Assembly (NCBI RefSeq): GCF_014201375.1
Contig: NZ_JACHDZ010000001.1
Location: 62,001 to 126,000 of the forward strand
Source: Tunturiibacter empetritectus
Lineage (GTDB): Bacteria > Acidobacteriota > Terriglobia > Terriglobales > Acidobacteriaceae
Reading direction: 5' to 3'
Length of the DNA stretch: 64,000 nucleotides
Position 1 is the stretch's first letter, and each line of letters begins with the position of its first letter. The notes beneath the pieces are model-generated. The model searched no databases and was not told the origin of the DNA. It saw only the letters and a program-made list of their open reading frames with translations. Shown here piece by piece: positions 1 to 64,000 of the stretch. The translations under genes and the position numbers were made by a program.

Positions 1-1
1 C

Positions 2-994
2 TTGATAAGCGAGCTCGGTGCTGGTGTGGTTCGGGGAGATGGGGCGAATGTGACGCTTGCACCGATGCATGCTGAGAGTCAAAGGCTTGCAGATGTGTTG
101 AATCGGCTAAGTCTGAATGAGCTGGATGGTTCTGCTCCTGTGGAGGTTACAGTTGAGGGGCAGAGCGCGAAGACGCCGCAGGAGCTTGTGAAAGCGCTGA
201 TGGCTACCGGGCACACAGTGGTGGTGGCAGATGCACGGTACTTTGCCAACTTCGGGCACTTTCATTACAAGGGGCAGGATGTGATGATGCCGTTCTGGGT
301 GGACTCTCAGATTCGCATACCGGGGACGAGGCGTCCGCTGTTGGTTCCGGTGAGTCATGCTGAGTACGAGTGGGAGGTTCGCGGGCCGAAGGTGAATGCG
401 GATGTGAGTTGGTACTTCGGCATCGACGGCAAGGCGGAGTTTCGCACGATGGATACCCAGGATCAGCCTTGGGTGCTGGGTCGCCATGCGCATGAATATC
501 GTGATGCGGATGCGGTGGAGGTGACGCGGCTGGTGGGGAAGATGGCGATTGCGTATGTGCATCAGCATCTGGCGCGGCCGGACCTTCCGTTTGGCGGGTA
601 TTATCCGCTTGGCGTTTGCCAGGACGGCGTTGCTGCGATTGAGAGGAAGATGACGGGGAACGACACTCTGTTTCCCAACACTGCGGATGGAGCACTGTTT
701 GACGATCCACGTGATGCGGAGATCAATGAACTGATCAAGGCTATTCCGAAGGACCGGGAGGGAGGCGTGCCGGAGCCTGCACGGATCTTCGGTTCGCTTC
801 CGACTGCTGATCTGAATGCGATTACGATTCCAGGGTTGGCCGCTGATCTCGAGAGCGTGCATGCTGCCTGGCAGGATGGGTCACTGGAACGGACGCCCTC
901 GTGGATACGGAAAGTGACGTTGAGAGTTGTCGGCGTGGCAGCTTTGGGGATGCTGGCGGGAATTGTGGTGTGGCGAAGAAGGCGGAATCGCTGA
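2..994 (+). CDS. hypothetical protein with C-terminal membrane anchor (5' end may be cut by window)
   Basis: I do not recognise the family. The frame is open from the first bases of the window and begins with a possible TTG, so the true start may lie outside. The 330 visible residues look like a folded extracytoplasmic domain rich in Trp, Tyr and His. The protein ends in one hydrophobic segment of about 20 residues followed by a basic tail (WRRRRNR), which fits a C-terminal tail anchor or the end of an exported protein held in the membrane. It is followed by a 92-base gap and then a small basic-protein gene on the same strand. No catalytic motif is obvious and no function is proposed. Confidence 0.6.
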   Translation: MISELGAGVVRGDGANVTLAPMHAESQRLADVLNRLSLNELDGSAPVEVTVEGQSAKTPQELVKALMATGHTVVVADARYFANFGHFHYKGQDVMMPFWVDSQIRIPGTRRPLLVPVSHAEYEWEVRGPKVNADVSWYFGIDGKAEFRTMDTQDQPWVLGRHAHEYRDADAVEVTRLVGKMAIAYVHQHLARPDLPFGGYYPLGVCQDGVAAIERKMTGNDTLFPNTADGALFDDPRDAEINELIKAIPKDREGGVPEPARIFGSLPTADLNAITIPGLAADLESVHAAWQDGSLERTPSWIRKVTLRVVGVAALGMLAGIVVWRRRRNR

Positions 995-1086
995 CACTGC
1001 TGATGGATGTCGTTTGAGGTGCGGTGTTCGGATGTTGATGCAACGTTGTGGCGGTCTTGAAGCCTCTTAGTGTGAGGAGGAACTCT

Positions 1087-1350
1087 ATGACTACGAAGAA
1101 AGCAACAGCAAAGAAGATGTCTGCGAAGAAAGCTTCGGCAAAGAATGCCGCAAAGAAGAGTTCGACGCGAAAGTACAGTCCTTCGGCCAGCAAGAACGTC
1201 GAGACTGAGATGCGCGAGATGAAGAAGGGTACGCTCAAGAGTGGTCGCAGCGGGAAGAAGGTGACCAATCCGAAGCAGGCGATTGCGATAGGTTTGTCAG
1301 AGGCGCGGAAGGCCGGTAAAAAGGTTCCGCCGCCGCCGAAGAAAGGGTAA
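1087..1350 (+). CDS. DUF6496 small basic (histone-like) protein
   Basis: An 88-residue, very lysine-rich protein. The first 30 residues are Lys/Ala/Ser repeats of the KKATAKK type, as in histone H1-like bacterial tails. The second half, from YSPSASKNVETEM to SEARKAGKKVP, matches what I know of the DUF6496 family, whose function is unknown; nucleic-acid binding is an inference from charge. The start is the ATG at 1087 because GTGAGGAGG lies 8 bases upstream; an in-frame GTG at 1048 lacks such a site. The stop is two bases before the next gene, so the two are probably co-transcribed. Confidence 0.8.
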   Translation: MTTKKATAKKMSAKKASAKNAAKKSSTRKYSPSASKNVETEMREMKKGTLKSGRSGKKVTNPKQAIAIGLSEARKAGKKVPPPPKKG

Positions 1351-1352
1351 GG

Positions 1353-1808
1353 ATGACTGAGGTCGAGAGGTATCGCACGATGCTGGAGGTCGCGCTGAAG
1401 GAGGCTCGCACAGGGCGGAGTGAGGGTGGTGTTCCGATCGGTGCGGCGTTGTTTGATGGGGATTGCAAGCTGTTGGCCTCGGGAAGAAATCGCCGGGTGC
1501 AACAGGATGATCCGTCGGTGCATGGAGAGACCGATGCCTTTCGACGCGCGGGCCGGCAGCGGTCTTATAAGGACAAGGTGATGGTGACTACGCTTGCTCC
1601 TTGCTGGTACTGCAGTGGGCTGATTCGGCAGTTTGGCATTCGCACTCTGGTGGTCGGAGAGAGCAGGAATTTTTCTGGCGGGGTGGAATGGCTGAAGCAG
1701 TTGGGCGTGAAGGTGATCGACCTGGATTCGCAGGAGTGTTCGGATCTGCTGACCGGGTTTATTGCGGAAAAGCCTGAGATCTGGAATGAGGATATCGGTG
1801 AGGAGTAA
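1353..1808 (+). CDS. cytosine deaminase, yeast Fcy1 type
   Basis: Predicted zinc-dependent nucleobase deaminase that converts cytosine to uracil plus ammonia in pyrimidine salvage. The zinc-site signature of the CDA fold is visible: His57-Gly-Glu59 with Glu59 as proton shuttle, and Pro83-Cys84-x-x-Cys87. The C-terminus (WNEDIGEE) strongly resembles the end of the yeast enzyme Fcy1 (WFEDIGE), and the 151-residue length fits that small dimeric group rather than the larger CodA type. The start ATG follows the DUF6496 stop by two bases, with a GGGTAAGG ribosome site inside the end of that gene. A guanine or other nucleobase substrate cannot be fully excluded. Confidence 0.88.
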   Translation: MTEVERYRTMLEVALKEARTGRSEGGVPIGAALFDGDCKLLASGRNRRVQQDDPSVHGETDAFRRAGRQRSYKDKVMVTTLAPCWYCSGLIRQFGIRTLVVGESRNFSGGVEWLKQLGVKVIDLDSQECSDLLTGFIAEKPEIWNEDIGEE

Positions 1809-1868
1809 AGGCTCCGCGGCAAAATCGCTCTCTCGTGAAGATGCTCTCTAATATGGAATGATGGAGAG

Positions 1869-2423
1869 ATGGGAATTGAGTCAGAGAGCGGATTTGGTTG
1901 TAGCGTGTGTGGCGAGCGTCACGTTTTGTCTTTGAGCTACAGCGTCAAAGCTCCGTTGGCCGTGGGTGCGATTCCGACGGAGGAGTTCGATCAGCGAGTG
2001 GTGATTACTCCAGATCAGTGTGTGATCGATGGCAAAGATTTCTATCTGCGCGGACGTATTCTGGTGCCTGTGATTGGGCTGGAGGAGCCGTTTATCTGGG
2101 GAATTTGGGCTGAGGTGGGTCCGAAGAACTTTGTGCGGTCGAATGAGCTGTGGGTCGTTGAAGGGCGAGAGAAAGAGCCGGCGTTTCCGGGCTGGGTGAA
2201 TTCGCAGCTGTCGGTGTTTGGCGATACCTACAACCTTGAAGTGAATGTCCAGACGCAACCTGTTGGGCAGCGGCCGCAGTTTACGATTGTGAATCAGGAT
2301 CATCCGCTGGCAGTAGAGCAGAGGGATGGGATCACGATGGAGCGTGTGGAAGAGATTGCGGTGAAGATGCTGCATCCAGTCCTGCCGGACGGGCCCGCTG
2401 CGCTTAGCCACCCCACAAACTAA
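1869..2423 (+). CDS. DUF2199 domain protein
   Basis: A 184-residue cytoplasmic protein with an N-terminal Cys-x-x-Cys (CSVCGERH) followed by a compact domain matching the DUF2199 family in layout: zinc-knuckle start, the phrase EPFIWGIWAEVG, and an FPGWVNSQL turn. Function is unknown. The last dozen residues (VLPDGPAALSHPTN) are encoded by the left arm of an intergenic inverted-repeat element that also occurs three other times in this window, so the natural C-terminus has probably been replaced or extended. The stop codon lies in the loop of a perfect 10-bp hairpin. No clear co-transcribed neighbour. Confidence 0.8.
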   Translation: MGIESESGFGCSVCGERHVLSLSYSVKAPLAVGAIPTEEFDQRVVITPDQCVIDGKDFYLRGRILVPVIGLEEPFIWGIWAEVGPKNFVRSNELWVVEGREKEPAFPGWVNSQLSVFGDTYNLEVNVQTQPVGQRPQFTIVNQDHPLAVEQRDGITMERVEEIAVKMLHPVLPDGPAALSHPTN

Positions 2424-2520
2424 GACCTGTTTGTGGGGACCCCGGTTCGCGTGGTCACTTCGTGACTTGTATACCTTTTCTTGACTGCTGACCGGCTAGG
2501 CGGCCTCCCGTTGGTTGGCG
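2379..2520. repeat. inverted-repeat element, copy 1 (rearranged)
   Basis: Begins with the family signature GTCCTGCCGGACGGGC, continues to the CACTTCGTGACTTGTATACC block, and has a separate piece of the inner arm (GGCCTCCCGTTGGT) near 2500-2520. Compared with the complete copies at 6945 and 38334, the right outer arm is missing and an extra hairpin is inserted. It overlaps the end of the DUF2199 gene. Confidence 0.75.
2411..2438 (+). terminator. hairpin at the end of the DUF2199 gene
   Basis: CCCCACAAAC and GTTTGTGGGG form a perfect 10-bp stem with an 8-base loop that contains the DUF2199 stop codon. There is no T-run behind it, so intrinsic termination is uncertain; it may also serve transcripts from the convergent permease gene. 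Confidence 0.4.
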
Positions 2521-2525
2521 TGGTA

Positions 2526-3911
2526 TTAGATTGCTGAGGATTGGCGACGCGTGGTGAAGCCGAACCAGGCCATGCCGCCGAGGATGTAAGCGAGATAGAC
2601 GTACGGTAGCCAGTTGTAGGGGCGCTCGGGGACGGGGTATAGGGTTCCGGCGAGTGCCAGGACGATGGCGAGTGTGGTGGCGGTGGAGAGGATCAGCGAA
2701 GCGCTGGTGAGGTGGTGGTTGCGCTTGAGGTAGAGGGGAAACGCGATTGCGGCGAGACCGTAGGTGGTGAGGAAGCCGTAGACGGCGAGGGAGCCCATCC
2801 AGCCATAGATGTCGGTTCCGGCTACTCCGCGGAGAGCGAGGACTGTCACAGGGAGCGCGGTGAAGATTCCGGAGACGAGGACTGCTGAGGCTGGGGTGGC
2901 GTTCTTGCGGTGGGCCAAGCCAAGTCGCTGGGGGACGAGGCCGTTGTGGCCCATGCGCATAAGGACGCGCGCGGCCGCGGTGATGCAGGCGAGGGTGCAG
3001 GCGAACATGCTGACGAGAGCGCCGAAGTCGATGAAGGGGCCGAGCGGGGTGACGCCGGCAAGTGTGGCAAGGACGCGCATGGGTGCGGTGGACTCGCCGA
3101 GGTTCTGGTGGGCGGTGTGCATGCCGAGGGTTTCAAGGTAGGCGCAGAGGATGAAGAAGAGGCCAGTGAACACGGCGCTCTGGATGACTGCACGGGGGAT
3201 GGTGCGGAGCGGATTGGAGGCTTCGGCTCCGAGGGTGGTGGCGCTCTCGAAGCCGACGAAGCTGAAGAGGGCGAGGACGACGCCGAGACGGACTCCGGAG
3301 GCGGTGACGCCTTGCAGGTGGAGTTGGACGTGGTCGATGTGGAGGCCGTTGTGCCAAAGCAGGAGCGCGAGGACGATGGCGATGAGCGCGACGGATATGG
3401 CTTCGATCCAGAGCATGAGGCGGGCGGAAACCTGGACGTCACGATAGGCGATGAAGGAGGAGACGCCGACGCAGAGGATCGCGAGGAGGAAGGTTGGGGC
3501 CGACCTGCCGATGATCGAGAGGAGGAAGACGTTGGCGTAGTTGATGAAGCCTCCAGCGACTGAGGCTCCCGTGGCGATGTAGGCGAGCAGGAGCGCCCAG
3601 CCGGCGATGCCGCTGATGGATGGCGGTAGAGAGGAGGTGGCGTAGGTGTACAGCGAGCCGGAGCAGGAGGTGTAGCGGGCGAAGCGGCTGATGCAGAGGG
3701 CGATGAGCAGGACGGCGGCGGTGGCGAAGAGGTAGGCGAGCCAGGTTCCGTTGCCGGCGAGGACGAAGACCAGAGGGATGGTCATGGTCGGTGTGGTTGT
3801 GGGAGCGATGGTGGAGATGGATTGGGCGAGGGTCTCCATCGGCGAGAGGATGTTCGCGCGCAGACCGGGAGGAGGAGCGAGGGAGGCTTCGGATTCGGCG
3901 ACTTGCTCCAT
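2526..3911 (-). CDS. APC-superfamily amino acid permease
   Basis: A 461-residue integral membrane protein with about 12 predicted transmembrane segments, the usual size for amino acid-polyamine-organocation permeases. The N-terminal helix reads SISTIAPTTTPTMTIPLV, corresponding to the broken first helix that binds substrate in this fold, and a later GFESATTLGAEASNPLRTIPRAV segment matches the conserved helix 6 and loop of the family. It should import amino acids or related amines in symport; the substrate cannot be told from sequence. It stands alone on the minus strand, facing the DUF2199 gene. The start is the farthest in-frame ATG, consistent with a roughly 20-residue cytoplasmic leader. 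Confidence 0.87.
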   Translation of the reverse strand: MEQVAESEASLAPPPGLRANILSPMETLAQSISTIAPTTTPTMTIPLVFVLAGNGTWLAYLFATAAVLLIALCISRFARYTSCSGSLYTYATSSLPPSISGIAGWALLLAYIATGASVAGGFINYANVFLLSIIGRSAPTFLLAILCVGVSSFIAYRDVQVSARLMLWIEAISVALIAIVLALLLWHNGLHIDHVQLHLQGVTASGVRLGVVLALFSFVGFESATTLGAEASNPLRTIPRAVIQSAVFTGLFFILCAYLETLGMHTAHQNLGESTAPMRVLATLAGVTPLGPFIDFGALVSMFACTLACITAAARVLMRMGHNGLVPQRLGLAHRKNATPASAVLVSGIFTALPVTVLALRGVAGTDIYGWMGSLAVYGFLTTYGLAAIAFPLYLKRNHHLTSASLILSTATTLAIVLALAGTLYPVPERPYNWLPYVYLAYILGGMAWFGFTTRRQSSAI

Positions 3912-4242
3912 TGTGCTTGATCCTTCTTGTGTCGTTGGGGACAGAGATGCGGATGCTGAAGCGTTGCCGGATGTCCGGGGCAGAGCTGCTGGTGGCTGGA
4001 ACGATGACAGGGAGTTAGATCGAGGATAGCTGAAGTTGGCAGGAGCGCGAAGGGGTATCTTGCGCGGGTATCGATGACGCGAGTCTGCCGTAATTGAACG
4101 CAGAGGTTGGTTTGCCGGAAAAGGCTAACTTGTTGCTGCGATGGAACTCTTCAGAAGAGTGAACCGGAGATCTTCAAAGTCTCAAAATAGGTGTAAGCTT
4201 TCGGGCGGGTCCCCCACACACCTAAATCTATGAGGTACGACC
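3912..4242. other. gene-free stretch between divergent genes
   Basis: A 331-base region between the permease and a divergent exported protein. It should hold both promoters. AT-richer sequence at 4165-4200 is the best place for the rightward promoter, but I cannot fix -35/-10 boxes. No convincing open frame, repeat or structured RNA was found. Confidence 0.4.
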
Positions 4243-4686
4243 ATGAAGGCGTTCGCACGTTGTTTCGTCGCTTTGGTACTTACAGCTATTCCGCTCAGCG
4301 GGCTGGCACAACAGTATTACAGTCATGTCGGAGTTACTCGAGCTGTAAAGCTTCGGATATTGCCGGGGAAGACGAAGGAGTTTTACGAGGCGTTCGCTTA
4401 TGCGCCTAAGGTCTTTGAGGCGGAAAAAGCAGCAGGAATAATCACGGGCTATCAGATTTTCGCTTCAGTTAACTTCGAGGGACCGGAGAAGTGGGATGTG
4501 ATGTATGTGCTCCACTTCAAGAACATGGCCGTGCTGGATACGTCCGGGGATCTGGCCGAACCGATTATTGCGAAGGTGTATGGCTCGCCCGAGAAGAGAG
4601 CCGAGGTGCTCAAGATGAGGGCGGAGAGCACGGAGGTGGTCTCGAGCGAACTGGTTCGCGAGATTCAACTGAAGCCGCTGCCATAG
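4243..4686 (+). CDS. exported hypothetical protein
   Basis: A 147-residue protein with a clear Sec signal peptide (MKAFARCFVALVLTAIPLSGLAQ, cleavage near residue 23). The mature part is a short alpha/beta domain with the pattern of a dimeric ferredoxin-like fold (VTRAVKLRILPGKTKEFYEAF). The same style (export signal, then a domain scoring a x-PGK-x-E-F/A motif) recurs in the exported protein at 54918-55754, so the two may be distant relatives. Function unknown. TATGAGGT lies upstream of the ATG as ribosome site. It converges on the FmdB-type gene. Confidence 0.7.
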   Translation: MKAFARCFVALVLTAIPLSGLAQQYYSHVGVTRAVKLRILPGKTKEFYEAFAYAPKVFEAEKAAGIITGYQIFASVNFEGPEKWDVMYVLHFKNMAVLDTSGDLAEPIIAKVYGSPEKRAEVLKMRAESTEVVSSELVREIQLKPLP

Positions 4687-4711
4687 ACTGAAGCTCGGAG
4701 CGCCTGCGCGG

Positions 4712-5128
4712 CTATTTCTTGTCTGACGACGAGGAGGCTGCTGCCGCAGGCGCTGCTGCCGGGGCGGACGTGACTGCCGGAGAGCTGCTGTTCGAAGAGC
4801 TGGAGTCGGTGCTCGACTTTGAACCACCAGACTTGGAGTCTCCGGACTTGGCATCACCAGACTTGGAGTCGTCAGATTTCGAATCGGCGGACTTCGAGTC
4901 ACTGGCGCTTGATCCTGAGCCATTGCTATCGCTCGAGGACTTTGGTTTGGCGTTGCCGTAGCCGTCCGCGTACCAGCCCCCTCCTTTGAAACTAATCGCT
5001 GGAGCGGAGATGACCCGCTCGAGGTGGCCGCTGCAGTGAGGGCAGACGGTGATCTCGGGGTCGGAGAACTTCTGGATCTTTTCTGTGTGCTTGTGGCAGG
5101 TGGTGCATTCGTATTCGTAGAGCGGCAT
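4712..5128 (-). CDS. FmdB-family zinc ribbon protein with low-complexity tail
   Basis: Residues 1-45 are the FmdB-type regulatory zinc ribbon: MPLYEYECTTC with Cys8, Cys11, Cys29 and Cys32 as ligands, then HLERVISAPAISFKGGGWYADGYG, all typical of the family. The family is linked to regulation of formamidase in one methylotroph, but most members have no known role. The remaining 90 residues are an unstructured repeat of Ser/Asp/Lys (SKSxDSKSGDxKSG) followed by Ala and Ser runs, probably generated by repeat slippage. It lies 85 bases downstream of serA on the same strand. Confidence 0.88.
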   Translation of the reverse strand: MPLYEYECTTCHKHTEKIQKFSDPEITVCPHCSGHLERVISAPAISFKGGGWYADGYGNAKPKSSSDSNGSGSSASDSKSADSKSDDSKSGDAKSGDSKSGGSKSSTDSSSSNSSSPAVTSAPAAAPAAAASSSSDKK

Positions 5129-5167
5129 GGTGTTCTTTCTTTACTTCTGATGATTGTGATGCGGTCC

Positions 5168-5195
5168 GAAGACTGAAGATGCGGTTTCAGTCTTC
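5168..5195 (-). terminator. hairpin between serA and the FmdB gene
   Basis: GAAGACTGAA and TTCAGTCTTC pair perfectly over 10 bp around an 8-base loop just past the serA stop codon. No long T-run follows, so it may be an attenuator, an mRNA end-stabilising stem, or a weak terminator. Confidence 0.45.
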
Positions 5196-5212
5196 AGACG
5201 GTGCTGCAGGCG

Positions 5213-6835
5213 TTAGAGTTTGCCTAGTTCGATGAGGCGGACGCTGGCGATGGCTTCCACTTTGCGCAGGGCTTCAACGGCGGCGGTAGCTGAGGCGGCT
5301 TTGGAGACGTCGATCTGAACGACTGCGAGGGCCTGGCCGTGCGGGACGCGATGGCTTTGTGTGGAGCTTGCTCGGCCTAGGGCGAAGTTGGCGATGTTGA
5401 CCGAGTGGTCGCCGAGGATGGTGCCGATGCGGCCGACGACGCCGGGGACGTCGTGGTTACGGATGGCGACGAGGGTGCCGTGGAGTGGTGCCTCGATATC
5501 GATGCCGTCGTAGCTGAGCAGGCGGGGCGAGGTGCCGTGGAGGACGGTTGCGGAGGCGCTGGCGTCGCCCTGGGAGGAGTGGAGAACGATCTTGAGGACC
5601 GAGCCTGCGCCGCCGATGGTGAACTCTTTTTTGTCTTCCTGAATGCGGATGCCGCGCTCGGCTGCGATGGCGGCGGCGTTGATGCGGTTGGCGGTGCTGC
5701 CTCCGTCTGCTCCCGAGAAGATGCCGGCGAGGGCGGCGTTGCGTATGAGGTCGGTCTTGCCCGAGGCGATGCGGCCGGTGTAGGAGATCTGGATGTTTTC
5801 GAGATTGCCTGGGGTCGCATGCGCGAGGAATTGACCGAGGCGTTCGGCCATCTCGATGTAGGGGGCGACCTCTTTGTACTCCTCGTGCGATAGGGAGGGG
5901 AGGTTGACGGCGTTCTGGACGACGCCGAGCTTGAGGTAGTCGCGAACCTGCATGGCGAGCTGGATGCCGATGGCCTCCTGGGCTTCGTCGGTTGCTCCAG
6001 CGATGTGCGGAGAAAGCAGGACGTTATCCAGATTGTAGAAGGGAGACTCCTTGAGCGGCTCCTGATGGAAGACGTCGAGGGCTGCGCCGCCGATGTGACC
6101 GGATTTGATGGCGTCGGCGAGGGCCTGTTCGACGATGAGTTCGCCGCGGGCGCAGTTGATGATGCGAATGCCCTTCTTCATGATCTTGATGGAGGTCGCG
6201 TTGATGAGGCCTTCGGTCTGGGTGGTGAGGCCGACGTGGAGGGTGAGGTAGTCGGAGGCTTTGAAGATCTCGTCGATGGGGACGAGGGTGACGTTGTTTT
6301 CGCGGGCGATGACGGGGGCGACGAAGGGGTCGTAGCCGATGATCTCCATGCCGAAGCTGGCGGCGCGGCGGGCTACTTCGAGGCCGATGCGGCCCAGGCC
6401 GACGATGCCGAGGGTCTTGCCGCGGAGCTCTTGGCCCTGGAGGGATTTTTTGTCCCACTTGGCCTGGTGCATAGTGGCGTTGGCGCGGGGGATGGACCGG
6501 GCGAGGGAGATCATGAGGCCGAGGGTGAGTTCGGCGACGGCGACGGCGTTGGCGCCGGGGGTATTCATGACGACGATGCCGCGATGGGTGGCGGCATCGG
6601 TGTCGATGTTGTCGACGCCTACGCCGGCGCGGCCGATGACACGGAGTTTGGGAGCTGACTCGAGGAGCTTGGCGTCGGCCTGGACGGCGGAGCGGACGAC
6701 GAGAGCGTCGGCATCGGCTAGTTCGGCTGCGAGGCCGTTTTTAATCTGGTCGGGGGTAACGATCTGCCAGCCGGGTTCTTGTTGGAAGACGGCGAGGGTT
6801 GCAGGGGAGACTTTTTCAGCGAGAACGATCTTCAT
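5213..6835 (-). CDS. serA: D-3-phosphoglycerate dehydrogenase
   Basis: Catalyses the first step of the phosphorylated serine pathway, oxidising 3-phosphoglycerate to 3-phosphohydroxypyruvate with NAD+. At 540 residues it is the long form. It has the substrate/catalytic domain with the NAD-binding motif GIVGLGRIGLEVA near residue 143, the catalytic Arg (NCARGELI), Glu and His (SPHIAGAT) of 2-hydroxyacid dehydrogenases, then an intervening (ASB) domain and a C-terminal ACT domain (LVAIRNHDVPGVVGRIGTIL) that usually senses serine. A class V aminotransferase gene 3.6 kb away could supply the next step. The start ATG is supported by conservation of MKIVLAEKVSP. Confidence 0.96.
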   Translation of the reverse strand: MKIVLAEKVSPATLAVFQQEPGWQIVTPDQIKNGLAAELADADALVVRSAVQADAKLLESAPKLRVIGRAGVGVDNIDTDAATHRGIVVMNTPGANAVAVAELTLGLMISLARSIPRANATMHQAKWDKKSLQGQELRGKTLGIVGLGRIGLEVARRAASFGMEIIGYDPFVAPVIARENNVTLVPIDEIFKASDYLTLHVGLTTQTEGLINATSIKIMKKGIRIINCARGELIVEQALADAIKSGHIGGAALDVFHQEPLKESPFYNLDNVLLSPHIAGATDEAQEAIGIQLAMQVRDYLKLGVVQNAVNLPSLSHEEYKEVAPYIEMAERLGQFLAHATPGNLENIQISYTGRIASGKTDLIRNAALAGIFSGADGGSTANRINAAAIAAERGIRIQEDKKEFTIGGAGSVLKIVLHSSQGDASASATVLHGTSPRLLSYDGIDIEAPLHGTLVAIRNHDVPGVVGRIGTILGDHSVNIANFALGRASSTQSHRVPHGQALAVVQIDVSKAASATAAVEALRKVEAIASVRLIELGKL

Positions 6836-6944
6836 GGACCTTCTAATTCCTCTTCTTCTTGCTTTTGGGCAAAGTGGCCGCTACTGCGGTTTGGGACGGG
6901 AAGACACGAACAACGCTGCGAACTTCTAGTGTACTTGGGATTGC

Positions 6945-7138
6945 GTCCTGCCGGACGGGCGCCCTACGCGGGCAGCGGTCACTTCGTGACTTGTATACCG
7001 CTTCGCTTGGTCCTTCCGTTGGTCGCAAGCTAAAGTCCACGCCGACCAACGGGAGGCCCTATGCTGCTCATCCTGCCCTGACCGGTACACGCGTCACGAA
7101 GTGACCGCTCCGCGCGTAGCGGGTCCGTCCGGCAGGAC
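6945..7138. repeat. inverted-repeat element, copy 2 (complete, 194 bp)
   Basis: Outer ends are GTCCTGCCGGAC and GTCCGGCAGGAC, exact inverted repeats. Inside, GCGGTCACTTCGTGAC is mirrored by GTCACGAAGTGACCGC, and an inner pair around TTCCGTTGGTCG / CGACCAACGGGAGG flanks a short centre. The whole can fold into a long cruciform. No open frame or direct target duplication is obvious. Confidence 0.85.
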
Positions 7139-7146
7139 ATCAGCTT

Positions 7147-8313
7147 TCAAAGAAAGAAGTGGGGGACAAAGGAGCTGAGGTTGTCGGTGATGGGGTTGAA
7201 GGACTCGCGGACGCCCAGGCCGCAGCAGTCCTGGTCGATCATCCAGAGGCCTAGGACGGTGTGGCGATGGTCGAAGACCGCGTCGGGAGCGAGGGTTTGC
7301 ACGATTTGTTTGCCGTTGTAGGGGCCGGGGGTGGTGGCGATGTTGGTGCCTTCGCGGACGAGGGTGATATTGGCGCCCTCGCGGGACATCAGCGGCTTGC
7401 GGACATAGTTGCGGAGCTGAGCTGCGGCGGGCGATTCGGCGAAGTGGGATTCGAGGAGTAGCTCGTGGTTGGGGTAGAGCTCCCAGAGGATGGGCAGGAT
7501 GCCTTTGTTGGAGAGGAGCATCTTCCAGATGGGCTCGATCCAACGGGTGCTGGGGTAGGTGTCGATGGCGTGGGGACCGAACTCCTCCTGAAGCATGGCC
7601 TCCCAGGGGTAGAGCTTGAAGATGGAGAACATGGGCTGCTCGTCGGGATCGAGGAAGAGCTGCTGCTCGTCGTTCCAGCCGATCTCGTTCATGAACATCT
7701 GCAGGGTCTCGAGGCCGGCCTGCTGGGCGGTGTCGCGGAGATAGGTGATGGTGAGCTGGTCTTCGGGGTTGTCGAGCGCCGCGAAGTAGATTGGCTTCGA
7801 GAGGTAGGGGTCGATGTCCTTCCACTTGGCGATGAGCTTTTCGTGGATGGAGTTGAACTGGTCCGGCTTGGCGGAGACGAGCGACGAGGGCATGTCTTTG
7901 AGCCAGTGCCACTGGACGACTGCGGCTTCGAGGAGGGAGGTGGGAGTGTCGGCGTTGTACTCGAGGAGCTTGGGGGCGTGGCCTGATTGTGCCCCGGCCC
8001 AGCTTAGATCGAAGCGGCCGTAGAGGGCGGGCGGCTCGTTGTTCCAGGCCCACTCGATGGCTTCGATGGCGAAGGCGGGGATGTCGAGTTCGGCGTAGCG
8101 CTTCTGGTCGATGATGTGCTGGGCGGCGGCGAGGCACATCTCCTGCAGGGTGTTGCCGGCGGCTTCTAGGGTGTCGATCTCGGCTGCGGTGAAGCTGTAG
8201 GCGGCGGACTCGTCCCAGTAGGGCGTGCCGTTTTCGAGGGTGTGGAAGGTGAGGCCTACGGACTCGACTTTTTGCTGCCAGTTGTCGCGGGGGGCTAGGG
8301 TGATGCGCTGCAT
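7147..8313 (-). CDS. glutathionylspermidine synthase-like ATP-grasp ligase (YgiC/YjfC family)
   Basis: A 388-residue protein matching the synthetase half of glutathionylspermidine synthase in size and sequence (E. coli YgiC and YjfC are also about 387 residues). ATP-grasp hallmarks seen are GRFDLSWAG, KLLEYNADTPTSLLEA, and the ending LGVRESFNPITDNLSSFVPHFF. The family joins a carboxylate to an amine or peptide using ATP; true substrates of YgiC-type members are not established. The gene follows a lipoprotein gene by 27 bases, the same order as ygiB-ygiC in E. coli. The repeat element begins eight bases past its stop. Confidence 0.9.
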   Translation of the reverse strand: MQRITLAPRDNWQQKVESVGLTFHTLENGTPYWDESAAYSFTAAEIDTLEAAGNTLQEMCLAAAQHIIDQKRYAELDIPAFAIEAIEWAWNNEPPALYGRFDLSWAGAQSGHAPKLLEYNADTPTSLLEAAVVQWHWLKDMPSSLVSAKPDQFNSIHEKLIAKWKDIDPYLSKPIYFAALDNPEDQLTITYLRDTAQQAGLETLQMFMNEIGWNDEQQLFLDPDEQPMFSIFKLYPWEAMLQEEFGPHAIDTYPSTRWIEPIWKMLLSNKGILPILWELYPNHELLLESHFAESPAAAQLRNYVRKPLMSREGANITLVREGTNIATTPGPYNGKQIVQTLAPDAVFDHRHTVLGLWMIDQDCCGLGVRESFNPITDNLSSFVPHFFL

Positions 8314-8340
8314 GAGTCTCCTGTTTTATTGCTTGCGGAC

Positions 8341-8757
8341 TTATTCGCCCGCGCTGCCACCGTGGGCTCCGCCTTCGCCACCGCTGCTGCTGTGGCTTCC
8401 GCCTTCGGAGAAGGAGCGGCCGAAGCCTCCGCGGGTGGTGACGCCAGAGCGGTTGGCGTAGCTGCGACCGGAGATGGGAGCGTATCCTCCTCCGCCGGCT
8501 ACGCTGCCGAGGCCATAGCCTCCCCAGCCGCCGTAGTAGTAGCGATAAGGGATGAGGATTGGGAGGAAGCCGCCATGGCCATCGGGACGTTGCTGCACGC
8601 CCTGCTGATTGGCGGGGAGATTGGCGCAGAGGCTGTCGTCGACGACGTGGTTGTTCTCGTCGACGCAGCGCTGCATCTCGGGCTTTTGGCAGCCGGTGAG
8701 CATGGAGAGGGCGGCTGCAGCTAGAAGTGGAGCGGCGACTTGGGTTGAGCGGCGCAT
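8341..8757 (-). CDS. YgiB-like lipoprotein with Gly/Ser-rich tail
   Basis: A 138-residue lipoprotein. The signal ends in a lipobox (LSMLTGC, Cys near residue 22), followed by a short Cys-containing domain (MQRCVDENNHVVDDSLC) and a tail very rich in Gly, Ser and Tyr. It precedes the YgiC-like ligase in an apparent operon. E. coli YgiB (DUF1190) is likewise a Cys-bearing lipoprotein with a Gly-rich end next to ygiC, so the pairing is conserved even though primary similarity is low. Function is unknown; an envelope role of the pair is an inference. Confidence 0.72.
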   Translation of the reverse strand: MRRSTQVAAPLLAAAALSMLTGCQKPEMQRCVDENNHVVDDSLCANLPANQQGVQQRPDGHGGFLPILIPYRYYYGGWGGYGLGSVAGGGGYAPISGRSYANRSGVTTRGGFGRSFSEGGSHSSSGGEGGAHGGSAGE

Positions 8758-8913
8758 CGTGAGTGGTGGCTTGTTGTTGAAAGATTAGCAGGCGGCTCCT
8801 TCGATTTCGGGACGATTTTTATGTCGAGACTGCGGCCACTGTTTGCCGGTGACGAAGATGCCGTCTTAGACTGGCTCGGGCGGAGCGGAGAAGACGCGGC
8901 TGGGGGTTTTGGG

Positions 8914-10119
8914 ATGACCGACGCACTCAACAAGGGACGGGTTGCAGATTTGCATGGGACGATGAATGGTTATGTCGAACGCGGAGATATTCCGGGTATC
9001 GTTACGCTGATTGCTTGCGGTGAGGAGATTTATGTCGATGTGATGGGCAGGATGACTGTCGATGGAACGAAGCCGATGCGGCGCGACACGATCTTCCGGA
9101 TTGCGTCGATCACGAAGCCGATTGCTGCGGCCGCAACTATGATTCTGGTCGATGACGGCAAGCTTCGGTTGGAGGACTCGGTGGAGCGGTGGCTGCCTGA
9201 GCTTGCGAATCGCAGGGTGCTCCGCCGCATGGATTCACAGCCCGACGACACGGTTCCTGCGACGCGGTCGATCACGGTGCACGATGTGTTGAACTTCGCC
9301 TTCGGCTTTGGCAGCGTGATGGCGAGGCCGGGAACCTATTGGATTCAGGAGTTGATTCGCGATGGTCATCTTGGTGGCGATGGGCCGCCGCGTCCGTCGC
9401 TGACTCCCGGCACGGACGAGTGGATGCGCAGGCTCGGGGAGCTGCCGCTGATGTATCAGCCGGGTGAGCGTTGGCTCTACAACACCAGCTGCGATGTGAT
9501 GGGTGTTTTGGTGGCACGCGCCTCGGGGAGGTCGTTCGGAACGTTTCTGCGCGAGCGGCTGTTCGATCCGCTGGGCATGAAGGACACGGCGTTCAGCGTT
9601 CCCGCGTCGAAGCTCGATCGGTTGCCGGGTGTGTATCTGTTCAATCACGAGAGCAAGAAGCTGGAGGAGTTCGACAGTACGCAGGACAGTGAATATAGCC
9701 GGGCGCCTGCGTTTGAATCGGGTGCTGGTGGGCTTGTATCGACGGTGGACGACTACTACGCCTTCTGCCGGATGATGTTGAACAAGGGCGTGTGGGGTCG
9801 AGAACGTGTGCTGACGGAGGCGTCCGTTGAGGCGATGACGAGAGATCAACTTACGCCGCAACAGAGAGAGGGCGCGGAGTTGTTCTTCGGCAATCACAGC
9901 AGTTGGGGCTTTGGGATGTCGGTAGAACTTCAACGTGAGAAGCCGTGGATGGTGCCGGGGAGATTCGGTTGGGACGGAGGCTTTGGGACTTCGGCTTATT
10001 CGGATCCGGCGAACGACTTTATTGGCATTTTGATGACGCAGCGCATGATGGATTCTTCGGAGCCGCCTGCAGTGTTCGAGGATTTTTGGTCGGGTGCTTA
10101 TCGGGCACTCGAAGCTTGA
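8914..10119 (+). CDS. serine hydrolase of the beta-lactamase / penicillin-binding family
   Basis: A 401-residue member of the class C beta-lactamase-like family (EstB/AmpC fold). The nucleophile motif is Ser65-Ile-Thr-Lys68 (RIASITKPI), the general base motif is Tyr189-Asn (WLYNTSCDVMG), and GWDGGFG near the C-terminus takes the place of the Lys/His-Thr-Gly triad. No signal peptide is visible, so a cytoplasmic esterase or peptidase is more likely than a secreted beta-lactamase. I chose the ATG at 8914, which has a GGGGG stretch upstream; an ATG at 8821 would add 31 unconserved-looking residues. It stands alone, divergent from the ygiB-like gene. Confidence 0.87.
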   Translation: MTDALNKGRVADLHGTMNGYVERGDIPGIVTLIACGEEIYVDVMGRMTVDGTKPMRRDTIFRIASITKPIAAAATMILVDDGKLRLEDSVERWLPELANRRVLRRMDSQPDDTVPATRSITVHDVLNFAFGFGSVMARPGTYWIQELIRDGHLGGDGPPRPSLTPGTDEWMRRLGELPLMYQPGERWLYNTSCDVMGVLVARASGRSFGTFLRERLFDPLGMKDTAFSVPASKLDRLPGVYLFNHESKKLEEFDSTQDSEYSRAPAFESGAGGLVSTVDDYYAFCRMMLNKGVWGRERVLTEASVEAMTRDQLTPQQREGAELFFGNHSSWGFGMSVELQREKPWMVPGRFGWDGGFGTSAYSDPANDFIGILMTQRMMDSSEPPAVFEDFWSGAYRALEA

Positions 10120-10200
10120 TGGGACAGTTGGCTATTCGGCCCTGACACAGCTTTGATTTCGAAGATAGTCGGCCATTCGAATGCAGAAGACGAACGCCCC

Positions 10201-10400
10201 GAAAATAAATCTCAAAAAGCTGGCGTATTTTTCAGAGCCGGAAAAGTCGTTGCCTAAACACCACGTTTACACCACAACTCACCACAAACCCACCACGATT
10301 TCACCACCAGAAAACACCGCAAAATCGTAAAACCCCCTTGAAAAACCAGCTTTTCCCCACACCTGACTTTTTTTTGCAAATTCCGGCGCTCGAAGCTCCA
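10201..10400. repeat. CACCAC-rich intergenic element, copy 1
   Basis: Fills most of the 312-base gap between two convergent genes. Landmarks in order are GAAAATAAATCTCAAAAA, TGGCGTATTT, CACCACGTTTACACCA, several more CACCAC units, and ACCCCCTT-x-AAAAACC. The + strand is nearly free of G over more than 100 bases. The same landmarks in the same order occur on the opposite strand at 46010-46219. Confidence 0.75.
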
Positions 10401-10431
10401 AAAACAAGACCTCGACCGCCGGAGATTTTAG

Positions 10432-11631
10432 TTATTTGGCGTGTTCGGCGAAGAAGGTTTGGGCGGCGATGAGGCCTTTGCCGAAGGTGAAGTTGGGGGC
10501 GGGGAATTTGGTTTTATGGATGACTTGCTCGAGAGCGCCGAGGATGGCGATGGTGTCCATGTAATCGAAGAAGCCGATGTGGGCGATGCGGAAGAGCTGG
10601 CCCTTCATCTCGCCCTGGCCGTCGGTGACGATGGCTCCGAACTGCGACTTGAGACCTTTGACGAGGGTGCCGGAGTCCGAGCCTTCGGGGGCTACGATGG
10701 CGGTGGCTGCGGCGGCTTCGTTGCCGACAGGGGCGAAGAGCTTGAGGCCGAGTGCGGTGGCTGCGGCGCGGGTCATGGCGGCGCAGGTGATGGCATTGTC
10801 GACCAGTTTGACGCGGCCCGCGGCTAGGTCGCCTTCGGGTTTTCCGGGTGTGGCGGCTTGTGCGGCTATGTAGTTCAAGGCTGCGCCCAGAGCGGCGATG
10901 AGCGCTACTGAGGGAGTATAGGCGGATTCGCCCTTGGCGGCGTTCTTGCGCTCCTTGCGGAGGTCGAAGTAGTAGCGCGGGTTGTAGGTGGCCTCCATGC
11001 GGTCCCAGGCGCGGGCGCTGACGGCGAGGTAGCTGAGGCCGGGGGGAATCATGACGGCTTTTTGCGAGCCGCCGATGAGGACGTCGATGCCCCAGGCGTC
11101 CATGTCGAGGTGCGAGGTGCCGAGGCCGGTGATGCCGTCGACGATGAGGAGTGCCTCTGATTTTTCCTGCTTGAGGAGCTTGGCGATGGCCTCGATGTCG
11201 TGGCGGACGCCGGTGGAGGACTCGGTGGCCTGGACGAAGACGGCGCGTGTTTCGAGGTGGAGATGGGCTTTGATCTCGGCTATGGAAAACGTCTGACCAT
11301 ACGGGGCCGAGACAACGTCGACGTGGCAGCCGAAGGCTTTGGTGATGCCGGTCCAGCGCTCGCCAAACTTGCCGGCGGTCAGCACAAGCACGCGATCTCC
11401 TGGTGACGTCAGGTTCGAGACGGCGGCTTCCATGGCGCCGGAGCCGCTGCTCGAAAGGATGATGACGTCGTTTTTGGTGCCGACGAACTCCTTGAGCTGG
11501 GCGAGGACGCGGGTGTACATGGCGCGGAACTCGGGGGTGCGGTGGTGAATATCGGCCGCAGCCATGGCGAACTGGGCGGCGGGGAGGAGAGGGGTCGGAC
11601 CAGGGGTGAAGAGGCGCGTTTTGCGGATCAT
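10432..11631 (-). CDS. class V aminotransferase (alanine-glyoxylate / serine-pyruvate type)
   Basis: A 399-residue PLP enzyme of the small-subunit alanine:glyoxylate / serine:pyruvate aminotransferase group. The N-terminal FTPGPTPL, the GxxGT-like ILSSSGSGAMEAA phosphate site, the DGITGLG aspartate region and the PLP lysine in IGGSQKAVMIPPGL are all visible. Some enzymes of this group act as phosphoserine or serine aminotransferases in organisms without a classical SerC, and serA lies 3.6 kb away on the same strand, so a role in serine formation is plausible but not proved. The N-terminus and length (family about 380-390) support the start. Confidence 0.9.
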   Translation of the reverse strand: MIRKTRLFTPGPTPLLPAAQFAMAAADIHHRTPEFRAMYTRVLAQLKEFVGTKNDVIILSSSGSGAMEAAVSNLTSPGDRVLVLTAGKFGERWTGITKAFGCHVDVVSAPYGQTFSIAEIKAHLHLETRAVFVQATESSTGVRHDIEAIAKLLKQEKSEALLIVDGITGLGTSHLDMDAWGIDVLIGGSQKAVMIPPGLSYLAVSARAWDRMEATYNPRYYFDLRKERKNAAKGESAYTPSVALIAALGAALNYIAAQAATPGKPEGDLAAGRVKLVDNAITCAAMTRAAATALGLKLFAPVGNEAAAATAIVAPEGSDSGTLVKGLKSQFGAIVTDGQGEMKGQLFRIAHIGFFDYMDTIAILGALEQVIHKTKFPAPNFTFGKGLIAAQTFFAEHAK

Positions 11632-11648
11632 GGGTTTATTGTAGCGGG

Positions 11649-11703
11649 GTCCTGCCGGACGGGCCTCCTGCGCGGAGGGCGGTCACTTCGTGACTTGTAT
11701 ACC
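11649..11703. repeat. inverted-repeat element, copy 3 (left arm only)
   Basis: GTCCTGCCGGACGGGC followed by the GCGGTCACTTCGTGACTTGTATACC block, then the similarity stops. It lies between the aminotransferase start and yqeY. This is a solo left arm of the family described at 6945 and 38334. Confidence 0.8.
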
Positions 11704-11797
11704 TTCTTTCGGTGATGCGGGCGGCTTGGGGCCTCGCGATGCTCGGCGGATGATTGCGTTACTTATAATGAAGGGATTGATTCGATGAGATGAGGGA

Positions 11798-12268
11798 ATG
11801 ATGACGATTGGCGAGAAGATTCAGACGGATATTGTGGTGGCGATGAAGGCGAAGGACGAGCATAAGCTGACGACGCTGCGGATGGTGAAGTCGGCGCTGA
11901 AGAATAAAGAGATCGACAAGCGGGAGAAGCTGACGGATGCGGAGGAGTCACAGATTCTGACGACGCTGATCAAGCAGCGGAGGGAGTCGGTGGAGTCGTT
12001 TACCAAGGGCGGACGGCCGGAGCTGGCGGAGAAGGAGCAGGCGGAGATTGGGATGATCGAAGGGTATCTGCCGCAGGCCGCGGGTGAGGATGTGATTCGC
12101 GGGGTGGTGCAGGGGGCGATTCATACGATGTCCGAGGGCGGTGCGAAGCCGACACCGAAGGAGATGGGCGCGGTGATGAAGGTGGTGCAGCAGCGGATTT
12201 TGGCGGATGGGCTGAGAGCGGATGGGAAGCTGGTCAGCGAGATCGTGAAGGCGGAGTTGGCGAAGTAG
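11798..12268 (+). CDS. yqeY: GatB/YqeY domain protein
   Basis: A 156-residue protein made only of the YqeY domain, the helical module also found at the C-terminus of GatB, the tRNA-dependent amidotransferase subunit. The N-terminal helical region (LRMVKSALKNKEIDKREKLTDAEE, KQRRESVESF, IGMIEGYLPQ) and the C-terminal tRNA-contacting-type domain (TPKEMGAVMKVVQQRI to KAELAK) are both intact. Stand-alone YqeY has no settled function. Two adjacent ATGs (11798, 11801) share the GATGAGGGA ribosome site. Its last 67 bases are echoed at 12914-12981, beyond a small membrane-protein gene. Confidence 0.92.
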   Translation: MMTIGEKIQTDIVVAMKAKDEHKLTTLRMVKSALKNKEIDKREKLTDAEESQILTTLIKQRRESVESFTKGGRPELAEKEQAEIGMIEGYLPQAAGEDVIRGVVQGAIHTMSEGGAKPTPKEMGAVMKVVQQRILADGLRADGKLVSEIVKAELAK

Positions 12269-12354
12269 TTGCGTGATGCCGGGTGCGACGGCTGGTTGAT
12301 CGCGCGAACGGTACGTAGGCTGGGAAGGTTCATGTCCAGGAGCTTGTTTCTTCG

Positions 12355-12822
12355 ATGTCGTATGCTTCTTTCAAATCAGTTGAATCGGAAGAGATTTTGT
12401 CGCCGCGAATGCCTGCGGCCAAGGCGATGAGAGCTCAGGGGCTTATTGCCTGGTCGAGCCTCTTCTTCGTGCTTCTGCAAAGCATCTGCAGCTTCTTTGT
12501 CGCTCTGGATGGTCTGCGTGTCGTAATTGGAGTAGGGGCTTTGGCCGGCATCACACAGGCCGGGATGACCTGGAACAAAGTCCACACAGACTGGATTCGC
12601 GTTCCCATGATTGCGTTTGCCCTGGTGGGTGCGCTGCTGAACCTGGCGATTCTGCGGCGCGCTCGATATCTCCGCAGACGCCCGTCGTCGCTCTGGCGTC
12701 AAAGGCCTCTGACCCTGCGCAAGATTCGAATGGAACGCGTCCAGTTGGTTTTGTCACTGGTCACGCTGGCACTCATAGCGATTGAAGAGCTGACACACTT
12801 TCATACGTTTCATCGGATGTGA
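12355..12822 (+). CDS. small membrane protein of unknown function, between yqeY and its echo
   Basis: A 155-residue protein with about four hydrophobic segments (residues 29-50, 56-72, 84-100 and 130-147) and an Arg-rich loop between the last two. I do not recognise the family. It lies in the 645-base stretch that separates the true end of yqeY from a displaced copy of that end, so it looks like a passenger gene. No strong ribosome site precedes the ATG. A cytoplasmic-membrane location is the only prediction I can support. Confidence 0.6.
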   Translation: MSYASFKSVESEEILSPRMPAAKAMRAQGLIAWSSLFFVLLQSICSFFVALDGLRVVIGVGALAGITQAGMTWNKVHTDWIRVPMIAFALVGALLNLAILRRARYLRRRPSSLWRQRPLTLRKIRMERVQLVLSLVTLALIAIEELTHFHTFHRM

Positions 12823-12913
12823 TCTTCGTTTTGCGTGCGGGTTGGCGGCTGTATCTTCGCGACCAGTTGAACTTGCGTGGTGCCATGATGGGAGATCTTT
12901 GCGAGGGAGGCCG

Positions 12914-12981
12914 GCGGATGAGCTGCGCGCGGATGGTAGGCTCTGGTGAGCGAGATGGTGAAGGCGGAGCTGGCGAAATAA
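12914..12981 (+). pseudogene. displaced copy of the yqeY 3' end
   Basis: About 68 bases aligning to 12202-12268, the end of yqeY, with roughly 80% identity and a few small indels. The last 13 codons read LVSEMVKAELAK-stop against LVSEIVKAELAK-stop in the gene. Upstream frames are broken by stops. Weaker similarity can be traced a further 30 bases upstream. Confidence 0.85.
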
Positions 12982-13062
12982 TCAGGCGCTTCGAGGGGAG
13001 TTTTCTGGATTGCGTGTCCGCTTCCAGCAGGTGTATATTCCTCGGCCATCGAGGTAACAACT

Positions 13063-13518
13063 ATGCGAAAGATTCTGTGCGCTTTAGTGCTGTTAACGTT
13101 TGCGACGCCGCTGCTGGCTAGTGATCCCTTCGCTGGGACCTGGACGCTCAACTCTGCAAAGACGAAGTATACGACCGGGACTGCACCAAAGAACGTAACG
13201 CTCGTAATTGAGGAGCAGGGGGCCAATCTTCAGGTGACTGGTACTGGCACGACCGGTGATGGCTCGCCGATATCGGTGAAATATACGGTTCCGGTCAAAG
13301 GCGGGGTAGGGACCGTACAGGAGGGCGACTTCGATGGCGTCAGCTCGAAACTGATCAGCTCTCACGTTCGCCACAATACCTTCATGAAAGACGGGAAAGA
13401 GATCAGGACACGTCATGCCGTCGTTTCGGAAGACGGGAAGACGCTTTCGACCACCGTCAAGGGAACTGGCGCGGACGGGAAGCCGGTGGCCGGGGTGGAC
13501 GTTTACGACAAACAGTAG
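13063..13518 (+). CDS. exported hypothetical protein, beta-rich
   Basis: A 151-residue protein with a Sec signal (MRKILCALVLLTFATPLLA, cleavage near residue 19). The mature part starts DPFAGTWTLNSAKTKY, a motif I associate with a group of small acidobacterial secreted beta-barrel-like proteins, and alternates short strands with Gly/Thr turns (lipocalin-like pattern). Function unknown; a small-ligand-binding or quality-control role would be guesswork. It ends ahead of a strong bidirectional hairpin and faces the TonB receptor gene. Confidence 0.7.
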   Translation: MRKILCALVLLTFATPLLASDPFAGTWTLNSAKTKYTTGTAPKNVTLVIEEQGANLQVTGTGTTGDGSPISVKYTVPVKGGVGTVQEGDFDGVSSKLISSHVRHNTFMKDGKEIRTRHAVVSEDGKTLSTTVKGTGADGKPVAGVDVYDKQ

Positions 13519-13606
13519 CGTGGCGGTAGACAAGATTTAGCTTCGATTCGCATGAGGAAGATCTTGTAGGGCTAGGTTGACAGCGCGGTTTGCACAGATC
13601 AACAGG

Positions 13607-13645
13607 TTTGGGGTTCCTGAGTGCTGTTTATTCAGGAACCCCAAA
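13607..13645. terminator. bidirectional terminator hairpin
   Basis: TTTGGGGTTCCTGA and TCAGGAACCCCAAA form a perfect 14-bp stem with an 11-base loop. It lies exactly between the stop codons of two convergent genes (13518 and 13656), and short T/A flanks suit termination in both directions. Confidence 0.85.
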
Positions 13646-13655
13646 TTCGTGTCGG

Positions 13656-15566
13656 CTAATGGCGCGAAGCGGTCCAGTTGAACTCGGTTCCGGCAAGGAT
13701 GGTGCGGCCTTGCAGGGGGACTTGCGGGATCTCCTGATAGCCGGTGTTGCTTAGGTTCAGCAGGCGAAGGTAGGGGCGGAGGTGGCCGGTGTTGCGGGAG
13801 AGGGTGACGTCCCAGAGCGGGTAGGCGGTGTGCTGGGTGCGCTGGACGATGTTGATCTGGGTGCGGGCGTTGATCTGGTGGCCGAGTCTGCCGAAGAGTT
13901 CTCCGGGCAGGGTTCCGTTCCAGGCGAAGATGGCGTTTTGTGCGGCGTAGTTGTAGGCGTACTCGGAGATAAGGTTGGCGGGTGGCGAGGCGGCGTGGGC
14001 GGCGGTGTAGCTGAATTGCAGATTTTGCGTGGTGGTGAGTCGGAGGCGGAGGGTGGTCTCGGCTCCGGTGATGTTGAGGTTCTGGATGTTGACGGCCTGA
14101 TAGGGCTCGGCGAAGGTGAGGGCTGAGGTGGCGAGGGCGAACTTGGAGTAGTCGATGGAGTCTTTTTGCTGGAGGCGGAAGGCGGTTGCGGTGAGGGTGA
14201 GGCGTCCGTTAGTGGGGGTCCAATCGGCGCCTGCTTCGTAGCTCCAGGAGGACTCGGGTTTGAGGTTTGGGTTGCCGATGGTGGTGGGGTCGGCGTAGTA
14301 GAGATCGACGTAGGTGGGGAGGCGGAAGCCGTGGCCGGCGGCGGCGCGGAGTCGCGTGGTGTGGGTGAGTGTGTAGGCGGCGGCGATGCTGGGGGAGAAG
14401 ACATTGCCGTTGCTGGAGAGGAGTTCGTCGCGTGCTCCGATCGACAGGGAGAAGCGGCCTAGGGCGCGGAGATTGAGGTTGGCGTAGCCTGCACCCTGGT
14501 TGCGGGCGTGCTGGCCGAGCGAGTTCGAGTGGATGGAGTCGCCGTCGGCTTCGAGGCCGTAGGAGAGGGTGATGTTGGGGGTGATGGTGTCGGCGCGGCG
14601 GAGGGCGGCTTCGTAGCTGGTGGTGATGTGGTTGTTCTCGTAGATCTGGGGCTGGTCGGCGAAGAGGACGAAGAGGTCGGAGTGGCGGCGGTAGCCGAAG
14701 CTGGCGGCGGTGCGTGCCCCGAGCTGCTGCTGGATGCTGGCGAACCAGCCTTTGGTGCGCTCCTGGGAGTCGTATGGGCCGTAGAAGAGGTTGGCGCCGT
14801 AGGGGCGGTCGCTGGTGGCGAGGAGGATGTCGGTTGTGCCGGGTTTGAGGGTGAGCCAGGTCTCGGAGGCGAGGGCGTTGCTGCTGTAGTTGCGGTCGGG
14901 GATGAAGCCGTCGGAGGTGTCACGGCTGCCGGTGAGCTGCTCACTGAGGGGGCCGTGGGCGTAGGAGACGCGGAGGTGCTGCTCGATGGAGTAGAAGCTG
15001 CCTGCTCCTGCGCTGGCGACGATGGTGACGCCGGGGGCGGGCGGCTGGGTGAGGAGGTTGACGGCGCCGCCGATGGCGTCGGAGCCGTAAAACGTCGATC
15101 CCGATCCGTGGAGGATGTCGATTCTGGTGACGGCGTCGAGGGGGATGGGGAGGTCGAGGTTGAGGTGGCCGGTTTCGGGGTCGTTGATGCGGAGGCCGTT
15201 GAGGAGGATGAGAGACTGCTCGAAGGTGGTGCCGCGGAGGGAGAGGTCGGCCTGGACGCCGTTGGCTGCGCGGGCCTGCAGGTTGAGGGAGGGATCCTGA
15301 CGGAGGAGGTCTACTACGGAGTTTGAGACGAGGGGCTGGTCGCGGGGCGAGAGGAGGTTGACGGAGCGGTCGCTTTCGGCGAGTGGGAGGGGCTCGAGGG
15401 TGGTGGTGACGGTGATGCTTTCGGCGGTGGTCGGGATGGATGCGGGCTTCTGCGGATTGGCGGTGGATGATTGAGGGGATGGCTGCTGGGAGAGGGCTGT
15501 GCCGACGCAGAAGATTACAGCCAGTAGATTTCGCTTCACATATCTTTTCAGTTGGTGCGCGGGCAT
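13656..15566 (-). CDS. TonB-dependent outer membrane receptor (BtuB/CirA-like)
   Basis: A 636-residue outer membrane receptor. After an N-terminal signal, a TonB-box-like SITVTTT stretch (about 50-56) leads into a plug domain (DLLRQDPSLNLQARAANGVQADLSLRGT, GLRINDPETGHLNLDLPI, ILHGSGSTFYGSDAIGGAVNLLTQ) and a 22-strand barrel ending in an aromatic-poor strand. The plug resembles BtuB and siderophore receptors; no cobalamin riboswitch is visible upstream, so vitamin B12 cannot be asserted as substrate. A MarR-type regulator is divergently transcribed and may control it. A TonB-type protein sits at 29978. Confidence 0.9.
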   Translation of the reverse strand: MPAHQLKRYVKRNLLAVIFCVGTALSQQPSPQSSTANPQKPASIPTTAESITVTTTLEPLPLAESDRSVNLLSPRDQPLVSNSVVDLLRQDPSLNLQARAANGVQADLSLRGTTFEQSLILLNGLRINDPETGHLNLDLPIPLDAVTRIDILHGSGSTFYGSDAIGGAVNLLTQPPAPGVTIVASAGAGSFYSIEQHLRVSYAHGPLSEQLTGSRDTSDGFIPDRNYSSNALASETWLTLKPGTTDILLATSDRPYGANLFYGPYDSQERTKGWFASIQQQLGARTAASFGYRRHSDLFVLFADQPQIYENNHITTSYEAALRRADTITPNITLSYGLEADGDSIHSNSLGQHARNQGAGYANLNLRALGRFSLSIGARDELLSSNGNVFSPSIAAAYTLTHTTRLRAAAGHGFRLPTYVDLYYADPTTIGNPNLKPESSWSYEAGADWTPTNGRLTLTATAFRLQQKDSIDYSKFALATSALTFAEPYQAVNIQNLNITGAETTLRLRLTTTQNLQFSYTAAHAASPPANLISEYAYNYAAQNAIFAWNGTLPGELFGRLGHQINARTQINIVQRTQHTAYPLWDVTLSRNTGHLRPYLRLLNLSNTGYQEIPQVPLQGRTILAGTEFNWTASRH

Positions 15567-15686
15567 GAGTCCATCATCGCCGGTGCGCGAGCGGAGTGAA
15601 AAGTAGTTTTGTCCTTATCTAAACAATTGATCCGGTAAACCATATATGCTGGTTGCGCTGCTTTTGATTGACGGTGAGGAGATCAG

Positions 15687-16148
15687 GTGAGAATTGATGC
15701 GTTTTTGAGTCAGAGCCCTGTGGTGCAGACGATTCGTGCCGCTCGCCGGATGGAGTCTGCGGTCAATCAGGTTCTGCGGGGGCACGGCGTCACTCTGTTC
15801 GAGTCGCTGGTGTTGGCGGCGATTCTCTTCGAGAGAACAGGGGAGATACAGCCGTCGCATCTGGCGGAGACGTTTCAGACGACTCGAGGCAATATAAGCC
15901 ACTGCATCTCGTCGCTGGAGGCGAAGGGGCTGGTTCGCAGGAAGATGAATGTGGAAGATGCCCGTGCGCTTCGGTTGGTGCTATTGCCTGCGGGGCGGCG
16001 GCGGGCTGTCCGGGTGGCTGGGATTCTGGATGGGATGCAGAGGCGCTTCGAGGACAGGTTTGGGGCGGTGAAGCTAGAGGGAATGATAGGGCAGATGAGT
16101 GCGGTGGAGGAGGTCTGCTCGAGTCTGGCTCGGGCCGCAGAGTTGTGA
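15687..16148 (+). CDS. MarR-family transcriptional regulator
   Basis: A 153-residue winged-helix protein. The recognition region reads QPSHLAETFQTTRGNISHCISSLEAKGLVRRKMNVEDARALRLVLLPAGRR, a standard MarR helix-turn-helix and wing. The start is a GTG at 15687 with GAGGAGATC seven bases upstream. It is divergent from the TonB receptor with only 120 bases between, so control of that receptor or of itself is likely. An AT-rich patch around 15617-15655 (AACAATTGAT) is the best operator candidate. The ligand is not predictable. Confidence 0.85.
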   Translation: MRIDAFLSQSPVVQTIRAARRMESAVNQVLRGHGVTLFESLVLAAILFERTGEIQPSHLAETFQTTRGNISHCISSLEAKGLVRRKMNVEDARALRLVLLPAGRRRAVRVAGILDGMQRRFEDRFGAVKLEGMIGQMSAVEEVCSSLARAAEL

Positions 16149-16174
16149 GGTCACACAAGTGCGATTCGAAGCAG

Positions 16175-17374
16175 TTAGCTTTTAGCAGAGAGGCCACTCT
16201 CCGCGTCGAACTGAGGGTTGACGTAGTCCCACTCTTCGGGATCCTCCAATCCGACTCTGATGGAGTCCTGTTTGAAGCCGTGGTGATCGAGCAGATCCAT
16301 CATCAGTCTTAGAAGCGAAGGATTTTTTGTGACGAAGTCGATTCCGGGCACCGGGGTAACAGGGCCTCGGGTGAGGCCGGCGAGAAATTGCATCAGTTCA
16401 CTTGTGGTTTGCAGCTTATCGGGATAGGTGGCGTAGTCGGTTGAGGCAGGAAGCTCCTGAATGATGATCGTCCTGGCGGTTCCGTCGACGATACATTCCA
16501 CTGGCGTCCATACCTTGCTGAAGCTAAGGTGCCCGAGCAGAACGTGGAAGTCTGCGTTGAGCTGCTCCATTTCTTTCGCGTGGTCGGCTTTTATCTTGTC
16601 CAGAAGCCTGTTTCTCTCGGGACTGTCGAAGGGCAGTTTGTAGAGTGGGAAGAATGCTTTGAGGTCGCGCTCGGCAATTTCGTAGAGGTTGCGGCAGAAG
16701 TCGGCACGCTGGCTGATCGCGGTGACGACGAGAGCTTTGTGGTTGTCCGGCACGATCCTCTCCTCGATAGTGAACGCGGAGACAAAACGGATGTAGGGCT
16801 GGGTAGGAAAGGTCTTTGCGAGAGCTAGGCACATGGTCTGTAGAAAGCCCTGCTTTGCGGCATCGCTGTCGCTAATGAGTGCGATCTTCTGCACGGAGAG
16901 AGGGCGCCACTGTGTCCGGCTTTTCTGGTTTGCATTTTGAACGATCTGCTGATCGATATGGACGGTAAAGTTTCCCATCACGACGCCGGGAGATTGATCT
17001 CCCAGGGTGGTGACGCCACCCATTTTCACTTTTTCGATGGGCGCTGCGGGGCCGGTTGGCGCGGACGAGCCATAGTCTCCGCCGACAAACCCTGGGGAAC
17101 CTGACCCCGCGGTGCGGATGTCGCCTATGGTCACGCTGCGGGATCTCCGGGCGGCGCTTCTGCTGACCAGGATGACGATAACCGCAGCAAGAAAAAGCCC
17201 GGCCGCAGCGATGCCGCCCCTGGTGAACTCCTGGCCGAAGATGGTGAACGCTACGTCGTTGCCGACGTGCTTCAGCGCCAGCACCGCACCTACGATAGCC
17301 AGCAGCGCAGCGATGAGGTATGCCCCAATAAGGGTCAGACGCCCATGATCCGATCTGTCCGGGTTTCCAGTCAT
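16175..17374 (-). CDS. membrane-anchored hypothetical protein with large cytoplasmic domain
   Basis: About 399 residues from the ATG at 17374, chosen because GAGCGAGGGA precedes it; an upstream TTG-type start would add 22 residues. Two transmembrane helices (about 12-34 and 54-72) are followed by Arg-rich sequence, a Gly-rich repetitive strand region (GDIRTAGSGSPGFVGGDYG, GDQSPGVVMGNFTVHI), and a 230-residue soluble domain beginning RPLSVQKIALISDSDAAKQGFL. I do not recognise the soluble domain. The middle resembles a short stacked-beta (GDxSPG) repeat. No neighbour suggests a pathway. Confidence 0.6.
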   Translation of the reverse strand: MTGNPDRSDHGRLTLIGAYLIAALLAIVGAVLALKHVGNDVAFTIFGQEFTRGGIAAAGLFLAAVIVILVSRSAARRSRSVTIGDIRTAGSGSPGFVGGDYGSSAPTGPAAPIEKVKMGGVTTLGDQSPGVVMGNFTVHIDQQIVQNANQKSRTQWRPLSVQKIALISDSDAAKQGFLQTMCLALAKTFPTQPYIRFVSAFTIEERIVPDNHKALVVTAISQRADFCRNLYEIAERDLKAFFPLYKLPFDSPERNRLLDKIKADHAKEMEQLNADFHVLLGHLSFSKVWTPVECIVDGTARTIIIQELPASTDYATYPDKLQTTSELMQFLAGLTRGPVTPVPGIDFVTKNPSLLRLMMDLLDHHGFKQDSIRVGLEDPEEWDYVNPQFDAESGLSAKS

Positions 17375-17531
17375 ATCTGACGGTCCCTCGCTCTTGTGGA
17401 AGATATTGGGAATGGTGTCAGGTGAAAGGAAAATTGGCAAATGCTTTTTTTTGAGGCCGCAGGTAAATTTGCAGTCTTTCGGGCACTACGGGAACGCATC
17501 CAAGGGCTCGGTGCCTGCTGGGAGAAGGCAG

Positions 17532-17559
17532 TTATTCCCGGATGATTTTGACGACGGCT
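17532..17559 (-). pseudogene. displaced RNase H gene end, echo A
   Basis: On the minus strand this encodes LAVVKIIRE-stop, against DGVFVKIIRE-stop at the true gene end. About 27 bases align with a few mismatches. It is the farther and more decayed of two echoes. Confidence 0.65.
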
Positions 17560-17721
17560 AGGTCTCAATACATGATTGAAGGATCAGAGATTCAGAAAAT
17601 CAAGTCAGCTGGACTTTGGCACGCGTTTGATGACCTGGGAGAGTTTAATCAAGCTGTTACCCATTGAATAACCAGCCATGGCTCGCCTAATGATGCGAAT
17701 CCCAAGTCAAACTGAGGACCG

Positions 17722-17761
17722 TTACTCGCGGATGATTTTTACGAAGACTCCGTCGCGGAGG
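17722..17761 (-). pseudogene. displaced RNase H gene end, echo B
   Basis: On the minus strand this encodes RDGVFVKIIRE-stop. It matches 18243-18282 of the RNase H gene with 36-37 of 40 bases identical, in the same orientation. The osmC gene lies between the two copies. Confidence 0.9.
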
Positions 17762-17811
17762 ATTTTCAGGCTCTTATCGACTGACGCGATGAATCCAGAA
17801 AGGAACGACCC

Positions 17812-18240
17812 ATGTTTGCCAAAACGGTTTGGAAAAAGGGGATGGAGTTTGAGGGGCACTCCGAAAGTGGCCATCATGTCGCCTTCGACGCTGGAGCTGC
17901 GCACGCCAACGGCCCTACCCCCATGGAGGCGGTTCTGATGGCCCTTTGCGCCTGCACGTCTGTCGACGTCGTGTCGATCCTCGAAAAGAAGCGCGAACCC
18001 CTGACCAGCCTTACTGTGTCTGCAACCGCTGAACAGGCCGCTGCGCCGCCCCGGGTGTTTACAAGGATCATGCTGACTTACCGGATTGGCGGTGCTGTCT
18101 CAAAGAAGGCTGCCGAAGACGCTGTTGAACTCTCGAAGAATAAGTACTGTTCGGTCTCGAAGATGCTGGAAAAGGCCGCCCAGATCGACTTCAGGATCGA
18201 ATACGCGAACGACTCCAGCGTGGACGTCTCGAGGAAATAG
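17812..18240 (+). CDS. OsmC/Ohr-family redox protein
   Basis: A 142-residue OsmC-fold protein. The two conserved redox cysteines are present: Cys48 in LCACTSVDVV and Cys113 in KYCSVSKML, both typical of the OsmC/YhfA branch that reduces organic peroxides or acts on persulfides as a domain-swapped dimer. An AAAGGAA ribosome site is eight bases before the ATG. The gene is opposite to, and ends two bases from, the RNase H gene, with the RNase H gene end repeated on its other side, so it looks like a single-gene insert. The exact substrate is not predictable. Confidence 0.9.
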   Translation: MFAKTVWKKGMEFEGHSESGHHVAFDAGAAHANGPTPMEAVLMALCACTSVDVVSILEKKREPLTSLTVSATAEQAAAPPRVFTRIMLTYRIGGAVSKKAAEDAVELSKNKYCSVSKMLEKAAQIDFRIEYANDSSVDVSRK

Positions 18241-18242
18241 GG

Positions 18243-18926
18243 TTATTCGCGGATGATTTTTACGAAGACGCCGTCGGGGAGGGTGGCGTTGCCGAGGATG
18301 TGGACGACGCCGTCCTTGGTGAAGCCGCGGAGCATGGTGTCGGCTTTGGCGTAGGGGTTGGGTGGGGCTTCGGATTTGTCGGGATATGGGTTGGCTTTGG
18401 GTGGGGCGGCGGGCGGGCTGGAGGTGCCGGCTCCGGCTGGGGTGTGGCGCATTCCGCGGTCCATGGCTTCGTTGGCTAGGCGGTCGGCGTCTTTGTTTTT
18501 GTGGCGTAGGGCGTGGGAGATCTCGAAGGCTTCGAGTTTGGCGATGCGGTTTCGGGCCTCCTGCCAGAGAGGTTTGAGGTCGGGGGAGTTGACCTTGTAC
18601 TTGCCCTGGATCTGTTTGACCATCAGCTCGGAGTCGGAGACGACGCGGAGGCGGGGGTGGTGGTGATCGAGGGCGTATTGCAGGCAGCCGAGGAGACCGG
18701 AGTACTCGGCGTAGTTGTTGGTGCGGAGGCCGAGGAATTCGGAGAGCTCGGCGAGGACGTTGCCGTGGTCGTCCTGGATGAGAGCGCCGTAGCCGGAGGG
18801 GCCGGGGTTGCCGCGGGCTCCGCCGTCGCAGTGGGCGTTGATCCAGGCGGTCTTTTTCGGGGCAGGTGGATTGGGGGTGGGGGCTTCGGAGAAGAGGCTG
18901 GGAGCGGTGGTCGGGCGGGGAGGCAT
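18243..18926 (-). CDS. RNase HI-like protein with C-terminal extension
   Basis: A 227-residue protein. Residues 25-160 are an RNase H fold with the full acidic set: Asp34 in CDGGARGNPGP, Glu74 in NNYAEYSG, Asp98 in VVSDSELMV, and Asp146/148 in HKNKDADRLAN. This version (YGALIQDDHGNVLAELSE, LMVKQIQGKYKV) is the RnhA/YpdQ-like branch that cleaves RNA in RNA/DNA hybrids. A Pro-rich linker leads to a 35-residue tail ending GVFVKIIRE. That tail is the part echoed twice downstream. A Pro-rich leader precedes the catalytic domain. Confidence 0.9.
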   Translation of the reverse strand: MPPRPTTAPSLFSEAPTPNPPAPKKTAWINAHCDGGARGNPGPSGYGALIQDDHGNVLAELSEFLGLRTNNYAEYSGLLGCLQYALDHHHPRLRVVSDSELMVKQIQGKYKVNSPDLKPLWQEARNRIAKLEAFEISHALRHKNKDADRLANEAMDRGMRHTPAGAGTSSPPAAPPKANPYPDKSEAPPNPYAKADTMLRGFTKDGVVHILGNATLPDGVFVKIIRE

Positions 18927-19056
18927 TGGGTGAGTTTACCGGATGGTGGGCTCGGGTGAGTTCGGCGGCGTGGATGGATAGGTGGTTCGAACTGGTGGGT
19001 AAATGCGAAATGCGGGGGGCTCTCCACTACGGAGGCAAAGTGCGCCGCCTCCGGTC

Positions 19057-19160
19057 GAGATGACGAGCATTTTTTGGAGATGACGGGTGTTTGTCGGGAT
19101 GAGGAGCATTTTTGTGGATAACGAGTATTTGTGGATATGACGAGTATTTGTGGAGATGGC
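19057..19160. repeat. imperfect tandem repeat, about five units of 17-20 bp
   Basis: Units are variants of GAGATGACGAGTATTTGTG, shortening from about 20 to 17 bases along the array. They lie between the RNase H gene and the sigma factor gene. Confidence 0.75.
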
Positions 19161-19261
19161 GATGCTATTGCGGTCTCGGTGGGGGGCTGCCCCTTTTGTG
19201 GTAGCTCAGGATGCTCACCTTTTGGAAGTTCGGGGGTCTATCGGGGTGTAGTTCGATTTCC

Positions 19262-19275
19262 TGACTCCGGAGTCA
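19262..19275. promoter_or_regulatory. perfect 14-bp palindrome before the sigma gene
   Basis: TGACTCCGGAGTCA is its own reverse complement and ends five bases before the proposed ATG at 19281, overlapping the GGAG ribosome site. It could be an operator or an mRNA stem that masks the ribosome site. Confidence 0.4.
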
Positions 19276-19280
19276 GAACG

Positions 19281-20072
19281 ATGAATGCAGAGGCTGCTGG
19301 GTTGAATCCTGGCGGGGAGTTGTCTTCTCCGCTCGCTGTGGGGCTCCGAAAACGGCACGTCAGCCCGTTTGCCACGGGATTATTAGGGGTAACAGCGGTA
19401 GAATCGTTGCCAGCGATGGCAAAGGCAGCGGCTCAACCAGGAACCCGAAACGGCGGCAAGCTGACGCAGGCGCAGCTGGACGCGCGGGCACAGCAGCGGA
19501 CCGAAGACGACGAACTGATTCGCGAGGCTCAGAAGGGCCAGCGAACGGCGTTCGACGCTCTGGTGCGGCGATATGACCAGTCTGTGCTTCGGCTGGCGCT
19601 GCATATGCTCGGCAATGAGCAGGATGCGCAGGATGTCCACCAGGAGGCCTTCATCAAGGCGTATCGCCACCTGGGGAACTTCCGGTTCGAGTGCAGCTTT
19701 TATACGTGGCTTTACCGGATTGTTACGAACCTTTGCCTGGACCAGCTGCGGCGGCGAAAGAGCCGCAGGGAAGATCCGGCGACGGTGTTGGATGCCAGTG
19801 GCGATGAGATGGACCTGATGGCCAATATCACCGACGACCGGGCGATGGCGAATCCGGGACGGGAGTTGGACCGCAAGGTGATGAGTGAGCGGATCGGCGA
19901 GGCTTTGAGCAAGCTGACGCCGCGGGAGCGAACGGTCTTCGAGCTGAAGCACTATCAGGGGCTGAAGCTGCGGACGATTGGGGAGATGTTGAGTACGACG
20001 GAAGAGACGGCTAAGAATACGCTGTTCCGGGCCACGCGAAAGCTGCGGGCTAATCTGGCGGAGCTGCGATAG
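19281..20072 (+). CDS. ECF RNA polymerase sigma factor (SigE-like)
   Basis: Sigma-70 family factor with region 2 (RTAFDALVRRYDQSVLRLALHMLGNEQDAQDVHQEAFIKAYRHL, then FYTWLYRIVTNLCLDQLRRRKSR) and region 4 (ALSKLTPRERTVFELKHYQGLKLRTIGEMLSTTEETAKNTLFRATRKLR); regions 1 and 3 are absent, as in ECF factors. The start is uncertain: the ATG at 19281 has GGAG at good spacing, while an ATG at 19416 (MAKAAAQPG) gives the more usual length of about 218. It is followed by its likely anti-sigma factor and a PDZ protein on the same strand, so it probably governs an envelope-stress response. Confidence 0.9.
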   Translation: MNAEAAGLNPGGELSSPLAVGLRKRHVSPFATGLLGVTAVESLPAMAKAAAQPGTRNGGKLTQAQLDARAQQRTEDDELIREAQKGQRTAFDALVRRYDQSVLRLALHMLGNEQDAQDVHQEAFIKAYRHLGNFRFECSFYTWLYRIVTNLCLDQLRRRKSRREDPATVLDASGDEMDLMANITDDRAMANPGRELDRKVMSERIGEALSKLTPRERTVFELKHYQGLKLRTIGEMLSTTEETAKNTLFRATRKLRANLAELR

Positions 20073-20171
20073 CGGAGAGTTGTGAGTGCAGGCGAGTTGG
20101 GGATGATTTTATAAGGGCGCACTTAGAGCCCACAAAACAAAGCAAAATTTGAGGCTGGTTGAGGTAGGACA

Positions 20172-21158
20172 ATGAAGTGTGAGAGCGCAAGAGACTGTAT
20201 AGTTTTGTTGAACTACGGCGAGCTGCCCGACGAGCTGGCTGGGGGATTGGAACAACATCTGACCGAGTGCGAGGGTTGCCGCGCGGAGCTGGAGGCGTTC
20301 CGGACGTTCGAAGAGCGGTTGGCGTTGCTGCCCGTGCTGGAGCCTTCGCCGAATCTTCTGGCGCAATCGCGGATGCGGCTTGATGACGAGCTGGACATGA
20401 TTCCGCCGCATGGGTTTCTTACTCAACTAAGGACACATTTTTATCGTTGGCTGGGGCATGTGCGAGGTGCTCCGGCGCTGGCGACGCTGCTGCTGGGAGT
20501 GGGTTTCCTGGGAGGAAACTTTACGCTGCGCTATCAGGTGGCACATGCTCCGAAGCCTCAGAAGCCGGTGATTGTCACGGGTCCGGATGAAGGCGTGGAT
20601 AAAGGCGTGATCGCCAATGTGACCGGGATCGTGCAGACGCCGAACTCGGAGCTGGTACAGGTGAAGTACAACAGGGTCGTTCCTGAGACGATGGAAGGAT
20701 CGCTGGACAGTCCGGAGATTCGGAATCTGTTGATGGTGGGGACACGTGCTGCCGGCGTGGATGGCGCCGATACAGTACGGAAGGATTCGGTTGCGTTGCT
20801 GACGAGCGAATGCAAGTCCGGTCATGCGTGCCAGCCAACCGCCGTAGACGGGAAAGAGATTCGCAATGCGCTGATGGTGTCGCTGCGATATGACCATGAT
20901 GCCGGCGTTCGAATGACGGCGCTCGAGGGTTTACAGCGTTTTGTGGGACAGGATCAGCATGTGCGCGATGCGGTGCTCGAAGCCGTGATGCATGATTCGG
21001 ATGCGCAGGTTCGGAAGACCGCGATTGGGTTGCTGGAGCCGGTGCAGTCGGACTCGAGTGTGCGGCAGGTGCTGCGAACGGTTTCTACGCAGGACGCAAA
21101 TCCGTATATTCGGACGGCATCGTATAACGCGCTGCAAAGCTCCGCAGATATTCAGTAG
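20172..21158 (+). CDS. membrane anti-sigma factor with zinc finger and HEAT repeats
   Basis: A 328-residue protein. Residues 1-45 form a zf-HC2-type anti-sigma zinc finger (Cys3, His29-x3-Cys33-x2-Cys36 in QHLTECEGCRAEL). One transmembrane helix follows (GAPALATLLLGVGFLGGNF, about 95-113). The outside part ends in HEAT-like helical repeats (IRNALMVSLRYDHDAGVRMTALEGL, VRDAVLEAVMHDSDAQVRKTAIGLL). It should bind the upstream ECF sigma factor in the cytoplasm and sense something in the periplasm through the HEAT part. The start has GAGGTAGG upstream. Zinc-finger plus HEAT is an uncommon layout. Confidence 0.85.
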   Translation: MKCESARDCIVLLNYGELPDELAGGLEQHLTECEGCRAELEAFRTFEERLALLPVLEPSPNLLAQSRMRLDDELDMIPPHGFLTQLRTHFYRWLGHVRGAPALATLLLGVGFLGGNFTLRYQVAHAPKPQKPVIVTGPDEGVDKGVIANVTGIVQTPNSELVQVKYNRVVPETMEGSLDSPEIRNLLMVGTRAAGVDGADTVRKDSVALLTSECKSGHACQPTAVDGKEIRNALMVSLRYDHDAGVRMTALEGLQRFVGQDQHVRDAVLEAVMHDSDAQVRKTAIGLLEPVQSDSSVRQVLRTVSTQDANPYIRTASYNALQSSADIQ

Positions 21159-21220
21159 ACAGGGCAGGATAAGTGCGCTCGGTTGCCGGGCGTGAGTGCA
21201 GTGCGGATGAGGGTAGGCCG

Positions 21221-22219
21221 ATGAAATACCGCAGGTCGCTGGGGATAGTGGCGGGGGTTGTGGCGCTGACGGCTGTCCTGCCTGGCGGGCAGAGTTTGCT
21301 GGCGGCGCAGGGTCTGCCTTTCTGGTCTGCGGGCACAGTGCTCGAAGGGGCGATGGGGGGCGGCTCGCACAAGTACGCGGTGCAGGGATATCTCGGGGTG
21401 GAGGCACGCGACGTGAGCGACGATCAGGCTGGTTCGCTGCGGATGAAAGAGGCGCGTGGGGCGGAGATTGTGAGTCTGGATCATGATGGACCGGCCTGCA
21501 AGGCAGGGATGCGGATGCATGACGTGATCCTGCAGATGAACGGCCAGGCGATTGACGGCCAGGAGCAGTTGAAGCGGATGTTGCGCGATCAGCCCGTGGG
21601 GCGGACGGTGAGCTTCGTGGTCAGCCGCGATGGGCAGACGATGACGATGACCATGCAGATGGCGGATCGGCGAACGGTCGGGCAGCAGGCCTGGGACCAG
21701 CACTACACGGTTCCGGCTCCGGGGGATGGGCCTTCGGGGTCTGTGCGGGGCGGCAATAGTTTTATGGGCGCCTCGACGTCGTCCGGCACGGCAACGACTC
21801 CCAAGGGGCATCGCGAGATGCTGGCGATGAATATGATTCTGAGTTCGTCTTACACGGGCGCTCAGCTTGAGGTGATGGGACCGCAGTTGGCGGGTTTTTT
21901 TGGCGCGGAGGGTGGAGCGGGGCTGCTGGTGCGGAGCGTGGACAGCAACAGTCCGGCGGAGCAGGCAGGTCTGAGGGCAGGAGATGTGGTGGTGCGGGTT
22001 AACTCGATCGCGGTTTCAAGTGGAACCGACTGGACCAAGACGATCCACGACAACAGGGGGCGGCCGGTGCCGGTGGTGGTGATTCGCGACAAGCAGGAGC
22101 AGACGCTGACGCTGACGCCGGATACCAAAAAGCGCTCGTGTGTGATTCCAGGGTTTGGGCTGGAGGAGTTTTTTGGCGAGACGGGCCAATATACTCGCGA
22201 ACTGTTGGCCAAATTGTAG
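21221..22219 (+). CDS. periplasmic protein with two PDZ domains
   Basis: About 332 residues from the ATG at 21221, chosen over an upstream GTG because GAGGGTAGG precedes it and a signal-type helix (SLGIVAGVVALTAVLPGGQSLLA) follows directly. Two PDZ domains are visible: residues 55-145 (GYLGVEARDVSDDQAGSLRM, GPACKAGMRMHDVILQMNGQAI) and residues 210-305 (AGLLVRSVDSNSPAEQAGLRAGDVVVRVNSIAV). There is no protease domain, so it should act as a binding or adaptor protein, perhaps presenting damaged envelope proteins. It sits 62 bases after the anti-sigma gene. Confidence 0.85.
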   Translation: MKYRRSLGIVAGVVALTAVLPGGQSLLAAQGLPFWSAGTVLEGAMGGGSHKYAVQGYLGVEARDVSDDQAGSLRMKEARGAEIVSLDHDGPACKAGMRMHDVILQMNGQAIDGQEQLKRMLRDQPVGRTVSFVVSRDGQTMTMTMQMADRRTVGQQAWDQHYTVPAPGDGPSGSVRGGNSFMGASTSSGTATTPKGHREMLAMNMILSSSYTGAQLEVMGPQLAGFFGAEGGAGLLVRSVDSNSPAEQAGLRAGDVVVRVNSIAVSSGTDWTKTIHDNRGRPVPVVVIRDKQEQTLTLTPDTKKRSCVIPGFGLEEFFGETGQYTRELLAKL

Positions 22220-22374
22220 GGTGAGGTGGGTTTGGAAGACTCGGCGGATTTTTTTAGCAGAACTCTATTTGGGTAATAAGACGCGATAGTTTTTGGTGTT
22301 TTCTTGGGGATTTGCCGGTTATCGGGTTGGCGAAGAAGGAGATCGGCGCGCACTTCGATATACTTGAAAGTGAT

Positions 22375-23439
22375 ATGTCTTCTGCTCCTACAACTGCCGT
22401 GGTGAATGGCAGCCGTCCGATGACTGCCAGGCGCCGCTGGAAGGCAGTGACGCGAAAGCTGCGTGAGTTGGGTTCGATCGGTTCGGCGGTGATGTCGACC
22501 GGGCATCCGTACATGGCGCACATTGTGCCGATGCGGCGATGCAACCTGGCGTGCACCTACTGCAATGAGTACGACGACCACTCGGAGCCGGTGCCGCTGG
22601 AGGAGATGCTGCGACGCATCGATCATCTGGGGCGGCTGGGGACTTCGGTGATTACGATCTCGGGCGGCGAGCCGCTGCTGCATCCTGAGCTGGATCAGAT
22701 TATTGCGCGGATCAGGCAGACGGGCGCGATTGCCGGGATGATCACGAACGGATATCTGCTGATGCCGGACCGGATTGAGAGGCTGAATAAGGCCGGGCTC
22801 GATCATATGCAGATCTCGATCGATAACGTGATGCCGGATGAGGTCTCGAAGAAGAGTCTGAAGGTGCTGGACAAGAAGCTGCAGATGCTGGCCGAGCACG
22901 CGGACTTTCATGTGAATATCAACTCCGTGGTTGGCGGCGGAATTGCGAATCCAAATGACGCGCTGACGGTGAGTGAGCGGGCGCTGGCGCTGGGGTTCAG
23001 CTCGACGATTGGGATCATTCACGATGGCAGCGGGCAGTTGAAGCCGTTGGGCGAGGCGGAGCGCACGGTCTGGGACAAGGTGCGGAACCTGACCCGGCGG
23101 AGCTACTCGCGGTTCAACCACTTCCAGGAGGCGATCGCCAACGGGAAGACGAATGATTGGCGTTGCCGGGCGGGCGGGCGATATCTGTATATCTGCGAGA
23201 ACGGGTTGGTGCACTATTGCAGCCAGCAGCGCGGATATCCGGCGGTGCCGCTGGCGCACTATAAGACTGCCGATGTGAAGCGGGAGTTTTTGACGGAGAA
23301 GAGTTGCGCGCCGAGCTGCACGATTAGTTGCGTGCACCAAGTGAGCTACATCGACCACTGGCGCGCTCCGCAGACCTCCTCGGTGACGCCGGGCGCATCG
23401 GGGCATGGGGCTGACGCGGAGCTGGTACAGATTCGTTGA
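22375..23439 (+). CDS. radical SAM protein with C-terminal cysteine cluster
   Basis: About 354 residues. The radical SAM motif is Cys-x3-Cys-x2-Cys in CNLACTYCNEY, followed by the SAM-binding GGEPLL and later TNGYLL, DHMQISID strands of the barrel. The C-terminal third carries further cysteines (WRCRAGG, YICENG, HYCSQQ, SCAPSCTISC) like SPASM or twitch iron-sulfur extensions, suggesting a second cluster. Such enzymes modify peptides, lipids or cofactors; the substrate is unknown, though the nearest memory is acidobacterial SPASM-like and hopanoid HpnH-like proteins. The start at 22375 is chosen for family fit; an earlier GTG-type start at 22312 is open. Confidence 0.85.
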   Translation: MSSAPTTAVVNGSRPMTARRRWKAVTRKLRELGSIGSAVMSTGHPYMAHIVPMRRCNLACTYCNEYDDHSEPVPLEEMLRRIDHLGRLGTSVITISGGEPLLHPELDQIIARIRQTGAIAGMITNGYLLMPDRIERLNKAGLDHMQISIDNVMPDEVSKKSLKVLDKKLQMLAEHADFHVNINSVVGGGIANPNDALTVSERALALGFSSTIGIIHDGSGQLKPLGEAERTVWDKVRNLTRRSYSRFNHFQEAIANGKTNDWRCRAGGRYLYICENGLVHYCSQQRGYPAVPLAHYKTADVKREFLTEKSCAPSCTISCVHQVSYIDHWRAPQTSSVTPGASGHGADAELVQIR

Positions 23440-23523
23440 TTGGGCGGGTGGAGTTGTTGGTGAGGCTGTAATCAGCGACGCACGGGAATTGCCCTCGTGC
23501 GCGAATTGGCGGATGCTGTTGGG

Positions 23524-24273
23524 ATGATGTTTCTGAGTAATTTTCTGCGGCCACGGGTGGGTAAAGCTCTTTTGGTTTTAGTTTTGACGGCTGGAGTTTG
23601 CGTTCCTTCTGGTGGGCAGACAGGCGCGGGAACGCAGCGGACTCTGGACAAAGCGACCGCCATGATGTCGACTTCCCCTGACGCGGCGCAGGACGTGACG
23701 CAGCGTCCTACGAGTACTCCTTACTCTGGTGACCTTTCCATCTTTGAGTATCCGGATCGGGATAAGAAGCTGCAGATTGATCGTGTGATGGATCTGCTTG
23801 GAATTGTCGCGGGGAAGAATGTGGCGGATATCGGTGCCGGCTCTGGGTGGTTTACGGTGCGTGCGTCGCGCAGGGTGGGGCCTACAGGCGCGGTGATCGC
23901 GGAGGATATTAATCCGTTGGCGATCGAATACATCGGCAAGAGAGCGTTGAAGGAAGATCTGTCGAATGTGCGGACGGTGCTGGGCAGCCCGGACGATCCG
24001 CGGCTACCCTCGGGCAGCGTGGACGCGGTGCTGATGCTGAAGGTCTATCACGAGATCGCGCACCCTGTGCCGACGATGAAGGTGCTGCAAAAGGCTTTGC
24101 GGCCGGGGGCTAAGGTGGGGATCATCGACCGCAACGGCAATGGATCGGACCATGGATTGAACCACGATGTTGTGGTGAAAGAGATGGGTCAAGCTGGGTA
24201 CAAGCTGGTTGGGACGTACGATTTTACCAAGGCGGACGGGCAGGACTACTTCCTGATCTTTCAGGTTCGGTGA
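23524..24273 (+). CDS. exported SAM-dependent methyltransferase
   Basis: About 249 residues. An N-terminal hydrophobic signal (FLSNFLRPRVGKALLVLVLTAGVCVPSGG) precedes a class I methyltransferase domain with motif I VADIGAGSGWFTV, the acidic residue in VIAEDINP, and motif IV LPSGSVDAVLMLKVYHEI. The fold needs SAM, which is normally cytoplasmic, so an exported member is odd but common in acidobacteria and some proteobacteria; the leader may be a membrane anchor. The substrate is unknown. Two consecutive ATGs (23524, 23527) could start it. It follows the radical SAM gene by 85 bases on the same strand. Confidence 0.82.
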   Translation: MMFLSNFLRPRVGKALLVLVLTAGVCVPSGGQTGAGTQRTLDKATAMMSTSPDAAQDVTQRPTSTPYSGDLSIFEYPDRDKKLQIDRVMDLLGIVAGKNVADIGAGSGWFTVRASRRVGPTGAVIAEDINPLAIEYIGKRALKEDLSNVRTVLGSPDDPRLPSGSVDAVLMLKVYHEIAHPVPTMKVLQKALRPGAKVGIIDRNGNGSDHGLNHDVVVKEMGQAGYKLVGTYDFTKADGQDYFLIFQVR

Positions 24274-24320
24274 GACGGCCAGAGTCGGTGAAGCGCCGTG
24301 ACCGGGGAGGCGGGTGCGGG

Positions 24321-24887
24321 TTACTTCGTGGGGTCGATAAGCCTGAGGCCGCTTGGATCGTCGCGCTTGTTGAGCGGTGTGTCGTCGGCAGTCACGAAGA
24401 CCTCCAGCGTGGGGTTGACCCAAGCCTCGAAGAGATGACCGCCCGCTGTGGTTCCGTCTTGTTTCCCCAGCACGATGTGGGTGTGAACGATTGGCCTGCC
24501 CTGGAAGGAGGCGATGTCGCCGATCATGGAGAGGACCTCGACCTGCTCGTTGACAGGCAGCGGGTGGTAGAGTTTGCGATCTAAATCGAACCATGCGGTG
24601 AGGGCGCTAGAGACTGCTCCTATGCCGGTGAAGTGCGCGTCGCCGACGTGATATTGTTTGGCGAAGTCGGTCAGTCCGCTGAGCACCTCGTCGCCTTTGC
24701 TGAAGATGACAGCGTAGGTGCGCTCCCCCTTCTGCTGATTCACCAGCTTCACCTGCATGTGGGGTGCGAGGCCTGTCGGAACAGGCCGCGAGGGCTGAAT
24801 GAACTCCGGGGAGCTTTGCTGAGCGTTCGTGATTGCGACAACAGTTGTAAACAGGAGGCCCGAGAGTAGAAGCTGAGCCCTGGTCAT
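24321..24887 (-). CDS. exported PPC-domain (DUF296) protein
   Basis: A 188-residue protein with a Sec signal (MTRAQLLLSGLLFTTVVAITNAQ). The rest is a PPC/DUF296 domain (YAVIFSKGDEVLSGLTDFAKQYHVGDAHFTGIGAVSSALTAWF, GRPIVHTHIVLGKQDGTTAGGHLFEAWVNPTLEVFVT), best known from plant AT-hook proteins and prokaryotic single-domain trimers with a metal-like His-x-His. Export is unusual for this domain. The ATG at 24887 is four bases past the stop of the DsbA-like gene, so the pair is translationally coupled. Confidence 0.85.
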   Translation of the reverse strand: MTRAQLLLSGLLFTTVVAITNAQQSSPEFIQPSRPVPTGLAPHMQVKLVNQQKGERTYAVIFSKGDEVLSGLTDFAKQYHVGDAHFTGIGAVSSALTAWFDLDRKLYHPLPVNEQVEVLSMIGDIASFQGRPIVHTHIVLGKQDGTTAGGHLFEAWVNPTLEVFVTADDTPLNKRDDPSGLRLIDPTK

Positions 24888-24891
24888 CGGT

Positions 24892-25545
24892 CTACCGCTT
24901 CGCTGTCGTGGTCTTTGGTTTGGCCGCTGCGGGTGCCGGGTTCTCTGCGATTGCGGTGTCCAGCATGGCGTAGAGCTGGGTGACATCGTTGACCTCGACA
25001 AAGCCCTTGTGGGTGACGATGAAGATGGTCGGGGTCTTGGTGAGACCGACGCGCTCGCCGAGGGTCTGGTCGGCGTGCACCTCTGCAGCAAAGAGACCGT
25101 TCGGGTCGATGACGAACGGCATCACGCGGCCATGAGATTGGAAGTACTTTTGCGTGAAGGCGTTGAGGTCTTCCTTGGAGGCTATGGAGATCTGGTTGGC
25201 GAAGACCGCGCGGCGGTACTCTTCAGCGGCCTGGGGGGAGATCTTGTCCTGAATGTAGCGGGCGATCACGGCCGCATCGAAGCTCCAAACGTGCATCCGC
25301 AGAGGGAAGTCGTGGCGGAGAAGGGGGATCTTATATTTATCAACGGCCGCGTGGACGATAGGGAAGGCGTGCGAGCATGCGGGGCACTCGAGGTCTTCAA
25401 ACTCGTAGATCGCGACCTGGGATCCGGCGGGTGCACGGAGCATGGAAGTGTCTTTGAAGCCCTGGGCAAAGGCCGGGATGCTGGCTGGAAGGGCGAGGAG
25501 CAGGGTTGCGGCGAGGACGATGCGGTTCATTGGTATAAGACGCAT
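24892..25545 (-). CDS. DsbA-like thiol-disulfide oxidoreductase
   Basis: A 217-residue periplasmic thioredoxin-fold protein. A signal peptide (to about residue 28, ending PAFAQ) precedes a DsbA/DsbG-like domain with the active site Cys54-Pro-Ala-Cys57 (DLECPACSHAF) and the cis-proline loop TKTPTIFIV. The helical insertion between them fits DsbA. The tail is Ala/Pro/Lys-rich (APAAAKPKTTTAKR). It should form or shuffle disulfides in exported proteins, and is the first gene of a two-gene unit with the PPC protein. An internal Met6 start is equally possible. Confidence 0.88.
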   Translation of the reverse strand: MRLIPMNRIVLAATLLLALPASIPAFAQGFKDTSMLRAPAGSQVAIYEFEDLECPACSHAFPIVHAAVDKYKIPLLRHDFPLRMHVWSFDAAVIARYIQDKISPQAAEEYRRAVFANQISIASKEDLNAFTQKYFQSHGRVMPFVIDPNGLFAAEVHADQTLGERVGLTKTPTIFIVTHKGFVEVNDVTQLYAMLDTAIAENPAPAAAKPKTTTAKR

Positions 25546-25643
25546 AGGATTATCTTTCGTATTTTAGCTGAGGGAGGGAGGCGAGGATCGTTTTCTCGCT
25601 ATTTCTGCATCGGGAGGGGAGTGTGGCACTCTAATAAGAGAGC

Positions 25644-27143
25644 ATGAAAGCCCTGACTGGAATTTCAAGAGAAGCGAAGATGCGGCTGTGGGCTGCTGTG
25701 TGGCCTGCGGCGCTGGCTTTATGCGTCCCCATGACGGTCGCGCAGACCCAAAGTGCGCAGGCCCAAAGTGCGCAGGCCCAGAATGTTGATCTTCCGTCGG
25801 CGCCGGTGCCGAATATCGTCAAATTGCCGGGCGGGGTGGTGGTCGAGCAGGGGACGCCGGGGACGTTGCCGCTGAGCCTGGATGATGCAATCGCTCGTGG
25901 AGAGAAGCGCAACCTGCAGATGTTGCTGGTCATCCAGAACGAGAGGATTGTGCGCGGCCAGGTGTTGACCGTCGAAAATAGTCTGCTGCCGAGCCTGACC
26001 GCGAAGGGCCAGATTGAGGCACAGGAGGTTAATCTGGCGGCGCAGGGATTCAAGGCCTCCTCGCTGGAAAAATTTAACCTTTCGCCTGGGACGTTCAGCG
26101 AGATCGTCAAGGTGAATACGGCTTCGGCACGGTTGAGTTTGAATCAGCAGCTCTTCAATGTGCCTGCGTACTATCTGTACCGGTCGGCCCAGCAGGCGGC
26201 GAAGGTGGCGAATCTCACGACGCTGAATGAGTTGGGTGGCGTCACTCTCGCAGTGGGAACACAGTATCTGCTGGCGCTGGCGGATGCTTCGCAGATTGCC
26301 AATGCACAGGCTCTGGAGAAGGCTGACGAGGTGGCGTACCAGCAGGCGAAGGCCTCGCATGAGGCAGGCGTAGGGACGAATCTGGATGAGTTGCGCGCCA
26401 GGGTTCAACTGCAGACGCAGCAACAAGCGCTGATCAATGATGAGAACGCGTTTGCGAAGGACAAGATTGCCCTGAACCGGCTGATCGGACTGCCCGCGGA
26501 CCAGGAGATTACGCTTACCGATACGGCTCCTTATGCGGAGTTCGCGCAGTTACCGCTCGAAGATGCGAAGAAGCTGGCTTATCAGCGGCGGAAGGATTTG
26601 CTGAGTCTGCAGGCCCAGCTTGAAGTTGCGGCAAAGGCGCGGAAGGCAGTGCGGGCGGAGCGTCTGCCGGTGGTCTCGTTCGATGGATACTACGGCGTGC
26701 TGGGGGAGATCGGCTCGCTCTACCACGGTGTGTTCGCGGCGACCGGCAAGGTGAGCGTGCCGGTGTTTCAGGAAGGGCAGCTTCGCGGCGAGCGTGAGGT
26801 GGCGGACGCGCAGGTTATGGGGCTGAGGCAGCAGATCGATTCGCTGCGGGTGACGATCGAGCAGCAGATTCGTGCGGCGATGCTGGATGTTCAGTCGTCA
26901 AATGATCTGGTGAAGGTGGCAAAGAGCAACGTGGACCTCGCGACGCAGGAGTTGCAGGATGCGACGGACCGCTTCTCTGCCGGGGTGGATGATAATCTGC
27001 CGGTCGTGCAGGCGCAGGCGACGCTGGCCGCGGCCCAGAGCAGGCTGGTGGAGACGCTGTATCAATACAACCAGTCGAAGCTGCAACTGGCACGGAATAC
27101 CGGAGTCGTCGAGAGCCAGTACAAGGTTTATCTGGGCCGCTAG
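25644..27143 (+). CDS. TolC-family outer membrane efflux protein
   Basis: A 499-residue protein with an Ala-rich signal peptide and a short QSAQAQ repeat at the mature N-terminus. It carries the two internal OEP repeats typical of TolC/OprM: LPLSLDDAIARGEKRNLQMLL and the long helix pair ADASQIANAQALEKADEVAYQQAK-x-HEAGVGTNLDELRA in the first, and VEQQIRAAMLDVQSSNDLV to RFSAGVDDNLPVVQAQATLAAAQSRLVETLYQYNQSKLQLAR in the second. It should be the outer-membrane duct of a tripartite exporter; no pump or adaptor gene adjoins it in this window. A second possible start is at 25680. Confidence 0.9.
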   Translation: MKALTGISREAKMRLWAAVWPAALALCVPMTVAQTQSAQAQSAQAQNVDLPSAPVPNIVKLPGGVVVEQGTPGTLPLSLDDAIARGEKRNLQMLLVIQNERIVRGQVLTVENSLLPSLTAKGQIEAQEVNLAAQGFKASSLEKFNLSPGTFSEIVKVNTASARLSLNQQLFNVPAYYLYRSAQQAAKVANLTTLNELGGVTLAVGTQYLLALADASQIANAQALEKADEVAYQQAKASHEAGVGTNLDELRARVQLQTQQQALINDENAFAKDKIALNRLIGLPADQEITLTDTAPYAEFAQLPLEDAKKLAYQRRKDLLSLQAQLEVAAKARKAVRAERLPVVSFDGYYGVLGEIGSLYHGVFAATGKVSVPVFQEGQLRGEREVADAQVMGLRQQIDSLRVTIEQQIRAAMLDVQSSNDLVKVAKSNVDLATQELQDATDRFSAGVDDNLPVVQAQATLAAAQSRLVETLYQYNQSKLQLARNTGVVESQYKVYLGR

Positions 27144-27179
27144 GACTATCTTAGGTGGCCCGATGATAGGATTCTCAGC

Positions 27180-27704
27180 ATGAACTATGCGGAACATTCC
27201 TCGCCGACGCGATTGGGAGCGTGGGCCTTAGTTGGCAATCTGGTCATGGCGAGCGCGGTGTTCTTCTGAGTCCTGCTTGCTCCGAAACTGTCGGGTGGGG
27301 TCACAGTTTTGCCGGTATGGGAGTTTAGGTTATTCACTTTCGACATACCGTTCCTAGTTGGACTTGCCATCGTCTTCCTGGTTGCGCAAAAGCTGCGTGA
27401 CGGCATGAAGAAAGGTGTCTGGACCGATACGGAACTGGAGCCTTTGCGTCGACGGCTCCGAAACCCGGTGTGGGGTCTGATATCGATTGCCTTGGTCATC
27501 CTGGGCGTCGCCGTTGTTGTGACAGCTCGCGGATTCGATCATGCGAGCCTGTTCTGCTTCCTGATTATTCCCTTCCAGATTCTGTTGCAGATCGTACAGG
27601 CGGTTAGGCCAGTTGAGAATTTGCGCGAACGAATCGATTGGAATAGTTCAGCGACGGTACGGTCGGATCAGTGGGGCGAATCGCGGACCGGAACTGCGGA
27701 CTGA
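27180..27704 (+). pseudogene. membrane protein gene interrupted by one in-frame TGA
   Basis: An ATG at 27180 opens a 174-codon frame that is intact except for a TGA at codon 30 (27267-27269), inside the first of four hydrophobic segments (LGAWALVGNLVMASAVFF-stop-VLLAPKL). Hydrophobic segments continue in the same frame (FDIPFLVGLAIVFLVAQKL, VWGLISIALVILGVAVVVTA, CFLIIPFQILLQIVQAV). A single G-to-A change from Trp TGG would explain it. An internal start at 27309 might still give a shorter protein. I do not recognise the family. Confidence 0.65.
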
Positions 27705-27786
27705 CCGCTGCGTAGGGGATCAAAACATGGCGAGAAGTCTGCGGTAGTGCCGACACGTTCGTAACAGAAGTGTGAAAACATAGGGC

Positions 27787-29127
27787 ATGGCGGATGGTTC
27801 GCAACGAGTAGGGCAGGCGGTAGAGAAGGATTACCGCTCGGCGTTCAAGTCACGGGACTTTCGGCTTTATCAGGCAGCGCGGTTGATGGTGATTCTGGGG
27901 GCAGAGGCTCAGTCGGTCGCTGTGGCGTGGCAGGTGTATGCGATCACACACTCTGCGCTGGACCTTGGATATACGGGGCTCGCGCTCTTTCTGCCTGGGC
28001 TGTTCGTTATGCTCGCCGCAGGACATGCCGCGGACCGATATGACCGGCGCAAGATTATTCTGCTCTGCTACGGGCTGCAGGCTTGTTGCACGGCCGTGCT
28101 GCTGTGGCTCTCCTTGAGCGCGACGGCGTTGCAGCATGGGCGAATCTGGCCGATCTATGCGGTTCTCGTGGGGATTGGATTGGGCAGGGCGTTCAGCGGG
28201 CCGGCGGCGAGTGCGATGCTGCCAAGCCTGGTGCCGAAGGAAGACTTTGTGAACGCGGTGACCTGGGGCGCGACGGTCTACCAGATTGCGAATATGTCGG
28301 GGCCCGCCGTCGGTGGCCTGCTGTTTACGCTGCCGCTGGCCGGTGTTGCGGCGATGTGCAATGGCGCGCCGCTTGTATACAGCTTTACGCTTCTGATGTT
28401 GCTGGGGTTCATCGTGCTGGTCAGCATGATTCGAACGAAGATGGTGACCACGGAGAAGAAAGCCTTCAGCATGAAGACTGTGCTGGCGGGGTTGGAGTAT
28501 GTCTGGCGCGCGAAGCTGCTGTTGGGGTCGATCTCGCTGGACCTGTTTGCCGTGCTGCTGGGCGGCGCAACGGCGCTGCTGCCGATCTTTGCGACGGATA
28601 TTCTGCATACTGGACCGCGTGGGCTTGGGATGCTCAGGGCGATGCCATCGGTGGGCGCGCTCGCGGTTTCGCTGATGATGGTGGTGCGGCCGATCAAGCG
28701 CAAGGCCGGCTTGACGATGCTGGTGTGTGTTGGAATCTTTGGCGCGGCTACGGTGGTCTTCGGATTGTCGAAGAGCATCTACTTGAGCGCGGCAGCTCTG
28801 GCGATCGTCGGCGCGAGTGACATGGTGAGTGTGGTGGTTCGGTCGAGCGTGCTGCAGCTGGCGACGCCACCGGAGATGCGTGGCCGCGTGAGTGCCGTGA
28901 ACTGGCTGTTTATCGGAGCATCGAATGAGTTTGGCGAGTTCGAGAGCGGCGTGACGGCGCACTGGTGGGGCGCGGTTCGTGCGGTGGTGATTGGAGGGAT
29001 CGGGTCGATGTTGGTGACGGCCTCGGCTGCCGGGCTGTTTCCTCAGTTGCGCAAGGCTGACGCTCTGACGGCGGAGGCTTTGATGAGAGCCAATGAGGAG
29101 CTGAGTGTCGCAGAGCCGGTAGATTAG
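27787..29127 (+). CDS. MFS exporter, EntS-like
   Basis: A 446-residue transporter with about 12 transmembrane helices and the MFS motif A between helices 2 and 3 (GHAADRYDRRKI). The opening FRLYQAARLMVILGAEAQSVAVAWQVYAITHSALDLGYTGLALFLPGLF matches the EntS/MFS_3 group that exports siderophores such as enterobactin or other small molecules. No biosynthetic neighbour suggests the cargo. It starts at an ATG 82 bases after the broken membrane-protein gene. Confidence 0.88.
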   Translation: MADGSQRVGQAVEKDYRSAFKSRDFRLYQAARLMVILGAEAQSVAVAWQVYAITHSALDLGYTGLALFLPGLFVMLAAGHAADRYDRRKIILLCYGLQACCTAVLLWLSLSATALQHGRIWPIYAVLVGIGLGRAFSGPAASAMLPSLVPKEDFVNAVTWGATVYQIANMSGPAVGGLLFTLPLAGVAAMCNGAPLVYSFTLLMLLGFIVLVSMIRTKMVTTEKKAFSMKTVLAGLEYVWRAKLLLGSISLDLFAVLLGGATALLPIFATDILHTGPRGLGMLRAMPSVGALAVSLMMVVRPIKRKAGLTMLVCVGIFGAATVVFGLSKSIYLSAAALAIVGASDMVSVVVRSSVLQLATPPEMRGRVSAVNWLFIGASNEFGEFESGVTAHWWGAVRAVVIGGIGSMLVTASAAGLFPQLRKADALTAEALMRANEELSVAEPVD

Positions 29128-29165
29128 AGTGCAGAGGTTGCTATCTAAGGGGTAAGGGAGAGTCG

Positions 29166-29909
29166 ATGGAGAACGGGGCTAAGGCGGCGATTGGTGCGAC
29201 TGTGGTGCTGGTGCTGGCGGTGGGCATTCGGGTGGGGTTGATCTACCGGGAGCGAAATGCTCCGGACAACTCGGTGAAGGCGCCTGCGCGCGAGGTGATT
29301 CCCGAAGATGACCTCGTCTTCTTGAAGAAGAAGCGGCCGGATACGCTGAAGGACATCAAGGATCTGGCTGGCACGACCGTCTGGGTGTCGGCTGGCGGGC
29401 AGCTCGAATACTATCCTCTCGTGGGACATGCGGCTCAGTACGGCAAGGCTGCCGGGACGTTGTTGGGCGCGGAGCCGCTGGTGGTGAAGGACGCGATCGA
29501 GCAGGTGGCTCCGAAGGCTGCGACGTTTCGAATTCCTGGTGGCGACAAGCAGGTGGTGATGGTCTTCACGCGACCTGACGTTGCGGGAGATGCGAAGGAG
29601 TATGCCGTGCCGGTGGGGTATCGGCAGGCGGGCCAGTACACGTTTTATACCGACGAGATTCTGTTCTACGACGATCCGCATGAGCTCTACAAACACTGGG
29701 GACCGGAGATCTGGACGGCGGTGGATTCGCACCAGGTCATTCTCGGGATGAACGAGCGGCAGGTGGAGCTTGCGCTGGGACAGGTTAGCAAGAGCACGAG
29801 CAATGACTACGGAAACCGCATGGTGGTGTTTGCGAACCTTGGCAAACCGATGGCGGTGACGTTTGTGAAGAATAAAGTGACGGCGTTCCGGGCGGATCAG
29901 GGATACTGA
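29166..29909 (+). CDS. membrane-anchored hypothetical protein
   Basis: A 247-residue protein with one N-terminal transmembrane helix (AAIGATVVLVLAVGIRVGLIY) and an extracytoplasmic body. The last 50 residues (HQVILGMNERQVELALGQVSKSTSNDYGNRMVVFANLGKPMAVTFVKNKVTAF) resemble the SmpA/OmlA-type fold, where a helix with an MxxxQVxxALG motif is followed by two strands. Function unknown. It may be co-transcribed with the MFS gene, 38 bases upstream. Confidence 0.7.
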   Translation: MENGAKAAIGATVVLVLAVGIRVGLIYRERNAPDNSVKAPAREVIPEDDLVFLKKKRPDTLKDIKDLAGTTVWVSAGGQLEYYPLVGHAAQYGKAAGTLLGAEPLVVKDAIEQVAPKAATFRIPGGDKQVVMVFTRPDVAGDAKEYAVPVGYRQAGQYTFYTDEILFYDDPHELYKHWGPEIWTAVDSHQVILGMNERQVELALGQVSKSTSNDYGNRMVVFANLGKPMAVTFVKNKVTAFRADQGY

Positions 29910-29977
29910 TTGCTGCTTTGCGGCAAGACTTAGCCAAATTTTGCACACAAGGCCGAATTCGCGACGGCCCAGCATGG

Positions 29978-30808
29978 TTAGTGGATCGAGAAGGCAGTTT
30001 CAATATTGAGTTCCACCGTAACTGGTTTCCCATTTTCCATTGCGGGTTTGAAGACATATCGCTCCACGGCGGCCATCGCATCTTCATCCATACCGAGCCC
30101 CAACGGGCGACGAACGCTGAGGTGACTTATCTTGCCATCACTTCCTACCCAAAAGTTCATGAGGACACTGCCACCGTATTTTTTATCTTTCGCGACGCTG
30201 TTGTAATTGGGCATGACGGAACTCACAAGCTTTGGCGGGCTGATCGCGCCGGCGATCTTTCTAGGCGTGGTGTTAGGCGACTGCGAGTCAGAGTTTGCCG
30301 AAGGTGCAGTAGGTGTTGCCGCGCTGGAAGGTGGTAGAAAGTTCTTTTCCGCATAGCTCTTCCAATAAACGGGCATGGATGGAACCAGCTTATCGAGGCC
30401 ATCGACAAAGACAGCATCCAGTGCGGGCCCATAGTCACCACTGGGGCTCGCGGCGATCTCGATGTGCATGGGAAAGTCGAGCTGAACGCGGGTTTGCTTG
30501 TCGTCTGCTAATTCGAGACCGACGCGGGGACCTTCGAGGATGAGTTTGTCTGACTTTAATTTCACCGACTTAAGGTCGAAGCCGCAGACTGTAAAGGTGA
30601 CCGTGCTGGAGTTTCCTATGAGGGCACCCTGGGAATCGAAGTGTAATTTATCCTCTCGCCAGAGTCCGCGTAAGTAGAGCGGCTTGCCTTTCAACCTGGC
30701 TTTGATGTCGGCTTCGGTCGTTTGTGCGTGGAGGGATGGTAAGAGTGAGCAGGCAAAGATAGACGCAACAACGTAACGGGCGCGAGAAGAGCGCAGCATC
30801 GCGAGCAT
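29978..30808 (-). CDS. exported TonB C-terminal-domain protein
   Basis: About 276 residues from the chosen ATG at 30808, which begins a signal peptide ending LPSLHAQ. The middle is an unrecognised beta-rich domain. Residues 190-276 form a TonB C-terminal domain (PPKLVSSVMPNYNSVAKDKKYGGSVLMNFWVGSDGKISHLSVRRPLGLGMDEDAMAAVERYVFKPAMENGKPV). There is no N-terminal membrane anchor of the classical TonB sort, so this may be a TonB-like domain used outside energy transduction. Earlier in-frame starts reach 30850. Confidence 0.8.
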   Translation of the reverse strand: MLAMLRSSRARYVVASIFACSLLPSLHAQTTEADIKARLKGKPLYLRGLWREDKLHFDSQGALIGNSSTVTFTVCGFDLKSVKLKSDKLILEGPRVGLELADDKQTRVQLDFPMHIEIAASPSGDYGPALDAVFVDGLDKLVPSMPVYWKSYAEKNFLPPSSAATPTAPSANSDSQSPNTTPRKIAGAISPPKLVSSVMPNYNSVAKDKKYGGSVLMNFWVGSDGKISHLSVRRPLGLGMDEDAMAAVERYVFKPAMENGKPVTVELNIETAFSIH

Positions 30809-30874
30809 GAGTTTGAATCTAGACGAAAAGTAGCTTTGCCGAAACAACAAAATGAGGATGGACCTACAAAGTCC

Positions 30875-33811
30875 TCAGCCGGTGTTGCGGAGGCCGGCAC
30901 TGATGCCGTTGATCGTTGCTGAGATGGCGCGGTCCAACTCCGGGGAATGGGTCTCTCCCTTTGACAGGGCGGCTCGCTTGCGTCGCATCAGCTCGACCTG
31001 GATGAGTGACATTGGATCGACATACGGATTGCGCAGCCGGATGGAGCGCTCAAGAACCGGATTGGTTTCGAGGAGCGATCTTTGCTGGGTGATTTCGAGA
31101 ATCATGCGGTGGGTCAGGTTGAACTCAGCTTCGAGGGTTGTGAAGACGCGGTCGCGAAGGGCCTTGTCTTCGACCAGGGACGCATAGAGGCGGGCGATGC
31201 CGAAGTCTGCTTTCGCAAGGGCCATCTCGACGTTGCGGATGATGTCGAGGAAGAGTGGAAAGTCGCGGGCCATGGTTTGAAGCTGTGCGAGGCCGTCGGG
31301 TTTGGATTGAATGAATCGATGAAGCGCGTGGCCGACACCGAAGTAGGCAGGAACAAGTTGCCGCGACTGCATCCAGCCGAAGACCCATGGGATAGCTCGC
31401 AGATCGGCCATGGATTTTTTGCCGCTCCGTTTGGCGGGTCGTGAGCCGAGGCGGGCGTGTTCGAGCTCGGCGACGGGAGTGGACTGCTCGAAGTAGGTGA
31501 ACGTGTCGGGGTTGTCGACGATGTGTTTGCGGTAGAACTCGTAGGAGGTAGCGGAGAGCTCGTCGAGCGCAGCCTCCCACACGGGAAGGATCTCGCCGGT
31601 GAGATGGGGAGTCTCCGCGCCACGCTGCAGTGCTGCATCGGGGCGGGCCAGTGCGTCGAGGCTTGCAGCGATCATCAGCTCGAGATTGCGCTCGGCGAGC
31701 ACTACGTCGGAGTACTTCCAGTTGAGGACCTCGCCCTGCTCGGTGATGCGAAGTTCGCCGGTGAAGCTGTCGACAGGCTGAGCGAAGATGGCGCGGTGTG
31801 TGGGGCCACCACCGCGACCTACGGTGCCGCCGCGACCGTGGAATAGACGCAACGTCACGGTGCACTCGCGAGCGACCTGGTGGAGTGCACGGTGGGCCTT
31901 CCATATCTCCCACGTGCTGGTGATCATGCCGCCGTCTTTGTTGGAATCGGAGTAGCCGAGCATGACCTCCTGCTGGCGGCTCCAGCTTGCGAGCAGCGGC
32001 TTGTAGATATCGCTCGTCCAGAGCTTGCGCATGATGGCCGGGGCGTTTTGCAGATCCTCGATGGACTCAAAGAGCGGCACGGGCTGCAAGCCGGGATCGT
32101 CTATTCTCCCATCCGTGGCTGGGGCTGTGGCTTCAACTCTGACTCCGCCGAGACGAGCCAGCCAGATGACCTGAAGTACATCTTCCGCGCTGGTTGCGCC
32201 GCTGATGACGTACTGTCGGATGGACTCTGGGGAGTAGGTCTGCTTAAGCTCGGCTATGGCGCGAAAGGTGTCGAGGACCTCCGCGGTCTGATCGCTTAGC
32301 GCGGCTGGGAGGTTGAGCGAGTCAGTCGAGTTAGAAGGACACCATGCCGAGACTTCGGCGACGGCGGCGGCGTGGACGCGGGCGTGCTGACGAATGTCCA
32401 GCGTCTGCAGATGCAGGCCGTAGGTGCGAACCTCTATCAGCAGCGGGTCGATGAGCATCTCGGCGAGTCGCGGGCCGCTATTTTCAATCAGCGAATCGCG
32501 AAGGGTCGTAAGATCGGAGAGCATCTCGGCGGCGCGGGTGTAGGGCTTGAGCGCGGGGTTGGCGGGAACGGGAACGGCGGATTGTGGAGTCGCTCCGAGC
32601 CGCATCATGATGCAGGCGATGAGCAGCCGGATGGATTCGTGAGGGAAGCGCTCTCCGAGAGCGTTCTGGCCGGCGGTGCGGAGTTGACTGAGGTAGCGGT
32701 CGAGCAACGCACTTAGTTCTTTGGAGACGGGAACCTGCTGGGTCGAGCTTGCAAGCTGCTCAAAGATGTTTTGCAGGCGTCGTCGATAGTGTGTCAATAA
32801 GAGAGCGCGAGCCATTGCGAGGGCGTCGCGAGTTGCCTGAGGAGTGACGAAGGGATTGCCGTCGCGGTCGCCGCCGATCCAGGAGCCAAAGCGGATCAGC
32901 TGGGGCAGATCGGCGATAGAGGGGTGAGTTGCTGAAAATTTGTCCTGCTTCGATCTATTTGTAACTGAATGGGATCTTTTATTGTTGGGATATTCGGCTG
33001 CGAGCGCGGTGGCGACCTCGGAGTAGAGAACGGGGAGGGTGTCGAAGAGGCTTGACTCGTAGTAGTCGAGGGCCATGCGGATCTCGTCGAGCACGGTGGG
33101 GCGGGCGCTGCGTACGTCGTCGGTCTGCCAGAGCGCGGTGATCTCGGCCCGCAGATCGCGCTCGAGGGATTCGAGGTGAGGTTCGGGGACGGGGATGCGG
33201 TCGAGTTGTTCGAGCAGATCGGAGATGCGGCGGCGCTTGAACATGACGCTGCGGCGGGCGACTTCGGTGGGATGTGCAGTGAAGACCGGCGAGACGCAGA
33301 TGCGAGTCAGCAATGCGTGCACTTGTTCGGTGGTAAAGCCAGCCTGGCGCAGACGGCGAAGAGTTCCGCGCAGGTCGCCGCGCTGGATAGAGCCGGATGC
33401 GCTGGCGTTTTGATTGAGCTGCAGGGAGAGGCGACGGCGCTTGCGATGGTTGGTCTCGGCGAGGTTGATGAGCTCGAAGTAGAAGCCGAAGGCGCGGGCC
33501 AGCTGGTAGGCGGCGGGAAGGTCGAGCGTATGGACACGGGCGAGCGCCTGCTGGAGATGGGCGGTGGCGGCGGCCTGGTCGGCAGCTCCGGTCTGCGGGG
33601 CTTCCGCCTCGCGACGGGCGATTGCGATGCGGCGAAGGGCTTCGACGGCCTCGTAGAGCGGCTCGCCGGCCTGCTCGCGTAACACCTCGCCGAGCAGCAT
33701 GCCGAGAGAGCGGACGTCGCGGCGCAGAGGAGCTTCTTTCAACTCACCAGTCGGAGCCTGGAGTTCGGCGAGGCGCTGGGGCCAGTCGGTTGGGGACCAA
33801 AGAGACGGCAT
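30875..33811 (-). CDS. ppc: phosphoenolpyruvate carboxylase
   Basis: Adds bicarbonate to phosphoenolpyruvate to give oxaloacetate, refilling the TCA cycle. From the ATG at 33811 it is 978 residues, close to the usual 880-980. Catalytic landmarks are all present: VFTAHPTEVARRS (catalytic His), FGSWIGGDRDGNPFVT, GYSDSNKDGG, and FHGRGGTVGRGGGP, ending in RNTG, the conserved C-terminus that binds aspartate. A longer frame reaching 33949 has unconserved leader sequence. It is followed downstream by the TonB-domain gene on the same strand. Confidence 0.96.
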   Translation of the reverse strand: MPSLWSPTDWPQRLAELQAPTGELKEAPLRRDVRSLGMLLGEVLREQAGEPLYEAVEALRRIAIARREAEAPQTGAADQAAATAHLQQALARVHTLDLPAAYQLARAFGFYFELINLAETNHRKRRRLSLQLNQNASASGSIQRGDLRGTLRRLRQAGFTTEQVHALLTRICVSPVFTAHPTEVARRSVMFKRRRISDLLEQLDRIPVPEPHLESLERDLRAEITALWQTDDVRSARPTVLDEIRMALDYYESSLFDTLPVLYSEVATALAAEYPNNKRSHSVTNRSKQDKFSATHPSIADLPQLIRFGSWIGGDRDGNPFVTPQATRDALAMARALLLTHYRRRLQNIFEQLASSTQQVPVSKELSALLDRYLSQLRTAGQNALGERFPHESIRLLIACIMMRLGATPQSAVPVPANPALKPYTRAAEMLSDLTTLRDSLIENSGPRLAEMLIDPLLIEVRTYGLHLQTLDIRQHARVHAAAVAEVSAWCPSNSTDSLNLPAALSDQTAEVLDTFRAIAELKQTYSPESIRQYVISGATSAEDVLQVIWLARLGGVRVEATAPATDGRIDDPGLQPVPLFESIEDLQNAPAIMRKLWTSDIYKPLLASWSRQQEVMLGYSDSNKDGGMITSTWEIWKAHRALHQVARECTVTLRLFHGRGGTVGRGGGPTHRAIFAQPVDSFTGELRITEQGEVLNWKYSDVVLAERNLELMIAASLDALARPDAALQRGAETPHLTGEILPVWEAALDELSATSYEFYRKHIVDNPDTFTYFEQSTPVAELEHARLGSRPAKRSGKKSMADLRAIPWVFGWMQSRQLVPAYFGVGHALHRFIQSKPDGLAQLQTMARDFPLFLDIIRNVEMALAKADFGIARLYASLVEDKALRDRVFTTLEAEFNLTHRMILEITQQRSLLETNPVLERSIRLRNPYVDPMSLIQVELMRRKRAALSKGETHSPELDRAISATINGISAGLRNTG

Positions 33812-33952
33812 CCTTTGATTATGCCTTGTGAGAGGGCCGAAGAATATTCGATGGGCTGATGCAGGTGCTTTACGCGGGGATGGGAGATCCGGCCTCAGCG
33901 TAGCGTGGGAGAGACAGAGAGTTGACTCTACACAGGCGCTGACGATCACGCT

Positions 33953-34201
33953 TCACATCAGCTGAGCGATCTTCTCCAGCTCCTCCTGGAGGCAAGGCAG
34001 GGAGCAGCTGATCGACTCCATCCGGAACGCCGCTTTGCGCGCATCCTGCGTAGAGACGCCGTAGCCGCGGGTGACCAGAAAGCTGCTGATGAGATCGGCA
34101 GCCTGCCAGGAGTCGAGACCCGACTTCATCAGATCTTCCCGCAATCCGGAGAGATCGGCCTCAGCGAACTTTTCGACGTGGGCGCCCTTTGCCTTTGTCA
34201 T
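33953..34201 (-). CDS. small hypothetical protein upstream of ppc
   Basis: An 82-residue protein starting at the ATG at 34201, chosen because AGGAGAAG lies eight bases upstream. A longer start at 34261 is open but has no such site. It is mostly helical (VEKFAEADLSGLREDLMKSGLDSWQAADLISSFLVTRGYGV) and has two close cysteines (SCSLPCLQ). I do not recognise it. It lies 141 bases upstream of ppc on the same strand. Confidence 0.65.
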   Translation of the reverse strand: MTKAKGAHVEKFAEADLSGLREDLMKSGLDSWQAADLISSFLVTRGYGVSTQDARKAAFRMESISCSLPCLQEELEKIAQLM

Positions 34202-34326
34202 TTGTTCTTCTCCTGCCCGGCGTGTGTCCGCCGTCAGCTTACCCATAGTGTTAGACGTCATAATCTACCTATCGTCAGAGGACTTTACGAAAAGATGGCC
34301 CGGAAAGTTTCCTTGAGGCGCTCCCA

Positions 34327-34506
34327 TTAGAGAGCGCGTTCCGCAAGCAGTACGGGGACTCCTTCGATCACCGGATAGCGTCGCCCGCATCCCTTGCACG
34401 AGATGACATCTCCCATGCGTCCGAGCTTCTGATGGCACACTGGGCAGACGACGTACTGGAGGTCTTCGTGCTTCAGATCTGCGGCCGGCAGAGATTGCGC
34501 GCTCAC
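34327..34506 (-). CDS. Trm112/YcaR-like short zinc ribbon protein
   Basis: A 59-residue protein read from a GTG at 34506 to a TAA at 34327. It carries two Cys-x-x-Cys pairs (YVVCPVCHQKL and VISCKGCGRRYPV) and ends IEGVPVLLAERAL, the typical finish of the Trm112/UPF0434 group. In other organisms such proteins activate methyltransferases or help maturation of other enzymes; here the partner is unknown. No ATG start is available in frame and no strong ribosome site is visible, so the start is less sure than the gene itself. It is divergent from folD. Confidence 0.85.
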   Translation of the reverse strand: MSAQSLPAADLKHEDLQYVVCPVCHQKLGRMGDVISCKGCGRRYPVIEGVPVLLAERAL

Positions 34507-34558
34507 GAAACTATCTTACCGTCAGAGGAGCCGGGGAGCGCGATACCATGAAAGATGT

Positions 34559-35506
34559 ATGGATGAGATAAAGAGAACTCCGGCGATTTTGGACGGCGTC
34601 GCCATCGCTGCGCAGATCAAGGCTGAGGTCGCAGCCGAGGTACAAGCTCTCTCGGCGCGCGGCATCACACCTGGTCTGGCGGTGATTCTGGTTGGCGAGG
34701 AGCCTGCGTCGCAGATCTACGTTCGCACCAAGGTGAAGACCTGCGGCGAGTTGGGAATCTTCAGCGAGATGATCACGCCACCGGAGAGCATCTCGACCGA
34801 TGAGATGCTGGAGCTGGTTGCGGCTCTCAACGCCCGCGAGGACATCGACGGAGTCCTGATCCAACTTCCGCTGCCGAAGCACGTAGACACCAAGCGGCTT
34901 CTCGAGGCGGTGTCGCCGGACAAAGATGTGGATGGATTTCATCCCGTGAATGTCGGCCGGCTACAGAGCGGTCAGCCGGGGCTGGCTCCGTGCACGCCCG
35001 CCGGCATCCTCGAGATCCTGCGGCGCAGCGGATTGCCGGTTGCAGGGCAGAACGCGGTCGTCGTGGGGCGCTCGGATATTGTAGGCAAACCCACTGCGGT
35101 GATGCTGCTGAATGCCTCCGCCACGGTGACCGTATGCCACAGCAAGACTGTCGATCTCGGCAGCTTCACCCGCGAGGCCGATCTTTTGGTGGCAGCGATC
35201 GGTAGACCGGGATTCGTGACGGCGGAGATGATCAAGCCGGGCGCAACGCTGATCGACGTCGGAATCAATCGCATCACCGACGCCGCCGAGATGGAGGAGT
35301 TCTTCCCGGGCGATCCGGCCCGGGAAGCGGCCTTTGCCAAACGCGGATCGGTCGTCGTCGGGGACATTCACCCGGCTGCCTTCGCGTTATCGGGCGCGTT
35401 CACCCCGGTCCCTGGCGGTGTCGGCGCATTGACCATCGCGATGCTGATGCAAAACACAGTAGCTGCGGCGAAGCTGCGCCGAGGAATCTCGCTGGGGAGT
35501 AAGTAA
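34559..35506 (+). CDS. folD: bifunctional methylenetetrahydrofolate dehydrogenase / methenyl-THF cyclohydrolase
   Basis: Interconverts 5,10-methylene-, methenyl- and 10-formyl-tetrahydrofolate, supplying one-carbon units for purines and formyl-Met. At 315 residues it is slightly longer than usual because of an N-terminal extension of about 10 residues. The catalytic Tyr/Lys region (SQIYVRTKVKTCGELGI), the QLPLPKHVD loop, DKDVDGFHP, the NADP site VVGRSDIVGKP and the C-terminal PVPGGVGALTIAMLMQNT are all clear. purN, a user of 10-formyl-THF, is 5 kb downstream. coaE follows five bases after its stop. Confidence 0.97.
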   Translation: MDEIKRTPAILDGVAIAAQIKAEVAAEVQALSARGITPGLAVILVGEEPASQIYVRTKVKTCGELGIFSEMITPPESISTDEMLELVAALNAREDIDGVLIQLPLPKHVDTKRLLEAVSPDKDVDGFHPVNVGRLQSGQPGLAPCTPAGILEILRRSGLPVAGQNAVVVGRSDIVGKPTAVMLLNASATVTVCHSKTVDLGSFTREADLLVAAIGRPGFVTAEMIKPGATLIDVGINRITDAAEMEEFFPGDPAREAAFAKRGSVVVGDIHPAAFALSGAFTPVPGGVGALTIAMLMQNTVAAAKLRRGISLGSK

Positions 35507-35511
35507 CCGCC

Positions 35512-36168
35512 ATGCTGCGTGTTGGCCTCACCGGCGGCCTGGGAAGCGGCAAGTCCACCGCGGCGAAGCTGTTCGCGGCTCTCGGGGCGCATATCCTGCA
35601 GTCGGACGCGATCGGGCGCGAGCTGATGAAGCCCGGCCAACCGATCTACAACGGAATGGTCGCGCACTTTGGCTTCGGTGTGGTTCTGGCCGATGGCACT
35701 CTTGATCGCGCCGGCCTGGCACGCATCGCCTTCACGGAGGGCCGCGTCGAAGAGTTGAATGCGATCGCTCATCCTCTTGTAATCGCGCGCCAGATGGAGT
35801 TGACCGAGAAGATCTTTCAGCGAGAATCTCACGCGGTAGTGATGGTGGAGTCGGCTCTGATCTTCGAGACGCACCATGGTCCCGCGGATGGTTCGCGCTG
35901 GCAAAGCCGTTTCGACAGAATCATCCTCGTGACGGCTCCGGAGGAGGTGAAGGTCGCACGATTCGTCGCTCGTTCTTCGGCGGGCAAGACGATCAGAGAG
36001 GAGCAGCGCGCGGAACTTGAAGCGGAGGCATACCGCAGGCTGGCTCAGCAGATCTCCGACGAGCAGAAGGCAGCTTTGTCCGACTATGTACTGACCAATG
36101 GCGGGGCGCTGACCGAACTGGAGTGGCAGGTCGATCAACTCTGGCCGATCCTTGAAGCTGCTGCGTAA
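35512..36168 (+). CDS. coaE: dephospho-CoA kinase
   Basis: Phosphorylates the 3'-OH of dephospho-CoA with ATP, the last step of coenzyme A synthesis. The P-loop GLTGGLGSGKST starts at residue 5, followed by the SDAIGRELMKPG lid helix region and QRAELEAEAYRRLAQQISDEQK near the end; 218 residues is the normal length. It is five bases downstream of folD and must be co-transcribed with it. Confidence 0.95.
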   Translation: MLRVGLTGGLGSGKSTAAKLFAALGAHILQSDAIGRELMKPGQPIYNGMVAHFGFGVVLADGTLDRAGLARIAFTEGRVEELNAIAHPLVIARQMELTEKIFQRESHAVVMVESALIFETHHGPADGSRWQSRFDRIILVTAPEEVKVARFVARSSAGKTIREEQRAELEAEAYRRLAQQISDEQKAALSDYVLTNGGALTELEWQVDQLWPILEAAA

Positions 36169-36306
36169 ACCAAGCCCCGTCCTGGGATACGCGCATCGAA
36201 TCCACAAAAACAATTGAGTGTCCCCGGATGATGCATTTCGATCTTCTGCCGATGAAGGGACTGTGTCAGACAGGCACACTTCACCGAAGGACAAGGAGAC
36301 AGGCAG

Positions 36307-36855
36307 ATGATCCGGCAAGCTATCAATTGCGATATCTGTGCAGCAGAGAAGCAGACGAGTAACTACTGGTTCGTCGCCTACGAACAGGGCGGCGAGTTGA
36401 AGCTCCGCGGCTGGGAGTCGCCGAAGAACTCGCGCAAGGACGCCAAGCATCTGTGCGGACAGAAGTGTGCGCAGCGCATGATGGCAAACTTCATGGCTTC
36501 GTTGATGGCGACCGTTCATAGCAGCGAGCAGGACGCCGAGCCTATGTTGGACGATGTTGAGGTCGTGGCGAAGAGCAAAGAAGTAGAGGTTATCAACCGC
36601 CCGGAACGCTCCGAGCGTATGGAAAGGTCTGAGCGCGCCGACAGATCCGATCGACTCGATCGCACCGACCGCTCGCTGGTAGGTCGCGCAAGCATCGACA
36701 GCGCTGACCTCGAAGCCGAATCCTGGGCCGGCCCGGTAAAGGTCAAGGAGGAGCCATGGGAGGCGCAGACCAAACGCCAGCCCGAACGCGAGAACTTCCT
36801 GCACGCGCCGCGCATCAAGCCCTCGGCGCTTAATCGGCTGCAGCGAATGGTGTAA
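36307..36855 (+). CDS. hypothetical protein with N-terminal zinc-binding motif and Arg/Ser/Asp repeat
   Basis: A 182-residue protein. Near the N-terminus, Cys9-x-x-Cys12 and a later HLCGQKCAQRMM pair make a plausible zinc site. Residues 97-122 are a run of RSER/RSDR/RTDR-type units, a charged low-complexity stretch resembling Ser-Arg linkers. The C-terminal part is basic and Pro-rich. I do not recognise the family. AAGGAG lies 10 bases before the ATG. It stands between coaE and an htrA-type gene. Confidence 0.7.
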   Translation: MIRQAINCDICAAEKQTSNYWFVAYEQGGELKLRGWESPKNSRKDAKHLCGQKCAQRMMANFMASLMATVHSSEQDAEPMLDDVEVVAKSKEVEVINRPERSERMERSERADRSDRLDRTDRSLVGRASIDSADLEAESWAGPVKVKEEPWEAQTKRQPERENFLHAPRIKPSALNRLQRMV

Positions 36856-36930
36856 GCAGACAGGACTTAGCCCTCCCCGGCAGGGGGATCGGGAGCACAA
36901 CCGGACTTGAGTGCCCCGATGCTCTTAAAA

Positions 36931-36953
36931 AGCGGGACGAATCTGGTCCCGCT
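36931..36953 (-). terminator. orphan hairpin with T-run on the minus strand
   Basis: AGCGGGAC and GTCCCGCT pair perfectly (8 bp, 7-base loop). The + strand has AAAAA before the stem, so the minus-strand transcript would end in a T-run, a good intrinsic terminator. No minus-strand gene reads into it, which raises the possibility of an unannotated antisense or small RNA. Confidence 0.45.
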
Positions 36954-37109
36954 GTATCACTCTTCTGACAATCATGTGGATCGCTCCGACAGGATTCAGG
37001 ACGGGATCCACGGCTCTACGCTGCCCGAGCAGCAGAGCGCGCGCCTCGATACAATGAGAGGTGTCGGTCTTTCGCAACCGGCTATTTGAAAGATCAGGTC
37101 GTGCTCCCA

Positions 37110-38327
37110 ATGAAACTGCGCCCCGTTCTCCTTGTGGTCCTTCTCCTCTCCGGCTTTTACTACCTGACTACCCATGTCTGGTCGACGGGAGCCGTCTCGC
37201 CCTGGCTGCATCGTGCCACGGTCTCCGCCTCACTGCCTGCGGCGAGCACTGCGGCCGTAAATGGCCCGCTGGGAACCTTCGAGTTGACCGAGGCTCATGC
37301 TGCTCCTGCATACGACACCGAGGAGCAGCAGAATATCGCCGTCTACAAGAAGGCCCTGCCGTCGGTGGTCAACATCACTTCGACCGCGATCGCGATGGAC
37401 TTCTTCTACGGTCCGGTTCCGCAGCAGGGGCAGGGGTCCGGATTCATTCTGGATAAGCAGGGACACATCCTCACCAACAACCATGTCATCGATAATGCCC
37501 AGCGCGTCGAGGTCACGCTCTCGGACAAGCACAAGTACAAGGCCACCGTGGTCGGCGTGGATAAGGGACACGATCTCGCACTGCTTTTGATCAACAACGC
37601 TCCTAATCTTCAGCCGGCAACGTTAGCCGAATCGCAGAGCCTCACCGTTGGCCAGCGAGTCTACGCGATCGGCAATCCGTTTGGTCTGTCTGGCACCATG
37701 ACACGCGGAATCATCTCGGCGATTCGGTCGATTCGCGGGCCGAACAACAATCCCATCGAAGACGCGATCCAGACCGACGCGAGCGTCAATCCGGGAAACT
37801 CCGGTGGCCCGCTTCTCAACTCCCGCGGCGAAGTCATCGGGATTACTACTCTCATCGCTTCGAATGGTGTCGACCAGTCGGCGGGTATCGGCTTCGCCAT
37901 CCCGGTCAACACGGCCAAAGCTGTCATTGCTGACTTCGCGAAGTACGGGCGAATCCGTCGTCCGTCGCTTGATATTGCCACGTTGGAGATTGGGCCGGAG
38001 GTTGCGCAAGAGATCGGTCTGGCGGCTGACTACGGTCTGTTGATCGAGCGTGTCCTGCCAGGTGGCGCAGCAGAGAAGGCTGGTCTGCATGGGGGGACTC
38101 AGAGAGCCTATCAGGGAAACATGCCGGTGATGCTGGGCGGCGATCTGATCGTCGCGATGGACGGGCAGGAGATCACCAACGCGCAGGATCTGGCGGCGAC
38201 GATGAACTCGCATAAGGCTGGCGATGAGGTGACGCTCACGGTCTTGCGCGGGCGCAAACGGATCGATGTGAAGGTGAAGCTGAACGACGCAACCGAGCAG
38301 CAAGGGCAGGCAGGTCGCGAGACTTAG
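37110..38327 (+). CDS. HtrA/DegP-type serine protease
   Basis: About 405 residues: an N-terminal membrane anchor or signal (LRPVLLVVLLLSGFYYLTTHVW), a trypsin-like protease domain with His125 (TNNHVID), Asp155 (KGHDLALL) and Ser231 (NPGNSGGPL), and one C-terminal PDZ domain (LIERVLPGGAAEKAGL to DLIVAMDGQEI). One PDZ, not two, and an uncleaved-looking anchor fit the DegS/HhoA side of the family. It should cleave or refold envelope proteins. A TTG start at 37086 would add eight residues. The inverted-repeat element follows its stop directly. Confidence 0.92.
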   Translation: MKLRPVLLVVLLLSGFYYLTTHVWSTGAVSPWLHRATVSASLPAASTAAVNGPLGTFELTEAHAAPAYDTEEQQNIAVYKKALPSVVNITSTAIAMDFFYGPVPQQGQGSGFILDKQGHILTNNHVIDNAQRVEVTLSDKHKYKATVVGVDKGHDLALLLINNAPNLQPATLAESQSLTVGQRVYAIGNPFGLSGTMTRGIISAIRSIRGPNNNPIEDAIQTDASVNPGNSGGPLLNSRGEVIGITTLIASNGVDQSAGIGFAIPVNTAKAVIADFAKYGRIRRPSLDIATLEIGPEVAQEIGLAADYGLLIERVLPGGAAEKAGLHGGTQRAYQGNMPVMLGGDLIVAMDGQEITNAQDLAATMNSHKAGDEVTLTVLRGRKRIDVKVKLNDATEQQGQAGRET

Positions 38328-38333
38328 AAGCTG

Positions 38334-38512
38334 TCCTGCCGGACAGGCCCACTGCGCGTGGGGCGGCACTTCGTGACGTGTATGCCGGCTTCGCCCGGGC
38401 CTTCCGATGGTCGGCACAAGATCTTTCTTCGCGACCAACGGGGAGTGCCAACCGAAGGGATACACATGCCACGAAGTGCCACCCTCCGCGCAGGAGGCCT
38501 GTCCGGCAGGAC
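38334..38512. repeat. inverted-repeat element, copy 4 (complete, 179 bp)
   Basis: Outer ends GTCCTGCCGGACAGGCC and GGCCTGTCCGGCAGGAC are exact inverted repeats. The inner CACTTCGTGACGTG block and the GACCAACGGGGAG arm are also present, as in the copy at 6945, while the centre differs. Confidence 0.85.
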
Positions 38513-38600
38513 AGTCTCTGGACAGGCTCCTGCCAAGAGCGGAGCATGGTTGCGGACGAACGAATAAAATAGAGACAGATGCTTCTACGGCCGACCTGTT

Positions 38601-39611
38601 GTGACTGAAACGACCCCCTCACCTACTCTTCCTGACCCGATTCACAACTGTCCCGAGTGCGGCCTTTGGCTGCCACCGATGACGCTCGCCTGTCCGGAGT
38701 GTCATTCGATCGTCTATGCGCGACACTTGAAGGGGCTTGGACAGCTGGCCGTATCGCAGGAGCGGGAGCTAGCGTGGCCGCTGGCACGTGAGACCTGGCA
38801 GCAGATGCTCCAGTGGCTGCCCGCTGGTACGGAGCAGAGCCAGATGGTGGTAGGGCACCTTGCAGCGATCGACGGACGAATTCAGCAGGGGGAGCAGCGA
38901 ACGGCGACGTGGAAGAAGAGGCTGGGTCCACTGGCTCCGGTTGCGTTCTTCTTGATGAAGGCCAAGACCTTTCTGTTCGCTCTGTTGAAGTTCAAATTTC
39001 TGTTCGGTTTCTTCGCTTTCTTCGGGGTCTACTGGGCGCTCTTCGGGTGGAGATTTGGCCTGGGCTTCGCGGTGTCGATCCTGATCCACGAGCTTGGGCA
39101 CTATGTCGCTGCCCGACGCCGCGGATTGAAGGCCGATCTTCCGGTGTTCCTGCCGGGGTTGGGCGCGTACGTGCGCTGGTACAGCATGGGAATCTCGCTC
39201 GATGCACTCTCGAGTATCGCCCTGGCGGGACCGTTCGCCGGTCTGCTCGCTGCCGCCGTCTGCGGTAGCATCTACTTTTACACCAGGGTGGAGTTCTGGG
39301 CCGCACTGGCTCACGCAGGCGCATGGCTGAACCTGATAAACCTTGTGCCGGTGCTGGGTCTCGACGGCGCGCAGGCGACCCACGCGCTAAATCGTATGCA
39401 GCGCGGCCTGATCCTCGCAGCTGCTATTCTCTTCTTCGTGTTCCTGCACGAAGGAGTCTTTCTCTTCATCGCGGCCGGCATGGCGTGGCGTCTCTTTACG
39501 GGTGCTGCCCCGGAGAGCCCAAGCAGTGCAACGATGATTCGCTATACGCTGCTGTTGTTCCTGCTGGGAGCCCTGATGGGGCTAGTGCCCGAGACTATGC
39601 GACGGTTTTAG
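38601..39611 (+). CDS. site-2-protease-like M50 membrane metalloprotease with N-terminal zinc ribbon
   Basis: A 336-residue membrane protein. Residues 12-35 hold two Cys-x-x-Cys pairs (NCPECGLW, ACPECHSIV), a zinc ribbon on the cytoplasmic side. The M50 motif HELGHYVAARRRG comes next, then the third zinc ligand region NLVPVLGLDG, within about six transmembrane segments. It should cleave membrane proteins within the bilayer; substrates are unknown. The start is a GTG at 38601 with no clear ribosome site, but the frame and the ribbon support it. Confidence 0.88.
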   Translation: MTETTPSPTLPDPIHNCPECGLWLPPMTLACPECHSIVYARHLKGLGQLAVSQERELAWPLARETWQQMLQWLPAGTEQSQMVVGHLAAIDGRIQQGEQRTATWKKRLGPLAPVAFFLMKAKTFLFALLKFKFLFGFFAFFGVYWALFGWRFGLGFAVSILIHELGHYVAARRRGLKADLPVFLPGLGAYVRWYSMGISLDALSSIALAGPFAGLLAAAVCGSIYFYTRVEFWAALAHAGAWLNLINLVPVLGLDGAQATHALNRMQRGLILAAAILFFVFLHEGVFLFIAAGMAWRLFTGAAPESPSSATMIRYTLLLFLLGALMGLVPETMRRF

Positions 39612-39636
39612 CTTCCGTCATCTTGGATGATTACGG

Positions 39637-40245
39637 TTAGACTTTGCTGCGGACGTAGCGGCGATCCTGTATGGAGTATTCGCCGCTGAGCACGGCTGCA
39701 ATCGCCTCCGGATAGGCACGGTGTTCCTGCTCGAGGATGCGAGCCGACAGGGTCTCGTCAGTATCGTCGTCGTGAACAGGCACTGTCTTTTGCAGAATGA
39801 TGACGCCATGATCCACCGCCTCATCGACAAAGTGCACTGTGCACCCAGCCACTTTGGCCCCATAGTTCAGCGCCTGCGCTTGTGCGTCGAGCCCAGGAAA
39901 GGCGGGCAGCAATGACGGATGCACGTTGAGAATCCGGTTCGGAAACGCCTCCACAAACACCGGTGAGATGATGCGCATGTATCCCGCCAGGCAGACCAGG
40001 TCCACCTTGTGCTGATGCAGACGCGCAATCATCTCGGCGTCATGCTCGGCGCGCTTGCGACCAGCGGAAGGAATCGCAAACGCTGGAATATTCAGCTCGC
40101 GTGCTGCCGTAAGCCCCAGAGCGTCTTCAAGGTTCGACAGCACTACAGCAATCTCCGCGCCGAGCAGCCGGTGTTCGTGGATAGCTTTGGCGATTGCAAG
40201 AAAGTTTGAACCTCTGCCGGAGAGAAGAATGCCGAGTCGATGCAT
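39637..40245 (-). CDS. purN: phosphoribosylglycinamide formyltransferase
   Basis: Transfers the formyl group of 10-formyl-THF to GAR in purine synthesis. From the ATG at 40245 (AAGGGAC upstream) it has 202 residues. Visible landmarks are the N-terminal LLSGRGSNFLAI phosphate site, the formyl-donor region MRIISPVFV, the catalytic NVHPSLLPAFPG and VHFVDEAVDHGVII. purM is 2.7 kb away on the same strand, so the two purine genes are near but separated by an amidase gene and a membrane-protein gene. Confidence 0.96.
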   Translation of the reverse strand: MHRLGILLSGRGSNFLAIAKAIHEHRLLGAEIAVVLSNLEDALGLTAARELNIPAFAIPSAGRKRAEHDAEMIARLHQHKVDLVCLAGYMRIISPVFVEAFPNRILNVHPSLLPAFPGLDAQAQALNYGAKVAGCTVHFVDEAVDHGVIILQKTVPVHDDDTDETLSARILEQEHRAYPEAIAAVLSGEYSIQDRRYVRSKV

Positions 40246-40307
40246 GAAAGTCCCTTGTCTAGATTTTAGGCGACCCGTTCGCTCCATGTCCCGCCGAGCC
40301 ACAATCG

Positions 40308-42044
40308 TTACCGCGCATCCGGAAGCAAACCCTTCTCCACCAGCACCGGCGGCCTGCGATGCTTCGTCGCCTGCTCATACGCATAGACCCAGCCCAGCAG
40401 ATCTCCATCCCTCCACCGCCGCGCCGAGATCTCCAGCCCGAACGGCAGTCCCTCGGGATAGAACCCACCCGGCACCACCACGGCTGGCACGCCGATCATG
40501 TTCACCCATCCCGTATCGCTGTGCGGCCCCTCGCTGAGCTTCCCATTCTGCGGCATCGTTTCATCCGGCGGAGGCATCTGCGTCGCCGGGTAGACAAAGC
40601 CGTCGAGGTGCAGCCGGTCCAGGGTTTCGTTATAGGCCTCGAGCGCCTTCCTGCGTGGCCCATAAAAATTTGCTTCAGCCTGCGGGTCGCTCTCGATCGA
40701 CTCCTGGACAATCGTAGGCCGCCCTCGTCTCGTCGCGGGATCGGCACCACCGATAATCGTCGGCGGCAGCGGCGATCCGATCACCTTCGCATACTCCTCA
40801 GCCGAGTGATACTGCGGCGGCCCATACTCCGCCAGAAACTTCTCCGTCCCCTCCTTCACATAAGGAAACGTCCCGACTCGCCCGACCGTTACGGCAAAGC
40901 TGTCCGGGAGAATAGAGTCATCGAACACGACGGTAGCCCCCGCCGTCCGCAAACCTTCAATCGCCTTCATAAACGCTGCCCGCGTCTCTAGTCGCAACGG
41001 CTCACGCGCGTCTTCGGTATCTTCTGTCACCTCGGTCGCTGTCGCCGATGCAGGAATCCCCTGAAACGCGATCCCCGCACCCGCAAGAATGAAAGCCGGC
41101 ACGCCAAACCGCTTGCCCTTCAGCGCATCCATCTTCAGATACTGCGTATACGGCCCCTTCTGAGCGTTCGCGGCAAAATCCGCTGTGCGCGCATCCGCAG
41201 CGTCCTCTCCGGCCATCACCTCGAGCGCGATCGTCGCATCGGTCACTGTGCGAGAGATCGGTCCAGTGTTGTCGAGCAGCCAATCCAGCGGCGCGATCCC
41301 CGCGATACTCACCAGCCCTCGCGTCGGAAACACACCAACCACCGAGCTCGTCGCCGACGGCATGCGAATCGAATTCCCCGTATCGGTTCCGTTGCCCAAC
41401 AACGCAAAGTTGCTTGTCACCGCCGTCACTGTTCCTCCCGACGAGCCGCCCGGGCTGAATCGCACGTCGTAAGCATTCCCCGTCCGCCCAAACGCCGTGC
41501 TGCGATTCGTATCGCTGGCCGCAAAGTCCGGCATGTTCGTCTGCCCCAGAATCACCGCTCCCGCCGCCCGCAGCTTTGCCACGATGGTCGCATCCTTTGG
41601 GGCCACCAGTTCGTGCCCTGGAATCATGTAGCCCTTCCAGCCATCGGTTGTTACCAGTCCCTTGATGCTCGTATTCGCCTTCGTCACAATCGGAACGCCC
41701 CACAACGGGCCGCGCCGAAAGCTGCTCCCACCAGCCCTTGCCTCTGCATCCTCACGAGCCGCGGCGGCCAGCGCGTTCTGTGCATCCACCGTCTGCACGG
41801 CGCGATAGACTCCGTTGTACCTCGCAATCCGCGCCAGGTACCACTCGACCACCTCGGTCACGGTGTACTTATGCGTGCGGTACAACTCCTCCAGACGAGG
41901 AATCGTAACCTCCATCAGGTCGCGATCCATCGCCGCCTGCAAAGCCCGCGCATTCACGGAAGCCGCACCCTGCGCGTTCAAACGAGCACCTGACAACAAA
42001 GCGACCACGACGAAAGCAAAGCAAACGCCAGCTCGAATCTTCAT
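40308..42044 (-). CDS. exported amidase-signature hydrolase
   Basis: A 578-residue amidase-signature (AS) enzyme. A signal peptide (to about residue 25, ending LNAQG) precedes the AS domain with the catalytic Lys (IVTKANTSIKG), the cis-Ser/Ser motif (FSPGGSSGGTVTAVTSNFALLGNGTDTGNSIRMPS) and GIAPLDWLLDNTGPISRTV. Asp replaces the more usual Glu in the GTD triad region, a change that is within the family's range. It should hydrolyse amides in the periplasm; the substrate is unknown. AAGGACG precedes the ATG. Confidence 0.88.
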   Translation of the reverse strand: MKIRAGVCFAFVVVALLSGARLNAQGAASVNARALQAAMDRDLMEVTIPRLEELYRTHKYTVTEVVEWYLARIARYNGVYRAVQTVDAQNALAAAAREDAEARAGGSSFRRGPLWGVPIVTKANTSIKGLVTTDGWKGYMIPGHELVAPKDATIVAKLRAAGAVILGQTNMPDFAASDTNRSTAFGRTGNAYDVRFSPGGSSGGTVTAVTSNFALLGNGTDTGNSIRMPSATSSVVGVFPTRGLVSIAGIAPLDWLLDNTGPISRTVTDATIALEVMAGEDAADARTADFAANAQKGPYTQYLKMDALKGKRFGVPAFILAGAGIAFQGIPASATATEVTEDTEDAREPLRLETRAAFMKAIEGLRTAGATVVFDDSILPDSFAVTVGRVGTFPYVKEGTEKFLAEYGPPQYHSAEEYAKVIGSPLPPTIIGGADPATRRGRPTIVQESIESDPQAEANFYGPRRKALEAYNETLDRLHLDGFVYPATQMPPPDETMPQNGKLSEGPHSDTGWVNMIGVPAVVVPGGFYPEGLPFGLEISARRWRDGDLLGWVYAYEQATKHRRPPVLVEKGLLPDAR

Positions 42045-42143
42045 ACCGTCCTTGAATGACCTTGAGTGATTTGGTGCCTTCTATAAGAACACACGTTCGT
42101 CGCCGGACACTCAAGCTATGATGGCCTGAACCACGAGGCCCCA

Positions 42144-42806
42144 ATGTGCTTCTCTGCAACCGCGAACTTTGTCGGCAGCGCCGTTCTGGGCGGCATCGGC
42201 GTCGCCACGCTCACTGAGGTAAAACACCGCCGCGAGCTTCTCTTCGCCGCGATGCCCTGCCTCTTCGCCTTTCATCAGTTCATCGAAGGCTTCGTCTGGC
42301 TGGGCCTGGGGGGAACCCTTTCGCCTGCGGTGACGCACAACGCCGGTGCAGCCTACGTTCTCTACGCACAGGGTCTGCTGCCGTTTCTTCTTCCCCTCAG
42401 TGTCCTGCTTCTCGAGCCCACCCTGAACCTTCGCCGCCGGATGCTTCCCTTCGCTATCCTCGGCGGCGCGCTAATGCTCTACATGCTCTGGGGGTTGATC
42501 GCCTATCCGCTCCAGGTCTCGGTACAGGACAACAGCATCGTTTACGTCAATGTGATCACCACTACCACCCTCATCGCGATCCTCTATGTCATCGCGACCT
42601 GTGGCTCACTCTTCTTCTCCGGTTTTCGCGACCTCATTACACTCGCGTGGCTTAATCTCGTAGGGCTGCTGGTCGTCATGCTGGTCAAGCGATACGCCTT
42701 CACCTCGGTCTGGTGCGCCTACGCCGCAGGTGTGAGTATCATCATCTACTTCTTCTTCCGCCGCAGCCGTCAGCATCGCACATCTAGCTACGCCATCGCG
42801 GCATAG
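42144..42806 (+). CDS. DUF6629-family membrane protein
   Basis: A 220-residue protein with six or seven transmembrane helices and very short loops. The start MCFSATANFVGSAVLGGIGVATLTEVKHRRELLFAAMPCLFAFHQFIEGFVWLGLGG matches the DUF6629 group: an invariant MCFSA opening and a FHQFIEGxVW signature. Function is unknown. GAGG lies seven bases before the ATG. It is divergent from the amidase gene. Confidence 0.82.
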   Translation: MCFSATANFVGSAVLGGIGVATLTEVKHRRELLFAAMPCLFAFHQFIEGFVWLGLGGTLSPAVTHNAGAAYVLYAQGLLPFLLPLSVLLLEPTLNLRRRMLPFAILGGALMLYMLWGLIAYPLQVSVQDNSIVYVNVITTTTLIAILYVIATCGSLFFSGFRDLITLAWLNLVGLLVVMLVKRYAFTSVWCAYAAGVSIIIYFFFRRSRQHRTSSYAIAA

Positions 42807-42906
42807 CGAATTTCATTCGCTGAGATAGAGCCACCCAAGCGAAAGCCCGCTGACCACCTGCGAAATCTGGTGGCCAGCGGGCTAGTAAAGCGATACTGCG
42901 AAGAAT

Positions 42907-43989
42907 CTAGTTGTAGCTGACCTTGCGTTCTCCGCGCACCACGCGGCCAATCAAGCAGTGCCGTTCGTTTGCGCGATTCAGAATCGCCTTGGCCTTCTTG
43001 ATCTTGTCCGCCGGAATTACCGCGATCAGACCAATACCCATGTTGAAGGTCCGCAGCATCTCGTCCTCATCCACGTTGCCCAGCTGCTGCAGATGTTCAA
43101 AGAGCGGCGGCACCGTCCACGAGGCGCGGTCGATCAGTGCCCCCATGCCCTTCGGCAGAATGCGCGGCAGATTCTCGGTGATTCCACCGCCCGTAATGTG
43201 CGCCATCCCGCTCACCACCTCAGCTCCGGTCAGCTTCTTGATCACCGAAAGATAGCTGCGATGCGTCCGCATCAAGGCGGCTCCGGTCTTGTCCTTCAGC
43301 TCGTTGATGTACTGCTCAGGGCCATACTTCGCGACCTCGAACAGCAGCTTGCGAGCCAGCGAATAGCCGTTGGTATGCAGTCCGTTCGAAGGCAACCCCA
43401 CCAGAACATCTCCGACTTGAATATGCTCGCCGGTGATGATCTTGTCGCGGCTCACCGCACCGATGATCGTGCCAGCAAGATCGTACTCGCCATCCGCGTA
43501 GAAGCCCGGCATCTGCGCCGTCTCACCGCCGATCAGCGCGCAGCCGTTGGCTTTGCAGGCCTCGCTGATACCCTGCACCACGCGCTCGATCACCATGTCT
43601 TCGAGCTTTCCCGTGGCCAGATAGTCGAGGAAGAAAAGCGGCGTAGCGCCCTGCACTGCAATATCGTTGACGCAGTGATTCACCAGGTCCTGTCCAACGG
43701 TGTGGTGAATACCCAACTCAAACGCGACCTTCAGCTTCGTGCCAACGCCATCCGCGCTCGAGACCAGCACGGGGTTGGGAAACTTTTCGAGGTCCAGCGC
43801 GAACAGGCCTCCGAAGCCGCCGATCTCGCTCAGCACTTGCTTGTTGAAGGTCTTGCGCGCCAGCATCTTGATGCGCTGCTTGCTGCGGTCGCCCGAGGTG
43901 ATGTCCACCCCTGCATCCGCATAGCTGATGCTCTTCTTCAAGGGGCTCTTGGCCTTTTCCTCGGAGGCGGATGTGGCAGACCGCTTCAT
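42907..43989 (-). CDS. purM: phosphoribosylformylglycinamidine cyclo-ligase
   Basis: Closes the imidazole ring of FGAM to AIR with ATP, step five of purine synthesis. From the ATG at 43989 it has 360 residues (family about 345), with a short Lys/Ser leader before SISYADAGVDI. The glycine-rich SADGVGTKLKVA, GGETAQMPGFY and AHITGGGITENLPRILP segments are all present. The frame is open to 44262, but that stretch overlaps the DCC-family gene and carries no family similarity. Confidence 0.96.
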   Translation of the reverse strand: MKRSATSASEEKAKSPLKKSISYADAGVDITSGDRSKQRIKMLARKTFNKQVLSEIGGFGGLFALDLEKFPNPVLVSSADGVGTKLKVAFELGIHHTVGQDLVNHCVNDIAVQGATPLFFLDYLATGKLEDMVIERVVQGISEACKANGCALIGGETAQMPGFYADGEYDLAGTIIGAVSRDKIITGEHIQVGDVLVGLPSNGLHTNGYSLARKLLFEVAKYGPEQYINELKDKTGAALMRTHRSYLSVIKKLTGAEVVSGMAHITGGGITENLPRILPKGMGALIDRASWTVPPLFEHLQQLGNVDEDEMLRTFNMGIGLIAVIPADKIKKAKAILNRANERHCLIGRVVRGERKVSYN

Positions 43990-44191
43990 CCCTGCGGCCT
44001 TTCTCTGCGCGATTGCGGACTGCAGCGAAGTGGCATCCCTGGGCGTGTCCTGCTCGGACGTGGTGTGATGCGTGGCGATTGAATCGGGCGGCGGGGAGGT
44101 CTCATCCGGCAAGGTCGTGCTCCATATCGTAGTGCTTGAAAAGAAGAAGTTTAGTCTAGCAGGGCAGCGGTCAAAGCATCGTAAACAACCG

Positions 44192-44641
44192 TTATTCGTA
44201 CACGCCCAAAAGTTTTCGTCGCTGCTCCAAAGGTGGTAGAGGGCACGTATCGTAGCGCCCAAAGATTCGGTAGCGGAGGCGAGCGATAACTCCGTAGCCG
44301 AACTCCCGCACAGTCCGTGGCACCAGCCGCCCCAGCCGCCCCAGAAGCCTCCAGGGTGTGGAAAGCAGCATCAGCGCCGCGGCGACCGCGTCCGAACGCT
44401 GGTAGAGCCGTTCCTGCGGCCTCAGGGCATCGGTCAGCAACACTACGCCGTCGGGAAAGCTGTGAATGCCGAAGCGGCCAAGGACCTCGCGGCCAAGGGC
44501 GCTCTGGAGCGGGGCATAGCGCAGTCTCTCGCGATGGTCGTGTTCGAGCAGGAACTGAACCACGCCGTTGCACAACGCGCAGACGCCGTCGTAGAGCAGT
44601 AAAGCCCGGCCCTCAATCTCTGCATGTTCTGGCTCGGTCAT
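44192..44641 (-). CDS. DCC-family thiol-disulfide oxidoreductase-like protein (DUF393)
   Basis: A 149-residue protein of the DCC/DUF393 group. The defining D-x3-Cys-x2-Cys motif is [19 protein letters not shown] near residue 18. The C-terminal half carries [46 protein letters not shown], which is typical. A thioredoxin-like redox role is assumed for the family but poorly tested. GAGGAGAC precedes the start, 46 bases from the divergent hemL. Confidence 0.88.
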
Positions 44642-44687
44642 GTCTCCTCGGTCCTATGAACATGATATGCCCTCTTATACTGTTGCT

Positions 44688-45977
44688 ATGTCCCGCGCCC
44701 TCACCCGCTCCCGTCAATTGCAGCTTCGTGCTGAAAAGTTTCTGCCTGGGGGCGTCGACTCGCCGGTGCGGGCGTTTCGCGCCGTTGGCGGTGATCCGCC
44801 CTTCGTCACTCATGCCGAAGGCGCCTATCTGTTTGATGCAGATGGAAATAAGTATCTCGACTTCTTCGGCTCCTGGGGGCCGATGATCCTTGGACATGCC
44901 TTTCCGCCGGTGGTTGACTCGATTCAGAAGGCGGCCTCGCGCGGTGCGAGCTTCGGAGCCTCCACTGCGGCAGAAGCAGATCTGGCTGAGTTGGTGACAC
45001 GATGCTTTCCCTCGGTCGAAAAGCTGCGCTTTGTCAGCTCCGGCACCGAGGCTTGTATGTCTGCTATCCGACTTGCGCGCGGTTTTACCGGGCGTAACTT
45101 CGTCATCAAGTTCGAAGGCTGCTACCACGGCCACTCCGACGCCATGCTGGTCAAGGCAGGCAGCGGTGTTGCGACGCTGGGAATCCCAGGTTCCGCTGGC
45201 GTTCCCGCCGAGACTGCGATGCACACCCTTGCCCTCCCCTACAACAATCTCGATGCTGTTCGAGAGGTCTTCGCGGCGCGGCCAGATGAGATCGCATGCG
45301 TCATCGTGGAGCCGGTGGTAGGCAACGCCGGAACCATCGCCCCTGCAGCGGAGTACCTGCTGGGTCTGCGGGCAATCACCGCTGAGTATGGCGCGCTTCT
45401 GATTCTGGATGAGGTGATGACTGGCTTTCGGCTGTCGCTTGGCGGGGCGCAGCAGGTGTATGGCGTGAAGCCGGATCTTACGACTCTGGGCAAGATTATC
45501 GGCGGCGGCCTGCCCTGCGGAGCCTTCGGTGGACGTGCGGATGTGATGGAGTTTCTGGCTCCGTTGGGGCCTGTTTATCAGGCTGGAACGTTGAGCGGAA
45601 ATCCCCTCGCCATGGCAGCAGGCATCGCTACTTTGAGTCATCTCCTCAAGCATGAAGAGGAGGTCTACAACGGCCTTGAAAGCACAACTGCCCGCATCGC
45701 CGAGGGAGTTGCCGGAGTGGCGCGAGAGGCGGGGATTTCGTTGACGACCAATCGCGTTGGGTCAATGTTTACTTGGTTTTTTACGGATAAACCAGTTACT
45801 GATTTTGCCTCGGCTGCGACGTCGGATACGGTCGCCTTTGGCCGGTTTCATCGTGCGATGCTCGACGCTGGGGTATGGCTTCCGCCCAGCCAGTTCGAGG
45901 CCGCGTTCGTTTCGACGGCGCATGCGGAGGCGGAGATTGGAATGGTTCTCGAAGCTGCCCGCAAGTCGCTTTCCTGA
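44688..45977 (+). CDS. hemL: glutamate-1-semialdehyde 2,1-aminomutase
   Basis: PLP enzyme that turns glutamate-1-semialdehyde into 5-aminolevulinate, the entry to haem and other tetrapyrroles by the C5 pathway. From the ATG at 44688 it is 429 residues, the normal length. Conserved features include [12 protein letters not shown], the [13 protein letters not shown] helix, [24 protein letters not shown] and the PLP lysine in [12 protein letters not shown]. Earlier starts at 44640 and 44667 are open but less family-like. Confidence 0.97.
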
Positions 45978-46369
45978 AACCTGGGCTTGAGATAATTTTG
46001 GGGAGTGGGTTTATTTTTCTGCAGTTTTTTTTTGGGTGTGGTGGGCGGATGAGAATTTGCTGGTTTGCTGAGGTTTTTGAAGGGGGTTACAGGAAAACTG
46101 TGTGTTTGGACGTGGTTTTTTGATGGTGTAAACGTGGTGGAATGCGTGGTGAAGGTGGAGTTTTAGCACCATGTTTTTCGGCTTCGGGAAATACGCCATT
46201 TTTTTGAGATTTATTTTCTGGTTGGCCTGGAGAGGTGGTTCGGACGCTCCTCGATGACAGATTCGGGCTGGATTGTAGAGGCGTTGGATGAGCGTTAGAC
46301 CGGGTTCGTCTTATGAGCCCATGCCGTCATCAACCGCATCTAAAGTAGCTATGTTAGCGAGGTAAAGTT
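45978..46369. other. gene-free stretch after hemL
   Basis: A 392-base region mostly filled by copy 2 of the CACCAC-rich element. The last 130 bases should hold the promoter of the oxidoreductase gene; GAGGTAAAG just before 46370 is its ribosome site. Confidence 0.5.
46010..46219. repeat. CACCAC-rich intergenic element, copy 2 (inverted)
   Basis: On the minus strand, the order GAAAATAAATCTCAAAAA, TGGCGTATTT, CACCACGTTTACACCA, ACCCCCTT-x-AAAAACC is the same as at 10201-10400. The spacing between landmarks is similar. The + strand is correspondingly G/T-rich. Confidence 0.75.
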
Positions 46370-47278
46370 ATGAAAGCAGTGGTGCTACATGAGTACGGCA
46401 GCCCCGATAGGCTGAAGTATGAGGAGTGGGATGATCCCCAGGCGGGCGACGGCCAGATCCTTATTCGCGTGACCGCAGCGGGAATCAATCCGATCGATTG
46501 GAAGATCCGCAGCGGCGCCATGAAGGCTTTTATGCCGCTGGAACTGCCCACCATCCTCGGTTACGACTACTCCGGCGTTGTACGCTCGGTCGGCAGAGGA
46601 GTTGAGGGATATGCCGAGGGCGACAAGGTCTTCGGCCGCGCCGGCAAGACCTACGCCGAGCTGCTTTTGGGTGATCTCGCAGGCTTGTCAAGGCTTCCAG
46701 ATGGCCTTGATCTCATCGAAGCCGCCGCACTCCCGGTGGTGCTGAACACTGGGCAACAACTCATCACTGAGGCTGGCAAGGTTCAGTCTGGCCAGACGGT
46801 CGTCATCACTGGCGCACTGGGCAGCGTAGGCCGCACCGCCGTGTGGGTGGCGAAGAAGCTTGGTGCCCACGTCATCGCCGGCGTACGCGGCTCACAGAAG
46901 AAGGCGGCAGAGGAGCTCGGGGCCGATGCTCTTCTCGCGCTCGATAGCCGCCAGGAGATGGACTCACTGGGCCTGGTGGAGGTCGTCGCGGATACGATTG
47001 GCGGCAACGTCGGCGAGGCGCTGATGGCTAAAGTCAAGCCAGGGGGAACCTACGCCTCTGTGGTGGGGCCTCCACCAAACGCCAAGCTACACCCTACTGT
47101 CAGGGTGGAAGCGTTCGGCTCCCATCCTGACGCAGTGAGTATGCGTTCTCTGGCAGAAGACATCGCAAAGGGAAGGTTCAAAATTTCTATCGATCGGACG
47201 ATGCCGCTCGCTGACGCTGCTAAAGCACACGCTGAGGCGGAGAAGGGCGGCATCGGCAAGATTCTCCTTTTAGCGTGA
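46370..47278 (+). CDS. NADP-dependent quinone oxidoreductase-like protein
   Basis: A 302-residue member of the zinc-independent MDR superfamily (quinone oxidoreductase branch). The GroES-like N-terminal domain begins MKAVVLHEYGSPDRLKYEEWDDP, and the Rossmann domain has ITGALGSVGRTAVWVAKKLGAHVIAG. Structural zinc cysteines are missing, consistent with the quinone reductase branch. It probably reduces quinones or enones with NADPH. GAGGTAAAG precedes the start. The azoreductase gene downstream faces it. Confidence 0.88.
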   Translation: MKAVVLHEYGSPDRLKYEEWDDPQAGDGQILIRVTAAGINPIDWKIRSGAMKAFMPLELPTILGYDYSGVVRSVGRGVEGYAEGDKVFGRAGKTYAELLLGDLAGLSRLPDGLDLIEAAALPVVLNTGQQLITEAGKVQSGQTVVITGALGSVGRTAVWVAKKLGAHVIAGVRGSQKKAAEELGADALLALDSRQEMDSLGLVEVVADTIGGNVGEALMAKVKPGGTYASVVGPPPNAKLHPTVRVEAFGSHPDAVSMRSLAEDIAKGRFKISIDRTMPLADAAKAHAEAEKGGIGKILLLA

Positions 47279-47327
47279 CCTCGCGGAGACCTCAAGAAGC
47301 TGTAAGCGTGGCCGTTCAGCTTTTGGG

Positions 47328-47948
47328 TTAGCGGGCGGATGCGAGGACGGCGGGACGAAACTGTGCGGAGTGCTCTTCGACGGTAGTTGAACCGAAGGAG
47401 ACCGCGGCCGTGTTTCCTGCAAGAATGACTTCGACTTCGGTGATGCCGATAAAGGCGAGGATGCGTTTGAGGTAACCGGACTCATAGTCGGATGCGGCAG
47501 CAGGGAGGCCTTGGTCGTAGGTGCCGCCTGAGGCGATGATGATCTTGCAGGTTTTGCCGAGGACCAGACCTTTGCGTTCGGGCGGACCGGAGTGGGTGAC
47601 GCGGGGGCGAACGATGAGGTCGATCCATGCCTTTAGATTGGCGGGGACGGTGAAGTTGTACATGGGGGTTCCGATGAGGATCTCGTCTGCGGAGAGGAGC
47701 TCTGCGATCAGTTCGTCGGAGACTGCCAGGGCGCGCTGCATCTCGGGTGTGTGTTTGTCGGAGGGGAGGAAGATGCCGGTAATCCATGGGACGCCGACGT
47801 AAGGCAGGGTATCTTCTGCCAGGTCGCGGAGAACGATCTTTCCGTCAGGGTGCCTGGTCTGCCATGCTGTGACGAAGTCGTGGCTGAGGGACCGTGAGAT
47901 GGAGTTAAGGCCACGAGGGCTGGATTGGATGTTGAGCAGCGTGGGCAT
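47328..47948 (-). CDS. azoR: FMN-dependent NADH-azoreductase
   Basis: A 206-residue flavodoxin-fold enzyme of the AzoR family, which reduces quinones and azo compounds with NADH. The FMN phosphate loop SSPRGLNSISRSLS, PMYNFTVPANLKAWID and the flavin-contacting ASGGTYDQG are typical. AAAGGAAT precedes the ATG at 47948. It is divergent from a MarR-family gene with a palindromic operator in between, the usual layout for quinone or electrophile-sensing circuits. Confidence 0.92.
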   Translation of the reverse strand: MPTLLNIQSSPRGLNSISRSLSHDFVTAWQTRHPDGKIVLRDLAEDTLPYVGVPWITGIFLPSDKHTPEMQRALAVSDELIAELLSADEILIGTPMYNFTVPANLKAWIDLIVRPRVTHSGPPERKGLVLGKTCKIIIASGGTYDQGLPAAASDYESGYLKRILAFIGITEVEVILAGNTAAVSFGSTTVEEHSAQFRPAVLASAR

Positions 47949-47989
47949 ATGATTCCTTTCGGGGGGCGGCTCGCGCCAGCTTGTGTGAT

Positions 47990-48006
47990 AGTCAATAAAC
48001 TTGACT
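47990..48006. promoter_or_regulatory. candidate MarR operator between azoR and its regulator
   Basis: AGTCAA-N5-TTGACT is a perfect 6-bp inverted repeat centred between the divergent genes. A related imperfect site (GGTCAAGAAAGTTTACT) lies at 48041-48057. Both sit in front of the favoured regulator start at 48064, as expected for autoregulation plus control of azoR. Confidence 0.65.
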
Positions 48007-48063
48007 ACCTTGCCCCAGTTGACCACTGTTGGATGGAATTGGTCAAGAAAGTTTACTAAAAAA

Positions 48064-48516
48064 ATGAAGAAAATTTCGCATAATATCGCTCGAACCCTGA
48101 TGGTGGCCTCCCGAGCGCATACGTCTGCCGTGACAGCCCGGCTGGCGCTGCGTGGGTACGACGATTTTCCGTTTGCGTCGGCGAGCCTGCTGTGGCTGAT
48201 GGATGAAGGTGGGACGCGATCGACGGTGCTGGCGCAGCGGGCTGGCGTGACCAAGCAGGCGATGAGCCAGCTGGTGCGACTGATGGAACGGCAGGGGTAT
48301 CTGGAGCAGGTTCCGGACCCGACCGATACGCGGGCGAAGGTGGTGCGGATGACCGAGCGGGGTGAGGCTGTGAAGACCGCCTGTGTTGAGGTTCGAGAGG
48401 AGTTGAATCGGAAGGTGGCCCGAGCTCTGGGAGTGAAGGAAGCTGGGCGGTTGGAGGCGAATCTGGATGCCGCGGCGGCTTTGTTTGGGGAGATTGCCGG
48501 GACGAGTCCTCAGTAA
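48064..48516 (+). CDS. MarR-family regulator, divergent from azoR
   Basis: About 150 residues from the ATG at 48064 (MKKISHNIART); an earlier TTG at 48001 would overlap the operator-like palindrome. The winged helix reads STVLAQRAGVTKQAMSQLVRLMERQGYLEQVPDPTDTRAKVVRMTERG, typical MarR. The only cysteine is near residue 103, so a thiol-sensing mode is possible but unproven. It most likely represses azoR and itself until a quinone-type ligand binds. Confidence 0.86.
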   Translation: MKKISHNIARTLMVASRAHTSAVTARLALRGYDDFPFASASLLWLMDEGGTRSTVLAQRAGVTKQAMSQLVRLMERQGYLEQVPDPTDTRAKVVRMTERGEAVKTACVEVREELNRKVARALGVKEAGRLEANLDAAAALFGEIAGTSPQ

Positions 48517-48539
48517 TCGACGGACGCCCATCGTTCTCC

Positions 48540-48605
48540 ATCAGCGCATTGGCCTCTTATTGAATTGTGGATAAACAGAGGGCCGGGCGCAGTTGTGTGG
48601 AGTAC
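48540..48605. repeat. 66-bp direct repeat, left copy (before the cupin gene)
   Basis: Begins ATCAGCGCATTGG and ends GTTGTGTGGAGTAC. It matches 49150-49215 with only a few differences and two single-base gaps. The cupin gene lies between. Confidence 0.92.
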
Positions 48606-48665
48606 CCTGGCTCGCCTTCCTTCGGGTAACAACCTGGATGGCATCAGAAAAGGAGAAGCAAAAAT

Positions 48666-49127
48666 ATGAGAACCAGAATTCAGATCATCGCTTTCGCGGC
48701 GGCACTTTTATTCACCTTTCAGTCCCGGGCGCAAACAGGGGACGCAGGTTTCCCAAAAGGTGAACTATCCACCACGAAGAATCACACGGGGAACATTTGG
48801 CTCAAAGAGCTCAACGCAGGAGACAGTACGTTCGATCCCAGTATTGCTATGGCGATCTATGATGCCGGTGCAAAGCTGGATTGGCACATCCATCCAGGTG
48901 GTCAAGTCCTGCTTATTACCGAAGGCACTGGCTACTACCAGGAACGGGGAAAGCCAATACAAATCGTTCACAAGGGCGATGTCATCAAGTGTCTTCCGGG
49001 CGTAGAGCATTGGCACAGTGCAACCCCGAAAAGTACGTTTGCGTATATAGCGGTTACGCCGACTCAAAAGGGAAAGACAATTTGGTTGGAGCCCGTCAGC
49101 GACAAAGACTACAACAGCGTGAAGTAA
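48666..49127 (+). CDS. exported cupin-domain protein
   Basis: A 153-residue protein with a Sec signal (to about residue 22, ending QSRAQ). The cupin metal motifs are visible: the first, LDWHIHPGGQVLLITEGTGYYQERG, and the second, PGVEHWHSATPKSTFAYIAV; together they supply His, His and His ligands, with a Gln or Glu as fourth. Small secreted cupins of this sort are often annotated as carboxymuconolactone-type or quercetinase-like without evidence. AGGAGAAG precedes the ATG. Base composition is visibly more AT-rich than the neighbours, and direct repeats flank it, which suggests acquisition. Confidence 0.87.
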   Translation: MRTRIQIIAFAAALLFTFQSRAQTGDAGFPKGELSTTKNHTGNIWLKELNAGDSTFDPSIAMAIYDAGAKLDWHIHPGGQVLLITEGTGYYQERGKPIQIVHKGDVIKCLPGVEHWHSATPKSTFAYIAVTPTQKGKTIWLEPVSDKDYNSVK

Positions 49128-49149
49128 AAGCAGGCTCAGGCCGTCCTCA

Positions 49150-49215
49150 ATCAGCGCATTGGCGTCTTATTCGAATTGTGGATAAACAGCGAGCCGGCGC
49201 AGTTGTGTGGAGTAC
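49150..49215. repeat. 66-bp direct repeat, right copy (before the ECF42 gene)
   Basis: Near-identical to 48540-48605. It lies directly upstream of the ECF sigma gene, so it may hold part of that gene's promoter region. Confidence 0.92.
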
Positions 49216-49238
49216 GTACGTTTGTTAGTTTCACCTGC

Positions 49239-50501
49239 ATGTCGCAGAATGTTCCCGAAGAGCTCAGTAGAACCATAGAGACGCTTTACCGGACCGAATC
49301 GGGCAGGATTCTTGCTACGCTGGTGCGCCTGCTCGGAGATCTTGATGTCGCCGAAGAGGCCATGCACGAGGCCTTTGCCGCTGCTTTGGACACGTGGCCT
49401 GAGGCCGGTGTGCCGGATAATCCGCGTCCCTGGCTGATTTCGACCGCGCGCTTCAAGGCTATTGACGGAATGCGCCGGCGGGCGCGCTTTGACAGTGTGC
49501 AGAACGACCTAGCGCTCTACCTCGATGCGCGCAGCAACGAAGCGCACAGCAACGAGGTGCCTTACGAGGATGAAGAGATCGAGGACGACCGGCTCCGTCT
49601 CATCTTTACCTGCTGCCATCCCGCTCTGCCGCCGGAAGGACAGTTGGCGCTTACGATGCGTGAAGTTTGCGGCCTGACAACCGAGGAGATTGCCCGGGCA
49701 TTTCTGGTTACGCCTGCGACGCTCGCGCAGCGTATCGTGCGCGCGAAGGCAAAGATTCGAGACACACCGATTCGGTACGAGGTGCCGTCGCCGCAGGAGT
49801 TGCCGGAGCGACTGGGCGCGGTGCTTCAGGTTGTCTATCTTGTCTTTAATGAGGGCTACTCTGCTGCGGCGGGAGCGGAGGTAACGCGGGCCGAACTAAC
49901 CGCGGAGGCGATTCGACTGGGCCGGTTGGTGAGCGAACTGCTGCCGGAGCCGGAGGTTATTGGGCTGCTTTCCCTGATGTTGCTACAGGAATCCCGTCGC
50001 GCCGCGAGAACCTCTCCTACTGGAGAGCTGATTTTGCTGGAGAATCAAGACCGCTCGCTGTGGAACCGGGAGCAGATCGCGGAGGGAGTGGCATTGCTGG
50101 AGAGAGCGCTGAAGTCCCGCGGCTTCGGCTCTTACACACTGCAGGCTGCGATTGCGGCCGTTCATGCGGAGGCGGAATCGGTCGCTGTGACCGACTGGCG
50201 GCAGATTGTTGCGCTTTACGGCCGATTGATACGAATTCAGCCTTCGCCGGTTGTAGAGCTAAATCGTGCGGTGGCCATTGCAATGCGCGATGGTCCAGAG
50301 GCCGGTCTGGCACATATCGATGCGGTGTTGGAAGATGGCGAATTGGCAAATTACTACCTGGCGCATTCAGCCCGCGCGGATATGTACCGCAGGCTGGGCA
50401 GGACCGCCGAGGCTCGGTCCTCTTATGAGAAAGCTCTGGCACTGACCCAACAGGAACCGGAGCGGCAATTCCTGCGAGAGCGGATTCGGCAGCTGAAATA
50501 A
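49239..50501 (+). CDS. ECF42-type sigma factor with C-terminal TPR-like extension
   Basis: A 420-residue sigma-70 family factor with region 2 (ESGRILATLVRLLGDLDVAEEAMHEAFAAAL, NPRPWLISTARFKAIDGMRRRARF), region 4 (PEGQLALTMREVCGLTTEEIARAFLVTPATLAQRIVRAKAKI), and a 200-residue C-terminal part with the DUF6596/TPR-like character of the ECF42 group (NRAVAIAMRDGPEAGLAHIDAVL, SARADMYRRLGRTAEARSSYEKAL). ECF42 factors are known to be encoded beside DGPF (YCII-related) proteins and to need the extension for activity; three such genes follow here. No anti-sigma gene adjoins it. The ATG at 49239 is chosen; no strong ribosome site is seen. Confidence 0.92.
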   Translation: MSQNVPEELSRTIETLYRTESGRILATLVRLLGDLDVAEEAMHEAFAAALDTWPEAGVPDNPRPWLISTARFKAIDGMRRRARFDSVQNDLALYLDARSNEAHSNEVPYEDEEIEDDRLRLIFTCCHPALPPEGQLALTMREVCGLTTEEIARAFLVTPATLAQRIVRAKAKIRDTPIRYEVPSPQELPERLGAVLQVVYLVFNEGYSAAAGAEVTRAELTAEAIRLGRLVSELLPEPEVIGLLSLMLLQESRRAARTSPTGELILLENQDRSLWNREQIAEGVALLERALKSRGFGSYTLQAAIAAVHAEAESVAVTDWRQIVALYGRLIRIQPSPVVELNRAVAIAMRDGPEAGLAHIDAVLEDGELANYYLAHSARADMYRRLGRTAEARSSYEKALALTQQEPERQFLRERIRQLK

Positions 50502-50537
50502 AAAAAGCGCAGAAGAAGCAAAATTTCCTGGACGCTT

Positions 50538-50568
50538 TGTCGAATTCCAGTCTGGCCGTTCGACTATG
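50538..50568 (+). promoter_or_regulatory. candidate ECF42-type promoter for the first DGPF gene
   Basis: TGTCGA at 50538-50543 and CGACT at 50561-50565, separated by 17 bases, about 100 bases before the first DGPF gene. A near match occurs before the third DGPF gene. TGTCGA-type -35 boxes are what I recall for ECF42 targets. Confidence 0.6.
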
Positions 50569-50664
50569 TAGTGAAGACGGGCAACCGGGCCGCCCGTTAG
50601 CCGACAAATAGCTAAACCGAAGACAAGCCACCCAACCATCGCTCAACCAAAGGAGACTCCGCAA

Positions 50665-51102
50665 ATGCGATTCATGGTCATCGTCAAATCAACCCCAGAG
50701 GCAGACAAAAAAGGCGCCCTCCCCGATCCACAGCTCATGGCCGAGATGGGCAAGTTCAACGAAGAGCTCATCAAGGCTGGCATCGTGCTCGCCATGGATG
50801 GCCTCCATCCCAGTTCTAAAGGCGCACGCGTCAAGTTCTCCGGCAAGTCTCGTACCGTCGTTGATGGCCCCTTCACGGAGGCCAAGGAACTCATCGCCGG
50901 CTTTTGGATCTGGCAGGTCAAGTCCCTCGAAGAGGCCATCGAGTGGGTCAAGCGTTGCCCCAACCCCCACGGCAGCGACTCCGAGATCGAAATCCGCCAG
51001 GTCTTTGAGATGGAAGACTTCGCCCCCATCCTGTCCAAAGAGGAGATCGAGTACAAGGTAGCGAAACGGGCTGAGCTGCCGAATCAGCCCACCGGCAGAT
51101 AG
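50665..51102 (+). CDS. DGPF/YCII-domain protein 1
   Basis: A 145-residue protein of the YCII-related DGPF group. The signature VDGPFTEAKELIAGFWIWQVKSLEEAIEWVKRCP is plain, preceded by a ferredoxin-like N-terminal strand MRFMVIVKST. These dimeric alpha/beta proteins lack a proven reaction; a small-molecule or redox role is usually assumed. AAAGGAGA precedes the ATG. It is the first of three paralogues behind an ECF42 sigma factor and is about 160 bases from the sigma stop. Confidence 0.92.
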   Translation: MRFMVIVKSTPEADKKGALPDPQLMAEMGKFNEELIKAGIVLAMDGLHPSSKGARVKFSGKSRTVVDGPFTEAKELIAGFWIWQVKSLEEAIEWVKRCPNPHGSDSEIEIRQVFEMEDFAPILSKEEIEYKVAKRAELPNQPTGR

Positions 51103-51276
51103 CCGCTCTTGCATCCAGGGATTGAAGCCGGTGTGATCGGTAGCGGTGTCCGCTACCGGTCCACATCAGGTCTTCCATCGCTTCATCGAAGCCGTAAGGC
51201 GCATCGAGTCCGCGCTCGTCATCGCAGGTTTTCCCCGGCTCGCGCGAAGACCGTTACACGATAAGAGGAGGAAATC

Positions 51277-51663
51277 ATGCCGCAATATTTGCTTGCGAAT
51301 TACCTACCCGACAACTTCGACCCGTCCACCATGACCGAAGCGACGGTACGCGCTATCAATGATCTCAACGACGAGTTGGAAGCTGCTGGTGCCAGGCTCA
51401 TGGCTTGTGGCCTCAGCCCAGCCAGCCAGGCGAAGTCGGTGCGAGGGCAGCCGAATGGCGAAGCTCTCATCACCGATGGTCCGTATCTGGAAACCAAGGA
51501 GCACATTGGCGGTTTTTGGATACTGGAAGCCGCTGACATGGACGAGGCACTGGCGTGGGCCCGCAAGGCTGCCTTCGATAGCCGGTCGCGGGGCGAGGTG
51601 CGCGAGATCCCATATAGCAGCCTGCCGGGCGGCACACCTCACCCGTCGCGGGTAAAGCCGTAA
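51277..51663 (+). CDS. DGPF/YCII-domain protein 2
   Basis: A 128-residue paralogue with the signature TDGPYLETKEHIGGFWILEAADMDEALAWARKA. The N-terminus (MPQYLLANYLPDNFDPSTMTEATVRAINDLNDELEAAGA) is typical of the group. AAGAGGAGG lies upstream. It is about 175 bases after protein 1; I find no promoter as good as those before genes 1 and 3, so it may be read from the first promoter. Confidence 0.9.
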   Translation: MPQYLLANYLPDNFDPSTMTEATVRAINDLNDELEAAGARLMACGLSPASQAKSVRGQPNGEALITDGPYLETKEHIGGFWILEAADMDEALAWARKAAFDSRSRGEVREIPYSSLPGGTPHPSRVKP

Positions 51664-51710
51664 GTTACCCCTACCGGCGAAACCGGCTCCTCTTCCGACC
51701 TTTCTGACCG

Positions 51711-51740
51711 GGTCGATCTTCGCTCTCCCGAACGACTCTC
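51711..51740 (+). promoter_or_regulatory. candidate ECF42-type promoter for the third DGPF gene
   Basis: GGTCGA at 51711-51716 and CGACT at 51733-51737, separated by 16 bases. Layout and sequence match the site at 50538 except for one -35 base and one base of spacing. Confidence 0.5.
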
Positions 51741-51770
51741 TGATAACAGAACGATGAGCTTCGGCTCCTT

Positions 51771-51821
51771 GAGTCACAGGAAACAAGGAGTCACAGGGAA
51801 TAAGGAGTCACAGGAAACAAG
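51771..51821 (+). repeat. three 17-bp tandem repeats in the leader of DGPF gene 3
   Basis: Three head-to-tail units of GAGTCACAGGRAAYAAG (R = A/G, Y = C/T), ending directly before GAGGAGCT and the ATG at 51830. Each unit junction makes an AAGGAG, a Shine-Dalgarno-like site, so the leader offers several decoy ribosome sites. Confidence 0.92.
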
Positions 51822-51829
51822 GAGGAGCT

Positions 51830-52237
51830 ATGAAATACATCTGTTTTGGCTACTACGACAAAGGCAAGTTCGATGGCATGACTGAGAGCGAGCGAGACGC
51901 CATGTTCGATAAATGTTTTGAATATGACGAGCATCTTCGCGCCAACGGGTACAGGGCTGGCGGAGAAGCGCTTCAGCCTTCGGAGACCGCCTTGACGCTG
52001 TATTGGAAGAACGGCAAAGTGGCAACGACCGACGGTCCCTATGCCGAAACCAAGGAACAACTCGGCGGCATTCTCGTCCTTGAGGCGCGAGACATGAATC
52101 ATGCGGTACAGCTCATGGCGCAGCATCCGGCGATGACGTTTGGCAACATCTTCGAGATTCGGCCAGTGGGGGACATGAGCGAAATCATCGAGGCAAGTGA
52201 GCAGCGGCGACGAAAGAAGACGGCGCGGGCAAGCTGA
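51830..52237 (+). CDS. DGPF/YCII-domain protein 3
   Basis: A 135-residue paralogue with TDGPYAETKEQLGGILVLEARDMNHAVQLMAQHP and the opening MKYICFGYYDKGKFDGMTESERDAMFDKCFEYDEHLRANG that is characteristic of the larger DGPF subgroup. A tandem-repeat leader and the candidate promoter at 51711 precede it. It ends in a basic tail (EQRRRKKTARAS) and is followed by a strong hairpin. Confidence 0.92.
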   Translation: MKYICFGYYDKGKFDGMTESERDAMFDKCFEYDEHLRANGYRAGGEALQPSETALTLYWKNGKVATTDGPYAETKEQLGGILVLEARDMNHAVQLMAQHPAMTFGNIFEIRPVGDMSEIIEASEQRRRKKTARAS

Positions 52238-52246
52238 CAGATGGGG

Positions 52247-52278
52247 CAGTCTGCCTGAGTGGGAGTTCAGGCAGACTG
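52247..52278. terminator. bidirectional terminator between DGPF gene 3 and MFS gene
   Basis: CAGTCTGCCTGA and TCAGGCAGACTG pair perfectly over 12 bp with an 8-base loop. It lies between convergent genes and overlaps the MFS stop codon (52267-52269). Confidence 0.8.
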
Positions 52279-53571
52279 TGTGGCTGCGGGTTTGGGCTCC
52301 ATCCAGATTTTGCCTGCCACTATGAGGACGACGAGCATGGCGGCGCAGAGGGCGAAGACCTGACGGACGCCGATGTATTGCGAGAGGAAGCCGGAGAGGA
52401 CCAGACCTGAGATCTGGGCGGTGAAGATGATGGACATGAAGGTGGAACCTACGCGGCCCATCAGCTCTGGCGGGGTTGCTTTCTGAAAAAGGGTTTGGGA
52501 GGGGACGATGATTCCTGCTACCGAGAAGCCGATGGTGAGGTTGCCGAGGATCGTTGACCAGAGGTGAGGCAGCAAGGTGAGGATGACGAGACCAACGGCG
52601 ATGCCGCAGAGACCGGAGTAGACCAGGAGCGTGTCCTTCAGTTTTTTGCCGAAGGTGTTGAGGCCGTTGATGCCGAGGAGCATCCCGAGGCCGATCATTG
52701 CTGAGGCTATGGCGAAGGATTTGGTGGATGCGTGGAGGGAGTCGCGCACGTAGATGGCGATCAGCGGGCCGAAGCAGCCGAGGACGAACATACCTGCTGC
52801 CATGGCGAGGATGACGAACAATAGAGCGGCGTGGTGCAGGATGAAGTTGAAGCCTTGCTTCATGTCGAGCCACACTTTGCCGATCGCGGAGCTGTTTGCT
52901 GTGTCGGGAGTTGGCGCGGCTGCTTTTGGTCCGACCGCCATGAAGGTAACAGAGGCGATGAGCATGGCGGAGCCGACGAAGCTGGCGGAGTCGAAGGCGT
53001 AGCAGCTGACGGCTCCGAGATAGGAGACCATGAGACCGGCGATGGCAGGGCCTATGATGCGCATGCCGAACATGACCTGCTGCATGAGTGCGTTTGCGGA
53101 ACGGAGGCCATGCAACGGGACTGCGGAGCGGATGGCGACTCCCTGCGCCGGGCCGAAGAAGCTGGAGATGACGCTGATGGCGGCGAGGATGGCGTAGTAG
53201 TGCCAGATCTGCGTGGCGAAGATGAGCAGGAGACAGAGGCAGGCGCGAATGGAGTCGCTTGAGACCATGGTGGGCTTCAGCGGCCAGCGGTCGACGAAGA
53301 CTCCGGCGAGGATGCCGAGGACTGCGATGGGAAGCATATAAGCGATCTGGACGCCGGTGACCTGCTGGGCGGTGGCGTGCAGCCTGAAGGTGATGACGTT
53401 GATGACGGCGAAGAGGGCGAGGAAGTCGCCGAAGACGGAGATGATCTGGGCGTACCAGAGACGGCGCATCATGGGGACGCGCAAGACGTCTCTCATGGAT
53501 AACGGCGCGGGGAGTTCGGGATCGATGACGGGGTTCTGCTGGGCCGCGGCTGGATTGGCGGTTGTGCTCAT
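52267..53571 (-). CDS. MFS exporter (macrolide/enterobactin-type)
   Basis: A 434-residue transporter from the ATG at 53571 (GAGAGGAA upstream). It has about 12 transmembrane helices and the second-loop pattern GVFVDRWPLKPTMVSSDSIRA. The end of the protein, TPPELMGRVGSTFMSIIFTAQISGLVLSG, is typical of the MFS_3 group that exports drugs and siderophores. Convergent with the DGPF genes; no evidence for co-regulation by the sigma factor, as I see no similar promoter upstream. The cargo is unknown. Confidence 0.88.
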   Translation of the reverse strand: MSTTANPAAAQQNPVIDPELPAPLSMRDVLRVPMMRRLWYAQIISVFGDFLALFAVINVITFRLHATAQQVTGVQIAYMLPIAVLGILAGVFVDRWPLKPTMVSSDSIRACLCLLLIFATQIWHYYAILAAISVISSFFGPAQGVAIRSAVPLHGLRSANALMQQVMFGMRIIGPAIAGLMVSYLGAVSCYAFDSASFVGSAMLIASVTFMAVGPKAAAPTPDTANSSAIGKVWLDMKQGFNFILHHAALLFVILAMAAGMFVLGCFGPLIAIYVRDSLHASTKSFAIASAMIGLGMLLGINGLNTFGKKLKDTLLVYSGLCGIAVGLVILTLLPHLWSTILGNLTIGFSVAGIIVPSQTLFQKATPPELMGRVGSTFMSIIFTAQISGLVLSGFLSQYIGVRQVFALCAAMLVVLIVAGKIWMEPKPAATQSA

Positions 53572-53700
53572 CGGGGTTCCTCTCGGGGTGTTGCCATGGT
53601 ACGGGATCGGGTGGGGATCATAGCTCCAGAATTTTGCGTGGCGTCTGTCTGGGAATCTATTGGGGACTATGGCAATTTGCCTGATGGTGTTGAGACAGCA

Positions 53701-53740
53701 AACGCAGATTCCCTTCGGGAATAACAAACAAAAAGGCCAA
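53701..53740. repeat. short intergenic repeat with TTCGGG core (partial)
   Basis: CGCAGATTCCCTTCGGGAAT followed by AACAAACAAAAAGGC, a part unit of the family that also occurs at 59180-59290 and 60090-60235. It lies in the 198-base gap between the MFS and deacetylase genes. Confidence 0.6.
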
Positions 53741-53769
53741 GGCGACTCTACCTCAACTGCGGCGTTGCT

Positions 53770-54501
53770 CTATGTCCAGGAATCTATTGTCACAAACCGG
53801 ATCTCCGGTTGATTTTTATAGTGTTGAAGAATCAGGGATGTGGCTTCGACGCTGGGCAGACGGGGCTGACCGAGACCTGCCTGTCCGCCGTCGTGCAGCA
53901 CGATATTGGATGAACGGTTTTGGCGTTGGTTGCGGAGAATTCCACGGAGGGTTCGGTTCGCGATCTCGCGGGGGGAGAGGGGCTTCCAATCGCCGGGAAG
54001 GATGTTCCACTGAACAGGGGTGAGGCCGAGCTCGTGGCCTATGCGGAGGACTGCGGGGCGGCGGGCGCCGTGGGGGGCGCGGAAGTAGCGGACGGGGATG
54101 CCGAGGGAGTCTTCGATGGCGGCGTTGCAGCGGGTGAGCTCTTCGCGGATGCGGGCGGGCGACTGCCAGGCCAGCCAGGGATGGGTCATGGTGTGGTTGC
54201 CGATGAGATGTCCTGCGGCTGCGAGGTCGCGGGCGATGGCGGGGCGCTGCTGGACATAACGGCCGATGAGGAAGAAGGAGGCGCGGGTTTGATGGCGGGC
54301 GAGGACCTCGAGGAGGCGTTCGGTGACGATGTCGTTGGGGCCGTCGTCGTAGGTGAGGGCGATCTGGTTGGGATTGTTGGTGGCGATGAGAAGCTTGCCG
54401 AAGAACTGGGACTGTGCGGAGAGCGCGGCGTAGGTGAGGGCTCCTGCGGCGGCCGTGGTCGCGGTGAGAAGGGCCGTGGTGGCTATTTGAGTTTGTGTCA
54501 T
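53770..54501 (-). CDS. polysaccharide deacetylase (NodB-type)
   Basis: A 243-residue carbohydrate esterase 4 protein from the ATG at 54501. A hydrophobic leader (IATTALLTATTAAAGALTYAAL) anchors or exports it. The NodB motifs are intact: TYDDGPN (catalytic Asp and metal Asp), HTMTHP (metal His pair), RYFRAPHGARRP (motif 3), and LHDGGQ at the end. It should remove acetyl groups from an envelope polysaccharide such as peptidoglycan or an exopolysaccharide. A longer start is open to 54573. Confidence 0.9.
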   Translation of the reverse strand: MTQTQIATTALLTATTAAAGALTYAALSAQSQFFGKLLIATNNPNQIALTYDDGPNDIVTERLLEVLARHQTRASFFLIGRYVQQRPAIARDLAAAGHLIGNHTMTHPWLAWQSPARIREELTRCNAAIEDSLGIPVRYFRAPHGARRPAVLRIGHELGLTPVQWNILPGDWKPLSPREIANRTLRGILRNQRQNRSSNIVLHDGGQAGLGQPRLPSVEATSLILQHYKNQPEIRFVTIDSWT

Positions 54502-54917
54502 GCCCCGTTCTTCCATTATAGGGAATGGACTGCGGGGTGCTGCGGAGATTGACGGAGATCGGCGGAGGATCACGGTTGCGCGTGTCGACGATGGGACGAG
54601 GTGCGCTAACAGGTTGGCTGAGCTGGGGTTGGGTGGCTATGCGGGCGATGCTGAGGTACGGGCGTCTGAGATTCTGATATGACGGAAAATTGATTGCTTT
54701 CTTGCCTTGAAGTTCCTACTATTAGCCGCACTAATTTTGACACTTGCTTCCAGGCTCCGGGGAAAGACTCGTTCCCGGGCAGTCGGGCTGAGGATTTTTA
54801 TCCGCGGCGTGCCTGTCCGCATTGCAGGCGATATACCTCTCGCGAAGACACCAGAGGAGTTCGTTGTCTGCGCACCGCCTCTGCTTCTCTCACGCTTCCA
54901 TCCAGGAGAAAGATCGT

Positions 54918-55754
54918 ATGAAGCTATCCATTTGTTCTCAATGTACTGCCCTGTCTGTGATGTTTCTAAGCTTTGCGAGCAGCGCGACGTTAACCGTTTA
55001 CGCACAGGACAAGGTGATTGCGGGTCCAAAGATATTGACGATTCAGCGGGAGTTCACCAAGCCGGGCAAGGAAGGTGCAGCGCATGAGAAGAGCGAGGCT
55101 GCGTTTGTCAAGGCGATGGCGGATGCGAAGGCTACGGACCACTATTACGCCCTTACGTCTCTTTCGGGCCGGCCCAGGGTTCTGTTTCTAAGCACCTATC
55201 CGAGCTTTGCGGAGATTGAGGCTGAGCGCAAGAAGGTGAATGCCAATGCGTCTCTCTCGGCGGAGCTTGACCGGGCGAATGAGGCGGATGGGGATCTGCT
55301 TGCGGAGACGAACTCGAGCATGTGGATGCGAAGGGACGATATGAGTCTGAACCAGGGATACCGGGTGGGAGCTCGCTATGAGGAGCTGACGCAGTTTGTG
55401 GTTCGGCCGGGCCACATGGGCGAGTGGACGGAGCTGGTGAAGCTGGTGATCGACGCGTACAAGAAGGGTGTTCCGGATGCTCACTGGGGAACCTACGAGT
55501 TGGTTTACGGCGGAGGCGGCACGTTCCTGGTGATTACGACGCTGAGGTCCGGGGAGGAGATCGACTCGAACTTTGCCAAGGATCCGAAGTTCATCGAGGC
55601 GCTGGGGCCAGAGGGCTTGAAGAAGCTGGATGCGTTGGAGGCTGCGTGCGTCGAGTCAAGGCAGTCGAATCTGTTTCGGATCGCACCGAAGATGAGTTAC
55701 CCGCCGGATCAGTTGGTGCAGGCTGAGCCGGAGTTCTGGACGCCGAAGCCGTAG
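54918..55754 (+). CDS. exported hypothetical protein
   Basis: A 278-residue protein from the ATG at 54918, with AGGAGAAAG upstream and a signal peptide ending LTVYAQ. The mature part seems to hold two related halves, each opening with a strand and a PGK/PGH turn (LTIQREFTKPGKEGAAHEKSEAAFVKAM and EELTQFVVRPGHMGEWTELVKLVIDAY), the pattern of tandem dimeric alpha/beta-barrel (antibiotic-monooxygenase-like) domains. I infer a small-ligand-binding function but cannot name it. A strong terminator follows. Confidence 0.72.
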   Translation: MKLSICSQCTALSVMFLSFASSATLTVYAQDKVIAGPKILTIQREFTKPGKEGAAHEKSEAAFVKAMADAKATDHYYALTSLSGRPRVLFLSTYPSFAEIEAERKKVNANASLSAELDRANEADGDLLAETNSSMWMRRDDMSLNQGYRVGARYEELTQFVVRPGHMGEWTELVKLVIDAYKKGVPDAHWGTYELVYGGGGTFLVITTLRSGEEIDSNFAKDPKFIEALGPEGLKKLDALEAACVESRQSNLFRIAPKMSYPPDQLVQAEPEFWTPKP

Positions 55755-55781
55755 CTGCCGGGAGGTCATGGCGGTCAAAGG

Positions 55782-55822
55782 GAAGAGCCCCGCGCTGGCT
55801 GGCGTTGGGCTCTTCTTTTTTT
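55782..55822 (+). terminator. Rho-independent terminator
   Basis: GAAGAGCCC and GGGCTCTTC pair over 9 bp and are followed by seven T residues, 28 bases past the stop of the exported-protein gene. Confidence 0.92.
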
Positions 55823-55868
55823 CGTCTTGCGACTTGCGACGGGCTTGTGCTGGAGCGGCTGCGCGGGA

Positions 55869-56153
55869 TCACGCAGGGATGTCGAATCCCAGGTCGCGCA
55901 TCATCTGATCGGTGACTTCGTAGTCCTGGTTGGGGTCGGGCATCACGTCTCTGCCTGTGTCCTGTGTGCCGAAGGAGTGAAGGTAGAGGCCGGCTTTGAG
56001 GAAGGCCCCTCGAAGTTTTACTGCGTCGGGAAAGACAACTTTCAGCGGATTTTCTTCATGCGTGATGTCGATCACGCGCTGGTATTTCAGGAGGTATCCG
56101 CCAGGGTGTTCCGGGTCCTGATGAAGCTTAAATCTCACTTGATAGGTGTTCAT
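55869..56153 (-). CDS. small hypothetical protein
   Basis: A 94-residue soluble protein from the ATG at 56153 (MNTYQVRFKLHQDPEHPGGYLLKYQRVIDITHEENP). It has a strand-rich start and a helical end (YEVTDQMMRDLGFDIPA). I do not recognise the family. A longer frame is open to 56438 but overlaps bcp. It follows bcp by 61 bases on the same strand; no clear ribosome site is seen. Confidence 0.6.
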   Translation of the reverse strand: MNTYQVRFKLHQDPEHPGGYLLKYQRVIDITHEENPLKVVFPDAVKLRGAFLKAGLYLHSFGTQDTGRDVMPDPNQDYEVTDQMMRDLGFDIPA

Positions 56154-56214
56154 AGGTAGGGTCTCTGGTTCTTCGATGCTGCTGCGCGGTTTTGTTGCGG
56201 CGGATGTGATGAGG

Positions 56215-56694
56215 TTATTTTTTGGCGTGAGCTTTGAGGAGAGCGAGGACCTCTTCGGCGTGGCCTTCGGGTTTGACCTCTTCGAAGATGTGGAGGAGGC
56301 GCTGGCCTTTTCCGGTGTCGGGGCCGATGAGGTAGGTGGTGCGCTTGACGCCTTTGACGAGCTTGCCGTACATGTTCTTGGGCTTGACGAGGTCGTAGCG
56401 ATTGATGAGCTCCATGTCGGGGTCGGCGAGGAGGTCATAGGGCAGGTCGTACTTGTCTTTGAACTTCTTCTGGTCTTTGACGGTGTCGCGGGAGATGCCG
56501 AGGACGACGATGCCTTGCTTCTGGAACTTTTCGAAGGCGTCGCGGAAGCCGCAGGACTCGATGGTGCAGCCGGGGGTGTCGGCGCGGGGGTAGAAGAAGA
56601 GGACTACGGGCTTGGTTTTGAAGTCGGTGAGGGAGACTTCTTTGCCATCCTGGTTTTGGAGGGTGAAGTTTTCTACTTTGTCGCCGGGATTCAT
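56215..56694 (-). CDS. bcp: thioredoxin-dependent thiol peroxidase (Bcp/PrxQ)
   Basis: A 159-residue atypical 2-Cys peroxiredoxin that reduces hydroperoxides with thioredoxin. The peroxidatic Cys43 and resolving Cys48 lie in YPRADTPGCTIESCGFRD, five residues apart, as in the PrxQ/Bcp group. The opening GDKVENFTLQNQDGKEVSLTDF is typical. Its ATG overlaps the stop of the upstream gene (ATGA), so the two are translationally coupled. Confidence 0.94.
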   Translation of the reverse strand: MNPGDKVENFTLQNQDGKEVSLTDFKTKPVVLFFYPRADTPGCTIESCGFRDAFEKFQKQGIVVLGISRDTVKDQKKFKDKYDLPYDLLADPDMELINRYDLVKPKNMYGKLVKGVKRTTYLIGPDTGKGQRLLHIFEEVKPEGHAEEVLALLKAHAKK

Positions 56695-57146
56695 GAGATC
56701 TTCTCCTGTTGAAGCGGGTCAAATCCTTGATTGAGCTTCGCGTATTCAATTTCAGTTACAAAATACGCTACGAAGACAAGCACTTGATGAGGATCGAGGC
56801 CCTGAGCCATCGCGTCTTGGACAGACGACCATTCGGATGCCATTTTCCTAAAGTCTGTCTCTGCATGGAGCTTAGTGAAGCCGCTCAAAATCTCCGAGCA
56901 GGAGCGACGACAAAAGGCTGGCCATGATTCGGCGGGTTTGCGTTCTTTCGAATCAACACTGAGCCAGTGCATTTCACAGGTGCCAGTAGAAAGGCGGAAT
57001 TGAAACTGCCCTCCAAGGCAAGCGTATCCAAGAGCCTCTGCCTTAGCGAGAGCACCAGGGAAGCAATCAAGTTGCCACCCATACTCGTTACCGCTTTGTG
57101 TCGCGCCTATTGTTATCTCTGGCGGAAGATTATCGGGCTTGATCAT
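56691..57146 (-). CDS. hypothetical protein coupled to bcp
   Basis: A 151-residue soluble protein with three to five cysteines (LDCFPGALAK, YACLGGQFQF, GTCEMHW, CRRSCSEIL). It overlaps bcp by four bases. I do not recognise the family. The codon choice is less GC-rich than fabD next to it, which may hint at later arrival. Confidence 0.6.
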   Translation of the reverse strand: MIKPDNLPPEITIGATQSGNEYGWQLDCFPGALAKAEALGYACLGGQFQFRLSTGTCEMHWLSVDSKERKPAESWPAFCRRSCSEILSGFTKLHAETDFRKMASEWSSVQDAMAQGLDPHQVLVFVAYFVTEIEYAKLNQGFDPLQQEKIS

Positions 57147-57189
57147 GGGGCCTTTTCATAGCAATGAGATGGTAGGCAATGGAGAGGTA

Positions 57190-58179
57190 TCAGGCCGTCG
57201 CTAACGCCGTAAGAGTTTTTTCGAGGGAGGCGGAGTCGGAGACGTGGGTGGCGTGCTGGTTTTTGTCGATCTTGTGGACGAGGCCGGAGAGGACTTTGCC
57301 GGGGCCTACTTCGATGAAGTGGGTTGCGCCGTGGGCGATGAGGAGCTGCATGCACTCGACCCAGCGGACGGAGCCGGTGACCTGACGGATGAGGCAGTCG
57401 GGGACCTCGGCGCGGCGGTGGATGAGGCGGGCGTCGACGTTGGCGGCGACGGGGAAGGCGGGGTCGTGGAAGGTGACGGCTTCGAGGGTGGTGGCGAGGG
57501 CCTCCTGCGCGGGCTGCATGAGGGCGCAGTGGAAGGGAGCGCTGACCTGAAGCAGGATGGCGCGCTTGGCTCCGGCTTGTTTGCAGAGGTCTGCGGCACG
57601 CTCGACGGCGTGGGTGGCGCCGGAGATGACGGTCTGGTCGGGGGAGTTGAGGTTGGCGGGGGCGACTACGGCGTCGTTGGGGGAGAAGGTTTTTGCGGCG
57701 GGGTCGGTGGGGAGGGGCGTGAGGTCGTCGGAGATCTGGGCGCAGATGTCGGTGATGAGGTCGGCGGAGAGGCCGAGGATGGCGGCCATTGCACCGACGC
57801 CGGGCGGGACGGCCTGCTGCATGAACTGGCCACGGGAGCGGACGGTGCGGACGGCTTCGGCGAAGGAGAGGGTGCCGGCGACGACGTGGGCGGAGTACTC
57901 GCCGAGGGAGTGGCCGGCGGCGAAGGCTGGGGTGATGCCTTTTTCTGCAAGGATGCGGGCGGCGCCTACGGAGACGGTGAGGATGGCGGGCTGGGTGTGC
58001 TCGGTGAGCTTGAGTTGGTCTTCGGGGCCTTCGAAGATGAGTTTGGAGAGGGGGAAGCCGAGGGCGTGGTCGGCCTCGTCGAAGACGGCGCGGGCGGTGG
58101 GGAAGTGGTCGTAGAGATCGCGGCCCATGCCGACGGTCTGTGACCCCTGACCGGGGAAGAGGAAAGCTAGTTTTGTCAT
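57190..58179 (-). CDS. fabD: malonyl-CoA:ACP transacylase
   Basis: Moves malonyl groups from CoA to acyl carrier protein for fatty acid synthesis. The 329-residue protein opens [22 protein letters not shown] and has the nucleophile motif [14 protein letters not shown], the Arg in [10 protein letters not shown] and the catalytic His in SAPFHCALM. The length is normal. It is not adjacent to other fab genes here. Confidence 0.96.
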
Positions 58180-58300
58180 CGTGATTATCGTAAATCAGGG
58201 TGCGGACTCCTGGCTTGAGCGCCGGATTCGGCTTCGCGAGCAATTATTTCGCTCCTAACTTCCCTCTGGAGGTATCGAAAAGGAGTGAAGGGAAGAGATT

Positions 58301-58738
58301 ATGTTCAAGAAGATTGCTGTGGCATTCGATGAATCGCCTGAGTCTGGGAGGGCGTTTCATTCTGCGCTGGAGCTGGCCAAGTCTACTTCGGCCACGCTTC
58401 ATCTGATAACGGTGCTTGAGGGCTTTCCGGCGTATATGAGTTACGTTGCGGCGGTGGCTCCTGATGTGCCTTTGTTGTTGAAGAATGAGAAGCGGAGTTT
58501 TTATTTGGACTTGCAGGGCAAGGCGAAGGCGGAGGCTGACCGGGCCGGCGTCAGTCTTTCTCTGGAGATTACCGAAGGAGATATTGTCGGCGAGTTGTTA
58601 CGGTTGATCGAGGAGATCAAGCCTGATCTGCTGGCGATTGGGCTTCGCCATCAGCAGGGCGCGGTGGGCCGGTCGATGGGCGGGACGGCGCAGCAGATAG
58701 CGGTCCATGCGAAGTGCACCCTGCTTGGGGTTCACTGA
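58301..58738 (+). CDS. universal stress protein (UspA family)
   Basis: A 145-residue single-domain USP. The opening KKIAVAFDESPESGRAFHSALELAKSTSATLHLITVLEG is typical. The ATP-loop GLRHQQGAVGRSMGGTAQQIAVHAKCTLLGVH departs a little from the classical G-x2-G-x9-G(S/T) in its first part, so nucleotide binding is possible but not assured. GGGAAGAG precedes the ATG. Confidence 0.9.
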   Translation: MFKKIAVAFDESPESGRAFHSALELAKSTSATLHLITVLEGFPAYMSYVAAVAPDVPLLLKNEKRSFYLDLQGKAKAEADRAGVSLSLEITEGDIVGELLRLIEEIKPDLLAIGLRHQQGAVGRSMGGTAQQIAVHAKCTLLGVH

Positions 58739-58754
58739 AGGGTCTGTGGGATTG

Positions 58755-59039
58755 CTAGATGCCGAGGCCGAAGTCTACGTCTTTTTCGTCGCCGGAGTGG
58801 GCGTAGAAGTCGTAGGGGGTGCGACGGTTGAACTTGTAGCGCTGGCGGAGTTCGCGACCAACGAAGAGGCCGAGGGCTACGGCGCCGAGACCGGCGGAGA
58901 TCCAGCCTACGGTCTTGATGAGGGTTGACTCTGCGTCGTCGTCTTGCTGCTGCGCGAGGCGCGGGAAGGGGAGCGGCGCGGTGACCGGGACGTCCTCGGG
59001 TTGAGAGTCTTCAAGCCTCGATTTGGAGCGGAAGATCAT
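58755..59039 (-). CDS. small single-pass membrane protein
   Basis: A 94-residue protein with one transmembrane helix (TVGWISAGLGAVALGLFVGREL, about residues 44-64) and a charged C-terminal part (RQRYKFNRRTPYDFYAHSGDEKDVDFGLGI). I do not recognise it. It converges on the universal stress protein gene. Confidence 0.62.
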   Translation of the reverse strand: MIFRSKSRLEDSQPEDVPVTAPLPFPRLAQQQDDDAESTLIKTVGWISAGLGAVALGLFVGRELRQRYKFNRRTPYDFYAHSGDEKDVDFGLGI

Positions 59040-59179
59040 GCTTGAATGATAGCGCAGGTTCGTGGGTGGTTGAGAGAAGCGACGCTGGAGAGGTGCTGCT
59101 TCGGTGGCATTGACTGGTTGGACGCGGTGGGGCGAATAAGGTTTCTGCGGTGGTGAGTGGGCGGAAGGTAAAGCAACTA

Positions 59180-59290
59180 CAAGGGCAACCGCAGATCCCC
59201 TTCGGGGATGACAACAAGAACGGCAACGGCAACAGCAGATTCCTCCGCTTCGCTACGGAATGACAAGCAAAAGAAACGGGCAACGGCAAG
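59180..59290. repeat. TTCGGGGATGAC repeat units
   Basis: Units of the form CGCAGATCCCCTTCGGGG-ATGACAACAAGAACGGCAACGG, the second one altered in its core (TCCTCCGCTTCGCTACGGAATGAC). The same unit occurs at 60136-60175 and 60184-60225. Confidence 0.75.
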
Positions 59291-59317
59291 CAACGGCATT
59301 GGAGGCGGTAGCTTGGA

Positions 59318-59336
59318 TTAGGTGACGTCGACCTGA
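59318..59336 (-). pseudogene. displaced DUF4230 gene end
   Basis: TAGGTGACGTCGACCTG is identical to 59375-59391, the end of the DUF4230 gene. On the minus strand it reads VNQVDVT-stop against FHQVDVT-stop, 56 bases beyond the real stop. Confidence 0.85.
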
Positions 59337-59373
59337 TTGACGCGGAGCGTGCTTCGATCTTGAGTGGCCGGGA

Positions 59374-60033
59374 CTAGGTGACGTCGACCTGGTGGAAGCC
59401 GAGGCCGTAGAGCAGGGTGGTGATGGTGGCGCGGGCGTTCTTGCGGGCGGTGTCGAGGATGCCGTCGGCCAGGGCGGACTGCTGGAGCTGCTGCTCGGCT
59501 TTGGCGCGGGTGTCGGACTCGAGGTTCTGGTCGGCGGGGATGAGGAGGCCGGTGGAGCGGGCGTAGACGCGGGTGTGCTGGTTGTCGAGCGTGGTGACGA
59601 AAAGCTGCGAGGCGGGGAGGGTGACGTGGATGGACTGGCCGTTGTTTTCGATGCGGACGTCCTCGGGCTTTAGTTGCGAGAGATCGATGCCGGCGATGGA
59701 CTGGCCGTGGACGACGAGGAGGAGGCGGTCGCCGGCGAGGAGGTCGGGGAGGACGGCGCTGGACTTCGAGCCTTCGACTACGGTGTCGATGGAGTAGACG
59801 ACGGTTTCGAGGCGGTTGAGGCGCTGAATGCGCTGGACGACCGCGGGAACTGAGGTGTCGAAGGTGGTAGTGCGGCCGGTGATGGCGGTGGCGGCGCGTG
59901 CGAAGATGCCTGTGGTGGCGTGGCGCAGGAAGACGGCCAGGGCTGCGGCGCCGAGGATCAACGAGAGCAGGACGACGAAGAAGGTGCCGGAGGATCTGCG
60001 TTCTGAACCGTAGGAGCCGTATTGGGTAGTCAT
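59374..60033 (-). CDS. DUF4230 membrane-anchored protein
   Basis: A 219-residue protein with one N-terminal transmembrane helix (SGTFFVVLLSLILGAAALAVFL) and an extracytoplasmic DUF4230 domain (VQRIQRLNRLETVVYSIDTVVEG, LPDLLAGDRLLLVVHGQSIAGIDLSQL). The domain's function is unknown. The last codons (GLGFHQVDVT) are repeated 56 bases downstream with a stop codon. Confidence 0.87.
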   Translation of the reverse strand: MTTQYGSYGSERRSSGTFFVVLLSLILGAAALAVFLRHATTGIFARAATAITGRTTTFDTSVPAVVQRIQRLNRLETVVYSIDTVVEGSKSSAVLPDLLAGDRLLLVVHGQSIAGIDLSQLKPEDVRIENNGQSIHVTLPASQLFVTTLDNQHTRVYARSTGLLIPADQNLESDTRAKAEQQLQQSALADGILDTARKNARATITTLLYGLGFHQVDVT

Positions 60034-60090
60034 GTTGTTTGGATGCTACTACGGTGCGGTGTAAGTATTGGCGGTGATGGGAGTGACAGC

Positions 60091-60235
60091 AACTGCGCTG
60101 CGTTCAGGATGACCGCAAAAACAAAACAACTGCAACCGCAGATCCGCTTCGGGGATGACAACAAGAACGGCAGCGGCAACGGCGCAGATCCCATTTGGGG
60201 ATGATAACCAGAAAGGCAACCGCAACTGCAACCAC
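60091..60235. repeat. TTCGGGGATGAC repeat units, second array
   Basis: Two or three units of the family seen at 59180, including GCAGATCCGCTTCGGGG-ATGACAACAAGAACGGCAGCGGC and a variant with CCCATTTGGGGATGATAACC. It lies in the 243-base gap between the DUF4230 and peptidase genes. Confidence 0.75.
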
Positions 60236-60276
60236 AACGCCTATGTAACTGCTATCGCAGAGGTTGGGGGATGGGG

Positions 60277-62508
60277 TTAGGGTTTGAGGTAGGTTTCGAA
60301 GTGCCAGAGGATGCGGTTGAAGAGCTCGTCGCGTGCGGTGGGGCCGGCGATGGAGTGGGTTTTGCGGGGGAAGAGCTGGAGGTCGTAGGGGATGCCGGCG
60401 TCGATGAGGGGCTGGAGGAACTGGATGGTGTTGGCCATGTGGACGTTGTCGTCGCCGGTGCCCTGGGCGATGAGGAGATGGCCTTTGAGTTTGGCGGCTT
60501 CGGTGGTGGGGGAGTCGGTAGTGTAGGTGGTGGCGTTGGCGGCGGGGAGGCCGAGGTATCGCTCGGTGTAGATGGAGTCGTAGTTGCGCCAGTCGGTGAC
60601 GGGCGCTACGGCGACGCCTGCGCGGATGCGGTCGGTGTGGGTCATGGTGTAGAGGGTGAAGGTGCCGCCCCAGCTCCAGCCCCACCAGCCGATGCGCTTG
60701 GGGTCGAGCTGCGGGTATTGGGTGAGTATCTGGTCGAGCGCGGCCATCTGATCGGAGAACTGGACAGGGCCGAAGTTGCGGTAGGCGGCCTGTTGGAATT
60801 CGCGGCCACGACCTCCGCTGCCTCGGGTGTCGACGTCGAGAACCGCGTAGCCGTGCTGAGCGAGGAGCTCGTTGAAGATCTGGCTGGCGCTCCATGAGTT
60901 ACGAATGCTGCTCTCGGGGGTGGGTCCGTTGTAGGGGTTGAGGATGAGAGGAACGGAGATGGAGGTGGGACTTGTTGAGGAGGGAAGAGTGAGGCGGCCG
61001 TAGAGCTTGGTTTTTCCGTCTGCTGCAGTCACTGAGACGATGGCACTGGTGACAGTCGTGGCTGGGGGAAGGGGCTTCGACTTCCAGATGGGAGAGCAGT
61101 TTCGAGTTACGTTGCAGAGACTGATGACGGGCGGGGTGATGGCGTCGCTGTAGTAGTCGCTGAAGTGGGTGCCGTCGGGGGAGGTCTTTGTGCCGTGTGT
61201 GCCACGCCCGGCGGCGAGCTGATCTTTTGCGGTGCCGTCGAGTTTGATGGACCAGAGATTGTCTTCGAGAGGCGAGCCCTCGTTGGAGGTGTAGAAGACG
61301 GTGCTGGATTTTTCGTCGATGCTGTTGACGGACTCGACCTCGTAGTCGCCCTCGGTGAGCTGGCGGGTGAGGGTGGCGTCGGCGGCGAGGGGATGGTGCT
61401 CGTCGAAGTTGTAAAGGTAGAGGTGGGTGTGGCCGTCGCGCCAACTGCTGATGAGGAAGCGACCGCCGGAGAGGATGTTGAGGTCGGTGCTGAAGTTGAG
61501 GTATTTGGCGTCGGTGTCGGTGTAGACGAGGCGGGTTTTGCCGGATCGGGCGTCGGCGAAGTAGAGGTTGAGGTGCTGCTGGTCGCGGGTGAGGACTTCG
61601 AGGTAGATGGTGTTGGCGTCGACCCAGCCGAAGCGGGGGATGTAGTCGTTGTTGGGGCTGAAGGGAACTTCGAGGAACCTGGTCTTGCCACCTTTGGCGG
61701 CGACGATGCCGACGCGGACGGCGGGGTTGGGGTCGCCGGGCTGGGGGTAGCGCTGGCTGTCGATGGTGGCGTGGGTTGGGATCCAGTCGGTTATGGGGTA
61801 CTGCGGGACTTTGGCCTCGTTCATCTGGAGGTAGGCGATGGATTTGGAGTCGGGCGACCAGAAGTAGTTGCTGCGGACGTCGAGCTCTTCGAGATAGACC
61901 CAGTCGACCTCACCGTTGAGGAGGGTGTCGGTGGTGTCGCGCGTCAGGGCCGTCTCCTTGCCTTGGGCGGCTACGGGATGGACGTAGAGATTGTGGTTGT
62001 GGAGGTAGGAGACGGACTTTGCGTCGGGGGAGAACTTGGGGTCGTCGCCAGAGCCCTCGTGGGTGTCGACGATGAGGGCGCCGGTTCCGGCGGCGATGTC
62101 ATAGAGCCAGAGACGGCCGCCGTTGTCGAGGAGGAGATGTTTGGAGTCGGCTGCCCAGAGGTAGGCGGACATGCCGTAGCGGGCGCGATGGTCTGCGTCT
62201 TTCTCGTTGACGGCGGCGGCGGTGAGCTTGCTGAGCTGCTCGGCGGTGGCGAGGACGCTGGCGTGGCCGGTGGCGGCTTCGATCTGGACGATGTCGCCGG
62301 TCTTGCCGGTGGTGTCGTCGTCGGAGGCGATGTAGGTGAGGAGCTTGCCGTCGGGGCTCCAGTCGATGCCGTGGGGCGGGGTGCCGGTGAGGTTTTTGTT
62401 CGCATCGGCGATGGTGCGGAGGCCGGGGTCGGTGGCGGGTGTTGTCTGGGCGATGGCGCAGGTGGCGGAGAGGCCGAGAAGGAGTGCAGCTCGCAGAGGG
62501 AGTGGCAT
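60277..62508 (-). CDS. S9 prolyl oligopeptidase-family peptidase (DPP-IV-like)
   Basis: A 743-residue exported peptidase from the ATG at 62508, with a signal peptide (LRAALLLGLSATCAIAQ). An N-terminal beta-propeller (repeats such as GIDWSPDGKLLTYIA and FSPDAKSVSYLHNHNLYV; the DPP-IV Glu motif appears as DWVYLEELDVRSNYFWSPDSK) is followed by an alpha/beta hydrolase domain with Ser in GWWGWSWGGTF, Asp near AQGTGDDNVH and His in RKTHSIAG. It should release X-Pro dipeptides or similar from peptides in the periplasm. Confidence 0.92.
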   Translation of the reverse strand: MPLPLRAALLLGLSATCAIAQTTPATDPGLRTIADANKNLTGTPPHGIDWSPDGKLLTYIASDDDTTGKTGDIVQIEAATGHASVLATAEQLSKLTAAAVNEKDADHRARYGMSAYLWAADSKHLLLDNGGRLWLYDIAAGTGALIVDTHEGSGDDPKFSPDAKSVSYLHNHNLYVHPVAAQGKETALTRDTTDTLLNGEVDWVYLEELDVRSNYFWSPDSKSIAYLQMNEAKVPQYPITDWIPTHATIDSQRYPQPGDPNPAVRVGIVAAKGGKTRFLEVPFSPNNDYIPRFGWVDANTIYLEVLTRDQQHLNLYFADARSGKTRLVYTDTDAKYLNFSTDLNILSGGRFLISSWRDGHTHLYLYNFDEHHPLAADATLTRQLTEGDYEVESVNSIDEKSSTVFYTSNEGSPLEDNLWSIKLDGTAKDQLAAGRGTHGTKTSPDGTHFSDYYSDAITPPVISLCNVTRNCSPIWKSKPLPPATTVTSAIVSVTAADGKTKLYGRLTLPSSTSPTSISVPLILNPYNGPTPESSIRNSWSASQIFNELLAQHGYAVLDVDTRGSGGRGREFQQAAYRNFGPVQFSDQMAALDQILTQYPQLDPKRIGWWGWSWGGTFTLYTMTHTDRIRAGVAVAPVTDWRNYDSIYTERYLGLPAANATTYTTDSPTTEAAKLKGHLLIAQGTGDDNVHMANTIQFLQPLIDAGIPYDLQLFPRKTHSIAGPTARDELFNRILWHFETYLKP

Positions 62509-62606
62509 GGTTGGGACAAGTCTACAGAGAAGGCAGGCTTGGGCCAAAACTTCCCGCTTTGCGTCGGCTGTTTAGCCCTGTTGCGATAAGGTTGGCGGCG
62601 TGAGGT

Positions 62607-63161
62607 TTATGCGCGGACGAGGCGGATGTCGATCTCGCGGTCGACGTATTGCCATTCTCTGGAGCTGCGGAGGCGGCTCACGAGTTTTTCGAAGATATCG
62701 CAGTGCTCGGGGGCGTACTCGAACCAGGTGAGGAAGTCGAAGGGTTGGGCGAGGTCGCGGCTGTGGAGCAGGCGGCGCGCGATGGCGGGGAGATACTCGA
62801 GGCCGATGCCTATGTGGCTGGATTGCTCTTCGAAGATGCTGCGGCGCTCGTCCTGGGGGAGATCCCACCAGTCTGCTGTCTTGCGAATGGGGATGAGCGC
62901 GGCGCGTGTTGCCTGACGGCGGTGAAGGCCTTGCTGCTTTTGAAGGAGCGCGCCGGATTCGGATCGTTTGGTGTACCGGATGTGGCTGGTTACGCCACGC
63001 AGGGTCCAGAGGGGTGCTTCGACGGGGTCGAACTCGCAGCCTTCAAGGACGGTGAGTCTTTCTGCTGGTTGAAGACCGTCGCCGGCGACGCATTCGATTC
63101 GATCAATGCGCCAGGGGCCGGATGCTCCGGCGACGAATGAGACTAAGAGGGGTCTTGCCAT
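62607..63161 (-). CDS. chlorite dismutase-family protein
   Basis: A 184-residue protein whose C-terminal half (TRAALIPIRKTADWWDLPQDERRSIFEEQSSHIGIGLEYLPAIARRLLHSRDLAQPFDFLTWFEY, then LRSSREWQYVDREIDIRLVR) follows the chlorite dismutase / HemQ fold. This is the short (dimeric-type) length. Family members include haem enzymes such as coproheme decarboxylase and true chlorite dismutase; I cannot assign one, and the axial His cannot be placed with certainty. AGGGAGCG precedes the ATG. Confidence 0.8.
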   Translation of the reverse strand: MARPLLVSFVAGASGPWRIDRIECVAGDGLQPAERLTVLEGCEFDPVEAPLWTLRGVTSHIRYTKRSESGALLQKQQGLHRRQATRAALIPIRKTADWWDLPQDERRSIFEEQSSHIGIGLEYLPAIARRLLHSRDLAQPFDFLTWFEYAPEHCDIFEKLVSRLRSSREWQYVDREIDIRLVRA

Positions 63162-63210
63162 AACGCTCCCTGACAGGTGCGCATGGTTCGACTCCGGGCT
63201 CGGTTTTTGG

Positions 63211-63228
63211 TTACAGGGCTTCCAGGGG
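63211..63228 (-). repeat. 18-bp tandem copy of the pyrG gene end
   Basis: TTACAGGGCTTCCAG occurs at 63211 and again at 63229, where it is the end of pyrG (LEAL-stop on the minus strand). The extra copy lies immediately downstream in the gene's direction. Confidence 0.9.
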
Positions 63229-64000
63229 TTACAGGGCTTCCAGACTGGAGGAGGTCGCGATCTCGTGGCGGATGGCGAGGCGGTTCTGGTAGCTTGCGGC
63301 GATGAAGTCGCGGAAGAGCGGGTGCGGCTCTAGCGGCTTGGATTTGAACTCGGGGTGGAACTGGCAGCCGAGGAAGAAGGGGTGGGTGGGGATCTCTACG
63401 ATCTCGACGTAGGTTGCGTCGGGCGTGGTGCCGGTGATGCGAAGACCGGCACCGGTGAGGATGGCCTCGTACTCGCGGTTGAACTCGTAGCGATGGCGGT
63501 GGCGCTCGCTGATCTCGGTCTTGCCGTAGGCGTGAGCGGCGAGGGAGTCGTGCTCCAGGACGCAGTCCCAGGCACCGAGGCGCATGGTGCCGCCCATCTC
63601 TTCGACGCCGGTGAGCTCGCGGAGTTTGTAGATGATGCGGTAGGGGGTGGCGGGGTCGAACTCGCCGGAGTTGGCGTCCTTGAGGCCGCAGACGTTGCGC
63701 GCGTACTCGATGCAGGCGGTCTGCATGCCGAGGCAGATGCCGAAGTAGGGGACGGCTTCCTCGCGGGCGTAGCGGATGGCGTTGAGCATGCCTTCGATGC
63801 CGCGCTTGCCGAAGCCGCCGGGGACGAGGATGCCGTCGAAGCCTTGAAGCTGGGCGGCGTAGTCGGGGGTTTCGAGACCTTCGGCTTCGAGCCAGGTGAC
63901 GCGGAGCTTGAGGTTGTGGGCGAGGGCGCCGTGGACGAGAGCTTCCTTGAGGGACTTGTAGGAGTCTTCGTACTCGACGTACTTGCCGACGATGGCGATG
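63229..64000 (-). CDS. pyrG: CTP synthase, C-terminal part (5' end outside window)
   Basis: The visible 257 codons hold the C-terminal glutamine amidotransferase domain: oxyanion loop LVPGGFGKRGIEGML, nucleophile Cys in FGICLGMQ, and the His-Glu pair in CQFHPEFKSKP. The synthase domain and the start lie beyond the window; the frame is open to its edge, entering with IAIVGKYVEYEDSYKSL. CTP synthase makes CTP from UTP, ATP and glutamine. An 18-bp copy of its last codons follows it. Confidence 0.97.
   Translation of the reverse strand, partial: IAIVGKYVEYEDSYKSLKEALVHGALAHNLKLRVTWLEAEGLETPDYAAQLQGFDGILVPGGFGKRGIEGMLNAIRYAREEAVPYFGICLGMQTACIEYARNVCGLKDANSGEFDPATPYRIIYKLRELTGVEEMGGTMRLGAWDCVLEHDSLAAHAYGKTEISERHRHRYEFNREYEAILTGAGLRITGTTPDATYVEIVEIPTHPFFLGCQFHPEFKSKPLEPHPLFRDFIAASYQNRLAIRHEIATSSSLEAL

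Follow-up and report, generated by a model that had tools for sequence, protein, structure and literature searches.

A slot behind yqeY in Tunturiibacter empetritectus is best read as a merger of alternative gene contents

One-sided homologous plus illegitimate recombination (HFIR) is known from naturally competent species and from E. coli conjugation (PMC3240628). In Vibrio cholerae, HFIR has been proposed for the stacked T6SS immunity genes (Kirchberger 2017, PMC5361080). Variable genes that lie between conserved genes without mobile elements have been modelled by double homologous recombination (PMC5635113), and small variable segments of bacterial genomes are described as short loci, 10-18% of which are flanked by direct repeats (PMC2884548). 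Here we describe a locus that is best read as the merged alternative contents of one slot, not as a one-gene insert of the gene that we call X. It is of a known kind and a good example of it, although our literature search, which is no proof of absence, found no description of slots at yqeY or RNase H.

The window, i.e., the whole stretch of 64,000 nucleotides analysed here, belongs to the genome that we call G000. Its first slot is bounded by yqeY and a convergent TonB-dependent receptor gene and shows the following features:

11798..12268, plus strand: yqeY, complete resident gene (Pfam PF09424, E 4.7e-42)
12355..12822, plus strand: X, a 155-residue membrane protein with four hydrophobic peaks, probable older slot content
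12852..12891, minus strand: TonB', what is left of a TonB-receptor gene's 3' end (from shuffles, peptide and gene-end controls)
12885..12913, no strand: join zone that resembles both the TonB 3' end and yqeY (from alignments)
12913..12981, plus strand: yqeY' (the echo), left over from the 3' terminus of a second yqeY; its end reads LVSEMVKAELAK-stop
13063..13518, plus strand: lip, probably the newcomer, coding for a small protein (151 residues) that looks exported
13607..13645, no strand: perfect 14-bp inverted repeat between convergent lip and TonB, terminator-like by position only
13656..15566, minus strand: complete TonB-dependent receptor gene, right flank of the slot (PF00593 and PF07715)

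The original prediction placed a repeat of the yqeY 3' end at 12914-12981, and our alignments bear this out. Positions 12913-12980 match the last 66 bases of yqeY in the same orientation (83.8% over 68 columns), with an E-value of 2.5e-16 when the yqeY 3' end was searched against 7.7 kb downstream. The last 13 codons of the echo (12943-12981) are in frame and read LVSEMVKAELAK-stop; further upstream, a 2-base insertion disrupts the frame. Similarity to yqeY ends at about 12913, with a weak, ambiguous zone back to about 12885, and is thus confined to the last 66 bases of the gene, about 95 at most. Because it stops there, the echo is no degraded copy of the whole yqeY gene. A tandem duplication of the whole gene, raised by the original prediction as the observation that would speak against it, was hence checked for and is ruled out as far as the sequence goes, similarity being limited to the terminal fragment. 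The echo is present in five relatives too (G031, G014, G065, G063 and G064) and is therefore no assembly artefact. By summed score, the yqeY 3' ends of G014 and G065 match it best and are thus candidate donors at most; G019 and G029, which single matches had suggested as closest, were overturned by this score.

X is the one open reading frame with coding character between yqeY and the echo. It matched no model in Pfam, NCBIfam, PHROG or PADLOC, and its AlphaFold model has three helices at a mean pLDDT of 58. X had been thought to lack recognisable relatives, but G000 itself carries two paralogues, 41-43% identical to it, and homologues are present in 45 of the 62 genomes of the genus and in 48 of 250 genomes of the class, spread over 9 of its 95 genera. 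As had been expected, yqeY is nearly universal in the genus (59 of 62 genomes) and X is patchy, lying directly behind yqeY in 11 of these 59. Elsewhere, in G031, G001 and G077, a member of the X family adjoins a cluster that we take to comprise a DoxX-like gene, an ECF sigma factor and an anti-sigma factor. Of this presumed set, G003 has only the ECF sigma and anti-sigma genes beside its X-family member, and the paralogue locus in G000 has the DoxX-like and ECF sigma genes. The lone terminator-like site from the pattern scan falls within X and was set aside; the scan did not list the inverted repeat at 13607-13645, and a promoter scan found none.

The original prediction saw only this one small gene between the repeats. 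The gap between X and the echo, however, also holds TonB', a remnant of about 40 bases at the position of the actual TonB end in G002 and G068, two genomes in which X and TonB are no more than about 20 bp apart. The peptide of TonB' in G031 reads PLQGSAIIAPRKFNWSRR, compared with PLQGRTIIAGTEFNWSRR-stop in G002. When TonB' of G000, G031 and G014 was aligned to the G002 TonB 3' end, 0 of 300 shuffles were as good; against the intact TonB gene of G000 itself, 39 of 300 shuffles matched the G000 remnant, which is not significant. In a control with 339 other gene 3' ends in both orientations, 0 of 678 equalled the best TonB score in five of six genomes, and in G063 a single one of the 678 scored equally high. 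The exact junction cannot be placed, since 12885-12913 resembles the TonB and yqeY ends alike. TonB' thus abuts yqeY' across an ambiguous zone similar to both, as in the illegitimate join of HFIR, and a short, imperfect chance homology may have guided the joining.

Slot maps were drawn for 36 of the 59 yqeY-bearing genomes, and adjacency of X or lip to yqeY in the others was taken from coordinates. Genomes in which convergent TonB follows yqeY with little or nothing in between include G019, G036, G003, G023 and G020. G002 and G068 show the order yqeY - X - TonB, and G000, G031, G014, G065, G063 and G064 the order yqeY - X - scar - lip - TonB; lip stands behind an echo only in these six echo-bearing genomes. 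Other mapped genomes carry other genes in the slot behind yqeY. Long genes downstream of yqeY in G035 (L138), G015 (L075) and G021 (L081) are presumably Ku and LigD-like end-joining genes. Five genomes have yqeY-X with no echo detected, namely G002, G068, G028, G066 and G076; of these, G028 is without the stretch from TonB to osmC, and in G066 and G076 X is separated from TonB by other DNA.

An rpoB tree was built from 26 of 29 requested genomes, as G018, G019 and G029 gave no match. In this tree the six fusion genomes form one clade (95/84) nested in a clade of 11 genomes (98/97), all of which carry yqeY-X, and the neighbour G071 is without X. The earlier view, with the echo as the mark of one insertion of X, is not supported by this comparison, with five yqeY-X genomes free of the echo and the six echo genomes nested inside. 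From the nesting it follows that X probably came first and the echo later, with lip. The simplest history is hence probably X, then yqeY'-lip. In the yqeY tree, G063 and G064 cluster with G076 (89/78), and X from these two is placed apart from X of the other four fusion genomes. For these two genomes, the left arm would therefore have been exchanged after, or instead of, the simple history.

We consider it likely that two alternative contents of one slot became fused at this locus through one-sided, HFIR-type joining. The ancestor of the 11-genome clade would have had yqeY - X - TonB, as G002 and G068 have today. In the ancestor of the six, incoming DNA with a yqeY 3' end, lip and TonB, probably acquired by natural transformation, would have recombined with the resident slot. 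Homology in TonB or past it would have served to join one side; on the other, the resident TonB 3' end would have been linked illegitimately to the incoming yqeY 3' end at a short chance similarity. As a result, yqeY' - lip would have been inserted and a TonB'/yqeY' scar left that later decayed, giving the order yqeY - X - TonB' / yqeY' - lip - TonB.

The finished gene order would be identical if the direction had been opposite and X were the newcomer. A yqeY-X-TonB' fragment would then have entered a yqeY-lip-TonB chromosome, either through one-sided recombination or, in the form of a small circle, through a single crossover at the 3' end of yqeY; the native yqeY end would be left as the echo. 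In agreement with this, the echo is the copy beside the lip-TonB side, and X of the trio G000, G031 and G014 is far from that of G002 and G028 (71-75% DNA identity, as against 91-94% for the aminotransferase gene). The five other clade members, however, have yqeY-X without lip or echo, the fusions nest inside them, and an older X would have to be lost or replaced, which makes this direction unlikely. A tandem duplication of the yqeY-TonB segment within one genome, followed by deletions after which X and lip are separated only by the ends of TonB and yqeY, would likewise bring a TonB 3' end beside a second yqeY. Such a course seems quite improbable to us: it would have to start with both cargo genes, or involve a later gene swap, and then pass through several deletions. 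The junction of X with TonB' looks like the simple one between X and TonB in G002 and G068, and no further yqeY or TonB remnants are seen.

Under the fusion of two slot contents, lip is probably the newcomer; we infer this direction, together with a yqeY-lip-TonB donor and one-sided HFIR. Close relatives of lip occur in 10 of the 62 genomes (E < 1e-59), i.e., in the six fusions, in G029, G067 and G072, and on one G018 contig. The block just upstream of the lip start is conserved in close relatives. In G029 lip sits after another gene, and in G067 (L127) and G072 (L126) it lies in the RNase H slot in the order MarR - lip - RNase H; the same cargo therefore occurs in both slots. The simple yqeY-lip-TonB parent was not found among the close lip genes of the 62 genomes, and lip matched no family model in Pfam, NCBIfam, PHROG or PADLOC. 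A homologous anchor, one feature of HFIR, may lie in the TonB and RNase H flanks, which are conserved, but no clear donor tract was resolved in the TonB sequence next to lip.

The second slot lies about 5 kb from the first, next to an RNase H gene found in 60 of the 62 genomes, and shows the following features:

17532..17554, minus strand: RNH'', a 23-24 bp remnant of the RNase H 3' end beside a gene of 421 residues
17722..17761, minus strand: RNH', a 40-41 bp RNase H 3' remnant upstream of osmC (92.7%, E 1e-13)
17812..18240, plus strand: osmC family gene, content of the second slot (NF008009, E 1.3e-31, below the curated cut-off)
18243..18926, minus strand: complete RNase H gene, right flank of the second slot (named as in the original prediction)

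The geometry of this site had been likened to that of the yqeY site, rightly so, as the RNase H 3' remnants show. RNH' is common to G000, G063 and G064, and RNH'' abuts unrelated DNA. The left arm in G000, consisting of the upstream end of the 421-residue gene, 90 bp and 24 bp of RNase H end, is 90% identical to G031 over 114 bp, where the counterpart runs into a complete RNase H gene in a simple junction of the two genes. The right arm, RNH' plus the osmC start, is 82% identical to G063 over 112 bp. By these alignments, both parent types of the RNase H slot fusion survive in relatives, and allele fusion is displayed more clearly here than at the yqeY site. The RNase H site thus lends independent support to the slot-fusion reading. 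For the approximately 162 bp between the two remnants (17555-17721), no source was found in the 36 mapped regions; part of this stretch is an open frame closed by a stop codon and may be what remains of the tail of a gene since lost. Upstream of osmC in G066, a short sequence resembles the end of RNase H (69% over 88 bp, E 0.008), and osmC's own arrival may hence have left an older scar. Further upstream, the MarR gene (within 15687-17440) is 94% identical between G000 and G031 and 71-74% identical to MarR of G014 and G002, and the 421-residue gene occurs only in G000 and G031 among 11 genomes compared. Both genes probably arrived together in these two genomes.

Two target genes with equal geometry, direct repeats that run to the stop codon and one-gene cargo could also point to a dedicated, site-specific element. 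It would place single genes at the 3' ends of yqeY and RNase H and leave a direct repeat, here indeed made of the target gene's 3' end. However, no recombinase or integrase is found among the genes identified in the region, and searches of 50,697 phage and 72,556 plasmid records gave no match for X or lip. Moreover, the repeat lengths differ (23, 41 and 67 bp), and a TonB remnant adjoins the yqeY remnant. Against such an element, too, yqeY and RNase H were the only genes with strong noncoding echoes of their 3' ends in a scan of gene-end tags that covered 464 kb and 341 genes of at least 300 bp. Taken together, we regard a dedicated element as highly improbable. The window contains no tRNA, and an Rfam search found no family.

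Within the sampled sequence the echoes are therefore a local phenomenon, and the 464-kb scan does not support a genome-wide echo habit. Inverted matches were absent at the reporting threshold; when the scan was repeated at 27 bits, 4 inverted matches stood against 67 direct ones, a direct excess that includes paralogues and repeats, so that the scan serves here as a list of echoes and no more. A general repeat scan showed a few other single genes flanked by repeats. Direct repeats of about 74 bp (91%) at 48532-48605 and 49142-49215 flank a single gene at 48666-49127 that resembles (R)-mandelonitrile lyase/cupin (NF049940, E 1e-31, below the cut-off), another single-gene unit of similar size between direct repeats. 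Noncoding direct repeats of 58 bp (91%) at 59179-59236 and 60126-60183 likewise flank a single gene at 59374-60033.

One-sided homologous plus illegitimate recombination remains the likeliest mechanism for the yqeY site and would account for the RNase H slot in the same way; ordinary machinery suffices, and a dedicated mobile element need not be invoked. Ku and ComEC are each present in 12 of 12 clade genomes; of 14 control genomes, 1 has Ku and 10 have ComEC. End joining and DNA uptake are therefore possible, ComEC being weak as evidence because so many controls have it too. We may further speculate that core-gene ends such as those of yqeY and RNase H are recurrent docking points in this lineage, at which single genes accumulate by one-sided recombination and echoes record each arrival and its order, a generalisation that we find doubtful.

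What we see belongs to normal genome evolution, but its record is exceptionally legible. A clean swap at a hotspot leaves nothing behind to see, whereas a fusion preserves the two old contents along with remnants of both flanks, and the order and direction of gene arrivals can therefore be read from the sequence. Fusion scars are thus a searchable signature of HFIR-like events beyond the few laboratory models.

In comparison with described systems, the work on small variable segments is a within-species comparison, and its account of these segments does not describe a fusion of alternative contents (PMC2884548). Double homologous recombination as modelled for variable genes (PMC5635113) should, by inference, give a clean swap with no seam or fused alleles, unlike the locus analysed here. 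With HFIR (PMC3240628), our locus would share homology on one side, an illegitimate join on the other and the addition of DNA beside a conserved anchor; the HFIR events in that report are laboratory events, whereas here only an old product is seen, from which the mechanism is deduced. The Vibrio cholerae arrays (PMC5361080) differ in that our slots have housekeeping flanks, no effector-immunity pairs and, at the seam, remnants of both flanks. As in those arrays, however, successive additions would here have taken place at a conserved gene, with older content pushed downstream.

Follow-up and report, generated by a model that had tools for sequence, protein, structure and literature searches.

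Displaced ends of two core genes at a probable integrase-free hot spot of small-gene gain and loss in Tunturiibacter empetritectus

Elements mobilised by tyrosine recombinases integrate at the 3′ ends of genes, and their attL and attR boundaries leave an intact gene end, the insert and a displaced copy of that end. Sequential displacement of a different kind has been described for the type VI secretion system (T6SS) effector–immunity arrays of Vibrio cholerae, for which homology-facilitated illegitimate recombination has been proposed (Kirchberger 2017, PMC5361080). Hotspots that lack mobile elements and are driven by recombination in the flanking core genes are also established (Oliveira 2017, PMC5635113), whilst a search of the literature on Rhs displaced tips and on Edaphobacter gene transfer returned nothing usable. 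Here we describe a segment of the Tunturiibacter empetritectus genome (designated G000), contained in a window of 64,000 nucleotides (the whole stretch of DNA that was analysed), in which the ends of two core genes occur in displaced form. We consider it likely that this segment is an integrase-free hotspot, at which alternative versions have been stacked by recombination anchored in a flanking core gene.

The rnhA-type RNase H gene is found on the minus strand (18243..18926; 227 aa; PF13456 9.8e-21, PF00075 5.2e-10), was detected in 60 of the 62 genomes of the genus, and encodes a protein that terminates in ...DGVFVKIIRE-stop. Its last 40 nt (copy 1, 18243-18282, minus strand) recur in the same orientation at 17722..17761 (copy 2), with 37/40 positions identical; the next-best same-strand 40-mer matches in the window reach 26/40, which corresponds to a third copy, and then 25/40, the latter also being the chance ceiling when the adjacent 1 kb was simulated 3000 times with a first-order Markov model. 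Copy 2 probably reaches slightly further upstream, with gaps. Copy 3 (17532..17559, minus strand) is weak when scored as a 40-mer but clear over its 24-nt core (17532-17555), where it matches copy 1 at 21/24 positions against 17/24 for both the best other match in the window and the maximum of 3000 simulations; beyond this core, about 6 more nucleotides match across a 3-nt gap. The sole gene separating copies 1 and 2 is osmC (17812..18240, plus strand; 142 aa), which encodes a YhfA-type OsmC protein (PF02566 1.6e-19) whose nearest solved relative is 1ml8. Copies 2 and 3 are separated by a spacer of 159 bp (17562..17720, assigned to neither strand) that has no significant match elsewhere, no source having been found in its own genome or in the 62 genus genomes. 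A 60-aa open reading frame that ends in copy 2 (17722-17904) was rejected as a gene, as its coding is not conserved and, as read from the sequence, G063 carries an in-frame stop just upstream. A preliminary description of this DNA had proposed that the last 40 or so bases of rnhA recur at 17722-17761 with only osmC in between, and that a third, more decayed copy lies at 17532-17559; each of these proposals was borne out. When the 62 genomes were searched with a 29-nt gene-end pattern (up to 3 mismatches; a reversed-pattern control gave 0 matches), the pattern was found solely at rnhA ends and at copy 2 of G000, G063 and G064, the last two of which carry a homologous displaced copy at the same position.

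The context of copy 3 is provided by G031, which is the sister of G000 on the rpoB tree (98/98) and sits with it inside the clade that carries osmC. Genome G031 is without osmC and has one rnhA end only, the stop codon of which runs straight into the DNA that lies beyond copy 3 in the window, with 91% identity over 3.9 kb. This single-end junction proves copy 3 to be a genuine displaced rnhA end, derived from an allele to which orf421 was formerly attached. In alleles of the G031 type, this orphan gene (16175..17440, minus strand; 421 aa) is the cargo nearest to the rnhA end; its protein was found only in G000 and G031 among 398 genomes of the family, and gave no Pfam or NCBIfam match. The preliminary description had anticipated that a relative lacking osmC would show a single gene end and an uninterrupted junction, and G031 has precisely this arrangement; its junction beyond copy 3 also upholds the broader claim of a displaced gene end with cargo in between. 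The same stacked alleles could be read with the reverse polarity, whereby the order rnhA–osmC–displaced end–orf421 was in place before G000 and G031 diverged, and osmC was subsequently deleted from G031, by slippage or recombination at the direct repeats of the gene end, leaving a clean end once more. Short flanking direct repeats are known substrates for deletion (PMC2884548), and the rpoB tree infers osmC to be ancestral to the clade. Against this, an extra event is required to account for copy 2 and the spacer in G000, copy 3 still demands an earlier adjacency of rnhA and orf421, and the G031 rnhA end (GTC...TAG) is unlike copy 1 of G000 (GTA...TAA). Taking G031 as the original state needs fewer events than a later clean loss between the repeats, and we regard the reverse polarity as unlikely, albeit worth serious attention.

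The distribution of osmC shows that the cargo has a longer history than the window's own species. The gene lies between rnhA and marR in 9 of the 62 genus genomes, whilst in many others rnhA adjoins marR without osmC, the gene ends sometimes overlapping. All nine carriers fall in one region of the rpoB tree, together with the osmC-less G031, G028 and two others, and from this placement it follows that osmC predates the window's species and that several losses, replacements or transfers have occurred. In G028, the rnhA end nearly abuts a 155-aa cargo gene from the yqeY side of the segment, and osmC, marR and a TonB-receptor-like gene are gone. Along the window, the closest relative of G000 is G031 for the flanks on both sides. 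Within osmC, G014/G065 are the match for the 3′ part (96-98% identity) and G063/G064 for the 5′ part (91-93%), with a breakpoint near 18015-18018 (max-chi2 45, permutation p 1e-4); at the 80 informative sites, 34/38 favour G014/G065 on one side and 36/42 favour G063/G064 on the other. Two allele types are combined in the mosaic osmC gene of the window.

A comparable patchwork is seen in the gene at 15687..16148 (plus strand), which we take to be a marR-family regulator. Three allele types were distinguished: type I is found in G002, G014, G065, G066, G068 and G076 (81-100% among themselves); type II is found in G063/G064, with 67-70% identity to type I and 86% to the protein of the osmC-less G071; and type III is confined to G000 and G031, which are 95% identical to each other and have 60-68% amino acid identity to all others compared. 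The window thus carries a marR allele of a foreign type. At the rnhA end, three versions of the segment can be recognised, namely rnhA–osmC–marR type I, rnhA–glyoxalase–marR type II and rnhA–orf421–marR type III, and the suggestion of the preliminary description that the site might be a hot spot holding other cargo in other genomes is supported. Intact displaced rnhA ends occur only where a non-native marR of type II or III comes after osmC (G000, G063 and G064), an association that rests on two independent lineages. Past the displaced end, G063/G064 have a remnant of the start of a glyoxalase-like gene and then marR, both as they occur beyond rnhA in G071 (E 5.7e-7 for the glyoxalase match and 2.6e-30 for marR), whilst G000 has the orf421–marR allele as in G031. 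Since the downstream cargo matches G071 in one lineage and G031 in the other, the displaced end in both can be read as the left-hand border of a further rnhA–marR version, of another type, that lies behind the osmC version. The phylogeny of the alleles is incongruent with the genome tree, both for the marR types against rpoB and for the mosaic osmC. In G066, which has a type I marR, an exact 15-nt piece of the gene end (GACGGCGTCTTCGTC) is found at the homologous position, hinting that the original gain of osmC left the same kind of scar. The earlier idea that more than one event took place here is supported.

The opposite edge of the variable segment has the same anatomy. When 857 ORF ends were scanned for displaced copies, the search identified the conserved core gene at 11798..12268 (plus strand), presumably yqeY-like, whose own end (12229-12268) recurs 0.7 kb downstream as a displaced copy of about 69 nt (12913..12981, plus strand; 34/40 ungapped). 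The two are separated by a cargo gene of 155 aa (12355..12822, plus strand) that is found in 11 genomes of the clade. When gaps are allowed, the displaced yqeY end shares 84% identity with its own end and 87% with that of G076, which is intact; in both G000 and G031, the displaced copy scores higher against the G076 end than against the genome's own. The pattern is common to six genomes of one subclade. Across the genus, rnhA and yqeY border differing gene contents. A gene end has also been duplicated elsewhere in G063, where the last 40 nt of a gene (L114 12031-13401) recur exactly 44 nt downstream, as a fresh tandem duplication.

Another origin for such repeats would be that the rnhA end was duplicated locally in tandem and the copies then diverged, independently of the gain of osmC. 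The repeats are indeed direct and arranged in tandem, copy 2 of G000 matches its own end at 37/40 positions, and a perfect 44-bp gene-end duplication is present elsewhere in G063. However, what follows copy 3 is the sequence found after rnhA in G031, which refutes this origin for copy 3, and the G071-type cargo beyond the copy in G063 would be left unexplained. Moreover, displaced ends are often nearer to the gene ends of other genomes than to the resident one: over 40 nt, this holds for the displaced ends of G063 and G064, their own ends ranking only 29 and 20 of 52, respectively. For copies 2 and 3 of G000 the preference for other strains is marginal (copy 2 matches the intact G064 end at 38/40 positions, against the 37/40 for its own). 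The left half of copy 2 of G000 seems to resemble the G063 copy and the right half an intact G064-type end, and it is no simple descendant of copy 2 of G063/G064. Local duplication is thus extremely improbable. The preliminary description had held that its reading would fall if osmC were ancestral and the repeats had arisen by local tandem duplication; the first part stands to the extent that osmC, present in nine genomes, is older than the species, and the second does not, as the repeats are no local duplication.

The preliminary description had likened the locus to integration of the tyrosine-recombinase type, whilst pointing out that the insert is only 0.5 kb with no integrase. On such a reading, an integrase-dependent element, or a cassette mobilised in trans, placed osmC at an attB site in the rnhA 3′ end, duplicating that end, and later decayed until osmC was left. 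An intact end, one gene and a displaced end are the expected anatomy, and the genome contains 17 matches to the integrase domain (PF00589); yet the nearest of these is about 58 kb from the locus, with none closer, and inspection by eye of the ORFs listed within 3.2 kb of rnhA, on its downstream side, in 27 genomes of the genus revealed no integrase. The rnhA gene-end motif gave 0 matches in IMG/VR viral contigs and, away from rnhA itself, occurred in the 62 genomes at the displaced copies and nowhere else; no mobile form carrying the rnhA end was found in either collection. The repeats also lack an identical att core at both ends, being unequal in length and sequence (37/40 and 21/24) and with displaced ends that differ from the resident one, whilst the unrelated yqeY end behaves alike. 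Given also that the osmC and marR alleles are recombinant mosaics, such integration is not supported and we judge it improbable. It is very unlikely that end joining inserted foreign DNA where the rnhA end had suffered a staggered break, with fill-in generating a target duplication. The genome does encode Ku (PF02735 7.5e-51), and a fill-in duplication would bracket the insert, but copies made in this way would begin identical and be the resident's own, and the mosaic and foreign marR alleles indicate exchange between strains.

The stacking of versions is instead probably the work of homology-facilitated illegitimate recombination. The segment between yqeY and rnhA would act as a hot spot where small genes are gained and lost through recombination that needs no integrase. 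Incoming DNA carrying one version would meet a resident carrying another, and homology in the core gene would anchor one crossover; as this homology ends at the stop codon, the other joint would sometimes be made non-homologously, near that border. Both versions would then lie in tandem, with the last 25-70 bases of rnhA or yqeY from the second version left behind as a displaced end. The illegitimate joint, the order of events (including which version arrived last) and the donors are what we infer, and Ku-type end joining could also have been the activity that formed the joint. The reported rarity of homology-facilitated illegitimate recombination counts against the proposal, as do the spacer for which no source was found, the composite make-up of copy 2 of G000 and the small number of lineages (two) behind the marR association. 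Gene gain that is free of mobile genetic elements (MGEs) is usually traceless, since exchange by homology in the flanking genes leaves no seam; the imperfect exchanges proposed here left scars of 25-70 bases on both sides of the segment, and hence the events, the donor types and their order are partly readable. If such scars are common, they would allow recombination-driven gene accretion to be counted in any genome. It is possible, and we suggest it tentatively, that the 3′ ends of housekeeping genes act as general anchors for the tandem build-up of single genes by recombination alone, and that displaced ends could offer, across whole genomes, a fossil record of MGE-free cargo gain.

In comparison with known systems, the locus shares with tyrosine-recombinase elements the succession of intact gene end, insert and displaced end, and differs from them in having no recombinase, identical att core or mobile form, and in the use of two gene ends. 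The likeness to the V. cholerae T6SS arrays (PMC5361080) extends to a conserved upstream anchor behind which a new module is inserted, the older module and a 3′ fragment of the gene being pushed downstream, and to copies that do not cluster by genome; here, the older rnhA 3′ fragment and its cargo lie downstream of the new module as copy 3 with orf421, and as the G063/G064 copy with G071-type cargo. Unlike in those arrays, the anchor is a housekeeping gene, the cargo consists of single unrelated genes, and only the last 25-70 bases are displaced, at both edges of the segment. With the hotspots described by Oliveira 2017 (PMC5635113), the locus has in common its core-gene flanks, fast turnover of cargo, freedom from integrases and allele mosaics; whereas double homologous exchange was inferred for those hotspots, the scars at this locus show that two contents were added to each other and not swapped.
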